Origin: an endosymbiont of unidentified scaly snail isolate Monju
GTDB lineage: Bacteria > Pseudomonadota > Gammaproteobacteria > Chromatiales > Chromatiaceae
Assembly: GCF_000801295.1 (NCBI RefSeq)
Contig: NZ_AP012978.1
Span: 434,001-498,000 of the forward strand
Length of the DNA: 64,000 bases
Direction: 5' to 3'
Shown here: piece by piece, positions 1 to 64,000 of the stretch
How positions within the stretch are numbered: the first letter of the stretch is position 1
Layout of the letters: the number at the start of each line of letters is the position of its first letter
Notes under the pieces: model-generated
Database searches by the model: none
What the model was told of the DNA's origin: nothing
Seen by the model: the letters and a program-made list of their open reading frames with translations, nothing else
Program-made: the position numbers and the translations under genes

Positions 1-662
1 GCCGGGTGGTCATCCAGTCCAACGTCGAGGGCCGCGACATGGGCGGTCTGGTGGCCGAGCTGCGCCGGCGCATCGCCGAGGAGATCGATCTGCCCCCGGG
101 CTACTCGGTGGTGTTCGGTGGCCAGTTCGAGAACCAGCAGCGCGCGCAGACGCGGCTGATGATCGTGGTGCCGGTCTCGCTCGGGCTGATCTTCCTGCTG
201 CTCTACTTCGCCTTTCACTCGATGGGGCAGGCGGCGCTGATCATGCTCAACGTGCCGCTGGCACTGATCGGCGGCATTGCCGCGCTGTACTGGACCGGGC
301 AGTACCTGTCGGTGCCTGGCTCGATCGGTTTCATCGCCCTGTTCGGCGTGGCGGTGCTCAACGGGGTGGTGATGGTCAATGCCATCAACCAGAACCTGAA
401 GGCCGGCATGGACATGCACGAGGCGGTGTACCGTGGCGCCCTGTCGCGGCTGCGGCCGGTGCTGATGACGGCCTTCATCGCGGCTTTGGGGCTGATCCCC
501 ATGCTGCTCTCGCACGGCGTGGGCTCGGAGGTGCAGCGCCCGCTGGCCACGGTGGTGGTCGGCGGCCTGGTCTCCAGTACCCTGCTCACGTTGTTCATCC
601 TGCCGTCACTCTATCCGCTGTTCTCTCGGATAGTGGCGAAGGAGCGCGGTTCGCTCGCCTGA
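1..662 (+). CDS. Heavy-metal RND efflux pump, CzcA/CusA type (3' part)
   Basis: C-terminal about 219 residues of an inner-membrane RND pump that drives metal cations (probably Cu/Ag or Co/Zn/Cd) out through a tripartite envelope complex using the proton gradient. The reading frame is open from the window edge, so the start lies outside. The segment begins in the last periplasmic loop and then shows about five hydrophobic helices. FGVAVLNGVVMV and the ending SSTLLTLFILPSLYPLF are typical of the CzcA/CusA (HME-RND) branch. It is followed by a terminator and then by a Cu/Ag-type ATPase, which favours a copper/silver role (inference). The substrate-determining part of the protein is not in view. 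Confidence 0.9.
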   Translation, partial: RVVIQSNVEGRDMGGLVAELRRRIAEEIDLPPGYSVVFGGQFENQQRAQTRLMIVVPVSLGLIFLLLYFAFHSMGQAALIMLNVPLALIGGIAALYWTGQYLSVPGSIGFIALFGVAVLNGVVMVNAINQNLKAGMDMHEAVYRGALSRLRPVLMTAFIAALGLIPMLLSHGVGSEVQRPLATVVVGGLVSSTLLTLFILPSLYPLFSRIVAKERGSLA

Positions 663-698
663 ACCGCACGAGGATGCCCGGCCGGACCGGGCCTTTGG

Positions 699-745
699 GC
701 AATCGCGTGCCGCCTCCCCTGGCGCGCGGTTGCTTTTTTCGTTTT
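699..745 (+). terminator. Rho-independent terminator after the RND pump gene
   Basis: A 12-bp stem (699-710 with 722-733, two G-U pairs) with a loop of about 11 bases is followed directly by six T and a further T-rich stretch. It separates the pump gene from the ATPase gene. Confidence 0.75.
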
Positions 746-887
746 CGGAGCGGGAGAGGATGGTTCGTCACTAAGGGTTACAAAAGCCGATCCGGACGAC
801 TCAAGCGAGCAACAGCCCGGGTCTTCAATAGGGACAATGGCCGGCCATGGCATGTCGCCTGGAATGTGCCGCCAGCAAGGGGAACGA

Positions 888-3347
<2,460 letters not shown>

Positions 3348-3363
3348 AAGAAGGGAGAGAACG

Positions 3364-3615
3364 ATGTTTGAGCACATGTCGGCATGGGGTTGGGGTTGGC
3401 TCGGCCTGGGAGCGATTCACATGGTGTTGTTCTGGGGTGTGATCATCCTGCTGGTGGTGGTGCTGGTAAAGGTGCTGTCCGGCCTGGGAAACGACAGGGG
3501 GGGCGGTGGTGATGCGGAAGACGACCCCCTGAAGATACTCGAGCAGCGATTCGCCCGTGGCGAGATCGATGAGGAGGAGTTCGAGCGTCGGCGCCGCCGC
3601 CTGCGGGGTGGTTGA
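3364..3615 (+). CDS. Small membrane protein with C-terminal SHOCT domain
   Basis: 83-aa protein with a Trp/Gly-rich N-terminus, one hydrophobic helix at about residues 13-38, a short Gly/Asp linker, and a C-terminal SHOCT motif (DPLKILEQRFARGEIDEEEF). SHOCT modules are short helical hairpins at the ends of many unrelated bacterial proteins and are thought to mediate oligomerisation. An AGGGAGAGA ribosome site precedes the ATG, and the gene sits 16 bases after the P-type ATPase, so the two are probably co-transcribed. Small SHOCT membrane proteins often sit beside copper/silver ATPases. A role as an accessory subunit is inference. Confidence 0.8.
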   Translation: MFEHMSAWGWGWLGLGAIHMVLFWGVIILLVVVLVKVLSGLGNDRGGGGDAEDDPLKILEQRFARGEIDEEEFERRRRRLRGG

Positions 3616-3695
3616 TCGTCCGTGTCCCGGTTTACGGGTTGACCGGGGAGGAGCCAGGCGCGTGATCGGCGCGGGTTGCTCGGGCATCGCGGAGT

Positions 3696-5046
3696 TCACG
3701 GTCGGCTTGTGCGGTCGAGCCCGTATTTCTTGATCGTCCGGTCAAGGGCGGGGCGCGAGATGCCCAGGATTTCGCAGGCCTTGCCACGATGCCAGCGAAC
3801 ATGATGCAGGACCGAGGTCACATGTTCGCGCTCGACGGTTTCGAGGCTGACCAGGCGAACCTGGCCAGGGTCTTCCTCCTTGTCAGCGGGTGGGGCCTCG
3901 GCAAGCAGGATCAACTCGGGGGTAATGGTGTCGCCGCGTGCCAGTACGGCGGCACGGGTGAGGATGTTTTCCAGTTCGCGGATGTTGCCGGGCCAGTCGT
4001 AATCACGCAGCTTGCGCAGTGCCGGTTCGGCGATGTGGCGAATGCGCGTGTGCTGACGGGCGTTGATCCTTGCCAGCAGGTGCTCGATCAGCAGAGGCAT
4101 GTCTTCCTTGCGTTCACGAAGCGGTGGCAGGTGGATATGTACCACGTTCAGGCGGTAGAAGAGGTCTTCGCGGAAGCTGCCCTCGCGGATCAATGCTTCG
4201 AGGTCACGGTTGGTGGCGGCGATGATGCGGGCGCCGGAGTGGAGGGTCTGCGTGCCGCCCACACGCTCGAAGGTGCCATCCTGCAATACACGCAGCAGCT
4301 TGGCCTGCAATGCCAGTGGCATTTCACCCAGTTCATCCAGGAACAGGGTACCGTCGGCAGCCAGCTCGAAGCGTCCCTCCTTGCGGGCCGTGGCACCGGT
4401 GAAGCTGCCCTTCTCATGGCCAAAAAGTTCGCTTTCGAGTACGCCCTCTGCCAGCGCAGAGCAGTTGACCGCGAGAAAGATCCCCGGGCGTCCGGAATGG
4501 TAGTGGATGGCCTTGGCAACGATTTCCTTGCCGGTTCCGCTTTCGCCGGTGATCAGTACCGGTGCCTGGCGCGAGGCCACCGCTCCGATGGTCTTGCAGA
4601 CATCGAGAATGGCCGGGCTCTTGCCGACGATCTGGTCGATGTCGGCGTGCAGTTCTTCGCTCACGATGGCCACCTGCCGGCTCAGCCGATACTGGCGGAG
4701 CGCGTTCTCCAGGGTGGTATCGAGTTCGACCTTCTCGATGGGCTTGCGGATGAAATCGAAGGCGCCTCGACGCATGGCCTCGATGGCCAGATTGTTGTCG
4801 CTCACGCCGGTGATCATGATCACGGGGGGCAGATTCGCGCGCCGCCAGGTGTTCGAGCAGGCTCAGGCCGTGACCATCGGGCAGCTGTTGATCGAGCAGT
4901 ATCAGGTCGGGATCCTGTTCGGCAATCGCCTCGTTCGCCTTCGCGAGGGTATCGGCGAGACGGGGACAGTGCCCGGCATCTTCCAGGTGCATCGAGAGAA
5001 TTTCGCCGAACACGGGGTCGTCTTCGATGATCAGGATATCGGCCAT
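3696..5046 (-). pseudogene. Sigma-54-dependent response regulator (NtrC family), frameshifted
   Basis: Encodes a receiver, AAA+ and Fis-type HTH regulator that would activate sigma-54 promoters after phosphorylation by the neighbouring kinase. The first frame (start ATG at 5046) gives the receiver: acidic IEDD at residues 7-10 and phosphoacceptor D52 in LILLDQQLPDG. The frame breaks at a run of six G (plus strand 4824-4829), and the other frame carries on exactly where the receiver should: VIMITG, IRKPIE, Walker A GESGTGKE, GSFTGA, Walker B LFLDELGE, and a Fis-like HTH ending RPALDRTIKKYGL. Deleting one G restores a 449-aa protein of normal length. The sigma-54 loop reads GSFTGA rather than GAFTGA. 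The cause is either a homopolymer sequencing error or a real inactivation. The kinase is divergent at 5426. Confidence 0.85.
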
Positions 5047-5138
5047 GGCGGTTCTCCGGCGACGGCAATTGCTTGTGCGTGGTGTCCAGGCGGCAGGCAG
5101 CCGGGTTACAGTGGGGCCGCACCTGCTGGACGGATGAC

Positions 5139-5424
5139 TATTAACCCGGCGCCCATCTATGCCATCCTCAGGACGTCAGACAGAAGTCAGAACGCGGCGC
5201 GCTCATCAGGCAATGGTGACTCCATTGGCAAGAAGCGCAACAATGTGCTGGCTTCTGTCTGACGTCCCGATCTTTTTGAAATTCAACCCGTTCGGCCACC
5301 ACGAGCGTGCCCGTGGACGTCGTTGCCGCACCTCGACAGGGAATGACCCTGCCTTCGGCGCGGCGCCTCGCCACGGTCGCGCTCGTGGTGGCTGAGGGTG
5401 ACATAGATGGGTGCCAGGTTAATA
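5139..5424. mobile_element. MITE-like element with TA flanks (IS630/mariner-like)
   Basis: Terminal inverted repeats of 21 bp (5141-5161 and 5402-5422, two mismatches, outer end TTAACC, inner end CCCATCTATG) are each flanked by the dinucleotide TA (5139-5140 and 5423-5424). That is the target duplication expected of IS630/Tc1-mariner transposition. The 282-bp body has no credible gene. It holds two further nested inverted repeats: a perfect 16-bp pair at 5171-5186/5252-5267 and a perfect 13-bp pair at 5295-5307/5380-5392. The right end stops 3 bases before the histidine kinase ATG, so the element now forms the immediate 5' leader of that gene. This explains the 379-base gap between the two regulatory genes. 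Confidence 0.75.
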
Positions 5425-5425
5425 C

Positions 5426-6847
5426 ATGATGAAGATCCGATGGACGCCTGCCAAGGTTTCACTGCTCAGCCTGTTGCTGATGGGGGTCGTGGTGCTGGGG
5501 ATCGGTATTCCTGGCCTGCAATTCACCATCGATTACCTGTATGCGCAGATGGAGCGCCACGCGGTCGAACACAATCGCGAGGTGGCCTCGCATGTTGAGT
5601 CGCTGCTTGCTCCTCGGGTGGCGGTGGAGGAGACCGAGCGTTTGCGCCTGTTGCAGAGGGTGATGGCGATCTATGGCGCTTTCGGTTATCGGCTGTTTCT
5701 GCTCGACGAACAGGGCCGTCTCCTGGCAGACAGCCATTCACCGATGGTCGGGCCACGACCGGTTGCCTCGACATGGCTGAGAACCCTGCGGGAGGGAGCG
5801 GCCCCCGGTGTCGCCCGCGCCGAGGACGAACAGGGGCACCCCTTGCTGATCTGGTTCGAGTCGCTGCGCTCCGAGCGTTATCCAGGCCAGCGTTTCCTGC
5901 TTGGCGTGGCCAGCGACCAGCAGCGATTTCTCCAGTTCATGCAGGAAGTGCACCGCAACCTCGATGTGCTCCTGGTTCTCACCTACCTCGCGATCGGTGG
6001 GGTCGGCCTGTTTGCGCTGCGCTTCATTGGCCGGGCCTACGAGCGCAGGCTCGAGGCGGAAGTGGACGAGCGCTCGCGGGCACTTCGCCAGGCGCATCGC
6101 GAGATGCTCGAGCAGACGAGGTTGGCCACCATAGGACAGACCGCTGCGGTGCTGGCGCACGAGATGCGTAATCCGCTCTCCTCTATCAAGCTCGCGCTCT
6201 CGGGAATGCAAGACCAGTCGCCGCTACCGGAACGTGCAAAGCGGCGTATCGACCTGGTGGTAGGCGAGGTGGACCGGCTCGATCAGTTGCTCACCCAGAC
6301 GCTGGACTATGCACGGCCCTTGCAGTTTGGTGATCGACCGGTGGCGATTGACGATGTTATTGATCGCGTTATCGAACAGCAGCGCCCGCTACTGGAGCAG
6401 GCCGAACTTCGCCTGGTCCGCAAGCACTGCCCCGATTGCCGACTCGAGCGAGTCGATGAGAACAAGCTGTACCAGGCACTGCTCAACGGGGTGCGCAATG
6501 CACTGGAGGCGAGTCCCCGGGGGGGATGTATCGAAGTGTCACTCGAGATGGTGTCGGAGAACGAACTGTTGCTGCGGATTTGCAACGAGGGTGAAACGCT
6601 GGAGAGACAGGTAGTGGAACGTGCCTTCGAGCCCTTCTTCACCACCAAGCCCCGGGGGTCGGGCCTGGGGTTGGGGCTGGTGCGGCGGATCGTCGAGGAA
6701 CACGGTGGCACCGTCTGCCTGGAGGCGAGACCGGGTGGTGGCGCCTGTCTGAAGATGGCTCTGCCACGCGAGGTACCCGCCAAGGAGAGTCGTGTCGATG
6801 ATCCCGATGGAAGTCCAAAAAGCGGGAGCAGGCCGGGCAGCGATTGA
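5426..6847 (+). CDS. Membrane sensor histidine kinase
   Basis: 473-aa two-component sensor. Two transmembrane helices (about 11-31 and 181-201) bound a periplasmic sensor region of about 150 residues. A short coiled linker follows, then a HisKA domain with H-box LAHEMRNPLSS (H245), and a HATPase_c domain with an N-box around LLNGVRNALEAS, FEPFFTTKPRGSGLGLGL, and a terminal glycine-rich G2-like segment. It pairs with the divergent NtrC-family regulator, as in ZraSR/HydHG-type systems. The signal is unknown; the metal genes next door suggest metal or envelope stress (inference). ATGATG at 5426 gives two possible starts. The MITE ends at 5422, so the native ribosome site may have been displaced; an AGG at 5416-5418 inside the element end is the only nearby candidate. 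Confidence 0.88.
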   Translation: MMKIRWTPAKVSLLSLLLMGVVVLGIGIPGLQFTIDYLYAQMERHAVEHNREVASHVESLLAPRVAVEETERLRLLQRVMAIYGAFGYRLFLLDEQGRLLADSHSPMVGPRPVASTWLRTLREGAAPGVARAEDEQGHPLLIWFESLRSERYPGQRFLLGVASDQQRFLQFMQEVHRNLDVLLVLTYLAIGGVGLFALRFIGRAYERRLEAEVDERSRALRQAHREMLEQTRLATIGQTAAVLAHEMRNPLSSIKLALSGMQDQSPLPERAKRRIDLVVGEVDRLDQLLTQTLDYARPLQFGDRPVAIDDVIDRVIEQQRPLLEQAELRLVRKHCPDCRLERVDENKLYQALLNGVRNALEASPRGGCIEVSLEMVSENELLLRICNEGETLERQVVERAFEPFFTTKPRGSGLGLGLVRRIVEEHGGTVCLEARPGGGACLKMALPREVPAKESRVDDPDGSPKSGSRPGSD

Positions 6848-6924
6848 TCCCTCCCGAAACACGGAGACCCGGGCGAGTGTTCGAATCTGCTACGGGAAAA
6901 ACGAACCGGTCACGCGCCATGAGG

Positions 6925-6955
6925 ACACAAAAAGACACCGGCTCGAGGGCCGGTG
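6925..6955 (-). terminator. Rho-independent terminator of the His-rich protein gene
   Basis: Stem CACCGGC/GCCGGTG (6936-6942 and 6949-6955) with a 6-base loop. Read on the minus strand it is followed by TCTTTTTGTG. It lies about 80 bases downstream of the stop of the minus-strand gene at 7035-7334. Confidence 0.7.
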
Positions 6956-7034
6956 AAAGGGGCCGAAGTCGGCAGGGGATGGGCCGTCTCGGCCCCGAAT
7001 CTTCCCGGTGTGCCGGTCCGGGAAGGACGGAGGA

Positions 7035-7334
7035 TCAGCTGTGGGAATGCGGTACGAAGTTTTTGATGGTGTCGTCTCCGTGGTCGTGCATGGGCATGTT
7101 CTGTGCGTACGGATGATTGTCGGGCTTCACCGGCAGGTCGTGCCCGTGGCGCACGAATTCCTTTACCGTGTCGTCTCCGTGATCGTGGTTCGGGCCCAGG
7201 CTGGTGCTGCGAGATCCCGGCGCGTGATCGGCCAGGGGGCTGCCGTAATACTCGTTGTTGTCGAGTACCTGGTCGAGGGCCATGGCGCCAGCAGAGGACA
7301 GGGTGAGCAGGGTGGCAATGACGAGTTTCTTCAT
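7035..7334 (-). CDS. Secreted His/Asp-rich repeat protein of unknown function
   Basis: 99-aa product, not recognised as a named family. It starts with a classical signal peptide (MKKLVIATLLTLSSAGAMA, cleavage probably after AMA) and matures to about 80 residues. The mature part holds an internal duplication: HDHGDDTVKEFVRHGHD and HDHGDDTIKNFVPHSHS, separated by about 25 residues. Clustered His and Asp in both copies suggest metal binding in the periplasm (inference). The ATG at 7334 is chosen because GGAGA lies 6-7 bases upstream; a longer frame to 7367 has no such site. It stands alone, with its own terminator, between the sensor kinase and a transporter. The closeness of the copper/silver genes fits a small periplasmic metal buffer, but that is not shown. 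Confidence 0.7.
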   Translation of the reverse strand: MKKLVIATLLTLSSAGAMALDQVLDNNEYYGSPLADHAPGSRSTSLGPNHDHGDDTVKEFVRHGHDLPVKPDNHPYAQNMPMHDHGDDTIKNFVPHSHS

Positions 7335-7552
7335 GACGAGTCTCCGTGTGGGTTTCAGGTGTTTCAAGCTTCGGGAAGCGGAATGTCTCCGGCTTCACCC
7401 GGTATACAGCAGGACTCGTGCCATGTTGGATAAACCATTTCTCGTCAATGGGTTGCGTAGGATTTTCCGGGCGTCCCCCGTGCGGGGCGGGGAGCACGTT
7501 TCAACATCTCGTGCCGAAATTCCACGAAACGTGCAAACCGAATCTGTCGATA

Positions 7553-9370
7553 TCAGGTGAGTGGGTAGAGCTGCGGCAGCAACCAGGAGAACACCGCCCA
7601 CATGATCAGCGTCAGCGGGACGCCCACGCGCAGGAAGTCGCCGAAGCGGTAGCCGCCGGCGCTCATCACCAGCAGGTTGGTCTTGTAGGCGATGGGGGTG
7701 GCGTAGCTCATGTTGGCGCCGAACAGCACGCTGAGCACGAAGGGTTCCTCGGGCAGGCCGAGCTGGCGTGCGATGCCGATGGCGATGGGGGTGCCGATCA
7801 GGGCCGCGGCGTTGTTCGACACGATGTTGGTGAAGATCGCCATCAGCAGCATCAGGCCGGAGAGCAGGGCCGCCGGCGGGGTGCCACGCGTGCCCTCGAC
7901 GAACAGGCCGGCCAGCCAGTCGGCCGCCCCGGTCGCCAGCAGGGCCTTGCCCAGTGCCAGGCTGGCGACCACGATGAGGATGACCTGGCTGCTCAGGGCA
8001 TGGGCGGCGTCACGCCAATCGAGGCAACGGGTGGCGATCATCAGCAGCACGCCGGCCAGTGCGGTATAGACGATGGGCAACCAGCCGAGAGCCGCTGGCA
8101 GTACGATCCCGGCCATGATCGCCAGCGCCAGCGGGGCACGGTCACTGTGCGGCAGCTCGGTGGTGGCATCCAGCACCAGCACCTGGGCTTCGCGCTTGAG
8201 TCGCGCGATCTGTTCGCGGCTGCCCTGGACCAGCACGATGTCGCCGACTTTCAGGCGGATATCGCGGATGTCGCGGCGCAGCAGGCGCGGCTGCCAGCCG
8301 GGACGGTGCAGCGCCAGGGTGAACAGCTGGTAGCGTTCGACAAAGTGAGACTGGGTCAGTGTCGCGCCCTCCAGCGACGAGCCCTGGGTGACCACCACCT
8401 CGGCCAGCTGCTGGTCTCCGGCTGCCAGCGGGTGATCCTCGTCCACCGGGGTGTCGCCAGCCCACAACTGGCCATCGAGTACCGTCTCGTATTCCTTCAG
8501 TCGGTCGGGCGTGTCCGACAGCAGCAGGCGGTCGCCGGCCCGCAACACCGCGTCGGGCAACGGAAGCAATTGGGCGTGTTCGCCACGCAGGATGCGCAGC
8601 ACCGGCAGCTCGTCGCCGGCCTTCTCGACAAGTTCTCGCAGCGGTCGTCCGTCCGCCCAGCTCCCTTCCGGCAACAGCAGTTGCGCAGTGAATACCCGGG
8701 GCGAGGTGTCGCCGAGCTGACTGTCGCGTGCCGGCAGCAGGCGTGGCGCGATCAACCACAGATAGAGCAGGCCGGCCCCGCCGGCGATGCTCACCGGCAG
8801 CAGGAAGTCGAACATGCCGAAACGTTCCAGACCCATCTCGGCGGCCACGCTCACCACCAGCAGGTTGGTCGAGGTGCCGATGGTGGTCGCCATGCCGCCG
8901 AGCAGGGTGGCGAAGCCCATCGGCATCAGTACGCGTGAGGCGGCATTGCCGGTGCGCAGCGAGACACTGACCAGGATGGGCAGCAACAGCACCACGATGG
9001 GCACATTGTTGACGAAGGCGCTGAACACCGCGCCCACCACCAGGGTGAGTGCCAGCGACAGCGCGGGCGCGGTCCCCCAGGCGCGCGCCAGAAGACGGCC
9101 GACCGGCTCCAGCGCACCTGTGCGCACCAGTCCCTGTCCGGCAATCATCAGGGCACAGACCGCGACCAGTGCCTCGTGCCCGAAGCCGAGCAGGAACTCG
9201 TGCGCCTCCAGGCGCACGCCCTCGTGCGTGTAGGGAAACAGCTCGAAGCCCAGCAGCAGGGCGACCAGCACGAACAGACTGGAGGTCTCGAGCGCCAGCC
9301 GCTCGCGGGTGAACAGGATCAGCGCGACCGCGGTGAGGGTCAGTGTGGCGATGGCGTGTGGTCCGGGCAT
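7553..9370 (-). CDS. SLC13/DASS-type transporter with two RCK_C (TrkA-C) domains
   Basis: Inner-membrane permease of about 605 aa of the type often annotated as SLC13 family permease (sodium-coupled anion or sulfur-compound transport). It has two halves of five to six helices. Each half carries the re-entrant-loop signature: FVNNVPIVVLLLPI in the first half and FTNIVSNNAAALIGTP in the second. Two RCK_C/TrkA-C-like domains lie between them in the cytosol (one ends near LLLSDTPDRLKEYE, the other contains GDIVLVQGSREQIARLK). The start is set at 9370, with GGAG six bases upstream; ATGs at 9382 and further upstream lack a site and would run into tmcA. The substrate is not predictable; sulfate or another small anion is possible. 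Confidence 0.85.
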   Translation of the reverse strand: MPGPHAIATLTLTAVALILFTRERLALETSSLFVLVALLLGFELFPYTHEGVRLEAHEFLLGFGHEALVAVCALMIAGQGLVRTGALEPVGRLLARAWGTAPALSLALTLVVGAVFSAFVNNVPIVVLLLPILVSVSLRTGNAASRVLMPMGFATLLGGMATTIGTSTNLLVVSVAAEMGLERFGMFDFLLPVSIAGGAGLLYLWLIAPRLLPARDSQLGDTSPRVFTAQLLLPEGSWADGRPLRELVEKAGDELPVLRILRGEHAQLLPLPDAVLRAGDRLLLSDTPDRLKEYETVLDGQLWAGDTPVDEDHPLAAGDQQLAEVVVTQGSSLEGATLTQSHFVERYQLFTLALHRPGWQPRLLRRDIRDIRLKVGDIVLVQGSREQIARLKREAQVLVLDATTELPHSDRAPLALAIMAGIVLPAALGWLPIVYTALAGVLLMIATRCLDWRDAAHALSSQVILIVVASLALGKALLATGAADWLAGLFVEGTRGTPPAALLSGLMLLMAIFTNIVSNNAAALIGTPIAIGIARQLGLPEEPFVLSVLFGANMSYATPIAYKTNLLVMSAGGYRFGDFLRVGVPLTLIMWAVFSWLLPQLYPLT

Positions 9371-9506
9371 GCTTTGCTCCATGCGATATGGCGGCATGGA
9401 TGCTGGCATTATCCGCATGGTGATGCCAGTACCCCGGCCCCTTGCCATGTTGCAGGGCTTGCCGCAGGCTGGCGCGTCGATGCCTGTACCACGAGGTGCT
9501 CCAGGG

Positions 9507-11516
9507 GTGAACGACAAGCGGCAAACACGCAGCTGCCAGGTGCTGGCCGGAGATCGGGAGCGCGCGCTGGCGCTGTTGCGCGTGGCGCTGGCGGCGGGTG
9601 TGTCGCGGTCTTGCCTGTGGTTTGGCGAGGCCGCGCCGGACGGTGTGCGGCGGCTCGGCCGGCACGATTACCTCGATGCCCTGGGCTGCGAATGCGACCT
9701 TCTGGTGTACGACGCCCATGCCGGCCTGTATCCCGACGTGCTGGCGGCCCTGCTGGGTACCTTGCGAGGCGGTGGCGTGCTGGTCCTGCTTTCTCCGTCC
9801 TGGGCGCAGTGGGCGGCCTTCGACGACCCGGCGCTGGCCGGCCTGGCCCCCTGGCCGCTGGGGAGCACCGATGTCGGGCGGCGCTTCCTGCAGCGACTTC
9901 AGGACCAGTTCGCCGCCTCGCCGGTAGTGCGCATCCTCGATGTGGACGGGACCGAGTCTCTGGTTCTGCCACCAGCGGCGGCGCCAGTGCATTCCCCGGA
10001 ATTGAACGAAGATCAGCACCGGGTGGTCGAGGCATTGCTCCGGGTGGTGACCGGCCATGCCCGGCGCCCGCTGCTGCTCACCGCCGACCGGGGGCGCGGC
10101 AAGAGCACTGCCCTCGGCGCCGGCCTGGCGCGGCTGCTGCGTGAACGGTCGTGCCGGGTGGCCGTGCTGGCACCGACACGACGCGCCGTGGAAGCGCTGT
10201 TCGCGCGTCTGCACCGTGATCTGCCGGATGCCGGCGGTGAGGTGCGCTACTGGCGGCCCGCCGACTTCCTGGCCGAAGCGCCGGATTGCGATCTGCTGGT
10301 GATCGACGAGGCCGCCGCCCTGGGCGTGCCGCTGTTGCAGACGCTGGCCGAGCGTTACAACCGGGTCGTCTTCAGCACCACGGTGCAGGGCTACGAGGGC
10401 AGCGGGCGCGGCTTCGTGCAGCGCTTCCTCGCCTGGCTGAACGAACGGTTTCGCGCTTGTCGGCATCTCGAGCTCTCCGCCCCGGTGCGCTGGGCGCCGG
10501 GCGATCCCCTGGAGGCGCTGGCGAACCGCCTGTTCCTGCTGGATGCCGAGGCGTTGCCGCCGGTGCAGGGTGTGCCACGCTACCGTTGGCTGGAACGCGA
10601 TGCACTGGCACAGGAGGAGGCGCTGTTGCGCCAGGTATTTGGCCTGCTGGTCAGCGCCCACTATCGCACTCGGCCATCGGATCTTCGGCAGTTGCTCGAT
10701 GCGCCGGGGGTGTCGGTGCTGGTGGCCGAATGTGCTGGACAGGTGATCGGCGTGTTGCTGGCGGCCGCCGAGGGCGGGCTGGATGCGGCGCTGGCCGAGG
10801 CGGTGTGCGCCGGTCGACGACGCCCCCGTGGCCATCCCCTGTTGCAGTCGCTGGCCACGCACGGCGGCTGGTGCCAGGCGCCGACCTTGCGCCTGTTGCG
10901 GATCATGCGTATCGCGGTGGACGAGCGCCATCGCCGCGCGGGTATCGGCAGCGGCCTGCTGGCACGGGCGCGTGAGCGCGCCGAGGCGGAGGGCTTCGAC
11001 CTGCTTGGCTCCCGCTATGGCGTGTCGCCCGGTCTGTTGCGTTTCTGGCAGCAGAACGGCTACCGGGTGGTGCGCATCGGGCACCGCGTGGACCCCGCGA
11101 GTGCCGCCCACTCGGTGCAGATGCTCGCGTCGCTGAGTACGGCCGGCGAGGCACTGTGCGATGCGGCCTGTGCGCGCTTTCTGGACGATCTGCCCTGGCG
11201 CCTGCTCTCGGGGCTGGCCGGGCTGGACCCGGGCGTGGTGTCCGGGCTGTTTCGCCAGGCCGGCGGGGACTGGGCGGCGCCCGATGCACAGACACTTGCG
11301 GATGTGAGGCACTTCGCCCTTGGTCGGCGTGACTTCGAGGATGCCCTGCCGTCTCTGCGCCGAGGGCTCTGTGCCTGGCTCGCCAGGGAGGACGCAGGCG
11401 AGAACGGTGCGCTACTGGTGCGGTGCGTGCTCCAGGGCCGGCGGCCGACGCGTGAACAGGTCGCGATGTTGCGTCGCTTGTTCGCGGCGGGGACGCCGCT
11501 CCTGCAATCCCGGTAG
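9507..11516 (+). CDS. tmcA: tRNA(Met) cytidine acetyltransferase TmcA
   Basis: Acetylates the wobble cytidine of elongator tRNA-Met (ac4C34) with acetyl-CoA and ATP, preventing misreading of Ile codons. Visible parts: an N-terminal TmcA domain; a helicase-like ATPase module with Walker A DRGRGKST and Walker B LLVIDEAAALGVPLL; FSTTVQGYEGSGRGF, typical of the family; and a GNAT domain with RIMRIAVDERHRRAGIGSGLL. The GTG at 9507 is preferred: GAGGTG precedes it at 8 bases and the 669-aa length matches E. coli TmcA (671). Longer in-frame starts at 9417 or 9480 would overlap the divergent transporter leader. The last 12 codons are supplied by a REP-like repeat (11481-11502), giving the tail AAGTPLLQSR. 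Confidence 0.93.
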   Translation: MNDKRQTRSCQVLAGDRERALALLRVALAAGVSRSCLWFGEAAPDGVRRLGRHDYLDALGCECDLLVYDAHAGLYPDVLAALLGTLRGGGVLVLLSPSWAQWAAFDDPALAGLAPWPLGSTDVGRRFLQRLQDQFAASPVVRILDVDGTESLVLPPAAAPVHSPELNEDQHRVVEALLRVVTGHARRPLLLTADRGRGKSTALGAGLARLLRERSCRVAVLAPTRRAVEALFARLHRDLPDAGGEVRYWRPADFLAEAPDCDLLVIDEAAALGVPLLQTLAERYNRVVFSTTVQGYEGSGRGFVQRFLAWLNERFRACRHLELSAPVRWAPGDPLEALANRLFLLDAEALPPVQGVPRYRWLERDALAQEEALLRQVFGLLVSAHYRTRPSDLRQLLDAPGVSVLVAECAGQVIGVLLAAAEGGLDAALAEAVCAGRRRPRGHPLLQSLATHGGWCQAPTLRLLRIMRIAVDERHRRAGIGSGLLARARERAEAEGFDLLGSRYGVSPGLLRFWQQNGYRVVRIGHRVDPASAAHSVQMLASLSTAGEALCDAACARFLDDLPWRLLSGLAGLDPGVVSGLFRQAGGDWAAPDAQTLADVRHFALGRRDFEDALPSLRRGLCAWLAREDAGENGALLVRCVLQGRRPTREQVAMLRRLFAAGTPLLQSR

Positions 11517-11537
11517 GAGGCCTGTCCCCGGGCCGAA
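11481..11537. repeat. REP-like repeat overlapping the tmcA stop codon
   Basis: TTCGCGGCGGGGACGCCGCT (11481-11500) is followed, 11 bases after the unit ends at 11502, by GGTAGGAGGCCTGTCCCCGG (11512-11531) and GCCGAA. The same two-part unit recurs in tandem at 53619-53763, and its first half occurs inverted at 29677-29698. The first half has an internal palindrome (GGCGGGGACGCC). Here it encodes the TmcA C-terminus. Confidence 0.75.
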
Positions 11538-11612
11538 CGGGGATTGACCCCGGACCGGCGCGTCCCTACATTGCGAAGGACAACAACCGACCATCATCGT
11601 GAGGAAGCATCC

Positions 11613-12089
11613 ATGTCAGTAGAGGGGCTCAAGGCGGGCGACAAGGCGCCGGCGTTCGAATTGCCGGACGCCGACATGAACATGGTCCGTTCGGCCGATC
11701 TGGCCGGTCGGCCCTACGTGATCTACTTCTATCCGAAGGACGACACCCCGGGCTGCACCATGGAGGCGCAGGAATTCACCGAACTGATGGACGAGTTCCA
11801 GCGGCTGAACGCCGCCCTGCTGGGCGTGAGCCGTGACAACTGCATGAAGCACGCCGAGTTCCGCGACAAGTATGGCCTGGGCGTGACCTTGCTGGCCGAT
11901 GTCGATGGCCAGCTCTGCGAGGCCTACGGCGTGTGGCAGGAAAGGGAAAGGAACGGTGAGAAACGCAAGGGCATCGTGCGTTCCACCTTTATCGTCGATA
12001 GCGAGGGCGTGATCCGTCACGCCGAGTACGGGGTCTCGCCCAAGGGACACGCCGAACAGGTTCTCGAGGTGCTGCGCAGCCTGTCCTGA
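11613..12089 (+). CDS. bcp: Thioredoxin-dependent peroxiredoxin, Bcp/PrxQ family
   Basis: 158-aa cytosolic peroxidase reducing hydroperoxides. Peroxidatic Cys sits in YPKDDTPGCTMEAQEF with the expected Thr and Pro; FIVDSEGVIRH is the conserved C-terminal strand. The resolving Cys usually five residues after the peroxidatic one (PGCTxxAC in E. coli) is absent (Gln-Glu here). Other Cys residues are in DNCMKH and LCEAYGVW, so it is either 1-Cys type or uses another resolver. The start at 11613 has GAGGAA ahead; the frame is open further upstream but only into the repeat region. It is probably monocistronic. Confidence 0.93.
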   Translation: MSVEGLKAGDKAPAFELPDADMNMVRSADLAGRPYVIYFYPKDDTPGCTMEAQEFTELMDEFQRLNAALLGVSRDNCMKHAEFRDKYGLGVTLLADVDGQLCEAYGVWQERERNGEKRKGIVRSTFIVDSEGVIRHAEYGVSPKGHAEQVLEVLRSLS

Positions 12090-12100
12090 TCGGTGGTTGT

Positions 12101-12290
12101 TAACTAAGTCAACACCACAGAGGACACAGGGGATGTGAAGTTGGAGGTTGTCCCGGCGGGATCGTAACCCGCTGCCAACGGACCGAGGTCCATCAGCAGG
12201 AAGGTCCGCGCTCCGCCTTTTGCCACCGTCAAGCTCTGTGTGCTCTGTGTTCTCTGTGGTTGATCAAACCTGTGGTTGATCAAACCGCAG
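12101..12290. repeat. Palindromic dispersed repeat, CACAGAGGACACAG family
   Basis: Gene-free stretch between bcp and the next operon. Left arm CCACAGAGGACACAGG (from 12113) is matched inverted by CTGTGTTCTCTGTGG around 12245-12260. The right arm is followed by two direct copies of GTGGTTGATCAAACC (12256-12270, 12272-12286). Related palindromes stand at 56359-56425 and 62691-62949. Confidence 0.6.
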
Positions 12291-12322
12291 AGAGGGCGCC
12301 AGGTTCCCGTTTTCGCAGGGGC

Positions 12323-12886
12323 TCATCCTGCTCGCCGCGCCAGGTAGGCGATGGGGCCGGGGGAGTCGTGCACCTCGACGCTCAGGGTGGCCTGCGCCGC
12401 GAACCAGCCGGCCACCGCCTCGGCTTCTTCCCGCCCGCCGGCATGGCCACGATACACCAGCACCGAGAGCAGCCCGCCGGGGCGCAGCAGGGCGCTCGCC
12501 TGCACCAGCGCGGCCAAGGTGGTGTCCGGGCGGGTGACCAGGCCGTGATCACCGCCCGGCAGATAGCCCAGGTTGAAGGTCACCGCGGCGACCTGGCCGG
12601 TCAGGTCCTCGGGCAGGTGCTCGCGCATCTTTTCGTGCCCGGCCAGGTGCAGGGTCACGCGTTCGGCCAACCCGGCCTGCGCGAGGCGCTCCTGTGTGGC
12701 CTCGAGCGCCTGCGGCTGGATATCGAAGGCATGCACCCGGCCGCCGGGGGTGATCTGCCGGGCGAGGAAAAGGGTATCGTGGCCGTTGCCGGCGGTGGCG
12801 TCGATGGCAATATCGCCCGGCGCCAGCACGTCAGCGAGCCGCTGGTGGGCGAGTGCGGTCAACGGTTGGCGGCGCGGCTCAGGCAT
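12323..12886 (-). CDS. SAM-dependent methyltransferase, YtqB/MnmM family
   Basis: 187-aa class I methyltransferase. SAM-binding motif I reads IDATAGNGHDTLFLA and motif II HAFDIQPQALE. The segments FNLGYLPGGDHGLVTRPDTT and VYRGHAGGREEAEA are close to Bacillus YtqB, the enzyme (MnmM, from memory) that methylates nm5s2U to mnm5s2U in tRNA wobble position 34. Start at 12886: the ATG overlaps the stop of the upstream FAD oxidoreductase by 8 bases (ATGCCTGA), implying translational coupling. In E. coli the equivalent two steps are done by the bifunctional MnmC, so the pair here could be a two-gene substitute. An older label, putative rRNA methylase, is the main alternative. Confidence 0.8.
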   Translation of the reverse strand: MPEPRRQPLTALAHQRLADVLAPGDIAIDATAGNGHDTLFLARQITPGGRVHAFDIQPQALEATQERLAQAGLAERVTLHLAGHEKMREHLPEDLTGQVAAVTFNLGYLPGGDHGLVTRPDTTLAALVQASALLRPGGLLSVLVYRGHAGGREEAEAVAGWFAAQATLSVEVHDSPGPIAYLARRAG

Positions 12887-13931
12887 GGCGGGCGATGTCG
12901 GTCTCGGCAGGCAGCGGGCGGCCGTCGAGCAGCCAGTCGGCCATGCGTTCGGCATGCCAGGGAATGCTCAGGGCGCCGCGCGCGCCAAAGCCGTTGAACA
13001 GGTGCAGCCGCGGCTCGCGCGGGTGGGTGCCCAGGAAGGACTGGCGGTCGGCGGTGGCCGGGCGCACCCCGGCGGCCTCTTCGACCACCGTCACCCCGGC
13101 CGGATCTTCGAGCAGCCCGTGCAAGCCGAGGTGCAGTGTCTCGCGTTCTTCCTCGCTTACCGGGCCTTCGAGTCGCCGGTGGGCATGGGTGGCGCCGAAG
13201 CGGTAACCGCCATCGGCCAGCGGGATCAGCCAGTGTGCGCCGTTGATGATGTGCCGGCACAGGCGGTGCAGTCCGTCCAGGCGCTGGATCACGCCGCGGT
13301 CGGGTTGCAGCGGCAGCCAGTCGAACCAGGGATTGTCGCGCATCCGGTAGCCCTCGCAGCAGACCAGGTGGGCGGCGCGCTCGCCGTGCAGTTCCACTCC
13401 GTCGGGTGTGATGCGCAGTGTGCGCAGATCGACGGCGACCTGCCGCCAGGCGTCTTGTCTGTGCAGCCAGTCGCGCAGGGCATCGAGCAGGCGTGGCAGT
13501 TCCACGTAGCCGGTGTGCGATTGCAGAAAGCCACCGTGTGGTGCGCGGATGCCGGAGTCAGCTTCGCCGGATCCGAAGCGCGCGCCCAGCCAGTCGGCCA
13601 CCGCCGGATTGTCGCGCTGGCGATCGAAAAAGCGGACCTGCTCGGGCGAGCGGAACAGGCGTTGCATGGGGATGGTGTGCACGAAAGCAGGCTGGCCCAG
13701 TTGGCGGGCGAGGGCGGCGTAGGTGCTGTGCATGGCGGCCAGCCAGTCGGCAGTGCGCGGGTGGGCATTGAAGCGCATGCCGGCCAGCGGGTTGATCAGA
13801 CCGGCAGCGACCCGTGAGCTGGCGGTGCGGTGGCCGTCGTCGAGCACACGCACCTGCTGGCCACGACGGATCAGCGTCCAGGCCAGCAGGCTGCCGGCCA
13901 GTCCCTGCCCGATGATCAGGTAGTCAGGCAT
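12879..13931 (-). CDS. FAD-dependent oxidoreductase, DAO family, MnmC(o)-like
   Basis: 350-aa flavoprotein. N-terminal dinucleotide motif YLIIGQGLAGSLLAWTL; a substrate domain in the middle; C-terminal FNGFGARGALSIPWHAERMA followed by LLDGRPLP, which resembles the LGSRGL end of the oxidase domain of MnmC. In MnmC that domain removes the carboxymethyl group from cmnm5U to give nm5U. The partner methylase follows with an 8-base overlap, and plsC precedes with another 8-base overlap of the same sequence (ATGCCTGA at 13924-13931). A general glycine-oxidase-like activity is the alternative. Family assignment is firm; the tRNA role is inference from the neighbour. Confidence 0.78.
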   Translation of the reverse strand: MPDYLIIGQGLAGSLLAWTLIRRGQQVRVLDDGHRTASSRVAAGLINPLAGMRFNAHPRTADWLAAMHSTYAALARQLGQPAFVHTIPMQRLFRSPEQVRFFDRQRDNPAVADWLGARFGSGEADSGIRAPHGGFLQSHTGYVELPRLLDALRDWLHRQDAWRQVAVDLRTLRITPDGVELHGERAAHLVCCEGYRMRDNPWFDWLPLQPDRGVIQRLDGLHRLCRHIINGAHWLIPLADGGYRFGATHAHRRLEGPVSEEERETLHLGLHGLLEDPAGVTVVEEAAGVRPATADRQSFLGTHPREPRLHLFNGFGARGALSIPWHAERMADWLLDGRPLPAETDIARHA

Positions 13932-14664
13932 GATCTTCCACCACGGTGACGATGGCCTCGCGCGCGCGCGTGGCCAGGGTCTTGCTGTCGCTGTTGGCGG
14001 AGGCCAGCAGCGGCAGAAAATGCACCTCGATGGTGCTGCCGGGGCGCCCCAGCAGCCCCAGCAGGTTGGCGAGCAGGGTCTGGTCGCCGGTATAGGGGGC
14101 CACCGGATCGTGATGGCCATCGACCCGGTAACGCAGGGCCACCGAGGCCACCGGTGCGCCCGCCTCGATGGCGGCGGCGAACAGGCGCGAGAAGAAGGGA
14201 CGTACCGAGCGGCCGTCGCTGGTGGTGCCCTCGGGAAACAAGGCGAGCATGCTGCCGTGCCGCAGGCGCTCGGCAATGGCCCCGCGGATCTGAGCCGACT
14301 GGCCACTGCCGCGACGGATGAACAGGGTGCCCATGCGCATCGCCAGCCAGCCGATCAATGGCCAGCGGCGCACCTCGGCCTTGGACAGGAATGCCGTGGG
14401 CAGCAGGTAACCGAGCACAGTGATGTCTAGCCAGGAGACGTGATTGGCCACCACCAGGGCCGGGGGGGCGGGCGGCTCGCCGTGGACCTCGATGCGCAGG
14501 TTCAGGATGCGCAGCAGCCGGTGGTGCCACCAGCGGACGATGCGCCAGTCGACCTGCCGGCGGCTCCCGCTGTTGCGCCGGGTGGCGACCGGCACCAGCA
14601 ACACGCCTGCCAGCAGGTGCAGCATGATCAGGACGGTGCGCCAGGGGATCCGCAGCAGATGCAT
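13924..14664 (-). CDS. plsC: 1-acyl-sn-glycerol-3-phosphate acyltransferase (PlsC-like)
   Basis: 246-aa inner-membrane acyltransferase making phosphatidic acid from lysophosphatidate and acyl-ACP/CoA. It shows an N-terminal hydrophobic segment, then the catalytic HX4D motif NHVSWLD, block II-like FIRRGSGQ, and the glycerol-phosphate-binding FPEGTTSDG. The ATG at 14664 shares one base with the stop of the upstream methyltransferase (TGATG); a TTG one codon earlier is less likely. It belongs to the four-gene overlapping minus-strand operon. Other enzymes with this fold (ornithine-lipid acyltransferase OlsA) cannot be excluded. Confidence 0.87.
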   Translation of the reverse strand: MHLLRIPWRTVLIMLHLLAGVLLVPVATRRNSGSRRQVDWRIVRWWHHRLLRILNLRIEVHGEPPAPPALVVANHVSWLDITVLGYLLPTAFLSKAEVRRWPLIGWLAMRMGTLFIRRGSGQSAQIRGAIAERLRHGSMLALFPEGTTSDGRSVRPFFSRLFAAAIEAGAPVASVALRYRVDGHHDPVAPYTGDQTLLANLLGLLGRPGSTIEVHFLPLLASANSDSKTLATRAREAIVTVVEDHA

Positions 14665-15240
14665 CAATCCTTTCCGTGCTGGCGGACGTACTCGTACATC
14701 ACGATTGCCGCGGCCACGCTGGCATTCAGGCTCTCCATCTGTCCGAACAGCGGGATGCGCAAGGTCTGCATGCCCGGATAGTCGGTCGGCTCGAAGCTGA
14801 GGCCGAACTCCTCGTTGCCCACCACAAAGGCGCTTTTCTCCGCCAGCGTGATCTGGCGCAGGTCGTGTTCACCGTCGGCGGTCAGGGCATAGTAAGGTGT
14901 AATCCCGGTCGCACAGGTCTGTCCAGGCGCTGTCGAAAGTCTCGTGGAAGCGGGCTGGCACCTTGCGAAAGGCCCCCTTGGCGGGGGCGGTGTCGAACAC
15001 CCCGATGTTCACCAGGTGCACCTCGGCGCCACCAAAGGCCTGCACGCTGCGGAAGATCTTGGGTACGTTGAAGCCGGCCTTGAGATGATCGAGCACGAAG
15101 GCGAAGGTGTGTGGACCGGGCTGTGCCAGCACGTTGCGCTGCCGGTCCTTGTGGTAGCGCTGTTCGATCTGCTTCTGTCGTGCCAGCCGGGCGGCGCGGC
15201 GTTGCGAGCGGGTGAGCGGGATTTCGGCGTCGTTGGTCAT
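14664..15240 (-). pseudogene. TrmH/SpoU-family RNA methyltransferase, frameshifted
   Basis: SPOUT-class 2'-O-methyltransferase for tRNA or rRNA. The 5' frame (ATG at 15240) gives a basic N-terminus (TRSQRRAARLARQKQ), FVLDHLKAGFNVPKIFRSVQAFG and DYT. The 3' frame continues as YYALTADGEHDLRQI, VGNEEFGLS and the SAM-knot motif GQMESLNASVAAAIVMYEY. The join falls at the AA pair at 14894-14895 (plus strand); removing one base gives DYTYYALTADG and a 191-aa protein. There is no long homopolymer here, so the case for sequencing error is weaker than for the others. It heads the plsC / FAD oxidoreductase / methylase operon. The RNA target is unknown. Confidence 0.78.
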
Positions 15241-15482
15241 GGGGCGGAAACCGTGAGCGAGAGGCAGGAATTGTAACCCCTGCGTCCCTGCCTGGGACCT
15301 TCCCCGGTTGCCGACCGCGGGGGTGAACGAGACTTCCCTCCCCGGGAGACAGGGCGTCCGTCCCCGGGCTGATGGACTGTCTACGGGGCGGGGGAATCCG
15401 GAGGGTGCCGATACGCGAGGTGCGACGCGCCGCCCGTTTCGGCGTAAAATAATTCGCTTTCCCGCTTGATTTGGACCATCGC
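15241..15482. other. Divergent intergenic region upstream of dxs
   Basis: Holds a GC-rich CCCCGGG repeat-like segment (15338-15370) that loosely resembles the REP-like family. A good -10 hexamer, TAAAAT, lies at 15445-15450 facing dxs; I see no convincing -35 partner. No gene is evident. Confidence 0.45.
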
Positions 15483-17372
15483 ATGACACAGGGCGACCGC
15501 GAAGCCATCGAGGCCCTGCTGGCCGAGGTCGAGACCCCCGACCGCCTGCGCCGGCTGGGGCCTGCGCGCCTGCCCGAAGTGGCCGGTGCGGTGCGGCGCT
15601 ACCTCATCGACACTGTCTCGCGCACCGGTGGCCATTTGGCCGCCGGGCTGGGCGTGGTCGAGCTGAGCGTGGCCCTGCACTACGTGTTCGACACCCCGCG
15701 TGATCGCCTGGTCTGGGACGTGGGGCACCAGGCTTATCCGCACAAGATCCTCACCGGGCGCTGGCGGCGCATGCACAGCCTGCGGCAGAAGGACGGCTTG
15801 TCGGGCTTTCTCAAGCGTGACGAATCCGGGTACGACGCCTTCGGCGCCGGGCATTCCAGTACCTCCGTCAGCGCGGCGCTGGGCATGGCGGTGGCGGCAC
15901 GCGCCCAGGGTATCGAGCGTGAGCACATCGCGGTGATCGGCGACGGTGCCCTGTCGGCCGGCATGGCCTTCGAGGCGCTGAATCATGCCGGGTCCATCGA
16001 CGCCGACCTGCTGGTGATCCTCAACGACAATGACATGTCCATCTCGCCGCCGGTGGGGGCGATCAGCAACTACCTGGCCCGGGTGCTCTCCAGCCGTTTC
16101 TACAATCGCATGCGCGAGGGCAGCAAGCAGGTGCTCGACAAGGTGCCCGGCATGAAGGACCTGGCGCACCGCTGGGAAGAACACATGAAGGGCATGTTCA
16201 TGCCCGGCACCCTGTTCGAGGAACTGGGCTTCACCTATATCGGCCCCATCGACGGTCACGATCTGCCGCTGCTGGTCTCCACCCTGGAGAACATGCGCGA
16301 GATGCACGGCCCGCGCTTCCTGCATGTGGTCACCCAGAAGGGCCGTGGCTTCGCCCCCGCCGAGGGAGACCCCTGCGTCTACCACGGTGTCACTCCCTTC
16401 AATCCCGAGACGGGCAAGATGGAATCCAGGGCCGGGGGGCGCAGCTTCACCTCGGTGTTCTCCGACTGGATCTGCGACCTGGCCGCGCAGGACGAACGGG
16501 TGATGGCCATCACCCCGGCGATGTGCGAGGGCTCGGGGCTGGTGGCCTTTGCCAAGCGTTTCCCCGAGCGTTACCACGACGTGGGCATCGCCGAGCAGCA
16601 CGCGGTGACCTTTGCCGCCGGCCTGGCCTGCGAGGGGATCAAGCCGGTGGTGGCCATCTATTCCACCTTCCTGCAGCGTGCCTACGACCAGCTGGTGCAC
16701 GACGTGGCGCTGCAGAACCTGGATGTCACCTTCGCCGTGGACCGTGCCGGTGAGGTGGGCGCCGACGGCGCCACCCATGCAGGCATCTTCGATCTCAGCT
16801 TCGCGCGTTGCGTGCCCAACATGGCGGTGCTGGCTCCGGCCGATGAGGCGGAGTGTCGTGCCTTGTTGCAGACCGCCTGGGAACACCCCGGCCCGGCGCT
16901 GGTGCGCTATCCGCGCGGGGCGGGCATCGGCACCGAGCCGGCCGCCGATCTGACCACGCTCCGCTGGGGCAAGGGTGAGCTGCGCCGGCGCGGGCAGGGG
17001 ATCGCCATCCTCAACTTCGGCACCCTGATCGACCGCGCCCTGGCGCTGGGTGAGGCGCTGGATGCCACCGTGGCCAACATGCGCTTCGTCAAGCCGTTGG
17101 ACGAGGAACTGGTGCGTGAACTGGCTCAGGAGCACCGCTTCCTGGTCACTCTCGAAGAAAACGTCGTCGCCGGCGGTGTCGGTTCAGGTGTTGGCGAATA
17201 CCTCGCTGCCGCCGGTATCGACATCCCCATTCTGCACTTCGGCCTGCCCGACCGCTGGATCGAGCAGGGCACGCAGGCCGAACAGCTCGCCGATGCCGGG
17301 CTCACCGTCGAGCAGATGCGTGAGGCGATTCGTCGCCACCTGCCTGCCGACATCAGCCTGATCGCTGGTTGA
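15483..17372 (+). CDS. dxs: 1-deoxy-D-xylulose-5-phosphate synthase
   Basis: First enzyme of the MEP isoprenoid pathway: condenses pyruvate and glyceraldehyde 3-phosphate using thiamine diphosphate. 629 aa, close to E. coli Dxs (620). ThDP-binding motif [18 protein letters not shown] with [13 protein letters not shown]; the second domain has [12 protein letters not shown] and [15 protein letters not shown]; the C-terminal domain has [18 protein letters not shown]. The ATG at 15483 is chosen over an upstream TTG at 15471. A lipoprotein gene follows after 21 bases, so co-transcription is likely. Confidence 0.96.
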
Positions 17373-17393
17373 AACCATACGACGGATATCCTC

Positions 17394-17996
17394 ATGCGAC
17401 ACATCAAGAAAGCGATTTCCCTGTCGGTCGCCGGCGGCCTCGGGCTGACGGTACTGGCCGGCCTGAGCGGTTGCGAGCAGCCGCAACCGCCGTCCCAGTC
17501 GACCGATGCGCTGCAGGATCAGAGCCGCAACTGGTTCCTGGTCATCGAACAGACCGGCAGCAATCCCGACACCTACCGGGTGGTCGAGCAGCATCCCACC
17601 ACCGGCCCCACGCGGGTGGTGTTGCGTGACCTGAACGGTATCGAGCGCTTCCTCAGCCCGGATGAGCTGAAGGCCATCGCCGAGCAGGAGGCGATGCGCG
17701 TGGAGCAGGGCACCTCGCGACTGGCGCAGGACGGGGCGCAGCTGTCTTCCGGCGGCCTGTCGCTGGGCGAGGTCCTGCTGGCCACCGCCGCCGGTTCGCT
17801 GCTCGGCGGCATGCTCGCCAACAGCCTGATGCGGAACCGCAACTTCCAGCAGAACACCCAGCGCTATAACAGCACCCGGCCCAGCCGCCCCCCGACCAGC
17901 CTGCGCACCGGCACGGCGAGGCAGCCGCGCACCGGCTTCTTCGGCAGCCGCGGGAGCAGCGGGGCGCGTCCCGGCAGCTTCTCTTTCGGCGGCTGA
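17394..17996 (+). CDS. UPF0323 family lipoprotein
   Basis: 200-aa predicted lipoprotein. Signal sequence with lipobox LSGC (Cys27), then a conserved region with WFLVIEQ, YRVVEQHPTTGPTRVVLRDL and ERFLSPDELKAIAEQE. A Gly/Ala-rich hydrophobic segment (LSLGEVLLATAAGSLLGGML) follows, then a low-complexity Ser/Arg/Gly tail ending in GGFFGSR-like repeats. This matches the UPF0323 proteins best known from Epsilonproteobacteria. The function is unknown. The YgiC-like gene starts one base after the stop, an arrangement also seen with ygiB-ygiC in enterics, so a joint envelope role is inferred. Confidence 0.8.
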   Translation: MRHIKKAISLSVAGGLGLTVLAGLSGCEQPQPPSQSTDALQDQSRNWFLVIEQTGSNPDTYRVVEQHPTTGPTRVVLRDLNGIERFLSPDELKAIAEQEAMRVEQGTSRLAQDGAQLSSGGLSLGEVLLATAAGSLLGGMLANSLMRNRNFQQNTQRYNSTRPSRPPTSLRTGTARQPRTGFFGSRGSSGARPGSFSFGG

Positions 17997-17997
17997 G

Positions 17998-19159
17998 ATG
18001 GTCCGTACCCGCAAGGTCGAGCCACTGCCGGTGACCGTGCTCGAGGACATCGGCATGCAGTGGCACACCGATGCCGACGGCAGCGCCTACCTCGTGCCCG
18101 AGCTGGTGGAGGTGAGCGAGGCCGAGGCCGAGGCCTATTACGAGGCCGCCAATGCGCTGTACGCGATGTTCGTCGCATGTCATCGACCACGGCCGTTACG
18201 CCGAGCTGGGTATCGACGCCGCGCTGGTGCCGCTGATCGAGGAGAGCTGGGAGCGCGACGATTGGCACCTGTATGGTCGCTTCGACCTCGCCGGGGGACT
18301 CGACGGCCGCCCGATCAAGCTGATCGAGTTCAATGCGGACACGCCCACCGCTCTGTACGAGACGGCCATCGTGCAATGGGCGCTGCTGCGTGCCAACGGC
18401 CTGGACGAGGCGCGGCAGTTCAACAACCTGCACGAGATGCTGCAGGAGAGCTTCCGTTGCTGCGTGGTGGGCGAGGGGGGCGACTTCGCGGCCGACTACC
18501 GGCAGGAGAAGTTCCTGTTCTCCAGCATCGAGGGCCTGCCCGAGGACGAACGCACCGTGCGCTACCTGCAACAGGTGGCTCACGAGGCCGGCTTGTTCAC
18601 CGACTTCTGCTTCCTGCATGAGACGGGTTTTCTCGAAGGGCAGGGGGTGTTCAACCGCGATGCCCAGCGTGCCGACTTCTGGTTCAAGCTGTTTCCCTGG
18701 GAAGACATCCCCGCGCAGGAACCGGAACTGGTGCCCACCCTGCAGCACATCAGCCGGGTTGGTGCCACCCGGTTCGTCAACCCCGCCTACACCTTGCTGT
18801 TCCAGAGCAAGGGCATGCTCGCCATCCTGTACGAGCTGTTTCCCGATTCCCCCTGGCTGCTCGAGACTCGCTTCCAGCCGCTCGCCGGCAAGGCGCAGGT
18901 GGAAAAACGCCTGTTCGGCCGCGAGGGCGAGAACACCCGCATCCTCGATGCCGAGGAGCGCGTGATCGCCGAGACCGGCGGCGCCTACGGTCACCACCCC
19001 GCCATCTGGCAGGAGTACGTCGAACTGCCGCAGGATGCTGCCGGACGGCGCTACCAGGCGGGCGTCTTCCACGCCTGCGAGGCCTGCGGCCTGGGCTTCC
19101 GCCGTGGCGGCGAGATCCTCGACAATCTCAGCAAGTTCGTGGGGCATATGGTGGTTTGA
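17998..19159 (+). pseudogene. Glutathionylspermidine synthase family protein (YgiC-like), frameshifted
   Basis: ATP-grasp C-N ligase family member. The first frame (ATG 17998) reads to YYEAANALYAMFV. The second frame resumes at HVIDHGRYAELGI and carries the rest: LYGRFDLAGG, LIEFNADTPTALYE, KLFPWEDIP, LFGREGENTRIL and the C-terminal HACEACGLGFRRGG. The frame changes near 18170-18180. Removing one base repairs the frame, but compared with YgiC from memory three to four residues seem missing at that point, so an 11-base deletion fits as well. The full gene would encode about 386-390 aa (E. coli YgiC is 386). True glutathionylspermidine synthase has an extra amidase domain that is absent here, so the substrate is unknown. 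Confidence 0.82.
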
Positions 19160-19429
19160 GGCGGCGGAAGCATTGCCGCTTCCGTCACCCCCTGTGTGTC
19201 AGAAATTGTCGAGCAATCTCCGGGAGCGACGCGGGGAACCCTCCCGTGATTTCTGCATTTTCGAAAGGGTTTTTGGGTCCTTGAATCCGGCCAGTCCGGC
19301 CCCATCCTGACCGCGCCGTACCGTACCCACGTCTCGTGCGGCATTTATCTCGTTTCATCTGTTTTCGATCGGGAGCGATGCGTCCCCGCGTCGTTCCGGG
19401 GGCGGGGCTCCCTTGTCTCGAGAGGTTGA
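19160..19429. other. Intergenic leader before the inositol operon
   Basis: 270 bases without a gene. A 7-bp hairpin CGGAAGC/GCTTCCG (19165-19184) right after the preceding stop lacks a T-run, so it is at best a weak terminator. Further down are GC-rich segments (GGGGGCGGGGCTCCC). I recognise no riboswitch and no clear promoter. Confidence 0.4.
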
Positions 19430-20596
19430 ATGCACATGAGCAAGATAAAGATCGCCATCGTGGGGATGGGCAACTGCGCCAGTTCGCTCATCCAGGGTAT
19501 TCACTATTACCAGGACAAGGACCCGGCCGAGGCCATCGGGCTGATGCATCCGGTGATCGGCGGCTATGGTCCCTCGGATATCGAGGTGGTGGCGGCCTGG
19601 GACATCGACGCTCGCAAGGTCGGCAAGGACGTGTCCGAGGCCATCTTCGAAAAGCCCAACTGCACCACCGTCTTCTGCCCCGACATCCCGGAGACGGGCG
19701 TGAAAGTGGAGATGGGGCGGGTGCTCGACGGCTTCTCAGAGCACATGCGTGACTACCCCGAGGAGCGCACCTTCGTGCTGGCCGATGCGCCCGAGCCTGA
19801 CAAGGCGCAGGTGGTGCAGCGGCTGAAGGGGAGCGGCGCCGAGGTGCTGATGAACTACCTGCCGGTCGGCTCCGAGGAGGCAACCCGTTTCTATGCCGAG
19901 TGCGCACTGGATGCCGGGGTGGCCTTCGTCAACAACATCCCGGTGTTCATCGCCTCCGATCCCGAGTGGGCGGCGCGCTTCGAGCAGGCCGGCATCCCCA
20001 TCATCGGTGACGACATCAAGGCTCAGGTGGGCGCGACCATCACCCACCGCACGTTGACCGACCTGTTCGCCAAGCGCGGGGTGAAGCTGGAGCGCACCTA
20101 CCAGCTCAACACCGGTGGCAACACCGACTTCCTCAACATGCTCAACCGCGCGCGCCTGGCTTCCAAGAAGGAGTCCAAGACCGAGGTGGTACAGGCGGTC
20201 ACCGCCGAGCGCCTGCCCGAGGAGGACATCCACGTCGGCCCCAGCGACTACGTGCCCTGGCAGAAGGACAACAAGCTGTGCTTCATCCGCATGGAGGGCA
20301 AGCTGTTCGGGGACGTGCCCATGAACCTGGAGCTGCGCCTCTCGGTGGAGGACTCGCCCAACTCGGCGGGTGTGGCCATCGACGCCATCCGCTGCGCCAA
20401 GCTGGCGCGGTCGCGCGGACTGGCCGGGGTGATCCACGCGCCTTCGAGCTACTTCTGCAAGCATCCGCCGCGTCAGGTCACCGATGACGAGGCGTATCGC
20501 CTGATGGAGGCCTTCATCAACGACACCCAGGGCAAGCTGCATGAAGTGCCTGATACTGGCCGCGGGGAAAGGGAGCCGGCTCAGGCGACGGGCTGA
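19430..20596 (+). CDS. Inositol-1-phosphate synthase
   Basis: NAD-dependent isomerase converting glucose 6-phosphate to myo-inositol 1-phosphate. Prokaryotic short form of 388 aa: Rossmann motif [13 protein letters not shown] at the N-terminus, then [47 protein letters not shown] and [14 protein letters not shown], all family hallmarks. AGAGG lies 5 bases before the ATG at 19430; a second ATG at 19436 is possible. The last 56 bases overlap the next gene, a fused CTP:inositol-1-phosphate cytidylyltransferase/DIPP synthase, so the product is very probably channelled to di-myo-inositol phosphate. Other uses (phosphatidylinositol, mycothiol) have no support in the window. Confidence 0.93.
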
Positions 20597-21845
20597 GTCC
20601 AAGCCCCTGCTCGCACTGGCCGGTGTGCCGCTGATCGAGCGGGCGATCCGTAGCGCGCGCGAGGCCGGCGCGGATCGTTTCGTGGTGGTCACCGGCCACC
20701 GGGCGCAGGCCGTGCAGGACTTCCTACGCGGTCTCTCCGCGCGCCTGTCGGTGCCCATCGAGGCGGTTCCCAATCCCGATTGGGAGCACAGCGAGAACGG
20801 CCGCTCGGTGCTTGCTGCGCGAACACGGCTCGATGACGGCGAACCCTTCCTGCTGCTGATGGCGGATCACCTGGTCGAGCCCGCGCTGATCGGTGATCTG
20901 CTGTCGGCCGGGGCGCCACCGGACGGCGTCACGCTGGCGGTGGACGGGGATCTCGCCAACCCGCTGGTCGATCCCGACGATGTCACCCGGGTGCGTCGTG
21001 ACGGCGAGCGTATCGTCGCCATCGGCAAGGGGCTTGCGGCGTATGACGGCTTCGATACCGGGGTCTTCCTGTGTACCCCGGCGCTGTTCGACGCACTGGA
21101 GCGGGCAGGCGAGGACGGCGAGTCCAGCCTGTCGGCCGCGGTGCGCCGGCTGGCCGCCGAGGGGCGGGCCAGGGCGGTCGAGGTGCGCGGGCGCTTCTGG
21201 TGTGACGTGGACGACGAGGCGGCGCTGGCGCGTGCCGAGCAGGCACTGTTCGATCGCCTGCGTGGCAAGACCGCAGACGGCCCGGTGGCGCGCTGGCTCA
21301 ATCGGCCGCTGTCGATCCGCCTGTCGCGCTGGCTGGTGCGCACTTCGGTGACACCCAACCAGGTGTCGTTGTTTTCCTTCGCGCTGTCGCTGCTGGCCGC
21401 GGGTTTGTTCTTTCTGCCCGGCTGGGCGGCTCTGGCCGCCGCCGGGGTGCTGGCGCTCGACGGCTGCGACGGCGAGATCGCCCGGCTCAAGTTCCGGCAG
21501 AGCGACTACGGCGGCTGGCTGGACGCGGTGCTCGACCGCTATGCCGACGCCTTCCTGCTGTTCGGGCTCACCTGGCATGCCTGGCGCGAGACCGCCTGGG
21601 ACGGGGCGCTCGTGGTCGGCTTCCTGGCGATCATCGGTTCCTTCCTGCTCAGCTACACTGCCGACAAGTACGATGGCCGCATGCGTGCGCGCGGCGGGGC
21701 GCGTTTCCGCCTGGGGCGCGATGTGCGGGTGTTCGTGATCCTTGTCGGTGCGCTGCTGGACCAGGCGCTGGCGGTGCTGTGGTTGACCGCGCTGGTGATG
21801 AATGCCGAGACGCTGCGGCGGCTGCTGGTGTGCCGCGATGTCTGA
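20541..21845 (+). CDS. Bifunctional inositol-1-P cytidylyltransferase / di-myo-inositol-phosphate-phosphate synthase
   Basis: 434-aa fusion. Residues 1-235 form a sugar-nucleotidyltransferase domain ([46 protein letters not shown]) that would make CDP-inositol. Residues 245-430 are a membrane CDP-alcohol phosphotransferase with the full signature D307xxDG..AR..G324..D328..D332 and about six hydrophobic helices; it would join CDP-inositol to inositol 1-phosphate, giving DIPP. This domain order is that of the IPCT-DIPPS enzymes known from Archaeoglobus and Thermotogales. It overlaps the synthase gene by 56 bases and the HD gene by 8 (ATGTCTGA). Phosphatidylinositol synthase is unlikely because the cytidylyltransferase is fused on. 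Confidence 0.88.
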
Positions 21846-22422
21846 TCCGCTGGATTGTGCCAGGGAACGCATCCGCGCGGTGATCGCGGGTTCACCGGTA
21901 CCGGAGGATCCGCGGCATGCCGAGAACACCGTGGAATGGCTGCTGCGCCTCGATCCCCGGGCTGATCAGGCCCTGCAACTGGCCGCGCTGGCGCACGATA
22001 TCGAGCGCGCGCGTCCCGATCGCCTGCGGCGCGAGGACTTTGCCGACTACGACGCCTTCAAGCGCGCGCATGCCGCGCGGGGCGCGGAGATGGTGCGGCG
22101 GATATTGACCGACTGCGGAGTGGACGAGGCCCTGGTCGAGGAGACCTGCCGTCTGGTGGAATGCCACGAGTTCGGTGGCGATGCGCGCGCCGATCGGCTG
22201 CGCGAGGCCGACAGCCTGTCCTATTTCGAGGTCAACCTGCCGCTCTACTATGCGCGCGAAGGGCGGGACGAGACCCTGCGCCGCTGCCGCTGGGGCATCC
22301 GCCGCCTGTCGCCGCACGGGGTGGCATTGCTGCGCTGCCTGCGGATGCCGACGGCGGAACTGCAGGACCTGCTGTGGGCGGCACTGGTGGCCGAGGTGCC
22401 GGAATCGGCGAGGGAGACATGA
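21838..22422 (+). CDS. HD-domain hydrolase, candidate DIPP phosphatase
   Basis: 194-aa protein with the HD-superfamily metal ligands in order: H27 (RHAENT), H53-D54 (LAHDIER), a His in RAHAARGAEM, a His in ECHEFGG and an Asp in READSLSYF. HD proteins are metal-dependent phosphohydrolases. The ATG at 21838 overlaps the stop of the IPCT-DIPPS gene by 8 bases, so expression is probably coupled. The pathway needs a phosphatase to convert DIPP to di-myo-inositol phosphate, and none of the other genes here supplies it. Assigning that step to this protein is inference. A nucleotide phosphohydrolase unrelated to inositol is the alternative. Confidence 0.72.
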   Translation: MSDPLDCARERIRAVIAGSPVPEDPRHAENTVEWLLRLDPRADQALQLAALAHDIERARPDRLRREDFADYDAFKRAHAARGAEMVRRILTDCGVDEALVEETCRLVECHEFGGDARADRLREADSLSYFEVNLPLYYAREGRDETLRRCRWGIRRLSPHGVALLRCLRMPTAELQDLLWAALVAEVPESARET

Positions 22423-22445
22423 AAAACCCCGGCGCGGGGCCGGGG
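22422..22445 (-). terminator. Rho-independent terminator of prkB
   Basis: CCCCGGC (22427-22433) pairs with GCCGGGG (22439-22445); on the minus strand it is followed by TTTTT. It sits 25 bases after the prkB stop and abuts the stop of the HD gene on the other strand. Confidence 0.85.
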
Positions 22446-22469
22446 TCGGGTGTCGGACCGATGGGGTGA

Positions 22470-23348
22470 TCAGTCCGCCTTGGCCTGCTCCATCATGCGG
22501 TCGATGATGGGCGCCAGGATGATCTCCATGGCGTAGCCCATCTTGCCGCCGGGTACCACGATGGTGTTGCGGCGCGACATGAAGGAGTTGGGGATCATGT
22601 TGATCAGGTACGGGAAGTCGATGTCGAACTTCTTCGGGTCGGCGAAGCGGATGATCACGAAGCTCTCGTCCGGCGTCGGGATGTCGCGGGCGATGAACGG
22701 GTTGGAGGTGTCCACCGTGGCCACGCGCTGGAAGTTGATGTCGGTGCGCGAGAACTGCGGGGTAATGTAGTTGATGTAGTCGGGCATGCGCCGCAGGATG
22801 GTGTCGACAATGGCATCGGCGCTGTAGCCGCGCTCGGCATTGTCGCGATGGATCTTCTGGATCCACTCCAGGTTGACCACCGGCACCACGCCGATGCCCA
22901 GATCGACGAACTGCGACACGTCCACGTCGTCGGTTTTCACCAGGCCGTGCAGGCCCTCGTAGAACATCAGGTCGGTGCCCTCGGGGATGGGCTCCCAGGG
23001 GGTGAACTCGCCGGGCTTCTTGTCGGTGCCCAGGCGCGCGTTGTGTTCGGCGGCCTCTTCCTCGCTGTGCAGGTAGTAGCGGCGCTCGCCGGCGCCGGTC
23101 TCGCCATAGGTCTTGAAGACTTCGGCCAGCTTGTCGAACAGGTTGGCCGCGGGGCCGAAGTGGCTCAGGCCCTCTTCGGCCATTTTGACCTTCATCTCGG
23201 CGCGGTCGTAGCGATGGAAGCTGTCCCCCTCGATGACAGCGGCTTTGATGCCTTCGCGGGTGAAAATGTGCTCGAAGGCGCGCTTCACGGTGGTGGTGCC
23301 GGCGCCGGAAGAGCCGGTGACGGCGATGACAGGATGCTTCTTGGACAT
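22470..23348 (-). CDS. prkB: Phosphoribulokinase
   Basis: Phosphorylates ribulose 5-phosphate to RuBP, the step unique to the Calvin-Benson cycle together with RuBisCO. 292 aa, the size of proteobacterial class I enzymes. P-loop VTGSSGAGTTTVKRAF near the N-terminus, IEGDSFHRYDRAEM, FYEGLHGL and the late VVPGGKMGYAMEI are typical. The ATG at 23348 is preceded by GAGGGGG. A -10-like TATAGT on the minus strand lies at 23433-23438. The gene is not in a cbb operon here, though a glycolate-oxidase-like gene is upstream. It is the main evidence that the organism fixes CO2. Confidence 0.95.
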   Translation of the reverse strand: MSKKHPVIAVTGSSGAGTTTVKRAFEHIFTREGIKAAVIEGDSFHRYDRAEMKVKMAEEGLSHFGPAANLFDKLAEVFKTYGETGAGERRYYLHSEEEAAEHNARLGTDKKPGEFTPWEPIPEGTDLMFYEGLHGLVKTDDVDVSQFVDLGIGVVPVVNLEWIQKIHRDNAERGYSADAIVDTILRRMPDYINYITPQFSRTDINFQRVATVDTSNPFIARDIPTPDESFVIIRFADPKKFDIDFPYLINMIPNSFMSRRNTIVVPGGKMGYAMEIILAPIIDRMMEQAKAD

Positions 23349-23496
23349 GGATGAACCCCCTCGGAGCCTGTTGGAATTTTCTTCGTCGGCGACGGGCGAC
23401 CTACCCGGCCCGGCCGCGGATTTTGGGGCCGGACTATAGCACAGGCGGTAAGCGGGTGATCTGCGCGGGATCAGGCGGTGCTGGCAGGGCACCGGC

Positions 23497-24891
23497 TCAC
23501 TGCAGTGCCAGTTCGGGGTTGAGCACGCCCTTGGGGTCGAACTGGCGGCGGATGCCGGCCATCAGGCGCAGGGCCTCGGGGGAGAGTTCGCGGTCGAGAA
23601 AGGCCTGCTTGACCCGGCCGATGCCGTGTTCGCCCGAGAGGGTGCCGCCGAGCTCGAGGACCAGGGTGAACACCGCGTCCAGGCAGGTCCCGGCCGCGGC
23701 CGCCTGTTGCGGGTCGTCGGGATCGAGCAGCAGGTTGACGTGGATGTTGCCGTTGCCCGCGTGGCCGAAGTTGACGATGGGGATGCCGTGTTCCCGCGAC
23801 AGTGCCTCCAGGCCGGTGATCAGCGCCGGCAGGCGCGAGACAGGGACCACCACGTCCTCGTTGATCTTCTTGGGGGCGACGTTGCGCAGCGCCGGCGAGA
23901 GCGCCTTGCGCGTGCGCCACAGCTGTGCCACCGCTTCGGGCGTGTCGGCAAGCTCCACGCTCAGGCAGCCCTCGCCGGCCGCGCTGTGGCGCACGGTCTC
24001 GGCGGCGGCGTCGACCGCAGCCGCCGGACCGTCCACCTCGATCATCAGCAGGGCACCGGCCTCGGCCGGCAGGCCGAGGTCGGAATAGTCGCGCACCATG
24101 GCGATGGCCTGGCGGTCCATGAACTCCAGGGCGCAGGGGGTGACCGGCTGGGCCATCAGGCGCGAGACGGCGAGCGCGGCCGTATCGATGTCGCGGTAGA
24201 TCGCCTGCAGGGTGCGTCGGGCTTCGGGCAGCGGTGTGAGCTTGAGCGTGGCCTCCGTGATGACCGCCAGGGTGCCCTCGGAGCCGATCAGTAGCCGCGT
24301 CAGGTCGTAGCCGACCACGCCCTTGGTGGTGCGGGTGCCGGTGCGCAGGGTCTCGCCGGCGCCGGTCACCGCCAGCAGGCCCAGGGTGTTCTCGCGCGGG
24401 GTGCCGTATTTCACCGCGCGTGGGCCGGCCGAGTTGTAGGCGAGGTTGCCGCCAATGGTGCAGACCGCGGCGCTGGTGGGGTCGGGCGGCCAGAAGAAGC
24501 CGTGCTCGCCTGCCGCCTGTTGCAGCGCCTGGTTGGTGACACCGGGCGAGACCACGGCCAGCCGGTCGTCGGCCTCGATGTGCAGGGTCCCGTCCATGCG
24601 CTCGAGCGACAGCACGATACCGCCCGCGGCCGGTACCGCGGCGCCGGTGGTGCCGGTGCCGCGGCCGCGCGCGGTCAGTGACAGCCCTTCGCGATTGCAC
24701 AAGCGCAGCAGTTCGACGACCTGGTCGTGCTCGCGCGCGAAGCAGACCGCACCGGGCAGGGCCTGCAGGCGGCTGTTGTCATAGCCGTAGGTCCAGCGTT
24801 CGGCCGGTTCGGCAAGCAGGTCGTCGCCGAACAGTGCGCGCAGTTCGCGCAGCACCGGGCGGGACAGGGTCGGCGTGTCAGAGGTATTCAA
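23497..24891 (-). CDS. FAD-linked oxidase, GlcD / D-lactate dehydrogenase family
   Basis: 464-aa flavoprotein with an FAD_binding_4 domain (residues about 45-185: RGRGTGTTGAAVPAAGG, VSPGVTNQALQQA, CTIGGNLAYNSAG, KYGTPRENTLGL) and a C-terminal FAD-oxidase domain (VVPVSRLPALI, NFGHAGNGNIHVNLL, SGEHGIGRVK). Such enzymes oxidise glycolate, D-lactate or another 2-hydroxy acid. Next to phosphoribulokinase, a role in recycling the glycolate made by RuBisCO oxygenation is attractive but inferred; glcE/glcF partners are not adjacent. Its first 14 bases overlap the dolP stop. Confidence 0.88.
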   Translation of the reverse strand: MNTSDTPTLSRPVLRELRALFGDDLLAEPAERWTYGYDNSRLQALPGAVCFAREHDQVVELLRLCNREGLSLTARGRGTGTTGAAVPAAGGIVLSLERMDGTLHIEADDRLAVVSPGVTNQALQQAAGEHGFFWPPDPTSAAVCTIGGNLAYNSAGPRAVKYGTPRENTLGLLAVTGAGETLRTGTRTTKGVVGYDLTRLLIGSEGTLAVITEATLKLTPLPEARRTLQAIYRDIDTAALAVSRLMAQPVTPCALEFMDRQAIAMVRDYSDLGLPAEAGALLMIEVDGPAAAVDAAAETVRHSAAGEGCLSVELADTPEAVAQLWRTRKALSPALRNVAPKKINEDVVVPVSRLPALITGLEALSREHGIPIVNFGHAGNGNIHVNLLLDPDDPQQAAAAGTCLDAVFTLVLELGGTLSGEHGIGRVKQAFLDRELSPEALRLMAGIRRQFDPKGVLNPELALQ

Positions 24892-25465
24892 ACAGCTTGA
24901 CCACCTTTTTCACGCCACTGACGAAGCGGACCTTTTCGGTGACCGCATCGGCCTCGTTCGGAGAGAGCAGGCCCATCAGATAGACGGTGCCGCTGGACGA
25001 GACCACCTTGACCCGCAACGGGTCGAAGCCCTCGATGCCCACGTCGAACAGGGCCAGCTTGACCCGGCTGGTGAGGTAGGCGTCGGCAGCCGCGTCGCTC
25101 CAGGTGTTCTCGGCGCCGATGCTCACCTCGTTGTACACCTTGCGTACGCGCGGGATGCGCGCGACCTTGTCGGCGAAGCGTGCGACGATCTCGGCGTTGG
25201 CGGCCTGGCCGGTGAGCAGTACCTGCAGGTTGTACACCGAGATGTCGATGTTGCTCAGCTGTTCGAGTTCCTCGTCCGAGTGCAGGATGCGCAGGGCCTT
25301 GATGTGGATCTCCTTGTCCTCGATGAAGGTGCCGATGGTGCGCCGGTCGTGTGCCGCCACCGCGCCGGTGGTCGCACTACCGACCACCATGGCGGTACAG
25401 CCACCGAGCAGGCTGGCGATCAGGACGAGGGACAACAAGGGAAGAACGGAATGTCGGACTGGCAT
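24878..25465 (-). CDS. dolP: Outer-membrane lipoprotein with two BON domains (DolP/YraP)
   Basis: 195-aa lipoprotein: signal with lipobox LLGGC (Cys23), then two BON domains (about 45-115, with LSNIDISVYNLQVLLTGQAA, and 120-195, with VSSSGTVYLMGLLSP). In E. coli DolP binds anionic phospholipids, localises to the division site and supports outer-membrane integrity. The gene order diaA-dolP after lpoA-yraN is the same as in enterics, which supports the assignment. Six bases separate it from diaA. Confidence 0.9.
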   Translation of the reverse strand: MPVRHSVLPLLSLVLIASLLGGCTAMVVGSATTGAVAAHDRRTIGTFIEDKEIHIKALRILHSDEELEQLSNIDISVYNLQVLLTGQAANAEIVARFADKVARIPRVRKVYNEVSIGAENTWSDAAADAYLTSRVKLALFDVGIEGFDPLRVKVVSSSGTVYLMGLLSPNEADAVTEKVRFVSGVKKVVKLFEYL

Positions 25466-25471
25466 GATGGT

Positions 25472-26059
25472 TCAGCTCCCTAGCAATTGGGCGTCGATCA
25501 GGTCGCACAGGCAGTGGAGTACCAGCAACTGGCTCTCCATGACACGTGCAGGGTTGTCTGCTGGGACAGCGATGCCGATGTCGTGTTCCCGGGGAGGCCC
25601 GGAAAGTGCGCCCGGGCGTCCGCCAGTCAGGGCAATCACCCACATCTGGCGTTCGGCGGCCGCTTCGTGGGCCAGCAGCAGGCTGGCGTCGATCCGCCCC
25701 GGCGCGAACAGCAGCAACACGTCGCCGGGCTGCCCCAGGGCGTTGATCTGGCGCGAAAAGACCTGCTCGAAACCGGGGTCGTCGGCGATGGCGGTGAGCA
25801 CGGTGCTGCTGGTGCCCAGGGTGAGTGCTGGCAGGCCCAGGCGCTCGCGCTCGAAGCGGTGCACCATCAGCGCGGTGAAATACTCGGCCAGGGCGGCGCC
25901 GCCCTCGGTGCCGCAGCACAGGACCTTGCCGCCGTGTACCAGTGATTCCACCAGCCGTTGCGCGGCGTCGGCGATGGCGCCGGTCAGCGCGCTGGCCGCG
26001 GAGCTGGTGGCCTCGATGTGCGAGGCGAAGTGCGCGGTGATGCGGGATTCAAGGTCCAT
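25472..26059 (-). CDS. diaA: SIS-domain protein, DiaA-like
   Basis: 195-aa phosphosugar-isomerase-fold protein. In E. coli DiaA is a tetramer that binds DnaA and promotes initiation at oriC. Synteny (lpoA-yraN-diaA-dolP) and the matching blocks VHRFERERLGLPALTLGT, VLTAIADD, INALGQPGDVLLLF and LLVLHCLCDLIDAQLL support the name. The sugar-phosphate loop differs from DiaA and GmhA: GTEGGAALAEY in place of GNGTSAANAQH, and APGRIDAS in place of STRGNS. It is therefore unlikely to be a sedoheptulose isomerase, and even its relation to DnaA may differ. Confidence 0.82.
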   Translation of the reverse strand: MDLESRITAHFASHIEATSSAASALTGAIADAAQRLVESLVHGGKVLCCGTEGGAALAEYFTALMVHRFERERLGLPALTLGTSSTVLTAIADDPGFEQVFSRQINALGQPGDVLLLFAPGRIDASLLLAHEAAAERQMWVIALTGGRPGALSGPPREHDIGIAVPADNPARVMESQLLVLHCLCDLIDAQLLGS

Positions 26060-26271
26060 GGGGGTACCGGGTCGTTTGCGGTGGCAAGTTTCTCATGCCT
26101 GGGGCCGTTCAGGAACCTCTGGATAAGCCTGGGATGGCGAGGTCGCGCCCGGAGCACCTCCAATCAAGTCCACCCCCTGCCTTGTGGGGAAGGTCAGCCC
26201 GGTGTCTGGATGCCCCCTGCCAGCCTCCCTCATCAAGTGGGAGGGGAGAAAACACTCTTTGTTGAGGCGTT
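26060..26271. repeat. Intergenic region with a hairpin repeat remnant
   Basis: 212 bases between diaA and yraN. Contains CCTCCC-TCATCAAGT-GGGAGG (26224-26244) and an upstream related CCCCCTGCC segment. These recall a common proteobacterial dispersed repeat (CCTCCCxxATCAAGxGGGAGG) known from memory. No gene is evident. Confidence 0.45.
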
Positions 26272-26622
26272 TCAACCTGCATCGAAGGCGTTGCGGATCC
26301 ATTCTGGTTCCTGGCCGCCGTCCAGGCCGACCACATCGAAGCGGCAGGGGCCGTCCCAGGGGTGGCGGTGCAGCCAGTGCCGGGCGGCGGCGATCAGGCG
26401 CTGTTGCTTGCGCCGGTCCACGCTGGCGATCGCGCCACCGAAACCGGTATGCCGCCGCAGGCGGACCTCGATGAACACCAGGGTGTCGCCATCGCGCATG
26501 ACCAGGTCGATCTCGCCCTGGCGGCAGCGATGGTTGCGCGCCACCAGGACCAGGCCGCGTGATCGCAGCCAGTCCTCGGCCTGGCGCTCGCTGCGTTGTC
26601 CGTCCTGTTGCGTCCTTGCCAC
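26272..26622 (-). CDS. yraN: UPF0102 nuclease-fold protein YraN
   Basis: 116-aa protein with an endonuclease-like (PD-D/ExK-type) core: GQRSERQAEDWL, NHRCRQGEIDLVM, VFIEVRLRRHTGFGGA and AARHWL. The biochemical role is not established in the family. The GTG start at 26622 lies 7 bases after the lpoA stop, consistent with an lpoA-yraN operon as in E. coli. Confidence 0.88.
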   Translation of the reverse strand: MARTQQDGQRSERQAEDWLRSRGLVLVARNHRCRQGEIDLVMRDGDTLVFIEVRLRRHTGFGGAIASVDRRKQQRLIAAARHWLHRHPWDGPCRFDVVGLDGGQEPEWIRNAFDAG

Positions 26623-26629
26623 GGGCGGG

Positions 26630-28603
26630 TCAGCGTGTCGGTGATGTCGATGCTGCTGTCGGTGCCGGCGCTGGCGGTCTCGCGCCTTGCGGCAGCGGCG
26701 CGGCCTGCGGCGCTGGCGAGTCGGGCAGGCTGGTTTCTGGCGAGGCCAGCAGGTCCATGCGGCGGGAATAGCCCAGCACCCGCGGCGGTTCGTCGAGTTC
26801 GATCCACAGCAACTGGCGTTCGATCTGGCGCTCGGGCGTCATGTACAGGTTGCCGGTCTGGCCGTCGAGCGACTCCCAGGGGGTATCACGCAGGCGTCGC
26901 AGATGGGGTTGCAGGCGCAAGGCGTCGATACCCAGTGCGTGGAGGCGCACCGCCGGGCCGAGCACGCCGGGGATCAGCGCGCCCAGGCGCTGGCGCTCGT
27001 CCTGGTTGACGATCAGGGGAATGTCCGGCAGCAGGATGCCGCGCATGTCGGCCAGTTGCCGGCGAGTGAGGTGGCCGCTCCAGGCACGTGAGGTCGCATA
27101 CACCGGGAGGTCGGCGGCGCGGAAGAACGCCAGTTGCGGCTTGATACCCTGGGCCTGGCCGGGGGTGGCCACCAGGAACACTGCGTCGGTGTCGGCGCGT
27201 CGGCGCGGCTCGAAGGCGATCTGTTGTCCCAGCCAGCTTTCCAGCCGTCGGTGGCGGGCCTTGCTGCGATCCAGTTGCAGCAGGGCAGAGATGGTGGCGC
27301 TGTGGTCCGCCGAGGTCGGATCGTAACGTCCGATGTCCGCCTCGTACCCGGTTAAGGTCTGCCAGCGTTCGGTGAAGGCGCGTGCCAGGCGTTCACCATA
27401 GGCGTCGTTCGGGACCAGGACGACCGGGCGGCGGTGCCCGTCCTGCCAGATGCGCTCGGCGGCGAGTCGGGCCTCGTGTTCCGGGTCGAGCGAGAACATG
27501 AACAGTTTCTCGGGCGGCGCCACGTCGGAGTTCACCTTGTTGAGCGCGAGCACGGGGATGGCCAGCTCGCCGGCGCGCACCAGTTGCTCGACCGCCGGTT
27601 TCTGCAATGGCCCGATGACTGCCTGGGGCCCGGCGGCGACCGCCTGGGCATACAGTGGCCAGGCGTCGGCTGGATCGCTGGAGTCGTAGAAGCGCAACAG
27701 CGGGCGCTGCTCCTCGGGGAGTTCGTAGAGGCTGATCATCAGGCCGTCGCGGATGGCGCGTGCCGCTGCGGCGTAGCGTCCAGTCTCGGGCAGCAGCACG
27801 GCAATGTGATCGACCGGCTCGATCTGCCCGGCCAGGCGGGCCATGTAGCGTTCCAGTAGTTCCGGCAGGGCGGGGTGATCGGGGTGAGTGGTGCGCCAGG
27901 CGGCCACCATGGGGCCCAGTTTCTCCGGGGTGGTGCCGTATTGCTTGATCAACAGCGCCAGGTCCATCCAGCCGCCAGCCACCCCGGGCGGCACCGGGCG
28001 CAGTTCGCGCAGGGTGCGTTCGTTGAGTGCGGTCAGAGAGGCGAGGATCTCGGACTGCACCTCGAGCCGCGCCTCACGGTCTTCCAGTAGCTCGTCGAGT
28101 TGTTGCAGAGTATTGGCCGATTCCAGCAGGTTGCCGATCTGTCGATAGGCGTTGGCCAGGTCGCGCAGGTGGTGCTGTTGCAGGTCGATCGGCATGTCCG
28201 GGCCAATCCTGCCCAGCAGGATCTCCAGGGCCTGGTCGGCCTGGTGGCGGGCGAGCGCCAGTTCGGCGTGCAACAACTCGACCCCCTGTCGTTGGCGGGC
28301 ACTGGGAGTGGCGTTCTCGATGTCATTCAGCCGGGTTTCGGCGCCTTCCAGGTCGCCGCCCTTGAGTGAGGCCTCGGCGGCGCGCAGGAGAAACTCCGTG
28401 CCCGCATTGCCGGGTGTGCGCCTGGCCAGGGTCTCGAACAGGCGGGCGGCACCGAGCCAGTCCTCCTGTGCCAGCAGTGCCTCGGCACGTACCAGGTCGG
28501 GGTCGGGGCCCTTTTCCTGTTTCACCGGAGGTGGCGTACAGGCGCTCAGCACCAGGCCCAGCAGCAGGAGGATCGATCCAAGGCGTAGACGACGGGTTTG
28601 CAT
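26630..28603 (-). CDS. lpoA: Penicillin-binding protein activator LpoA
   Basis: 657-aa outer-membrane lipoprotein that reaches through the periplasm to activate PBP1A. Lipobox LVLSAC (Cys22 from the ATG at 28603); helical TPR-like N-domain (repeats around LVRAEALLAQEDW and LLRAAEASLKGGDLEGAE); C-terminal periplasmic-binding-protein fold (VDHIAVLLPETGRYAAAARAIRDG, AVIGPLQKPAVEQLV, VVLVPNDAYGERLARAF). A Pro/Ala-rich tail ends the protein. It is divergent from rsmI with about 145 bases between, as in enterics. The alternative start at 28633 would sit before the signal peptide. Confidence 0.92.
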   Translation of the reverse strand: MQTRRLRLGSILLLLGLVLSACTPPPVKQEKGPDPDLVRAEALLAQEDWLGAARLFETLARRTPGNAGTEFLLRAAEASLKGGDLEGAETRLNDIENATPSARQRQGVELLHAELALARHQADQALEILLGRIGPDMPIDLQQHHLRDLANAYRQIGNLLESANTLQQLDELLEDREARLEVQSEILASLTALNERTLRELRPVPPGVAGGWMDLALLIKQYGTTPEKLGPMVAAWRTTHPDHPALPELLERYMARLAGQIEPVDHIAVLLPETGRYAAAARAIRDGLMISLYELPEEQRPLLRFYDSSDPADAWPLYAQAVAAGPQAVIGPLQKPAVEQLVRAGELAIPVLALNKVNSDVAPPEKLFMFSLDPEHEARLAAERIWQDGHRRPVVLVPNDAYGERLARAFTERWQTLTGYEADIGRYDPTSADHSATISALLQLDRSKARHRRLESWLGQQIAFEPRRRADTDAVFLVATPGQAQGIKPQLAFFRAADLPVYATSRAWSGHLTRRQLADMRGILLPDIPLIVNQDERQRLGALIPGVLGPAVRLHALGIDALRLQPHLRRLRDTPWESLDGQTGNLYMTPERQIERQLLWIELDEPPRVLGYSRRMDLLASPETSLPDSPAPQAAPLPQGARPPAPAPTAASTSPTR

Positions 28604-28747
28604 CTCAGGTCCAGTACGGCGACGATGGGGCATGCCGAGTCCCTCGGCACGTGGCGACGCGTCCTCGCGTCGCTTCGGGCGGTACGGAAGGTCCGCTCCC
28701 TCTCGGGGGTGTGGGTTCCGCCGCAGGCGGAGTATCGAAGGTGACTC

Positions 28748-29602
28748 ATGATGCTGTCAAACGACACCGGTTGTCTGTATGTCGTCGCCACCCCGATAGG
28801 TAATCTGGGGGACATCACCCGGCGCGCCGTGGAGGTGCTCTCGGCGGTGGACCTGGTCGCTGCCGAGGATACCCGGCACACGCGCCGGCTGTTGCAATAC
28901 CTGAGCATCGACAGACCCTTGCTGTCGCTGCACGAGCACAACGAGCGCGAGCGCATGCACGCCTTGCTCGAGCGTCTGCGGGCGGGTGAGCAGGTGGCGC
29001 TGGTCTCGGATGCCGGCACGCCGCTGATCAGCGACCCGGGCTATCCGCTGGTGCGGGCCTGTCGCGCCGAGGGCATCCGCGTGGTACCGGTGTCCGGTGC
29101 CAGCGCCCTGATCGCCGCGCTCTCGGTGGCCGGACTGCCGACCGACCGTTTTCGTTTCGAGGGCTTTCTGCCGCGCCGCGCCACGGCCCGGCGCGAGCGC
29201 CTGCAGGCACTCGCCACGGCACCGGAGACCCTGGTGTTCTACGAGTCCGCGCACCGCATCGAGGAGAGCCTGGCCGACCTGTGCGCGGTGTTCGGCGAGG
29301 CACGCGAGGCAGTGTTGGCACGCGAGTTGAGCAAGCGCCACGAGACCCTGCTCGACGGCACCCTGGGGGAGCTGCTGGCGCGGGTGTGTGCCGATCCCGA
29401 TCAGCGGCGTGGCGAGTTCGTGCTGGTGATCGCCGGCGCCCCGGCGGAGGCGGAAGGCGACGAGCAGGCCCTGCGCGCCTTGTTGGCGGTGTTGCTCGAG
29501 GAGTTGCCGCTCAAGCAGGCCAGTGCGATTGCCGCACGCCTGAGTGGCGAGAAGAAGAACCGCGTCTACCGGCTGGCACTGGCGATGCGCGGGGAGGAAT
29601 GA
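28748..29602 (+). CDS. rsmI: 16S rRNA (cytidine(1402)-2'-O)-methyltransferase
   Basis: 284-aa tetrapyrrole-methylase-fold enzyme that methylates the ribose of C1402 in the decoding centre. Motifs: LYVVATPIGNLGDITRRA, AAEDTRHTRRLL, LHEHNE, VSDAGTPLISDPGYPLV, GASALIAALSVAGLPTDRF and ARELSKRHET. Two adjacent Met codons at 28748; the family usually starts close to the LYVVATP strand, which fits. Divergent from lpoA. Confidence 0.95.
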   Translation: MMLSNDTGCLYVVATPIGNLGDITRRAVEVLSAVDLVAAEDTRHTRRLLQYLSIDRPLLSLHEHNERERMHALLERLRAGEQVALVSDAGTPLISDPGYPLVRACRAEGIRVVPVSGASALIAALSVAGLPTDRFRFEGFLPRRATARRERLQALATAPETLVFYESAHRIEESLADLCAVFGEAREAVLARELSKRHETLLDGTLGELLARVCADPDQRRGEFVLVIAGAPAEAEGDEQALRALLAVLLEELPLKQASAIAARLSGEKKNRVYRLALAMRGEE

Positions 29603-29676
29603 CCCGGCACGGGAGCATTGGTGATTCGGCCCGGGAACGGACCTCCTGCAGCACCATCATCTCAACACCACCCGCA

Positions 29677-29698
29677 GGAGCGGCGTCCCCGCCGCGAA
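29677..29698. repeat. Single REP-like unit (inverted copy)
   Basis: GGAGCGGCGTCCCCGCCGCG followed by AA is the reverse complement of the first half of the REP-like unit at 11481 and 53619-53763. It lies in the 192-base spacer between rsmI and rnpB, which also holds GGCCTCCTG (29740-29748), perhaps a degraded second half. Confidence 0.6.
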
Positions 29699-29795
29699 CC
29701 AGGCCGCCACGCCCCTACCGCGAACCTTCCAGTCAGAGGGCCTCCTGTTCGCGAATGGCTCGCGCCCGGGGCCCGGCGACGGTATAGTGATTTCG

Positions 29796-30148
29796 GGAGT
29801 CGGCCAGGCGATCGCTGCCGCATCGCGGTGGAGGAAAGTCCGGACTCCGTAGGGCAGAGAGCCAGGTAACGCCTGGGCGGCGCGAGCCGACGGAAAGTGC
29901 CACAGAAAACAGACCGCCTAAGCCCGATCGGGCCGGCAAGGGTGAAAAGGTGCGGTAAGAGCGCACCGCGCCCCTGGCAACAGGGGTGGCAGGGTAAACC
30001 CCTCTCGGAGCAAGACCAAATAGGGAAGCGTGCCTCTGGCAGCCTGTGGCCCGCAGGTGCTTCCGGGTAGGTCGCACGAGGCGTCCGGCGACGGGCGTCC
30101 CAGATGAATGATCGTCCTCGACAGAATCCGGCTTATCGGCCGGCTCCC
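29796..30148 (+). ncRNA. rnpB: RNase P RNA, bacterial type A
   Basis: Catalytic RNA that trims the 5' leader of pre-tRNAs. Diagnostic conserved segments in order: GAGGAAAGTCCGGACTCC (5' P4/CR I), GGGCAG with CCAGGTAACGCCTGG, CACAGAAAACAGACCGCC, AAGGGTGAAAAGGTGCGGTA, AAGAGCGCACCG, the P15-type CGGAGCAAGACCAAATAGG, and 3' GATGAATGATCGTCCTCGACAGAA with GGCTTATCGGCC. The 5' GGAGTCGGCC pairs with the 3' GGCCGGCTCC (P1), which fixes the ends within a few bases. A -10-like TATAGT lies at 29783-29788, about 7 bases before the inferred 5' end. Confidence 0.95.
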
Positions 30149-30165
30149 CTCGAAAACCTCTCCGA

Positions 30166-30204
30166 CCGCCCCCGGTGCCGACGGCGCCAGGGGCGGTTTT
30201 CTTT
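30166..30204 (+). terminator. Rho-independent terminator of rnpB
   Basis: CCGCCCC (30166-30172) pairs with GGGGCGG (30190-30196), with an inner GGTGCC/GGCGCC stem, and is followed by TTTTCTTT. Confidence 0.88.
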
Positions 30205-30373
30205 CATCTATGCGGGGCCGAGCACGTGGTGCGTCAGGGTGACACCACTCAGGGCTCAACCTGAGAATTCACTTTAACTTGATCCTTTAGCGGGCTGTTT
30301 TTCATGGGCTTTGGCGGGGTGGAGGTGTGTGCTGTAAGTGTCTGAGTTCCAACGCTTTTTTTGGCGTTTCAGC

Positions 30374-30402
30374 TTGACCGGTGGTGCTGGGGCTTCTAAG
30401 AT
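30374..30402 (+). promoter_or_regulatory. Sigma-70-type promoter of the dcw cluster (PmraZ)
   Basis: TTGACC (30374-30379), a 17-base spacer and TAAGAT (30397-30402). It lies about 85 bases upstream of the mraZ start and directly before the MraZ boxes. The 338-base gap between rnpB and mraZ is otherwise AT-richer than its surroundings, with no gene seen. Confidence 0.7.
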
Positions 30403-30437
30403 TGGTGAAGAGTGGCGGAGAGTGGGGAGAAAGGGAG
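30403..30437 (+). promoter_or_regulatory. Four MraZ-binding boxes
   Basis: TGGTG (30403), TGGCG (30413), TGGGG (30423) and GGGAG (30433) recur at exactly 10-bp intervals just downstream of the -10 element. MraZ is known to bind TGGGN repeats with 5-base spacers in its own promoter and repress the operon. The position overlaps the transcription start, as expected for autorepression. Confidence 0.72.
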
Positions 30438-30487
30438 AGAAAGTCCCTGCCTGCCGTCGGTGATCACCAAGGGGGAGTCCGTTTCCG

Positions 30488-30946
30488 GTGTTTCTGGGTG
30501 TCAATACACTCAATCTGGATGCCAAGGGGCGCATGGCCATCCCGGCGCGTTATCGCAATGCGCTGGCCGAGTGTTGTGGTTCGCGTGTGGTCGTGACCAT
30601 CAATCCCCGTGAGCACTGTCTGTGGCTCTACCCCGAGACCGAATGGCAGGAGATCGCGCGCAAGGTAGCGCGCCTGCCGACCCTCAACCGCCAGAACCTG
30701 ATCCTGCAACGCCTGTTGCTGGGGCATGCCTCCGAACTCGAGATGGACGGCCAGGGCCGCATCCTGCTCTCGGCCGAGCTGCGCGAATACGCGCGCCTGG
30801 GCAAGAAAGTGTCGTTGATCGGTCAGGGTCAGAAGTTCGAGATTTGGGATGCCGAGAGCATGGCCGCCGAGCGTGAGGGCTGGTTGCAGGAGGCCGGTGA
30901 GCTCGATGGCGAGCTGTCCGGCGATCTGGCGGAGTTGAGATTGTGA
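30488..30946 (+). CDS. mraZ: Transcriptional regulator MraZ
   Basis: 152-aa AbrB-fold (SpoVT/AbrB-like) regulator that forms rings and represses the dcw operon. Two swapped-hairpin domains: [22 protein letters not shown] and [25 protein letters not shown], then [15 protein letters not shown]. It starts with GTG at 30488; AAGGGGGAG precedes it. First gene of the cluster; the stop overlaps the rsmH start by 4 bases (GTGA). Confidence 0.95.
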
Positions 30947-31881
30947 ACGACGGCCTGGGCGAACATCGCCCGGTGCTGCTCGAAGAGGCCGTGACAGCCC
31001 TCGCCATCAAGCCGGAGGGGGTCTACGTGGACGGTACCTTCGGGCGCGGCGGGCACAGTCGCGTCATCCTCGAGCGGCTGGGGCCTGCAGGGCAGCTGAT
31101 CGGGTTCGACAAGGACGAGGCAGCATTGAACGCGGCACAGAGACAGTTTGCGAACGAACCCCGCTTGCGCATGGTGCATGGCAGTTTCGCGCGCCTGGCC
31201 GAGGTGGCGCGCGCGTGGGACCTGGTGCGCCGCATCGACGGTGTGTTGCTCGATCTGGGGGTCTCGTCGCCGCAGCTCGACGCGCCCGAGCGCGGTTTCA
31301 GTTTCCAGCACGATGGCCCCCTGGACATGCGGATGGATCGCAGCACGGGTGAATCGGCCGCCGACTGGCTGGCGTACGCCGAGGAGGAAGAGATCGCCCG
31401 GGTGATTCGTGAATACGGCGAGGAGCGTTTCGCCCGCCGCATTGCTCGGACCATCGTGCGCGAGCGTGTCAGGCAGCCCTTGCGCAGTACCGCCCAGCTC
31501 GCGGCCCTGGTTGCCTCGGCAGTGCCCCGGCGCGATCCGCACAAGCATCCGGCGACCCGTACCTTCCAGGCGATCCGCATCCATATAAATAGTGAGCTGG
31601 ATGATCTGCGGCGCTGTCTGAGCGATGCGCTGGACGTGCTGGCGGTCGGTGCGCGCCTGGTGGTGATCAGCTTTCACTCGCTGGAGGATCGCATCGTCAA
31701 GCATTTCCTGCGCGACCAGGCGCGCGGGCCGCGCCTGCCCAAGGGGGTGCCGGTACAGCATGAACAGGTGCAGGGGCGTCTGCGCCTGATCGGCAAGGCG
31801 GTGCGTCCGGGCGAGGCCGAGGTGGCCGCCAACCCGCGCGCGCGCAGCGCGGTGATGCGCGTGGCGGAGGTGCTGGCATGA
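30943..31881 (+). CDS. rsmH: 16S rRNA (cytosine(1402)-N4)-methyltransferase
   Basis: 312 aa. Makes m4C1402; RsmI, encoded 1.3 kb upstream, adds the 2'-O-methyl to the same base. Motifs: [78 protein letters not shown] and [18 protein letters not shown] start, GTGA overlap with mraZ; ATGA overlap with ftsL. Confidence 0.96.
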
Positions 31882-32147
31882 CCCGGCGTGCGCTCGTCTG
31901 GTTGTTGCTCGGCATCTTCGCGGTGCTGGCCAGCGGCATCGGCGTGGTCTATGCCAAGGCACGTTCGCGGGCGCTGTTTGTCGAAGTGCAGCAGCAGCGT
32001 GCAGAGCTCGAGCGCGAAATCATGGAGTGGGGACGCTTGCAGCTGGAGCTGGCCAGTACCGGCAGTCTGGAGGATGTGGCGCGCGCGGCAAGGGGGCGTC
32101 TGCACATGCGGGCGCCGGACCCGAAACAGGTGGTCGTGGTGGAGTGA
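31878..32147 (+). CDS. ftsL: Cell division protein FtsL
   Basis: 89-aa bitopic divisome protein that works with FtsB and FtsQ and activates FtsWI. A short cytosolic end is followed by one helix (about residues 6-25) and then a periplasmic coiled coil ([23 protein letters not shown]). Identified by size, topology and its fixed place between rsmH and ftsI; sequence conservation in this family is low. Stop and next start share a base (TGATG). Confidence 0.9.
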
Positions 32148-33907
32148 TGGCAGCCAGACGCGAGAAACGGGCCAAGAGGGCAAGACAGGAGGCGAAGCTG
32201 CCGAGCTTCGCCTTGCGTCGTGTTGGCGTGCTGGCGATCTTCGGCCTGGTCGCCTGCGTGCTGGTGTGGCGTGCGGTTGATCAGCAGATTCTCGAGAAGG
32301 ACTTCCTGCAGTCCGAGGGTGCCGACCGTTACCTCGACCGCCAGACCATTGCCGCCCACCGCGGCCTGATCACCGACCGCCGGGGCGCGGTGCTGGCGCT
32401 GAGCACCCCGGTCGATTCGGTGACCGCCAACCCTCGTGTGCTCACGCCCGACACGCCGCACCTGGATCAGCTCGCTCGCGCCCTGGACATGCCGCTGAAG
32501 CGCCTGCGCGGCATTCTGCGGCGCAATGCTCACCGGCGCTTCGTCTATCTGAAGAAGCGTCTGCCGCCGGGGCGTGCCGAGCACGTGCTCAAGGTGGCGC
32601 GTGCGCTGGACATCGACGGGGTGCACCTGGAGCGCCGCGACCGCCGCTACTACCCGACCGGCGAGGTGTTCGCGCACGTGCTCGGCTTTACCAGCGCCGA
32701 GGACCGGGGCCAGGAGGGGCTGGAGCGTGCCTGGGATCGCGAGCTGCGCGGCGAGCCGGGTGTGAAGCGGGTACTGCGCGACGGGCGCGGCCGGGTGGTC
32801 GATGACGTGGAGAGCATCCGTACCCCACGCGACGGGCGCAACCTGGCGCTCAGCCTGGATGCCCGTCTGCAATATATTGCCTACCGCGAGTTGAAGGCCG
32901 CGGTGCATCGGCATCGCGCCATCGGTGGCTCGGCCGTGGTGCTCGACGTGCGCACCGGCGAGGTGTTGGCGATGGTCAACCAGCCCGGCTACAACCCCAA
33001 TGCCAATCGCAGCAACCGCAACGGGCGGCTGCGCAACCGCGCCATCACCGATGTCTTCGAGCCGGGCTCGACCATGAAGCCCTTCGCCGTGGCTGCCGCG
33101 CTGGAGCAGGGCGTGGTCGCCCCGGATTCCATCGTGGACACCACCCCCGGCTACTTCAAGGTCGGCACCCTGACGGTGCGCGATCACCATCCCCTGGGGC
33201 GCATCGACCTGACCACCCTGCTGGCGCGTTCCAGCAACGTGGGCGCGGCGCGGTTGGCGCTGTCGCTGGACAAGGCGGCCTGGTGGCACAAGCTGGACGC
33301 GCTGGGCCTGGGGCATGCGCCGGGTACCGGTTTCCCTGCCGAGGCGGGCGGCCACCTGCCCTATTTCCGCGAGTGGGTGCCGGTCGACCAGGCCACCCTG
33401 GCCTATGGCTACGGCATCTCGGTGTCCATCCTGCAACTGGCGCGTGCCTATGCGGCGCTGGCCAACGACGGCGTGGTGTTGCCGGTCACCCTGTTGCGTC
33501 GCGACGAGGTGCCGCGCGGGCAACGGGTGTTCAGCGAGCGCATTGCGGTGGACGTGCGCTACATGCTCGAGGCGGTGGTCTCCGACAAGGGGACGGCGTC
33601 GCGTGCGGCGATTCCCGGCTACCGCGTGGCAGGCAAGACCGGCACGGTGAAGAAGCTCTCGCGGCACGGAGGGTATTCGGAGAACCGCTATCGCGCGGTG
33701 TTCGTGGGCATGGCCCCGGTCACCCGGCCCCGGCTGGTGATGGCGGTGATGATCGATGAGCCGCGCGGCAAGGAGTACTACGGGGGAGCTGTCGCTGCTC
33801 CGGTGTTTGCCCGGGTGATGAGCGAGGCGCTGCGCCTGCTCAATGTGCCGCCGGACGACCTCGAGCGACCGCAACTGCGGCTGGCGCTGGCCGGAGGGAA
33901 GTCCTGA
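32147..33907 (+). CDS. ftsI: Septal peptidoglycan transpeptidase FtsI (PBP3)
   Basis: 586-aa class B penicillin-binding protein that crosslinks septal peptidoglycan with FtsW. Basic N-terminus, one membrane anchor (about 24-44), the pedestal domain (AAHRGLITDRRGAVLA), then the transpeptidase with catalytic S308 in GSTMKPF, SSN at 362-364 and KTGT at 497-500. The ATG at 32147 is fixed by the one-base overlap with ftsL and by the RRE/KR-rich cytosolic start. Confidence 0.96.
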   Translation: MAARREKRAKRARQEAKLPSFALRRVGVLAIFGLVACVLVWRAVDQQILEKDFLQSEGADRYLDRQTIAAHRGLITDRRGAVLALSTPVDSVTANPRVLTPDTPHLDQLARALDMPLKRLRGILRRNAHRRFVYLKKRLPPGRAEHVLKVARALDIDGVHLERRDRRYYPTGEVFAHVLGFTSAEDRGQEGLERAWDRELRGEPGVKRVLRDGRGRVVDDVESIRTPRDGRNLALSLDARLQYIAYRELKAAVHRHRAIGGSAVVLDVRTGEVLAMVNQPGYNPNANRSNRNGRLRNRAITDVFEPGSTMKPFAVAAALEQGVVAPDSIVDTTPGYFKVGTLTVRDHHPLGRIDLTTLLARSSNVGAARLALSLDKAAWWHKLDALGLGHAPGTGFPAEAGGHLPYFREWVPVDQATLAYGYGISVSILQLARAYAALANDGVVLPVTLLRRDEVPRGQRVFSERIAVDVRYMLEAVVSDKGTASRAAIPGYRVAGKTGTVKKLSRHGGYSENRYRAVFVGMAPVTRPRLVMAVMIDEPRGKEYYGGAVAAPVFARVMSEALRLLNVPPDDLERPQLRLALAGGKS

Positions 33908-35433
33908 TGGTGCAGCGCGCAGACGGCAAGGGGTTGTTGCTGGGGGACCTGTTGCAGGGGGTTGTGGACCCCGGTGAGTTCGGTCGCCTGTGTGTCACCG
34001 GCCTCTGCCTGGACAGCCGTGAGGCAGTCGCCGGTGACCTGTTCCTGGCCACCGCGGGCAGCGCCACGCACGGCATGGCGCACCTCGACGAAGCCTTGCG
34101 CAACGGTGTGGTGGCGGTGCTGGCGCAGCCTTCGGGCGAGTGGGATCGCTCGCGCCTGGCGCAGATGGCCGCCACCTGTCCGGTGCCCCTGTTCATGGTC
34201 TCCGACCTGGGGCACAAGGCCGGGGTGATCGCCGGTCGCCTGTTCGGGCAGCCGGGCCAGGCCCTGCGCGTGATCGGTGTCACCGGCACCAATGGCAAGA
34301 CCAGCGTTACCCATTTCCTGGCGCAGGCGCTCGGTTCACGGGTCCCGGCCGGGGTGATCGGCACCCTGGGCAATGGCCCGGTGGACGATCTGCGTGCGGC
34401 CACGCACACCACGCCGGATGCGGTCGCCGTGCAAGCCGAGCTGGCGCGCCAGGCGCGCCTGGGCATCAAGGCAGTGGCCATGGAGGTGTCCTCGCACGCG
34501 CTCGACCAGGGGCGGGTCAACGGCGTCCCCTTTCACACCGCGGTGTTCACCAACCTGTCGCACGATCATCTGGACTACCACGGCAGCATGGCGGCCTATG
34601 CCGCGGCCAAGGCGCGCCTGTTCCGGCGACCGGGCCTGATGCAGGCGGTGGTCAACGTTGACGATCGCATGGGGCGCGAGCTGTTGCAGGAGCTCAGCGC
34701 CCGGGTGATGACGGTCGCCTGTTCGACCAGCGGCCGGGTGCCCAGCCTGGCCGATCGCGCGATCCATGCCACTGGGGTCGAGCCCCATGCCGGCGGGCTG
34801 ACGGTGCGCTTCGAGTCGAGCTGGGGTGCCGGCGAGTTCAGCAGTCCGGTGTTCGGGCGTTTCAATGCCGAGAACCTGCTGCTCACCCTGGGCGTGTTGC
34901 TCTCCTGGGACATGCCGTTGAAACGCGCGCTCGAGGCCATGGAGCACCTGCGCCCGGTGCCCGGGCGCATGGACCTGCTGGGAGGGCAGGGGCTGCCGCG
35001 CGTGGTGGTGGACTATGCGCATACCCCGGACGCGCTGGAAAAGGCGCTGGCGGCGGTGCGTGAGCACGCCCGCGGCCAGGTGATCTGCGTGTTCGGCTGT
35101 GGTGGCGACCGCGATCGCGCCAAGCGTCCGCGCATGGGTGGGGTGGCCGAGCGCCTGGCCGACCGGGTGATCCTCACCGACGACAATCCGCGTGGCGAGG
35201 ATGGTGACGCCATCGTGCGCCAGATCCTCGGGGGCATGCAGCGACCGCAGGCGGTACAGGTGGAACGCGACCGCGCCCGGGCCATCGAGCAGGCCATCGG
35301 CGAGGCCGCGCCCGAGGACCTGGTGCTGGTCGCTGGCAAGGGCCACGAGGCTTGGCAACTGGTCGGTGGTCAGCGCATCCCCTTTTCGGATCACGAGCAG
35401 GTGCGGCGGGCCCTGCAAGGGCGGGCGGCATGA
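33907..35433 (+). CDS. murE: UDP-MurNAc-L-Ala-D-Glu : meso-diaminopimelate ligase
   Basis: 508 aa. Adds meso-diaminopimelate to the peptidoglycan stem peptide. ATP-binding VIGVTGTNGKTSVTHF; carbamylated-Lys region; MEVSSHALDQGRV; VDYAHTPDALEKAL; and DDNPRGED, whose DNPR is the signature of mDAP rather than lysine specificity. It overlaps ftsI by one base and murF by four. Confidence 0.96.
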   Translation: MVQRADGKGLLLGDLLQGVVDPGEFGRLCVTGLCLDSREAVAGDLFLATAGSATHGMAHLDEALRNGVVAVLAQPSGEWDRSRLAQMAATCPVPLFMVSDLGHKAGVIAGRLFGQPGQALRVIGVTGTNGKTSVTHFLAQALGSRVPAGVIGTLGNGPVDDLRAATHTTPDAVAVQAELARQARLGIKAVAMEVSSHALDQGRVNGVPFHTAVFTNLSHDHLDYHGSMAAYAAAKARLFRRPGLMQAVVNVDDRMGRELLQELSARVMTVACSTSGRVPSLADRAIHATGVEPHAGGLTVRFESSWGAGEFSSPVFGRFNAENLLLTLGVLLSWDMPLKRALEAMEHLRPVPGRMDLLGGQGLPRVVVDYAHTPDALEKALAAVREHARGQVICVFGCGGDRDRAKRPRMGGVAERLADRVILTDDNPRGEDGDAIVRQILGGMQRPQAVQVERDRARAIEQAIGEAAPEDLVLVAGKGHEAWQLVGGQRIPFSDHEQVRRALQGRAA

Positions 35434-36800
35434 TCGCGATGCGACTGTCCGAGGCAGCGCGGATCCTCCAGGGGCAACACCGCGGGCGCGATGCCCGTTT
35501 TGCCTCGGTGAGCAGCGATACCCGTACCCTGTGCACCGGGGACCTGTTCGTGGCCCTGGTGGGGCCGAACTTCGATGCCCACGATTATCTGTCGATCGCC
35601 GAGCAGAAGGGAGCGGTGGCCGCGCTGGTGCAGCGCGAGGTCGAGACCCCCATGCCGGTGGTGCAGGTCACCGACACTCGCTTGGCGCTGGGCGAACTGG
35701 CACGGGCCTGGCGCCAGCGGGCCGCGGCGCGCATCGTCGCGGTGACCGGTTCCAACGGCAAGACCACGGTCAAGGAGATGCTGGCTGCCATCCTTGGTCA
35801 ACGACACGCGGTGCTGGCCACGCGGGGCAATCTGAACAACGACATCGGCATGCCGCTGACCCTGCTGCGCCTGCAGGACGAGGCCTTCGGCGTGATCGAG
35901 ATGGGCGCCAATCACCCGGGCGAGATCGGCTACCTAAGCCGCATCGCCCGGCCCGACGTGGCGGTGCTCAACAATGCGGGACGCGCGCACCTGGAGGGCT
36001 TCGGCTCGGTCGAGGGCGTGGCGCGCGCCAAGGCCGAGATCCTCGAGGGACTGGCGGCGGACGGGGTCTTCGTGTTCAACGCCGACGACGCACATGCTGA
36101 TCTCTGGCGCGAGCGGGCGCGCGGTCGGCGGACCCTGTCCTTCGGCCTGGGTGAAGCCGCCGATGTGCGCAGTCCCGGCGAGGCGCGGATCACGCTGGAT
36201 GACACCGGGTTCGAGAACCGTTTCGAGGTGGTGCATCCCGGAGGACACTTCGATCTGTGCCTGCGCCTGGCCGGCGAGCACAACCGGCTCAATGCCCTGG
36301 CCGCCAGCGCCGCGGCCCTGGCGTTGGGTGTCGACGAGACGGCGATCCGCGAGGGACTGGCCGGGTTGCGCCCGGTGCCCGGTCGTCTGTGTCCGCTGCG
36401 CGCCGAGTGTGGCGCCTGGCTGGTGGACGACAGCTACAACGCCAATCCCGACTCGGTGGCCGCGGCCCTGGCCGCGCTGTCGGTCATGCCCGGGCGGCGC
36501 ACCCTGGTATTGGGCGATCTGGGCGAGCTGGGGCCAGCCCAGGAACGCCTGCATGCCGAGCTGGGTGAACTGGCCGGAAGTGCCGGCATCGAGCGCCTGT
36601 TCACCTGTGGCGAGCTGAGCCGCCATGCCGGCGAGGCCTTCGGCGGCGAATGGCGGCATTTCGACGATCAGTCGGTGTTGATCGAGATGCTCTCCAGCAC
36701 CCTGGCGGCAGACGACAGCGTGCTGGTCAAGGGATCACGGGCCAGCGCCATGGATCGCGTCGTCCGTTCACTGGCAGCACAGGAGACCGAGGCATGCTGA
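35430..36800 (+). CDS. murF: UDP-MurNAc-tripeptide : D-alanyl-D-alanine ligase
   Basis: 456 aa. Adds D-Ala-D-Ala to complete the pentapeptide. Motifs: [82 protein letters not shown] and [11 protein letters not shown]. The ATG at 35430 overlaps the murE stop (ATGA); it overlaps mraY by 7 bases. Confidence 0.95.
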
Positions 36801-37876
36801 TCGAGTTGGCCAACTATCTCACGATGTTCGACAGCAGCTTCGGCGTCGTGCGCTACATCACGTTGCGCACCATTCTCGCCGTGCTCACCGCGCTGGCGAT
36901 CTCCTTCCTGGTGGGGCCGGCCATGATCCGCCGCCTGTCGCAATACAAGATTGGCCAGACGGTGCGCGACGACGGACCGCAGAGCCACCTCTCCAAGGCG
37001 GGCACGCCCACCATGGGCGGGGCGCTGATCCTGGTGGCGGTCGCGGTGGCCACCCTGTTGTGGAGCGACCTGGGCAATCGCTACGTGTGGATCGTGCTCA
37101 CCACTACCCTGGCCTTCGGTGCGGTCGGCCTGTGGGACGACTACCGCAAGCTGGTGCTGCGCGATGCGCGTGGCCTGCCGGCGCGCTGGAAATACCTGTG
37201 GCAGTCGCTGTTCGGCCTGGCGGCTGCCTGGGCGCTGTACACCACCGCCCAGGTGCCGGCCGAGACCCGGCTGTTCCTGCCGTTCTTCAAGGAGTTTGCC
37301 TGGGACATGGGGCCGACCTTCATTCTGCTGGCCTACCTGGTCATCGTGGGATCGTCGAATGCGGTCAACCTGACGGATGGCCTCGATGGCCTGGCGATTC
37401 TGCCGACCGTGCTGGTGGCCGGCGCGCTGGGCATCTTCGCCTACGTCTCGGGTCACGCAGGTATCGCCGAGTACCTGTTGATCCCGCACCTGCCGGGGGT
37501 GGGCGAACTGGCGATCTTCGCCGGCACCCTGGTCGGTGCCGGGCTGGGTTTCCTCTGGTTCAACGCCTATCCCGCACAGGTATTCATGGGCGACGTGGGG
37601 GCGCTGGCGCTGGGTGCGGCGCTCGGCGTGCTGGCGGTCGCCACGCGACAGGAAGTGACCCTGTTCATCATGGGCGGCGTGTTCGTGATGGAGACCGTTT
37701 CGGTGGTGTTGCAGGTGGCCTCGTTCAAGCTCACCGGCAAGCGCATCTTCCGCATGGCGCCGCTGCACCACCACTTCGAACTCAAGGGCTGGCCGGAGCC
37801 GCGCGTGATCGTGCGCTTCTGGATCATCACTGTCATCCTGGTGCTGGTCGGCCTGGCCAGCCTGAAGATTCGCTGA
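36794..37876 (+). CDS. mraY: Phospho-MurNAc-pentapeptide translocase
   Basis: 360 aa, the same length as E. coli MraY. Ten-helix membrane enzyme making lipid I from UDP-MurNAc-pentapeptide and undecaprenyl phosphate. Conserved cytosolic residues: [56 protein letters not shown] and the C-terminal [12 protein letters not shown]. The ATG at 36794 overlaps the murF stop (ATGCTGA). Confidence 0.97.
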
Positions 37877-37888
37877 GGGGGGGCGCCG

Positions 37889-39265
37889 GTGACCGCAACC
37901 GCCAGACAAGCCGATCAGCGACCACAGCGTACCCTGGTGGTAGGCCTGGGCGCGACGGGCCTGTCGGTGGCGCGCTACCTGATGCGCCAGGGGATGCGTG
38001 TGGCCATCGCCGACAGCCGCAGCGAACCGCCCGGGCTGGCGGAGCTGCAACGCGAGTATGCCGACGTGGCGGTGTTTCTCGGCGCCTTCGACGATGCGGT
38101 GTTCTCCCAGGCCGACATGCTGGTGGTCAGCCCGGGCGTGCCCCTGTCCACCCCGCAGATCGCCGCCGCACAGGCGCGTGGGGTGCCGGTGGTGGGCGAT
38201 ATCGAACTGTTCGCGCGCACGGCCGGGGCGCCGGTGGTGGCGATCACCGGTTCCAATGGCAAGAGCACGGTGACCACCCTGGTCGGCGAGATGCTGCGTG
38301 CCGCCGGTCGGCGCGTGGGGGTTGGCGGCAACCTGGGTACCCCGGCGCTGGATCTGCTGGATCCGGCGTGCCAGGCCTATGTACTGGAGCTGTCGAGCTT
38401 CCAGCTCGAGACCACCCTTTCGCTGAAGCCCGCGGTCGGGGTGGTGCTCAATGTCTCGCCGGACCACATGGACCGTTATCCCGATATCGACGCCTATGCG
38501 GCGGCCAAGGCGCGCGTCCTGCAAGATGCCGAGCTGGCGATCCGCAATGCCGACGATCCCCGGGTGATGGCCATGCCCGGCGGGCGGGGCGCCTGGACCT
38601 TCACCCTGGGCGAGCCGGCCGACGAGCAGGCGTTCGGGGTACGTGAACGGGAAGGGCGCGACTGGCTGTACCGTGGCGACCGTGGCGACGAGCCCCTGCT
38701 GGCAGTCGACGAGGTGCTGATTCCCGGCAGTCACAATCGAGCGAACGCGCTCGCGGCACTCGCCGTGGGCACCGCCATGGGGCTGGACAACGGTGTGATG
38801 TGCGAGGTGCTTCGGCGTTTCCCCGGCTTGCCGCACCGCTGTGAATTCGTCGGCGAGGTCGCTGGCGTGCGTTGGTACAACGACAGCAAGGCGACCAACG
38901 TGGGCGCCGCGCTGGCCGCCCTGCGCGGGTTGCACCGGCCGGGTGGCGAGGCGCGTGCGGTGATCATTCTCGGTGGCGACTGCAAGGATGGCGACTTTGC
39001 GCCCCTGCGCGAGGCCCTGGACGAGTGCGCGCGCGGCGTGGTGCTGATCGGCCGCGACCGCGAAGCGATCCGCCCGGTGGTGCCGCCCGCCTGCCAGCTC
39101 GCCGATGCCGCCAACCTGGAGGAGGCCGTGGGTCTGGCGCTGGAGATGGCGCACCCCGGCGACCACGTGTTGCTGGCGCCGGCCTGTGCCAGTTTCGACC
39201 AGTTCCGCAACTATGCCGAGCGCGGCGACCGCTTTCGCGGGCTGGTGAGGAGGCTGGGCGCATGA
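37889..39265 (+). CDS. murD: UDP-MurNAc-L-alanine : D-glutamate ligase
   Basis: 458 aa. Rossmann-like N-domain (LVVGLGATGLSVARYL), ATP motif ITGSNGKSTVTTLVGE, GGNLGTPALDLL, LELSSFQLETT, SPDHMDRYPD, PGLPHRCEFV and YNDSKATNVGA. GTG start at 37889, 12 bases after mraY and preceded by GAGGGGGGG, which is one of the few dcw junctions without an overlap. It overlaps ftsW by 4 bases. Confidence 0.95.
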   Translation: MTATARQADQRPQRTLVVGLGATGLSVARYLMRQGMRVAIADSRSEPPGLAELQREYADVAVFLGAFDDAVFSQADMLVVSPGVPLSTPQIAAAQARGVPVVGDIELFARTAGAPVVAITGSNGKSTVTTLVGEMLRAAGRRVGVGGNLGTPALDLLDPACQAYVLELSSFQLETTLSLKPAVGVVLNVSPDHMDRYPDIDAYAAAKARVLQDAELAIRNADDPRVMAMPGGRGAWTFTLGEPADEQAFGVREREGRDWLYRGDRGDEPLLAVDEVLIPGSHNRANALAALAVGTAMGLDNGVMCEVLRRFPGLPHRCEFVGEVAGVRWYNDSKATNVGAALAALRGLHRPGGEARAVIILGGDCKDGDFAPLREALDECARGVVLIGRDREAIRPVVPPACQLADAANLEEAVGLALEMAHPGDHVLLAPACASFDQFRNYAERGDRFRGLVRRLGA

Positions 39266-40455
39266 GCACGCTGGCCATGGACAACCGCATGGCGAGGGTA
39301 CGCGGCGCCATGTCGCGCGCCCGCTTGATGGTGGATGGCTGGCTGCTGCTCGCGGTTGGCGTGCTGCTGGGCATTGGCGTGGTGATGGTTGCCTCGGCCT
39401 CGTTGCACCTGGGCATGCGCAATGGTGATGCGTTGCACTATGTCACCCGCCATCTGTTCGCCCTGGGACTGGGGGCGGGCGGTGCGGTGCTGGTGTATTT
39501 CACACCGGTCACCTGGTGGGAGCGCGCCAGCACCTGGCTGTACTTCCTGGGCCTGGGACTGTTGCTGCTGGTGTTCGTGCCGGGGCTGGGACGCGAGGCC
39601 AACGGCGCCCTGCGCTGGGTGGGGGTGGGGCCGCTGAGCCTCCAGACCTCGGAATTCATGAAGCTGTTCATCGTGCTCTACATGGCGGGCTACGTGGTAC
39701 GCCGCCAGCTCGAGGTGGCGCTGACCGTGTGGGGCTTCATCAAGCCGCTGATCCTGTTGCTTGCTGCCTGTGGCCTGATCATGCTGCAACCCGACTTCGG
39801 CACCACCGCGGTGCTGCTGGCCACGGCCTTCGGCATGCTGTTCCTGGCCGGTGCGCCGCTGTGGCAGTTTGGCCTGCTGATCCTGCTCGCCGCCGGTGCC
39901 CTGGGTGCCCTGGTCTGGGTCTCGCCCTATCGCCTGGCGCGGGTGACCTCCTTCCTCAATCCCTGGGAGCAGGCGCAGGATGCGGGTTACCAGCTCACCC
40001 AGGCGTTGATCGCCTTCGGACGCGGCGAATGGACCGGGGTCGGCCTGGGCAATGGCATCCAGAAGCAGTTCTACCTGCCGGAGGCGCACACCGATTTCGT
40101 GATGGCGGTGATCGGCGAGGAGTTCGGCCTGATGGGCACTCTGCTGGTGATCGCCCTGTTCAGCCTGTTCATCTGGCGTGCCTTCGCCATCGGCACCCGC
40201 GCCGAACGTCGTGGTGCGCGCTATGCCGCGCACGTGGCCTGGGGGCTGGGGCTGTGGATCGGCATGCAGGCCTTCATCAACATTGGCGTCAACATGGGCC
40301 TGCTGCCAACCAAGGGGCTGACCCTGCCGTTCGTCAGCTATGGCAGCAACAGCCTGATCGTGTGCTGCGTGGCGGTGGGCATGCTCGCGCGCATCCAACG
40401 CGAGAACCTCGAGGCCGGCCGCTCGGACAAGGGGGGCGAATGGCAACGCGCGTGA
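39262..40455 (+). CDS. ftsW: Septal peptidoglycan glycosyltransferase FtsW
   Basis: 397-aa SEDS-family polymerase with about ten helices. Conserved blocks: REANGALRWVGVGPLSLQTSEFMK, MLQPDFGTTAVL, RVTSFLNPW, GYQLTQALIAFGRGEWTGVGLG, YLPEAHTDFVMAVIGEEFGL and a late LPFVSYGSNSLI. It pairs with FtsI. The ATG at 39262 overlaps the murD stop (ATGA), and its last 16 bases overlap murG. Confidence 0.95.
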   Translation: MSTLAMDNRMARVRGAMSRARLMVDGWLLLAVGVLLGIGVVMVASASLHLGMRNGDALHYVTRHLFALGLGAGGAVLVYFTPVTWWERASTWLYFLGLGLLLLVFVPGLGREANGALRWVGVGPLSLQTSEFMKLFIVLYMAGYVVRRQLEVALTVWGFIKPLILLLAACGLIMLQPDFGTTAVLLATAFGMLFLAGAPLWQFGLLILLAAGALGALVWVSPYRLARVTSFLNPWEQAQDAGYQLTQALIAFGRGEWTGVGLGNGIQKQFYLPEAHTDFVMAVIGEEFGLMGTLLVIALFSLFIWRAFAIGTRAERRGARYAAHVAWGLGLWIGMQAFINIGVNMGLLPTKGLTLPFVSYGSNSLIVCCVAVGMLARIQRENLEAGRSDKGGEWQRA

Positions 40456-41516
40456 TGATCATGGCCGGCGGCACCGGCGGCCACGTGTTCCCCGCGCTGG
40501 CGGTGGCGCGCGCGCTGCGCGAGCGCGGCTGCGAGGTCAGCTGGCTGGGCAGCCCCGACAGCTTCGAGTCGCGCCTGGTGCCGCAGCACGACTTCCCGCT
40601 GGACACCATCGCCGTGCACCGCCTGCGCGGCCAGGGGCTGGGCGGCCTGCTTTCCGCGCCTTTCCGCCTGCTGCGCGCCATGCGCCAGGCCGTCAGCGTG
40701 CTGCGCCAGCGGCGGCCGCAGGTGGTGCTGGGCATGGGCGGTTTCGTTGCAGGGCCCGGTGGCCTGGTCAGCCGCCTGCTGCGCATCCCCCTGGTGATCC
40801 ACGAGCAGAACACCCTGCCGGGGCTGACCAACCGCTGGCTGGCACGCATCGCCACCCGGGTATTGCAGGCCTTTCCCGGCGCCTTCCCGGAGAGCGACCG
40901 AGTGCGTACCTGCGGCAACCCGGTACGCCCCGAGATCGCGGCCCTGCCGCCGCCCGAGGCACGCATGGCCACGGCGGCCGAGGGGCCGTTGCGCCTGCTG
41001 GTGATGGGCGGTTCGCTCGGTGCCCAGGCGCTCAACGAGACGGTGCCCCGGGCGTTGGCCCGGCTGGACGAGGCCCGGCGTCCGCAGGTCTGCCATCAGG
41101 CCGGTCGTGGCAAGCTCGAGGCCACGCAGGCGGCCTATCGCGAGGCCGGTGTCGAAGCCCGGGTGGTGGAGTTCATCGCCGACATGCCACGGGCGCTGGC
41201 CGAGGCTGATCTGGTGATCTGTCGTGCCGGGGCTCTGACCGTCTCGGAACTGGCCGCGGCCGGGCTGGCCTCGGTGCTGGTGCCCTATCCGCACGCGGTG
41301 GACGATCACCAGACGCGCAACGCCCGCTACCTGAGCGAGGCCGGAGCGGCGGTGCTGCTGCCACAGGCCGAATTGAAGCCCGAGCGTCTGGCCGCACTGC
41401 TCGGAGAACTGGACGACCGCGAGCGCCTGCTGGCGATGGCGCAACGCGCCCGCGAGCGGGCCATGCCGCAGGCCGTCGAATGCGTGGTCGAAAACTGCCT
41501 GGAGGTGGTGGCATGA
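40440..41516 (+). CDS. murG: Lipid I : UDP-GlcNAc transferase MurG
   Basis: 358-aa peripheral membrane GT28-family enzyme making lipid II. N-domain [45 protein letters not shown]-domain [39 protein letters not shown] and [16 protein letters not shown]. The ATG at 40440 precedes the glycine-rich loop at the usual distance and overlaps the end of ftsW. Confidence 0.96.
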
Positions 41517-42940
41517 GCAGACTGCCCGATACCCCGCGCTATGCCGCCGAGACCATGGGTCGCATGCGTCGGCTGCACTTCGTCGGCATCGGTGGCGCCG
41601 GCATGAACGGGATCGCCCAGGTGATGCTCAATCTGGGCTACGAGATCAGCGGTTCGGACATTCGCACCAATGCCGCCACCGAGCGACTCGCCGAGCAGGG
41701 TGCGCGGATCTTCATCGGCCATGCTGCCGAGCAGGTGGCTGGTGTCGATGCGGTGGTCATCTCCAGCGCAGTCACCGAGGACAATCCCGAGGTGGTCGCC
41801 GCGCGCGAGCACCGCATCCCGGTGGTGCCGCGCGCCGAGATGCTGGCCGAGATCATGCGCTTCCGCTATGGCATCGCAGTGGCCGGCACCCATGGCAAGA
41901 CCACCACCACCAGCCTGATCGCCAGCCTGCTGATCGATGGCGGCATGGACCCGACCTACGTGATCGGCGGCCGCCTCAACGCCGCCGGCAGCCATGCGCA
42001 TCTGGGCGAGGGAGAGTTTCTGGTCGCCGAGGCCGACGAGAGTGACGCCTCCTTCCTCTATCTCCAGCCCATGCTCGCGGTGGTCACCAATGTGGACGAG
42101 GATCACATGAGCACCTACGGCGGCGATTTCGACCGCCTGCGCGCCACTTTCCTCGAGTTTCTGCATCACCTGCCCTTCTATGGCGTGGCGGTGATCTGCA
42201 TCGATGACGTCAATGCGCGCGAGCTGCTGCCCGATGTCACCCGGCGGGTGATCACCTATGGCTTCGATGCCGGGGCCGAGGTGCGCGGCTCCGAACTGCG
42301 CCAGCAGGGAGGCACCACGCGTTTCACCGCGCACCTGCCGAGCGGGGAGCGTTTCGCCGTGCAGCTGGCCATGCCCGGTCGGCACAACGCGCTCAATGCC
42401 CTGGCGGCCATCGCCGTGGGGCACGAGCTGGGACTGGCCCCCGAAAGCATGCAGCGCACCCTGGCGCAGTTCCAGGGCATCGGCCGGCGTTTCCAGTTGC
42501 GCGAATGCCGGCTGGCCGACGGCGGCGAGGTGCTGCTGGTGGACGACTACGGTCATCATCCGCGCGAGCTGGAGGCGACCCTGGCGGCGGTGCGTGCCGG
42601 CTGGCCCGAACGGCGCCTGGTGCTGGCCTTCCAGCCGCATCGCTACAGCCGCACGCGCGATGCCTTCGACGACTTCGCACGGGTGCTGAGCACGTCCGAC
42701 GTGCTGATCCTGAGTGAGGTCTATGCCGCCGGAGAGGCGCCGATCGCTGGTGCTGACGGCCGTGCCCTGAGTCGCGCCATTCGCGCGCGCGGCCAGGTCG
42801 ATCCGATCTTCATCGAAGACATCGCCGAGTTGCCGCAGGTGCTTGCTGGCGTGGTGCGTGAGGGTGACATCGTGCTCACCATGGGGGCGGGCAGCATCGG
42901 CCAGGTCGCTGTACAACTGGAAGAGGAACTGTGTCGATGA
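41513..42940 (+). CDS. murC: UDP-MurNAc : L-alanine ligase
   Basis: 475 aa. Adds the first residue of the stem peptide. [99 protein letters not shown] and [17 protein letters not shown] overlap with murG. Its stop overlaps the start of the small ORF at 42937. Confidence 0.96.
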
Positions 42941-43091
42941 AAGGGTCTTCCAGGGAATTCGTGGCGCCGACCGCCCGGCCGCGGACTCTGCGCATGGGCT
43001 GTGGCGAGCCGCTCGCGCACTGTCGCCTGACCTGGCCGGTGCCGCAGCGGCCGGCCTCGCGCCGCAAAAAGGCCCGGACGGAGCGCAATCG

Positions 43092-43095
<4 letters not shown>
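42937..43095 (+). CDS. Possible small coupled ORF between murC and murB
   Basis: A 52-codon frame exactly fills the only sizeable gap in the murE-to-ftsA run. Its ATG overlaps the murC stop (ATGA) and its TGA (43093-43095) overlaps the first murB ATGs. The product is basic (rich in Arg, Pro and Ala; tail [11 protein letters not shown]) and matches nothing I know. It may be a real small protein, a translational bridge keeping ribosomes on the message from murC to murB, or chance. Codon third positions are GC-rich, but so is any frame in this DNA. Confidence 0.35.
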
Positions 43096-45685
<2,590 letters not shown>

Positions 45686-45686
<1 letters not shown>

Positions 45687-46921
45687 TGGTCAAGAAGACA
45701 GACAGGAACATTATCGTCGGCCTCGATATCGGTACCTCCAAGGTGGTGGCGATCGTTGGCGAGGTGAAGGACGACAACAGCATCGAGATCATCGGCCTGG
45801 GCTCGCACCCTTCACGGGGCCTGAAGAAGGGCGTAGTGGTGAACATCGAGTCCACGGTGCAGTCCATTCAGCGCGCGGTCGAGGAGGCCGAACTGATGGC
45901 CTCGGTGGAGATCGATGCGGTATACGCGGGCATCGCCGGGAGCCACGTGTCGAGCCTCAACTCGCACGGCATCGTGGCGATCAAGGACGGCGAGGTGACG
46001 CATGCCGATGTCGAGCGGGTGATCGACGCCGCGCGCGCGGTGCCCATCCCGGCCGACCAGAAGATCCTGCACATCCTTCCGCAGGAATTCATCATCGACA
46101 ACCAGGAAGGCATCCACGACCCGGTCGGCATGTCGGGCGTGCGCCTGGAGGCGCGCGTACACATGGTCACCGGCTCGGTCAGCGCGGCGCAGAACATCAT
46201 CAAGTGCGTGCGCCGCTGCGGCCTCGAGGTCGAGGACCTGATCCTCGAGCAGCTCGCCTCCAGCTACTCGGTGCTGGAGGAAGACGAAAAGGATCTGGGG
46301 GTCTGCCTGGTTGACATCGGTGGCGGGACCACCGACATCGCCGTGTTCACCGGGGGCGCCATTCGCCATACCGGGGTGATCCCCATCGCTGGCGACCAGG
46401 TCACCAACGACATCGCGGTGGCCCTGCGCACGCCCACCCAGCACGCCGAGGAGATCAAGCTCAAGTACGCCTGCGCGCTCACCCAGCTGGCCAGTCCGGA
46501 CGAGACTATCGAGGTGCCCAGCATCGGTGACCGGCCACCGCGCAGGCTTTCGCGCCAGACCCTGGCCGAAGTGGTCGAGCCGCGCTACGAGGAGCTGCTC
46601 ACCCTGATCCAGGCCGAGCTGCGGCGTTCGGGTTTCGAGGACCTGGTCGCCGGTGGCGTGGTGATGACCGGGGGCAGTTCCAAGATGGAAGGCGTGATCG
46701 ACCTGGCCGAAGAGGTGTTCCACATGCCGGTGCGCCTGGGCATCCCCCAGTACGTCACCGGTCTGGACGATGTGATACGCAATCCCATCCACGCGACCGG
46801 GGTGGGGCTGCTGCTGTTCGGCCATCGCAATCGCGCGTCGCGGGTGCCCGAGATGGCGGTGGGCGGAGGTTTCAAATCGGTCTGGAACCGCATGAAGAGC
46901 TGGTTCCAGGGCAATTTCTGA
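45686..46921 (+). CDS. ftsA: Cell division protein FtsA
   Basis: 411-aa actin-like ATPase that tethers FtsZ to the membrane. N-terminal NIIVGLDIGTSKVVAIVGE, the 1C domain (GVVVNIESTVQSIQRAVEEAE), VDIGGGTTDIAVFTGG, VVMTGGSSKMEG and a C-terminal amphipathic membrane-targeting helix (SVWNRMKSWFQGNF). ftsZ follows after 64 bases. Confidence 0.96.
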
Positions 46922-46985
46922 TGGCGACCCCGGGCGGGGCGCCAGGTGTTTCGATTCAGCGGGATGACGTTCGGAGGACGAGAGT

Positions 46986-48176
46986 ATGTTTGAATTGATG
47001 GATGTGGACAGCCAGAGTGCAGTCATCAAGGTGATCGGGGTTGGTGGCGGCGGCGGTAACGCGGTCAACCACATGTTGCGATCCAATATCGAGGGCGTGG
47101 AATTCATCTGCGCCAACACCGATGCGCAGGCGCTCAACAGCACCGAGGTGCGTACGGCCTTGCAACTGGGTTCCAACGTGACTCGTGGCCTGGGCGCCGG
47201 GGCCAACCCGGAGCGTGGTTACGAGGCGGCCATGGAGGATCGGGACCGTATCGCCGAGGCGCTGGACGGCGCGGACATGGTGTTCATCACCGCCGGCATG
47301 GGCGGTGGTACGGGTACCGGGGCGGCGCCGGTCGTGGCCGAAGTGGCCAAGGAGCTGGGCATCCTTACCGTGGCGGTGGTCACCAAGCCCTTCGCTTTCG
47401 AGGGGCCCAAGCGCATGAAGATTGCCGAGGCCGGCATCAAGGCGCTCACCGAGCACGTCGATTCGCTGATCACCATCCCCAACGAGAAGCTGGTCTCGGT
47501 GCTGGGCAAGGGCGTCACCCTGGTGGATGCCTTCAAGGCAGCCAACGACGTGCTGCTCAATGCCGTGCAGGGCATCGCCGAGTTGATCACCAAGCCGGGC
47601 CTGATCAACGTGGACTTCGCTGACGTGCGCACCGTGATGTCCGAGATGGGGGTGGCCATGATGGGCACCGGGCGGGCCTCCGGCGAGGACCGGGCGCGCG
47701 AGGCGGCCGAGTTGGCGATTCGCAGCCCGTTGCTGGAGGACATCAACCTCTCCGGCGCGCGTGGCCTGCTGGTGAACATCACTGCCGGCATGGGCATGTC
47801 GCTGGGCGAGTTCGACGAGGTCGGCAGCACTATCCGTGAGTTCGCGCGTGACGACGCCACCGTGGTGGTCGGCACTGTGCTCGATCCCGACATGGTGGAC
47901 GAGATCCGCGTCACCGTGGTGGCTACCGGCCTGGGTGCTGAAGAGGCCGTCGCGGAACCCGCGCCGCAGCCGGTCGATCTGCAACCGGTACGCGTGGCCA
48001 ACGGCGAGCCGATGGTAGAGCCGGTCGCCAGCTCACCGGACGACTATGCGGGTCTGGACGTGCCCACGGCGGTGCGACGCCAGGCCGAAAGTCGCAAGGG
48101 GTATGTCGACGCCGCGACACGGCAGGACATGGAGTACCTCGACATTCCGGCGTTTCTGCGACGTCAGGCAGACTGA
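46986..48176 (+). CDS. ftsZ: Cell division GTPase FtsZ
   Basis: 396-aa tubulin homologue forming the Z ring. [17 protein letters not shown], the tubulin-type G-box [32 protein letters not shown], and a C-terminal linker ending in the conserved tail [11 protein letters not shown] that binds FtsA and ZipA. CGGAGGACGAG precedes the ATG. Confidence 0.97.
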
Positions 48177-48212
48177 AAACGCGCGCAAGATCCCGGAATC
48201 AGGCGCAATCTT

Positions 48213-48241
48213 GCTTGAATGCCGGGAAAAAATTGCCCACA
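48213..48241 (+). promoter_or_regulatory. Possible promoter upstream of lpxC
   Basis: TTGAAT (48213-48218), 17 bases, CACAAT (48236-48241); each hexamer matches 4 of 6 consensus bases. It lies in the 168-base ftsZ-lpxC gap just before a GGGAATTTCCC palindrome. The match is modest. Confidence 0.4.
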
Positions 48242-48344
48242 ATGCGGGAATTTCCCATGTGGTACCGGGGTCCGGTGGCACGGATGCGTTTTGTTAACAG
48301 GGGGCACAACGGGTTCCCGTGGATCTCTCGAGGAGCAACGGCGC

Positions 48345-49256
48345 ATGATCAGGCAGCGCACGCTGAAAAACGTCATCCGGGCGACCGGTGTGGGTCTGCA
48401 CACGGGCGAGAAGGTCTACCTGACCCTGCGCCCGGCAGCCCCGGACACGGGCATCGTCTTCCAGCGCGTCGATCTGCCGCAGCCCGTCGAGATCCCGGCG
48501 CGCGCCGAATACGTCGGCGACACCCGGCTGTCCACTACCCTCGAGCGTGACGGCGTCCGCATCTCCACGGTGGAGCATCTGCTCTCGGCCTTTGCCGGCC
48601 TGGGAGTGGACAATGCCTACGTGGACGTCAGCGCTCCCGAGGTGCCCATCATGGATGGTAGTGCCGGGCCTTTCGTGTTCCTGATCCAGTCGGCCGGTGT
48701 CGAGGAGCAGAACGCCCCCAAGCGTTACATCCGCATCCTCGAGCCTGTGGAGGTGCGCGACGGCGACAAGCTGGCGCGTTTCGAGCCCTTCGAGGGTTTC
48801 AAGGTGCGTTTCGCCATCGATTTCGACCACCCTGCCATCGACGGGCGGGCCTGCGAGGCCGAGATGGACTTCTCGTCGACATCCTTCGTCAAGGAAGTCA
48901 GTCGTGCGCGGACCTTCGGTTTCCTGCGTGACATCGAGACCCTGCGCGAGAACGGATTGGCACTCGGCGGGAGCATGGAGAACGCCATCGTGGTGGACGA
49001 TTTCCGTGTCCTCAACGAGGACGGTCTGCGTTACCAGGACGAGTTCGTCAAGCACAAGATCCTGGATGCCATCGGCGATCTCTATCTGCTGGGGCACAGC
49101 CTGATCGGCGCCTTCACCGGCTACAAGTCGGGACACGCGCTGAACAACCGGCTGCTCAAGGCCCTGATGGCCCGGGAGGGCGCCTGGGAGGAAGTGACCT
49201 TCGAAAACGAGGACACGGCTCCCATTTCCTACATGAAACCGATCCAGGTTTCCTGA
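48345..49256 (+). CDS. lpxC: UDP-3-O-acyl-N-acetylglucosamine deacetylase
   Basis: 303-aa zinc amidase for the committed step of lipid A synthesis. [21 protein letters not shown], zinc His in [41 protein letters not shown], zinc ligands in [16 protein letters not shown], and [10 protein letters not shown]. The ATG at 48345 follows GAGGAG; an in-frame ATG at 48219 lies in the presumed promoter. Last gene of the co-oriented cluster before the convergent dciA. Confidence 0.96.
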
Positions 49257-49262
49257 CTTCGG

Positions 49263-49715
49263 TCACTCTTTTTCGCTCAGGGTCTTGGCGAGCCGCCGCA
49301 GGGCGTGGCAGAGTTTCTCGTCCGATATGCTGCGGGCCGCTCGTTCCAGGTGTTCCGCAGCCTGCGGGGAGCGGTGCAGCCTAAACCGGCGCCGGCTGGT
49401 GCGTGAGGCACGGGCCGGGGTTGCGACCCGCGGGCGGACACGGATGCTGGCCAGTCCCGGGTGCCGGGCGCGCAGCCTGCTGAGCAGGCTGGGGGTATGG
49501 TAGCGCAGCCGGGCGCCCCAGACCGGCGAATCGACCTGCAAGTGCAGGATGCTACCGTTCAGCGTGGCGCTGGTACAATGCGTCGCCAGGTCGGAAGGCA
49601 GCGCGTCGCGTACCTGTGCCAGCAGCTCCCGATGCTGGCGGCTGCGTGCGATCAATCCGGCCAGCTGCGGCTGTTGTTGCAGGATGACGGCAATACGGCG
49701 CGGTTTCGCTCTCAT
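49263..49715 (-). CDS. dciA: DciA-family (DUF721) protein
   Basis: 150-aa DciA/DUF721 protein, the ancestral loader or helper of the replicative helicase DnaB in bacteria that lack DnaC. The N-terminal KH-like part (LAGLIARSRQHRELLAQVRDALPSDLATHC, GSILHLQVDSPVWGARLRYHTPSLLSRLR) is the conserved core; the C-terminus is basic and probably disordered. Convergent with lpxC, 6 bases between stops. The position between lpxC and secA matches Pseudomonas. The start at 49715 was chosen because the conserved region begins soon after. Confidence 0.85.
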   Translation of the reverse strand: MRAKPRRIAVILQQQPQLAGLIARSRQHRELLAQVRDALPSDLATHCTSATLNGSILHLQVDSPVWGARLRYHTPSLLSRLRARHPGLASIRVRPRVATPARASRTSRRRFRLHRSPQAAEHLERAARSISDEKLCHALRRLAKTLSEKE

Positions 49716-49812
49716 GGCAGGGATGTCCCGGGCAAGTGGTGCCGCCTCAGGCGGCGATAAATATTCCTCGACAGAGGCCGAAAACCCTGCTGATAGGGAG
49801 CCTGTCAGAAAT

Positions 49813-50727
49813 ATGAACATTATCCTGCTTTCCAAGAAGAAGGGCAGCATCGACATCTGCGTGCCCAGCGCCGTGCGCTGGCTGGTGCCGGGTGTGGCGC
49901 TGTTCTCGGCCCTGCTCGTCTGGGCGGGTTACGAGCTGGGAAGCTGGCACACGGAGAAGACCCGCAGCGCCTCGGCCGTGGCCCAGCTGCGGCAACTGGT
50001 GGACCGCGAGCGCGAGCAGCTGGAAATCGCACGCTCGGAACAGCGCGCGCATCTCGACGCCCTGGCCCTGCGCGTGGCGCGTCTGCAGGCGCACCTGATG
50101 CGTCTCGATGCCCTGGGTGAACGCCTGGTGGGCCTGGGCAAGCTCGACGACAAGGAATTCGACTTCTCGGCCGAGCCCGCCCAGGGTGGCCTGGAAGGCG
50201 AGCAGGCGGCATCGCCGGATACCAACGACATCCTCGATACCATGCAGCGCATCGAGCGCCTGCTGGCCGACCGCGAGGACAAGCTGCGCATGCTCGAGGA
50301 GCAGCTGGCCAACCGCGAGCTGATCCGCGAGACCTCGCTGTCCGGTCGTCCCATCGACAACGGCTGGATCTCGTCCGTCTTCGGACGCCGCACCGACCCC
50401 ATCACCGGCAAGAAGGCCTGGCATCACGGGCTGGATTTCGCCGGCAAGGAAGGTGAACCGGTGCGCGCGGTGGCCGCCGGCGTGGTGGTGCGGGCCAACC
50501 ACGAAAAGGGCTATGGCAACGTGGTGGAGATTCGCCACCCGGACGGCTACACCACCATCTACGGCCACAACAAGAAGAACCTGGTCTCCAAGGGTGACGT
50601 GGTGGCCAAGGGTCAGGTCATCGCCCTGCTCGGCAACACGGGGCGTTCCACCGGGCCGCACGTGCATTTCGAGGTCCGTCGCCAGGGGCGGAAGGTTGAT
50701 CCCAAACGTTACATCCGCGCCCCCTGA
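49813..50727 (+). CDS. M23-family metallopeptidase, membrane-anchored
   Basis: 304 aa. Cytosolic start MNIILLSKKKGS, one helix (about 20-40), a periplasmic coiled coil (REQLEIARSEQRAHLDALALRVARL onwards), then an LytM/M23 domain with zinc ligands in KKAWHHGLDFAG and TGPHVHFEV, and YTTIYGHNKKNL between. Probably a peptidoglycan DD-endopeptidase or an EnvC-like activator. All expected zinc ligands are present, which favours a real enzyme. It lies between dciA (divergent) and secA, as in pseudomonads. Confidence 0.88.
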   Translation: MNIILLSKKKGSIDICVPSAVRWLVPGVALFSALLVWAGYELGSWHTEKTRSASAVAQLRQLVDREREQLEIARSEQRAHLDALALRVARLQAHLMRLDALGERLVGLGKLDDKEFDFSAEPAQGGLEGEQAASPDTNDILDTMQRIERLLADREDKLRMLEEQLANRELIRETSLSGRPIDNGWISSVFGRRTDPITGKKAWHHGLDFAGKEGEPVRAVAAGVVVRANHEKGYGNVVEIRHPDGYTTIYGHNKKNLVSKGDVVAKGQVIALLGNTGRSTGPHVHFEVRRQGRKVDPKRYIRAP

Positions 50728-50840
50728 GTCCATTCCCTCCGTCTGCCTCTTGCGCCCGCCCGCGTGGCGGCGCACTCGCTTCCCTCGGGTTATCATTCGC
50801 CCTGCCCGGGCCGTGGATGGCCATCGACAAAGGCTGAATC

Positions 50841-53618
50841 ATGTTCAACAAGGTATTGAAAAAGGTGTTTGGCAGCCGCAACGACCGGCTGATCAAGCGC
50901 ATGCAGAAGAAGGTGGCGCAGATCAATGCGGCACTGCGTGGCAAGACCGGCGAGTTTCGTGAGCGGCTGGAGAAGGGTGAGACCCTGGACGACCTGCTGC
51001 CGGAGGCCTTCGCGGTAGTGCGAGAGGCCGGCCGGCGGGTATTGGGCATGCGCCATTTCGATGTGCAGCTCATTGGCGGCATGGTGCTGCACGAGGGCAA
51101 GATCGCCGAGATGCGCACTGGCGAGGGGAAGACCCTTGTCGCCACCCTGGCGGCCTATCTGAATGGTCTCTCGGGCAAGGGTGTTCACGTGGTCACGGTC
51201 AACGACTACCTGGCGCGCCGCGACGCCGAATGGATGGGCAGGCTGTATCACTTCCTGGGACTGAGTACCGGGGTGATCAACTCCTCGGGCGGGCAGGGGC
51301 CGGATTCCGCGTCCTACCTGTTCGACCCCGACTGGGACGAGCAGCAGGGCGGCTATCGGCACTTGCGCCCGGTGACCCGCCGCCAGGCCTACGATGCCGA
51401 CATCACCTATGGCACCAACAACGAGTATGGCTTCGACTACCTGCGCGACAACATGGCCTTCTCCGCCGACCAGCGGGTGCAACGGCGCAACTACGCGATC
51501 GTCGACGAGGTGGACTCCATCCTCATCGACGAAGCCCGCACCCCGCTGATCATCTCCGGTCCGGCGGAGGACAGTTCGGAGCTGTATATCAAGATCAATG
51601 CCATCCCGCCGAAGCTCACCCGCCAGGACCCGATCACCAACGAGGAGGGCAAGCCCGACTACGGTCCCGGTGACTATGCGGTGGACGAGAAGGCGCGGCA
51701 GATCTTCCTCAGCGACCAGGGCCACGAGAAGGTCGAGCGAATGCTGGTGGAGATGGGCCTGCTCGACGAGCAAGAGAGCCTCTACGATCCGTCCAACATC
51801 ATGCTCATGCACCACGTGATGGCGGCGTTGCGCGCGCATGCCCTGTTCCAGAAGAACGTGGACTACATCGTGCGCGACGGCCAGGTGATCATCGTCGACG
51901 AGTTCACCGGCCGCACCATGCCGGGGCGGCGCTGGTCCGAGGGTCTGCACCAGGCGGTGGAGGCCAAGGAGGGGGTGCCCATCCAGCAGGAGAACCAGAC
52001 GCTCGCCTCGATCACCTTCCAGAACTTCTTCCGTCTGTACGACAAGCTGGCCGGCATGACGGGCACTGCGGACACCGAAGCCTACGAATTCCAGCAGATC
52101 TACGGGCTGGAGGTGGTGGTGATCCCGCCCAACAAGCCGACCCTGCGGGAGGACCAGACAGACCTGGTGTACCTCACCCAGAAGGAGAAGTTCGCGGCCA
52201 TCGTCGAGGACATCCGCGACTGCGTGCAGCGTGGCCAGCCGGTACTGGTGGGTACCGCCTCGATCGAGGTCTCCGAGCTGGTCTCCAGGCTGCTCGAGAA
52301 GGAAGGCATCCCGCACCAGGTGCTCAATGCCAAGCAGCACGAGCGCGAAGCCCTGATCGTGGCCGAGGCGGGCCGTCCGGGCGCGGTCACCATTGCCACC
52401 AACATGGCCGGTCGCGGCACCGACATCGTGCTCGGCGGCAACCTGGAGGTGGAGATCGCTCAGCTCGGGCCGGATGCCACCGAAGAACAGATCGAGGCCC
52501 TGAAGAAGGACTGGGAAGAACGCCACCGCAAGGTGCTCGAGGCCGGCGGTCTGCGTGTGATCGGCACAGAGCGCCATGAGTCGCGTCGTATCGACAACCA
52601 GTTGCGCGGGCGTTCGGGCCGCCAGGGCGATCCGGGGTCCTCGCGCTTCTACCTGTCGCTCGAAGACAACCTGATGCGCATCTTCGCCTCCGAGCGTGTC
52701 TCGGCGCTGATGCAGAAGCTGGGCATGCAGGAAGGCGAGGCCATCGAGCACCCCTGGGTGAACCGCGCCATCGAGAACGCCCAGCGCAAGGTCGAAGGGC
52801 GCAACTTCGACATCCGCAAGAACCTGCTCGAGTACGACAACGTCGCCAACGACCAGCGCAAGGTCATCTACCAGCAGCGCGACGAGCTGATGAACACCGA
52901 GGACATCTCGGAGCTGATCGCCTCGCTGCGCGAGGAGGTGCTGAACGCCACCATCGACCAGTACATCCCGCCGCAGAGCATCGAGGAGCAGTGGGACATC
53001 CCGGGGCTGGAGGCGGCGCTGAAGGAGCACTTCGATCTCGATCTGCCCATTCAGCAATGGCTGGACGAGGACGGCGAGCTGCACGAGGAGACCCTGCGCC
53101 AGCGCATCCTCGATGCCATGGTCGCGTCCTGGAAGGAAAAGGAAGACCAGATCGGGTCGGAACAGATGCGCCGCCTCGAGAAGGAGGTGATGCTGTTCAC
53201 CCTCGACTCGTACTGGAAGGAGCACCTGGCCGCCATGGACTACCTGCGCCAGGGCATCCACCTGCGCGGCTATGCGCAGAAGGACCCCAAGCAGGAGTAC
53301 AAGCGCGAGGCCTTCGAGATGTTCCAGCGCATGCTGGCCTCGATCAAGCAGGAGGTGGTGGAGATCCTCAGCAAGCTGCAGATCCAGGAACCGCCGTCCA
53401 TCCAGGAGCCGGCGGTCGATCCCAATGCCTTCGAGTTTCGCCACGAGGAATTCACCGGGCTGGACGAACCGGAAGCCGGGGTTCCGGCACCCGGGGCCGG
53501 CGAAGAAGCCCCCGCGCAGCAGCCCTTCGTGCGCGAGGGACGCAAGGTCGGCCGCAACGACCCCTGTCCCTGCGGCTCGGGCAAGAAATACAAGCATTGT
53601 CACGGTAAGCTGCAATAG
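50841..53618 (+). CDS. secA: Preprotein translocase ATPase SecA
   Basis: 925-aa motor of the Sec system. Walker [24 protein letters not shown]-type [82 protein letters not shown] (motif VI) and the helical scaffold. The C-terminal zinc-binding tail [14 protein letters not shown] binds SecB and phospholipid. The length is slightly above E. coli SecA (901). A REP-like array starts right after the stop. Confidence 0.97.
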
Positions 53619-53763
53619 GGCAGCGGCAGGACGCCGCTCCCAAAGGCAGGAGGTCGTCCCCGGGCCGAATATGTTCGCGGCGGGGACGCCGCTCCCACGG
53701 GTAGGAGGCCCGTCCCCGGGCCGAATGATGCACGGGTTCGCGGCGGGGACGCCGCTCCCACAA
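53619..53763. repeat. Tandem REP-like array (two and a half units)
   Basis: Units of about 55 bases: each has (TTCGCGG)CGGGGACGCCGCTCCC followed by GTAGGAGGCCCGTCCCCGGG and CCGAAT. Copies lie at about 53620-53670 (degenerate), 53671-53726 and 53727-53762 (first half only). The family recurs at 11481-11537 and 29677-29698. Each half can form a hairpin, so the array may also attenuate transcription after secA. Confidence 0.8.
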
Positions 53764-53776
53764 GAACAAATTGCCG

Positions 53777-54967
53777 ATGATTACAGACAACCCCCTCCCT
53801 GTTTCCGGTTTTCGCCTGGCAGTGGCCGAAGCGGGCATCCGTTACCAGGGCCGGCCCGACCTGTGCCTGATGGAACTGCCCGAGGGCAGCGCCACTGCGG
53901 CGGTGTTCACGCGCAACCGCTTCTGCGCCGCGCCGGTGATCGTGGCGCGCGAGCACCTGGCCAAGGATGCGCCGCGCTACCTGCTGATCAATGCCGGCAA
54001 CGCCAATGCCGGCACCGGGGACGAGGGGCTGCGCGCGGCGCGCGAGACCTGCCGCGCGGTGGCCGCCATGGCCGGTTGCGCCATGAGCCAGGTGCTGCCT
54101 TTCTCCACCGGGGTGATCGGTGAGGACCTGCCGCTCACTCCCTTCCAGCACGCCATGCCAGGGCTGGTACAGGACCTGCGCGAGGACGCCTGGGGCGAGG
54201 CCGCGCGCGCCATCATGACCACCGACACCCGTCCCAAGTGCTGGAGCACCGTGGTCGAGCTGAGTGCCGGGCCGGTGGTGATCACCGGCATTGCCAAGGG
54301 CTCGGGCATGATCCGCCCCGACATGGCCACCATGCTGGCCTACGTGGCGACCGATGCGCGCATCGCGCGTGACGACCTGCAGGCGATGCTGGAGACCGCG
54401 GTGCGTGGGTCTTTCAACAGCATCACCGTCGATGGCGATACCTCGACCAACGACGCCTGCGTGCTGGTGGCCACCGGCGCTTCCGGCGTGGCACCGGCGG
54501 GCGATGACCGGGTCCGCTTCGAGCAGGCGCTTGGTGCAGTCTGTTTTGCCCTGGCGCGCGAGATCGTGCGTGACGGCGAAGGCGCCACCCGGACGGTGGA
54601 TATCGAAGTAAGCGGCGCCCGATCGGCCGAGGACGCGCGCGCGGTAGCCTATACCGTGGCCGAGTCGCCGCTGGTCAAGACCGCGTTGTTTGCCGGCGAT
54701 CCCAACTGGGGGCGTATCCTCGCCGCAGTGGGACGTGCCGGGGTGGCACTGGACATCGCGGCGGTGCGCATCTGGCTGGGCGACGTGCTCATCGTGAGCA
54801 ATGGTGGGCGCGATCCCGGCTACCGCGAAGAGGACGGTGCCCGGGTGATGGCCGAGAAGGAATACGCCATCCGCATCGACCTGGGCCGGGGTACGGCACA
54901 GGCGCGGGTGATGACCTGTGATCTGTCCTACGATTACGTCAAGATCAACGCCGAATACCGCTCCTGA
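53777..54967 (+). CDS. argJ: Bifunctional ornithine acetyltransferase / N-acetylglutamate synthase
   Basis: 396-aa arginine-biosynthesis enzyme that recycles acetyl groups. It self-cleaves before the catalytic Thr, here T185 in RPDMATMLAYV; flanking KGSGMI and the oxyanion-hole Thr-Gly in FSTGVIGEDL are present. C-terminal GDPNWGRILAAVGRAG and the CDLSYDYVKINAEYRS tail are typical. The ATG at 53777 is preferred over a TTG at 53771; no strong ribosome site is visible because the REP array lies just upstream. Confidence 0.94.
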   Translation: MITDNPLPVSGFRLAVAEAGIRYQGRPDLCLMELPEGSATAAVFTRNRFCAAPVIVAREHLAKDAPRYLLINAGNANAGTGDEGLRAARETCRAVAAMAGCAMSQVLPFSTGVIGEDLPLTPFQHAMPGLVQDLREDAWGEAARAIMTTDTRPKCWSTVVELSAGPVVITGIAKGSGMIRPDMATMLAYVATDARIARDDLQAMLETAVRGSFNSITVDGDTSTNDACVLVATGASGVAPAGDDRVRFEQALGAVCFALAREIVRDGEGATRTVDIEVSGARSAEDARAVAYTVAESPLVKTALFAGDPNWGRILAAVGRAGVALDIAAVRIWLGDVLIVSNGGRDPGYREEDGARVMAEKEYAIRIDLGRGTAQARVMTCDLSYDYVKINAEYRS

Positions 54968-55902
54968 TGACCGAAACCGTGCACGTGGCTGCTGGTGCCC
55001 TGATCGACGATCGGGGACGAGTGCTGCTGACACGGCGGCACGACCACGCCCACCAGGGCGGGCTCTGGGAATTTCCTGGTGGCAAGTGCGAGGCGGGGGA
55101 GACGCCGCAGGCTGCGCTGGTGCGCGAGCTGCGTGAGGAGCTGGGTGTCGAAGTGACAGCCTGTCGGCTGCTGATCCGGGTCGCGCACGACTACGGCGAT
55201 CGCCGGGTACTGCTGCACGTCTTCCGCGTCGAGGCCTGGGAGGGCAAGCCGCGCGGTCTGGAGGGCCAGCCACTGGAATGGGTGGAGCCAGCCGCGCTTG
55301 AGGGCTATCCCATGCCGGCGGCCGATCGGCCCGTGGTCACCGCCCTGCGCCTGCCCGATACTTGCCTGATCACCCGGCCCGAGGGCGACGCGCCCGAATC
55401 GGTGCTGGCCCATCTCGAACGTGGCCTGGCCGCGGGCGTCCGTCTGGTGCAGTTCCGGGTGTTCGGGGTCGGCGAGGAGGGGCGGTGGCGACTGTTCGAT
55501 CAGGTGCGCGCGCGTTGTCGCGAGGCCGACGCCTTGCTGCTGTGCAATTCGGCCATGGGGATCGACGGTGTTGAGGCGGATGGTCTGCACCTGAGTGCGC
55601 GTGATCTGCACCGCTTGCACGAACGGCCCGCGGGGCTGCGGTGGTTGGCAGCCTCCTGTCATTCGCCCGACGACTTGCGCCGCGCCGAGGCGCTGGGCGC
55701 GGATTTCGCGCTGCTCTCGCCGGTGCTGCCCACGCCCAGCCACCCGGATGCTGCGCCGCTGGGCTGGACGGATTTCGCGCAGGCGGTCGAGACGGTGAAT
55801 CTGCCGGTTTATGCGCTGGGTGGCATGCGTCCCGATCTGTGCGAGATCGCCTGGCATCATGGAGGTCAGGGCATCGCCGGCATCCGGGGGATCGTGCCGT
55901 GA
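54967..55902 (+). CDS. Nudix hydrolase fused to a TenI/ThiE-like domain
   Basis: 311 aa. Residues 1-130 are a MutT-type Nudix domain with box GGKCEAGETPQAALVRELREELG split over residues about 38-60, likely sanitising 8-oxo-dGTP. Residues about 135-311 resemble thiamine-phosphate synthase/TenI (GLAAGVRLVQFR, DGLHLSARDL, ADFALLSPVLPTPSHP, VYALGGM, IAGIRGI). The same fusion sits after secA-argJ in Pseudomonas. It shares one base with argJ. The function of the second domain is not established. Confidence 0.88.
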   Translation: MTETVHVAAGALIDDRGRVLLTRRHDHAHQGGLWEFPGGKCEAGETPQAALVRELREELGVEVTACRLLIRVAHDYGDRRVLLHVFRVEAWEGKPRGLEGQPLEWVEPAALEGYPMPAADRPVVTALRLPDTCLITRPEGDAPESVLAHLERGLAAGVRLVQFRVFGVGEEGRWRLFDQVRARCREADALLLCNSAMGIDGVEADGLHLSARDLHRLHERPAGLRWLAASCHSPDDLRRAEALGADFALLSPVLPTPSHPDAAPLGWTDFAQAVETVNLPVYALGGMRPDLCEIAWHHGGQGIAGIRGIVP

Positions 55903-56349
55903 AGCTCAACCGTTACCTGTTCTTCTACATCATCCTCGGCCTGGGCCTGGTGACGAGCTGGACCCTGGTCGGCAAGCGCGCACGCATCGCTCCGGACCTG
56001 GGGGTACGCATCATGAGCGTGGACGAGACCTGCCGTCCCCTCCTGGCGCCCTGCGGCGCCTATGCGCAGCATTTTGCGCTGGTGCTGGGCCCGGTGGGCG
56101 ATGGGCACACCTTGCGCCTGATCGGTGAGCAGCTGCCTTCCGATGTGCGATTGTCTGTCCTGCAGTACGACGACAAGGCGCAACAGTTGGCGCCCCCCCC
56201 TGTTCAAGACACTGGGAGGCGGCACCTGGCGGCTCGAGCCCGCCCCCGAGGCCGTGCGCGTGCGCGTCAACCTGGTGTCTGGTGAGAACCAGTGGCTGGC
56301 CGAGTTTCCGCTCGCCTCGCGTGAACGGCGCTTCGGCGGGTCTCGCTGA
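55899..56349 (+). pseudogene. Small membrane-anchored protein of unknown function, frameshifted
   Basis: GTG start overlaps the previous stop (GTGA). The first frame gives a short N-terminus, a membrane helix (LFFYIILGLGLVTSWTLVG), then SVDETCRPLLAPCGAYAQHFALVLGP and DVRLSVLQYDD. After a run of eight C (56193-56200) the other frame continues [38 protein letters not shown]. With seven C the product would be 149 aa. I do not recognise the family. The paired Cys (ETCRPLLAPCGAY) suggest a periplasmic disulfide or a cofactor site (inference). Confidence 0.65.
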
Positions 56350-56358
56350 TCGAGGAGA

Positions 56359-56425
56359 AAACCACGAAGCGCACAAAGGACACGAAGGTTTCATTAAAGA
56401 CAAAGCCTTTGTGTTCTTAGTGGTG
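56359..56425. repeat. Palindromic dispersed repeat, CACAAAGGACACGAAG family
   Basis: AACCACGAAGCGCACAAAGG and ACACGAAGG (56360-56388) form the left arm; CCTTTGTGTTCTTAGTGGTG (56406-56425) is the inverted right arm. Short compact member of the family also seen at 12101-12290 and 62691-62949. Confidence 0.65.
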
Positions 56426-56432
56426 AGTCTGT

Positions 56433-56612
56433 TCAGTTTTCGGGGGCGTAGGCCGGGTCGCCGGGGATGCGTTTCTCCTCGCTCAGCCACTCGCCTAGGT
56501 CGATCAATCGGCAGCGTTCGCTGCAGAAGGGGCGCCAGCGCGATGCCGGTGACCACAGCACCGGTTTCCTGCAGGTCGGGCAGGCGACGGTTTTCCTTGC
56601 GGGGGTCTTCAT
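56433..56612 (-). CDS. yacG: DNA gyrase inhibitor / zinc-ribbon protein YacG
   Basis: 59-aa protein, easily missed because it is so short. Four-Cys zinc site CPTC...FCSERC, then [18 protein letters not shown] and an acidic tail, exactly the YacG pattern. E. coli YacG binds GyrB and inhibits supercoiling. The ATG at 56612 overlaps the zapD stop (ATGA). The order coaE-zapD-yacG is as in E. coli. Confidence 0.92.
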
Positions 56613-57376
56613 ATGATGCAGATGTTGAGTTCGAAGGTGATGTTGCGCACGGTCTGCACCGGGTGCTCCCAGTCACTGCTGTCCATGAAGCGGATGCTGA
56701 ACCGGTGCTTGCCGCCACTGATCTCGGCATACAGGCGGGCCTCCTCGGGCAGGCGCACGCGGATCATCTGCGTCGCGGCATTGCCGGGCAGGGTCTGCTG
56801 GTAGAAGCCGGCACTGGCCTGTTGCGGCTGGAAAGTGGTGCTGTGGCGGATCAACCCCAGTAGCAGGTCTACCGCTTCGTGTACTGGTGCCACCTCGTTG
56901 CGCCAGTCATCGAACTGGAGCAGGCGCTCGGCGTGCGGCAGCGCCAGCCAGTAGTGGAGTTGGGGCAGGTCGAAGTCGAAGCCACCGCCAGGGATGGCGC
57001 TGCGTTGCAGCACGCTGTTGAGAAAATCGCTGCTGCGAAGGGAGGCGCCCAGTTGTCCACGGACCGCTTGCAAGGCCTGCTGATTGTCGCGCAGGTTCTG
57101 CAGGATGTGTTGCAGGCGGTTGTGGTCCACATCGGGGAGGTCGGCCATGCGCGAGAGCGAACCATGGTAGCGCTCCATCTCCTTGATGAGTTCCGACTTG
57201 ATGTCGGCGCGAGCCAGGATGACCGAGATGTCGAGCAGGGCGCGCAGGGCTGCGCGCGCATGCCAGGGCGTGCTGCACGGCATGTGGTAGTCGAACTGTT
57301 CGAACAGGTGCGCCAGCCGCAGCATGGTGCGGCATTTTTCATTGAGTGGCTGTTCGAAGATGATGTGCTCGGACAC
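56609..57376 (-). CDS. zapD: Cell division protein ZapD
   Basis: 255-aa FtsZ-bundling protein (older name YacF). [21 protein letters not shown] at the N-terminus, [54 protein letters not shown] in the middle and a beta-rich C-domain. GTG start at 57376. It follows coaE after about 100 bases and is coupled to yacG. Confidence 0.93.
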
Positions 57377-57475
57377 GCGCCCCCCAGGGCCAGACGATTC
57401 AGTAATCGCTGATATTCTCCGCCAGCGTGGCCTGCAGGTAAAGCGACGCCGGGTGTGTGGAAGGGTACGACAGCC

Positions 57476-58078
57476 TCAGTCGTGGGAAGATCCTGCCTCG
57501 AGATAACGGGCATGCAGGGTCTCGATGCCCTGTTGCAGGGTCCTGGTGTCACCGTCATTGACGAGGATGTCGTCGGCGATGCACCGGCGTTGCTCGCGTG
57601 TGGCCTGACTGGCGAGGATGGCTTCGGCCTGTTCGGCCGAACAGCCGTCGCGTGCCATCAGTCGCTGGCGTTGCAGTGTTTCGGGGCAGTCGATGAGAAG
57701 CACCCGGTCCTGGTCCCAGTCGAGATCGCTTTCTGCCAGCAGCGGAATCACCTGGACGAGATAAGGTCCATGTGCCGCCTCGGCGAGTTCCTGCATGCGC
57801 TGACGAATGGCCGGATGCAGGATGGCCTCGAGCGCGCGGCGCGCCTCCGCATCGGCGAAAATGCGCTGTCGCAGTGCCCGGCGGTCCAGGGTGCCGTCGG
57901 CTGTCAGGATGGCGGGGCCGAAGTGCTCGACGATCGCTGCCAGTGCGGGGCGTCCCGGCTCCACCAGTTCTCGGGCCACCTGGTCGGCGTCGATCACCGG
58001 TACGCCGAGGGAGGCGAAATGCTCGCTGGCCAGGCTCTTGCCGCTGGCGATACCGCCGGTCAGCGCCACCTTCAGCAT
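57476..58078 (-). CDS. coaE: Dephospho-CoA kinase
   Basis: 200 aa. Last step of coenzyme A synthesis. P-loop VALTGGIASGKSLAS, VIDADQVARELVEPG, LHPAIRQRM, VIPLLAESDL and DDILVNDGD are conserved. It sits 4 bases downstream of pilD on the minus strand, the usual pilD-coaE arrangement. Confidence 0.95.
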   Translation of the reverse strand: MLKVALTGGIASGKSLASEHFASLGVPVIDADQVARELVEPGRPALAAIVEHFGPAILTADGTLDRRALRQRIFADAEARRALEAILHPAIRQRMQELAEAAHGPYLVQVIPLLAESDLDWDQDRVLLIDCPETLQRQRLMARDGCSAEQAEAILASQATREQRRCIADDILVNDGDTRTLQQGIETLHARYLEAGSSHD

Positions 58079-58082
58079 GGGC

Positions 58083-58965
58083 TCAGTCCAGTCCGGTCAG
58101 GTGCAGGTAGCTCTGGTTGATCTGTTCGCCCCAGAACAGGGCCACCAGGCCACCGAGGATGAGGTAGGGGCCGAAGGGGATGGGCTTGCCCCGGTCGTGA
58201 CGGCGCAGGGCGATCAGTGCCATCCCGATGAGTGCCCCGATCACCGAGGAGAGCAGGATGATCTGCGGCAACATCTGCCAGCCCAGCCAGACGCCGAACA
58301 GGGCCAGCAGCTTGAAGTCGCCATAGCCCATGCCTTCCTTTCCGGTGAGCAGGCGGAACAGCTGGAAGACGAACCACAGCGAGAGGTAGCCCGCGACCGC
58401 GCCGATCACCGCATCCTCCAGGGGCACGAATCGGCCAGGCAGGTTGATCAGCGGGCCCAGCCACAGCAGGGGCAGGGTGATCTGGTCGGGCAGCAGTTGT
58501 TCGTCGATGTCGATCATGGCAAGCACGATCAGCCCCCAGGCCAGCAAGGCGATGGCCAGGGTGTGCCAGTGCATGCCGAAATGCATCACGACCCCCATCG
58601 TGATCAGGGCAGTGAGACCTTCGATCACCGGGTAGCGGGCGCTGATGCGCACGCCACACTGGTTGCAACGCCCACGCAACAGCAGCCAGCCGAGGAGGGG
58701 GATGTTCTCCCAGGGGGAGATGGCATGGCCGCAGGCCGGGCAGTGCGAGCCGGGATGGATCAGGTAGTCCAGGCCAAACCAGCGCTGGGGGGAGCGCCGG
58801 CTCGGCGGGTTCACGCCCTTCGAGCTCGGCGCAGGCCACGGCGAATTCTGCGTGCATGCGTTTTGGCAGGCGCAGGATCACCACGTTGAGAAAGCTGCCG
58901 ATGATCAGGCCGAACAGGCCGGAGAGGGCAAGCTGCCAGGTCGGAGACAGGAGCGACAGATCCAT
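58083..58965 (-). pseudogene. pilD: Type IV prepilin peptidase PilD, frameshifted
   Basis: Aspartic membrane protease that cleaves and N-methylates type IV prepilins. First frame (ATG 58965): [20 protein letters not shown]. The frame breaks at six G (58787-58792, plus strand). Second frame: [32 protein letters not shown] (two CxxC zinc pairs), first catalytic Asp in [12 protein letters not shown] and the GxGD motif in [10 protein letters not shown]. With five G the protein is a normal 293 aa. A homopolymer error is quite possible; if real, pilin processing would be lost. Confidence 0.88.
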
Positions 58966-58983
58966 CGAACCAGACGGCCGGGA

Positions 58984-60216
58984 TCAGAATACCGAGCCCA
59001 TCTGGAAGATGGGCAGGTACATGGCGATGACGAGGCCGCCGATCAGGGTGCCCAGGATGGCCATGATCATCGGTTCGAGCAGGCTGCTTAGGGCATCGAT
59101 GGCGTTGTCGACCTCTTCTTCGTAGAAGTCGGCCACCTTGGTGAGCATCTCGTCGAGTGCACCCGATTCCTCGCCAATGGCGACCATCTGGATGACCATG
59201 TGCGGAAACAGGCCCTGCTGCTTCATGGTCAGTTGCAGCGACTGGCCGGTGGCCACGTCGTCGCGCATGGCGAGTACCGCCTTTTCGTACACCCGGTTGC
59301 CGGTGGCCCCGGCCACCGAACCCAGGGCTTCGACCAGGGGCACGCCGGCGGCGAACATGGTGGCCGTGGTGCGGCAGAAACGCGCCAGCGCCGCCTTGTG
59401 CATGATGTTGCCCAGCACCGGGAGCTTGAGCAGCAGGGTGTCGAGTATTTCGCGCAACCTGGGAGAGCGTTTCCAGACGAAGGCCATCACGCTGAAGAAC
59501 TCGATGATGCTCAGCAGGATGGCCCACCACCAGGCTGCCACGAAGTCGGACAGGGAGACCACCAGCTGGGTGAAGGCCGGCAGGTCGGCGCCGAAACCCA
59601 CGAACAGTGATTTGAACTGCGGAATCACGAAGATCATGATGATCGCGGTGATCACGATGGCCATCACGACCACCGCCGTCGGATAGAACAGCGCCTTCTT
59701 GATCTTCCCCTTGAGCGATTCGGTCTTTTCCTTGTAGGTGGCGATCTTGTCGAGCAGGGTCTCGAGTACACCGGCCTGCTCGCCGGCGTGTACCAGGTTG
59801 CAGAACAGGTCATCGAAATACAGCGGATGCTTGCGCAGGGCGTCGGTGAGGGTCGAGCCGCCCTCGACGTCGTTCTTGATCGACAGCAGCAAGTCCTGCA
59901 TGGCGGGATTGGAATGCCCACGCGCCACGATCTCGATGGCCTGCACCATGGGTACGCCCGAGGCCATCATGGTAGCGAGCTGGCGGGCGAACACCGCGAT
60001 GTCCTTGGGGGCAATCTTCTGCTTGCGATGGGTGAAGAGGCCGGTAGCCTTCTTGCGCACCTTCAGCGGCGTGATGCCTTGCCGCCGCAGTTCGGCCTTC
60101 ACCATGGTGATGCTGGAGGTACGGGTCTCGCCCTTGAGACGCTTTCCCTTGCGATCGGAGCCTTCCCAGACGAAGACCTGCGGTTTCTGCTTGACGGCTG
60201 CGGTTGCCTTGGCCAT
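58984..60216 (-). CDS. pilC: Type IV pilus inner-membrane platform protein PilC
   Basis: 410 aa. Two T2SSF domains (KDIAVFARQLATMMASGVPMVQAIEI and ARFCRTTATMFAAGVPLVEALGSVAG), each followed by conserved TDALRKHPLYFDDLFCNLVHAGEQ-like blocks (positions about 105-170 and 305-375), and three membrane helices. The platform for the PilB motor. The ATG at 60216 lies 2 bases after the pilB stop. Confidence 0.94.
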   Translation of the reverse strand: MAKATAAVKQKPQVFVWEGSDRKGKRLKGETRTSSITMVKAELRRQGITPLKVRKKATGLFTHRKQKIAPKDIAVFARQLATMMASGVPMVQAIEIVARGHSNPAMQDLLLSIKNDVEGGSTLTDALRKHPLYFDDLFCNLVHAGEQAGVLETLLDKIATYKEKTESLKGKIKKALFYPTAVVVMAIVITAIIMIFVIPQFKSLFVGFGADLPAFTQLVVSLSDFVAAWWWAILLSIIEFFSVMAFVWKRSPRLREILDTLLLKLPVLGNIMHKAALARFCRTTATMFAAGVPLVEALGSVAGATGNRVYEKAVLAMRDDVATGQSLQLTMKQQGLFPHMVIQMVAIGEESGALDEMLTKVADFYEEEVDNAIDALSSLLEPMIMAILGTLIGGLVIAMYLPIFQMGSVF

Positions 60217-60218
60217 GT

Positions 60219-61376
60219 TCAATCCTTGGTGACGCGGTTCAGTTCTTCGAGGCTGATGATGCCAGCCTTGACCTTGCGCAGACCAGAGGCGCGCAGGTCT
60301 TCGATGCCCTCGGCGTTCGCCTGGTCGCGCAACTGTATGGCGTCGGCATTGTTCATGATCAGGCGTTCCATCTCCTCGCTGATGGGCATGACCTCGAACA
60401 GGCCGACCCGACCCTTGTAACCCATGGTGCACTTGTCGCAGCCCACGGCCTTGTAGACCTGCCAGTCACCTTCCAGGTCGGCCTCGGAGAAGCCCTCCTT
60501 GAGCAGGGCCTCTCGGGCAAGGTCGTCCGGCTCCTTGCAATGTTCGCACAAGCGGCGGGCCAGGCGCTGGGCCATGATGAGGTGTACCGACGAGGCAATG
60601 TTGAACGGGGGAATGCCCATGTTGGCCAGGCGGGTCAGCGTCTGGGGGGCGTCGTTGGTATGGAGGGTCGAGAGCACCAGGTGACCGGTCTGTGCCGCCT
60701 TGATGGCGATTTCGGCGGTTTCCAGGTCGCGGATCTCACCGACCATCACGATGTCAGGGTCCTGGCGCAGGAAGGCACGCAGCGCCTCGGCGAAGGTCAG
60801 ACCGGTCTTGGGATTGACGTTGACCTGGTTGATGCCGGGTACCTGGATCTCCACCGGGTCCTCGGCGGTCGAGATGTTGACCTCGGGCTTGTTGAGCAGG
60901 TTCAGCGCGGTGTAGAGCGTGACCGTCTTGCCGCTGCCGGTAGGACCTGTGACCAGGATCATTCCGTAGGGCTTTTTGATGGCGTTGAGAAAGGCCTCTT
61001 TCTGGGCCTTCTCGAAGCCGAGTGCATCCACCCCGACCCGCGCGGCCGAGGAGTCCAGGATCCGCAGCACGACCTTTTCGCCATACAGTGTCGGACAGGT
61101 GTTGACCCGGAAGTCGATGGAACGGTTGCGCGAAAGCGCCAGCTTGATGCGGCCGTCCTGGGGAACGCGCCGCTCGGCGGTGTTCAGGCGTGCCATCACC
61201 TTCAGGCGGGCAACCAGCCGCGGGGCCAGGTTGACCGGCGGGTGTGCCACGTCGTGCAGGATGCCATCCTGGCGAAAACGCACCCGGAAGTCCTTCTCGT
61301 AAGGTCCGAAGTGGATATCCGAAGCATTGCCGTTGATGGCGTCGAGCAAGATCTTGTTCACATAACGCACTACCGG
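60219..61376 (-). pseudogene. pilB: Type IV pilus assembly ATPase PilB, 5'-truncated by an IS3 element
   Basis: C-terminal about 385 residues of the extension motor: [15 protein letters not shown], Walker [14 protein letters not shown], the Asp box AEDPVEI, Walker [22 protein letters not shown], and the tetra-Cys zinc site CEHC/CDKC near the end. PilB is normally about 565 aa, so roughly the first 180 residues (the N1/MshE-like domain) are missing. The reading frame runs straight into the end of the IS3 element at 61377. The missing 5' part is not on the far side of the element, so this is not a simple insertion. A GTG at 61370 could only start a truncated protein. Confidence 0.88.
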
Positions 61377-61415
61377 TGAACCGCCCCGGATATTCCGGAG
61401 ACTGTTTTGTTTGAG

Positions 61416-62635
<1,220 letters not shown>

Positions 62636-62690
62636 AGACTCTATCCTCTCAAGAAATGGAGTCTCCGGGAAACCCGGGGCGGTTCAGATA

Positions 62691-62949
62691 ACCACAAAGG
62701 ACACAAAGGACACAAAGGACACAAAGGACACAAAGGACACAAAGGACACAAAGGACACAAAGGACACAAAGGACACGAAGATTTTTCCGCAAGGAATGCC
62801 GAGACTGCAAAGCAAATACCCCCGGGTTATGGAAAGAGGATGGGGAGGAGCGCCCCCCGCGAACATTCGCCCCCATTCTCCTTCGCGCCCTTCGCGTCCT
62901 TTGCGGTTTCACGCAATAAAATCTTCGTGTCCTTTGTGTCCTTCGTGGT
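62691..62949. repeat. Large palindromic repeat with ten tandem 9-mers
   Basis: Eight perfect copies of ACACAAAGG (62701-62772) flanked by one imperfect copy on each side form the left arm. The sequence ACACAAAGGACACGAAG plus ATTTT ends it near 62785. The right arm at 62918-62949 (AAAATCTTCGTGTCC...CTTCGTGGT) is its reverse complement over about 30 bases with one mismatch. The 130-base middle has a further CCTTCGCGTCCTTTGCGG segment. Largest member of the family seen at 12101 and 56359. The 325-base gap between the IS and clpB holds nothing else except the clpB terminator. Confidence 0.8.
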
Positions 62950-62962
62950 GAATCCCCCAAAC

Positions 62963-62989
62963 AGAAAAGGCAGGGCCGAAGCCCTGCCT
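62963..62989 (-). terminator. Rho-independent terminator of clpB
   Basis: A 9-bp perfect stem (62968-62976 with 62981-62989; minus strand AGGCAGGGC-TTCG-GCCCTGCCT), a stable TTCG tetraloop, followed by TTTTCTG on the minus strand, 23 bases after the clpB stop. Confidence 0.92.
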
Positions 62990-63011
62990 CTTTCAATGGC
63001 CGGTGGCGCGA

Positions 63012-64000
63012 TCAGTCGACGATTTCGGCCTCGATCACCTCATCGTCATCGGTCGGCGTTTCCTCACGCCGGGTCTTGCCGAAGACGAGCTGGCCGTCAC
63101 GCACGTCCACGGTGATCACGTCGCCGGGTGCGTATTCGCCGGCGAGGATCTTCTGCGCCAGCGGGTTCTCCAGTTCGTGCTGGATGGCCCGCTTGAGCGG
63201 CCGTGCGCCGTACACCGGATCGAAGCCGGCCTCGCCCAGCTTGTCCAGCGCGGCGACCGAGACCTCGAGCCCGAGGTCGCTGTCGGCCAGGCGGTGCCGC
63301 AGGTAGCCGATCTGGATCTCGGTGATCTTGCGGATCTGCTCGCGACCCAGCGGGTGGAACACCACCGTCTCGTCGATGCGGTTGATGAACTCCGGCCGGA
63401 AGTGCTGACCGACCACCTCCATCACCGCGGTCTTCATGGCCTCGTAGTCTTCCACCCGGGCCATCTCCTGGATGAGGTTGCTGCCCAGGTTGGAGGTCAT
63501 GACGATGACGGTGTTGCGGAAGTCCACCGTGCGTCCCTGGCCATCGGTGAGCCGCCCGTCGTCGAGCACCTGCAGCAGCACGTTGAACACATCCGGGTGC
63601 GCCTTCTCCACCTCGTCCATGAGGATCACGCTGTAGGGCCGGCGTCGCACCGCCTCGGTGAGATAGCCGCCTTCCTCATAACCGACGTAGCCGGGCGGCG
63701 CACCGATCAACCGCGCCACCGAGTGCTTCTCCATGAACTCCGACATGTCGATGCGGATCATGGCCTCCTCGGTGTCGAACAGGAACTCGGCCAGTGCCTT
63801 GCACAGCTCGGTCTTGCCCACCCCGGTGGGACCAAGGAACAGGAAACTGCCATTCGGCCGGTCGGGATCGGACAGCCCGGCGCGCGAGCGACGGATGGCG
63901 TCGGACACCGCACGCACCGCCTCGTCCTGCCCGACCAGGCGCCGGCGCAGGGCATCTTCCATCTTCAGCAGCTTCTCGCGCTCGCCCTCGAGCATCTTGC
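63012..64000 (-). CDS. clpB: Chaperone ClpB, C-terminal part
   Basis: Last about 329 residues of the Hsp100 disaggregase that rescues aggregated proteins with DnaK. Covers the end of the coiled-coil/linker ([24 protein letters not shown]), the second AAA+ domain (Walker [11 protein letters not shown], pore loop [13 protein letters not shown], Walker [15 protein letters not shown], sensor MTSNLGS, Arg finger EFINRIDE) and the D2-small domain ([11 protein letters not shown]). The C-terminal acidic tail ([15 protein letters not shown]) is usual for ClpB. The frame stays open to the window edge, so the start lies beyond 64000. Confidence 0.95.

Follow-up and report, generated by a model that had tools for sequence, protein, structure and literature searches.

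A gene pair encoding an FAD oxidoreductase and an MnmM-type methyltransferase as a probable two-gene substitute for MnmC in a gammaproteobacterium

MnmEG makes cmnm5(s2)U34, and in enterics the oxidase and methylase steps of mnm5s2U formation that follow are both carried out by MnmC, in one polypeptide. The locus described here, on the minus strand of a 64,000-nucleotide stretch of DNA from a gammaproteobacterium (the window), raises the question of whether two separate and differently descended proteins can take the place of that enzyme, since it contains an FAD oxidoreductase ORF (P0002) and a methyltransferase ORF (P0001), both intact (Table 1). A sequence-only reading of the window had proposed that the two genes form such a substitute, and this is still the best reading, given that no MnmC2 domain is found in the genome, that P0001 scores as MnmM and that the oxidoreductase and MnmM co-occur in other genomes. 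We therefore consider it quite probable, on genomic grounds, that the pair does the work of bifunctional MnmC in wobble-uridine modification as two separate proteins, of which the oxidoreductase would make nm5U34 and MnmM would methylate it.

Table 1. Positions of the gene pair and the adjoining upstream gene in the window
Feature	Location	Strand	Details
MnmM (YtqB-type) tRNA nm5(s2)U34 methyltransferase (P0001), predicted	12323..12886	-	187 aa; start MPEPRRQP
Standalone FAD oxidoreductase (P0002), glycine oxidase/MnmC(o) superfamily, candidate cmnm5U34 oxidase	12879..13931	-	350 aa
Overlap of oxidoreductase stop and MnmM start	12879..12886	-	8 bases; ORF coordinates
PlsC-type acyltransferase	13924..14667	-	PF01553

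The 8-base overlap of the two genes, which had already been pointed out, is confirmed by the ORF coordinates and is likely to reflect translational coupling. Directly upstream of the oxidoreductase gene, and also overlapping it by 8 bases, is a gene for a PlsC-type acyltransferase, which scores under the cut-offs of models for lyso-ornithine lipid acyltransferases; it is probably co-transcribed with the oxidoreductase and MnmM genes but has no evident role in U34 modification. Just upstream of the acyltransferase, at about 14665-15240 on the minus strand, there is a SpoU-type RNA methyltransferase gene that is frameshifted (or contains a sequencing error); in near relatives (L013 and L053, L014 and L050, L051) it is a single open frame, and in L059 a homolog immediately precedes the oxidoreductase gene. 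Less than 1 kb from the pair, at 9309-11516 on the plus strand, is the gene for a TmcA-like tRNA(Met) cytidine acetyltransferase, likewise a wobble-position enzyme, whose score of 350 bits falls short of the 700 required by the single model that it matches at E 1e-10. A protein encoded at 18152-19159 on the plus strand resembles the C-terminal part of bifunctional glutathionylspermidine amidase/synthase, at a score far below the family cut-off (65 versus 882 bits). No tRNA genes were found in the window, P0002 has no matches in plasmids at E 1e-20, and neither P0001 nor P0002 has a match in PHROGs.

The methyltransferase is recognized by a curated model. P0001 scores 188 bits against the NCBIfam MnmM equivalog NF053511 (cut-off 135), a model that is matched by 22 of 22 aligned MnmM members, and it also matches Pfam PF06962; the motifs NLGYLPGGD and RPDTT, which had been read as hallmarks of YtqB, are both present in the protein, and the passing score bears that reading out. 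Conversion of nm5(s2)U34 to mnm5(s2)U34 has been demonstrated for MnmM of Bacillus subtilis and other orthologs, for which nm5U34 is the required substrate (PMC9976899). In the B. subtilis enzyme, mutation of Lys11, Asp34, Asn101, Tyr104, Lys110, Tyr141, or His144 nearly abolishes activity (PMC9976899), and five of these seven residues are kept in P0001, where Asp34, Asn101, Tyr104, Tyr141, and His144 correspond to Asp37, Asn105, Tyr108, Tyr145, and His148. The two lysines are replaced by His14 and His114, and the solved homolog 3eey aligns His at the Lys11 and Lys110 positions as well. Two further residues of the B. subtilis protein, Gln176 and Asn178, contact U35 (PMC9976899) and are unmatched in P0001, because the profile match between the two proteins stops at B. 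subtilis residue 167; judged from this comparison, the tRNA preference of P0001 may be different from that of B. subtilis MnmM.

The oxidoreductase is less readily placed. P0002 is a member of the DAO family (PF01266, 99.5 bits), but it reaches only 86 bits on the MnmC1 model TIGR03197, where the cut-off is 174 and two true standalone MnmC1 proteins score 364 and 367 bits, and 70 bits on the ThiO model TIGR02352, where the cut-off is 251; NCBIfam 20.0 contains no model whose cut-off P0002 passes. The MnmC-like C terminus that had been ascribed to the protein thus stands as a superfamily resemblance, but at 86 versus 174 bits it does not extend to membership in MnmC1. In an unrooted maximum-likelihood tree of 57 rows, which include 36 from the oxidoreductase family, 16 from MnmC(o) and 4 from ThiO, the MnmC(o) rows form one clade (100/99), the ThiO rows form another (100/100), and a 97/99 branch groups MnmC(o) with ThiO and leaves the oxidoreductase family outside. 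The bootstrap of this tree had not settled, and L004, a very long row from outside the oxidoreductase family, was placed within it, so that the family needed two changes in the tree. By these sequence comparisons P0002 is a separate branch of the glycine-oxidase superfamily and not an MnmC(o) ortholog; the identity with MnmC(o) by descent that the sequence-only reading implied has to be given up, P0002 being outside the MnmC(o) clade and under the MnmC1 cut-off.

Structural comparison gives a similar picture. The AlphaFold2 model of P0002 (pLDDT 96, pTM 0.93) aligns with glycine oxidases at Z 35-38 (rmsd 2.3-2.7, 340-347 residues) and with MnmC at Z 34 (rmsd 2.8-2.9, 338-346 residues), and since sarcosine oxidases and other relatives are also found at Z 32, the fold match is at the level of the superfamily. 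The first Foldseek match of the model is iminodiacetate oxidase, the named substrate of which is an N-substituted glycine. The MnmC1 and ThiO models each match 25 of the 25 aligned members of the oxidoreductase family (25 of the 27 members from the order sample described below were aligned; the structure alignment covers 54 of 79 named loci), and because the two models match equally widely and the fold match is at the superfamily level, the substrate is not named by sequence or by fold. In a 56-row alignment of the oxidoreductase family, MnmC(o) and ThiO (four ThiO rows), Arg290 is invariant across all three groups and, from its alignment position, seems to match Arg567 of MnmC. Trp234 of P0002 is Trp in 92% of the family rows and Tyr in 94% of the MnmC(o) rows and all ThiO rows, and position 318 is Arg in P0002, Lys in 61% of the family rows, Arg in 94% of the MnmC(o) rows, and Asn in all four ThiO rows. 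Median isoelectric points are higher in the family (8.68, 36 members) than in MnmC(o) (7.25, 16 proteins) and ThiO (5.87, four proteins), which leans towards an anionic substrate, but P0002 itself has an ordinary value of 7.4 and base composition may account for the rest.

The source genome, a single contig of 2,597,759 bases, was searched for enzymes that could perform the same steps. The MnmC2 methylase domain PF05430 has no match at E up to 0.001 in these 2.6 Mb (E. coli and seven more of 14 control genomes give matches in the same search), and no oxidoreductase in the genome exceeds the MnmC1 cut-off. The look for a canonical mnmC elsewhere that had been advised with the first reading therefore found none, and that possibility was rejected. 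P0002 was also rejected as the ThiO of this genome, its 70 bits against a cut-off of 251 being set beside another protein that passes at 281 bits; since a separate true ThiO is encoded elsewhere, P0002 is not needed as a thiamine enzyme.

The distribution of the two genes was followed in an order sample of 147 genomes, all listed rows of which have the family code f1, and in a class sample of 321 genomes, which shares G000, G001, and G002 with the order sample. Membership in the oxidoreductase family was set at a score of at least 228 bits. The lowest member in the order sample scored 242 bits and the next match 46 bits, and the next best match in the class sample, where at most six candidates per genome were scored, was at 99 bits. 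For MnmC2 the upper limit of E was 1e-6 in the class sample and 0.001 in the source genome, the order sample, and the named genomes described below. In the order sample 27 genomes have the oxidoreductase and 31 have MnmM over its cut-off; every one of the 27 has MnmM too, which leaves 4 genomes with MnmM alone and 116 without either gene. MnmC2 is present in a single genome of this sample, as a weak match. The class sample contains 24 genomes with the oxidoreductase and 26 with MnmM (including one fragment below the cut-off, in G414), and 23 have both; MnmC2 is found in 76 genomes, none of which has either the oxidoreductase or MnmM. Fisher tests on hand counts from the genome listings, in which related genomes are not independent, give p values for the oxidoreductase-MnmM pair of 1e-25 (order) and 8e-31 (class) and, in the class sample, of 0.0011 for MnmM versus MnmC2 and 0.0019 for the oxidoreductase versus MnmC2.

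Because 23 of the 24 carriers among the 321 class genomes have MnmM and none has the MnmC methylase, the pairing is not due to chance. The oxidoreductase occurs in 16 family codes of the class sample, 15 of which also have MnmM, and the possibility that the two are chance neighbours was rejected on the grounds that the association extends across 15 family codes and is retained where the genes are unlinked. The presence of the pair in 23 of 321 sampled class genomes also means that the arrangement is not unusual for Gammaproteobacteria, contrary to what had been supposed from the sequence. MnmM occurs without the oxidoreductase in 4 of 31 order genomes and 3 of 26 class genomes. In the MnmM neighbourhoods of six such genomes (G011, G118, G076, G066, G300, and G410; 3.8-7.5 kb each, the G076 stretch ending at a contig end), no oxidoreductase was found by profile and the C-x3-C-x2-C motif was absent among the ORFs picked.

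Most of the pairs are also adjacent. MnmM is directly downstream of the oxidoreductase on the same strand in 19 of the 27 order genomes that carry the latter and in 22 of the 23 class genomes that have both. Of the 19 linked order genomes, the source genome counted, 18 have frames that overlap by 4-16 bases with start codons as chosen by the script. In the remaining eight order genomes, which share one genus code, both genes are retained but unlinked. Among the named loci, which are the best about 80 of 538 relatives (counts are over 79) and some of which are from genomes of the order and class samples, MnmM is directly downstream in 55 of 79 and within 2.8 kb in 4 more; several are thus one and the same genome under two handles, G473 (L076) having MnmM at the same place as G110, and G480 (L111) being equal to G225. 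These loci include Sedimenticola and other Chromatiales, Methylobacter, Methylomonas, Cycloclasticus, and Mariprofundus, and those with adjacent pairs include Methylococcaceae and Mariprofundus, a member of the Zetaproteobacteria. A fused oxidoreductase-MnmM ORF was sought and rejected, none being present among stop-to-stop frames of at least 450 residues in the loci examined.

Twenty named genomes have no MnmM in the stretch examined; 12 of them have it elsewhere, and in 8 it was not found genome-wide. Two of these eight are Bacteroidia metagenome-assembled genomes with an MnmC2 domain (84.5 bits) or fragment (28.5 bits); a third, the gammaproteobacterial metagenome-assembled genome G468, matches MnmC2 weakly (24.8 bits). 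The other five, of which Methylovulum psychrotolerans is one, have no MnmC2 match either. The oxidoreductase is also present in the single-contig genome G180, in which neither MnmM nor MnmC2 was found. The retention of the oxidoreductase with no detected nm5U methylase in M. psychrotolerans and G180 (L102 and L132) suggests that nm5U is the end product there or that the methylase is unrecognized. The oxidoreductases of the two Bacteroidia genomes (L083 and L089) are nested among those of Methylococcaceae in the tree, their flanking genes are Bacteroidetes-like by eye, and the MnmC2 domain or fragment is in the same genomes; horizontal transfer into a genome with an orphan MnmC2 is possible, as is a binning error.

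The principal alternative concerns a protein that the sequence-only reading left out. The source genome encodes, unlinked to MnmM, one protein over the cut-off of TIGR01212 (393 versus 180 bits), a model named "tRNA modification radical SAM protein MnmL/YtqA" in NCBIfam, so that the proposal of a local oxidase has to be weighed against a rival for the oxidation step: nm5U34 would be made by this MnmL and methylated by the local MnmM, and the flavin oxidoreductase would have some other function, for instance the oxidation of a free amino acid or of a different N-substituted glycine. Besides the protein itself, this explanation can draw on the order sample, where the MnmL family (matches at E up to 1e-30) is present in 114 of 147 genomes, including all four that have MnmM without the oxidoreductase. 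However, the family is also common without MnmM (95 of the 116 genomes with neither gene) and is rarer in oxidoreductase carriers (15 of 27) than in non-carriers (99 of 120; p 0.0045). It was not found in 12 of the 27 genomes with both the oxidoreductase and MnmM, one of which is a single contig (G031) and the others drafts, and MnmL is therefore not a general answer; in those 12 genomes, as far as gene content indicates, no candidate other than the oxidoreductase is evident for the conversion of cmnm5U to nm5U. Each of the 31 MnmM genomes has the oxidoreductase, the MnmL family, or both, which is weak support, the MnmM-only genomes numbering four. E. coli, a species with MnmC2, likewise has a protein over the TIGR01212 cut-off, so that membership in the family is not proof of MnmL activity, and the assignment of the oxidation to MnmL would leave the association of the oxidoreductase with MnmM without an explanation. 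We regard it as unlikely. As a separate observation, the 116 order genomes without MnmM are, bar one weak match, also without MnmC2; 95 of them keep an MnmL-family gene, and their end product may be nm5 or cmnm5.

A flavin oxidase normally uses oxygen, and a radical-SAM enzyme is oxygen-sensitive. Each of them could convert cmnm5U34, either in its own conditions, such as the presence or absence of oxygen, or on its own set of tRNAs, and MnmM would serve the two; the 15 of 27 pair-carrying order genomes that also have the MnmL family would fit such a division of labour, to which we nevertheless assign a lower probability than to MnmL acting by itself.

In the reading that we prefer, that of a split substitute for MnmC, the starting point would be cmnm5(s2)U34 supplied by MnmEG. 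The FAD oxidoreductase would oxidize its N-carboxymethyl group, an N-substituted glycine, at the Cα-N bond, hydrolysis would then free the carboxymethyl part as glyoxylate to leave nm5(s2)U34, and this would be methylated to mnm5(s2)U34 by MnmM, the synthesis of the two proteins probably being coupled through the overlap of their genes. The model for this mechanism is MnmC(o), which oxidizes a Cα-N bond (PMC3648344), and oxidation of cmnm5U34 is proposed because of the chemistry of the superfamily, the invariant arginine, and the gene association. That the oxidoreductase instead acts on another side chain, or at another step of the U34 pathway, might be argued from its persistence in G180 and Methylovulum, where neither MnmM nor MnmC2 was found, and from position 234, where Trp stands in place of the Tyr seen in MnmC(o) and ThiO. 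However, the association is with MnmM itself, an enzyme that needs nm5U34 (PMC9976899), and the N-substituted glycine that the pathway most obviously offers is cmnm5; we consider this explanation very improbable.

If the preferred reading is correct, the oxidation step would have a third solution in this oxidoreductase, which is orthologous neither to MnmC(o) nor to the radical-SAM MnmL. A broader proposal, to which we give about even chances, is that its family is a third, independently recruited cmnm5U34 oxidase of modular use, which would work with MnmM in Gammaproteobacteria and Zetaproteobacteria, would be partnered by an orphan MnmC(m) in Bacteroidia that had acquired it by transfer, and would be the sole such oxidase in the pair-carrying genomes that lack MnmL. 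The pair is real and widespread, and on genomic evidence it represents a variation on a known pathway in which the oxidoreductases plausibly form a new enzyme family. Cho et al. stated in 2023 (PMC9976899) that the counterpart of MnmC(o) in organisms with MnmM was unknown, and the locus provides another candidate besides MnmL for this oxidase, with a strong genomic association; among the literature matches listed there is no report of a flavin oxidoreductase paired with MnmM, although Jaroch 2024 may mention one. If the proposal is true, a widespread wobble modification is completed, in its final two steps, by unrelated parts that can be exchanged for one another.

Of the known systems, bifunctional MnmC of E. 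coli, composed of MnmC(o)/MnmC1 and MnmC(m)/MnmC2, catalyzes the steps proposed here, from cmnm5U34 through nm5U34 to mnm5U34, and shares the FAD oxidase fold with P0002 (Z 34), but it is encoded by one gene, whereas here there are two, with a methylase of another family and an oxidase outside the MnmC(o) clade. The MnmL-MnmM pathway, which Jaroch 2024 is said to have proposed for Gram-positives (Bacilli), also combines a separate oxidation enzyme with MnmM, but MnmL is, by the name of its model, a radical-SAM protein, and in the present locus MnmM is coupled to a flavin oxidase instead. Glycine oxidase ThiO is among the closest solved folds and has the Arg290 position and the FAD motif in common with P0002; it differs in forming a separate clade, in a model cut-off that P0002 leaves unmet, and in a conserved Tyr where the P0002 family has Trp. 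P0001 belongs, by curated score, to the same family as MnmM/YtqB of Bacillus, Staphylococcus, and plants (PMC9976899), with the catalytic Asp, Asn, Tyr, Tyr, and His retained and the two lysines replaced by His, but its host is a gammaproteobacterium, and the passage on distribution in that paper does not list Gammaproteobacteria. In two loci of family code f104, L174 (1869-3146) and L191 (227-1495), a standalone MnmC1 is found beside a 249-residue MnmC2 frame. There, too, two genes would serve the two steps, but the f104 proteins belong to the canonical MnmC families (MnmC1 at 364 and 367 bits, MnmC2 by PF05430), and P0001 and P0002 do not.
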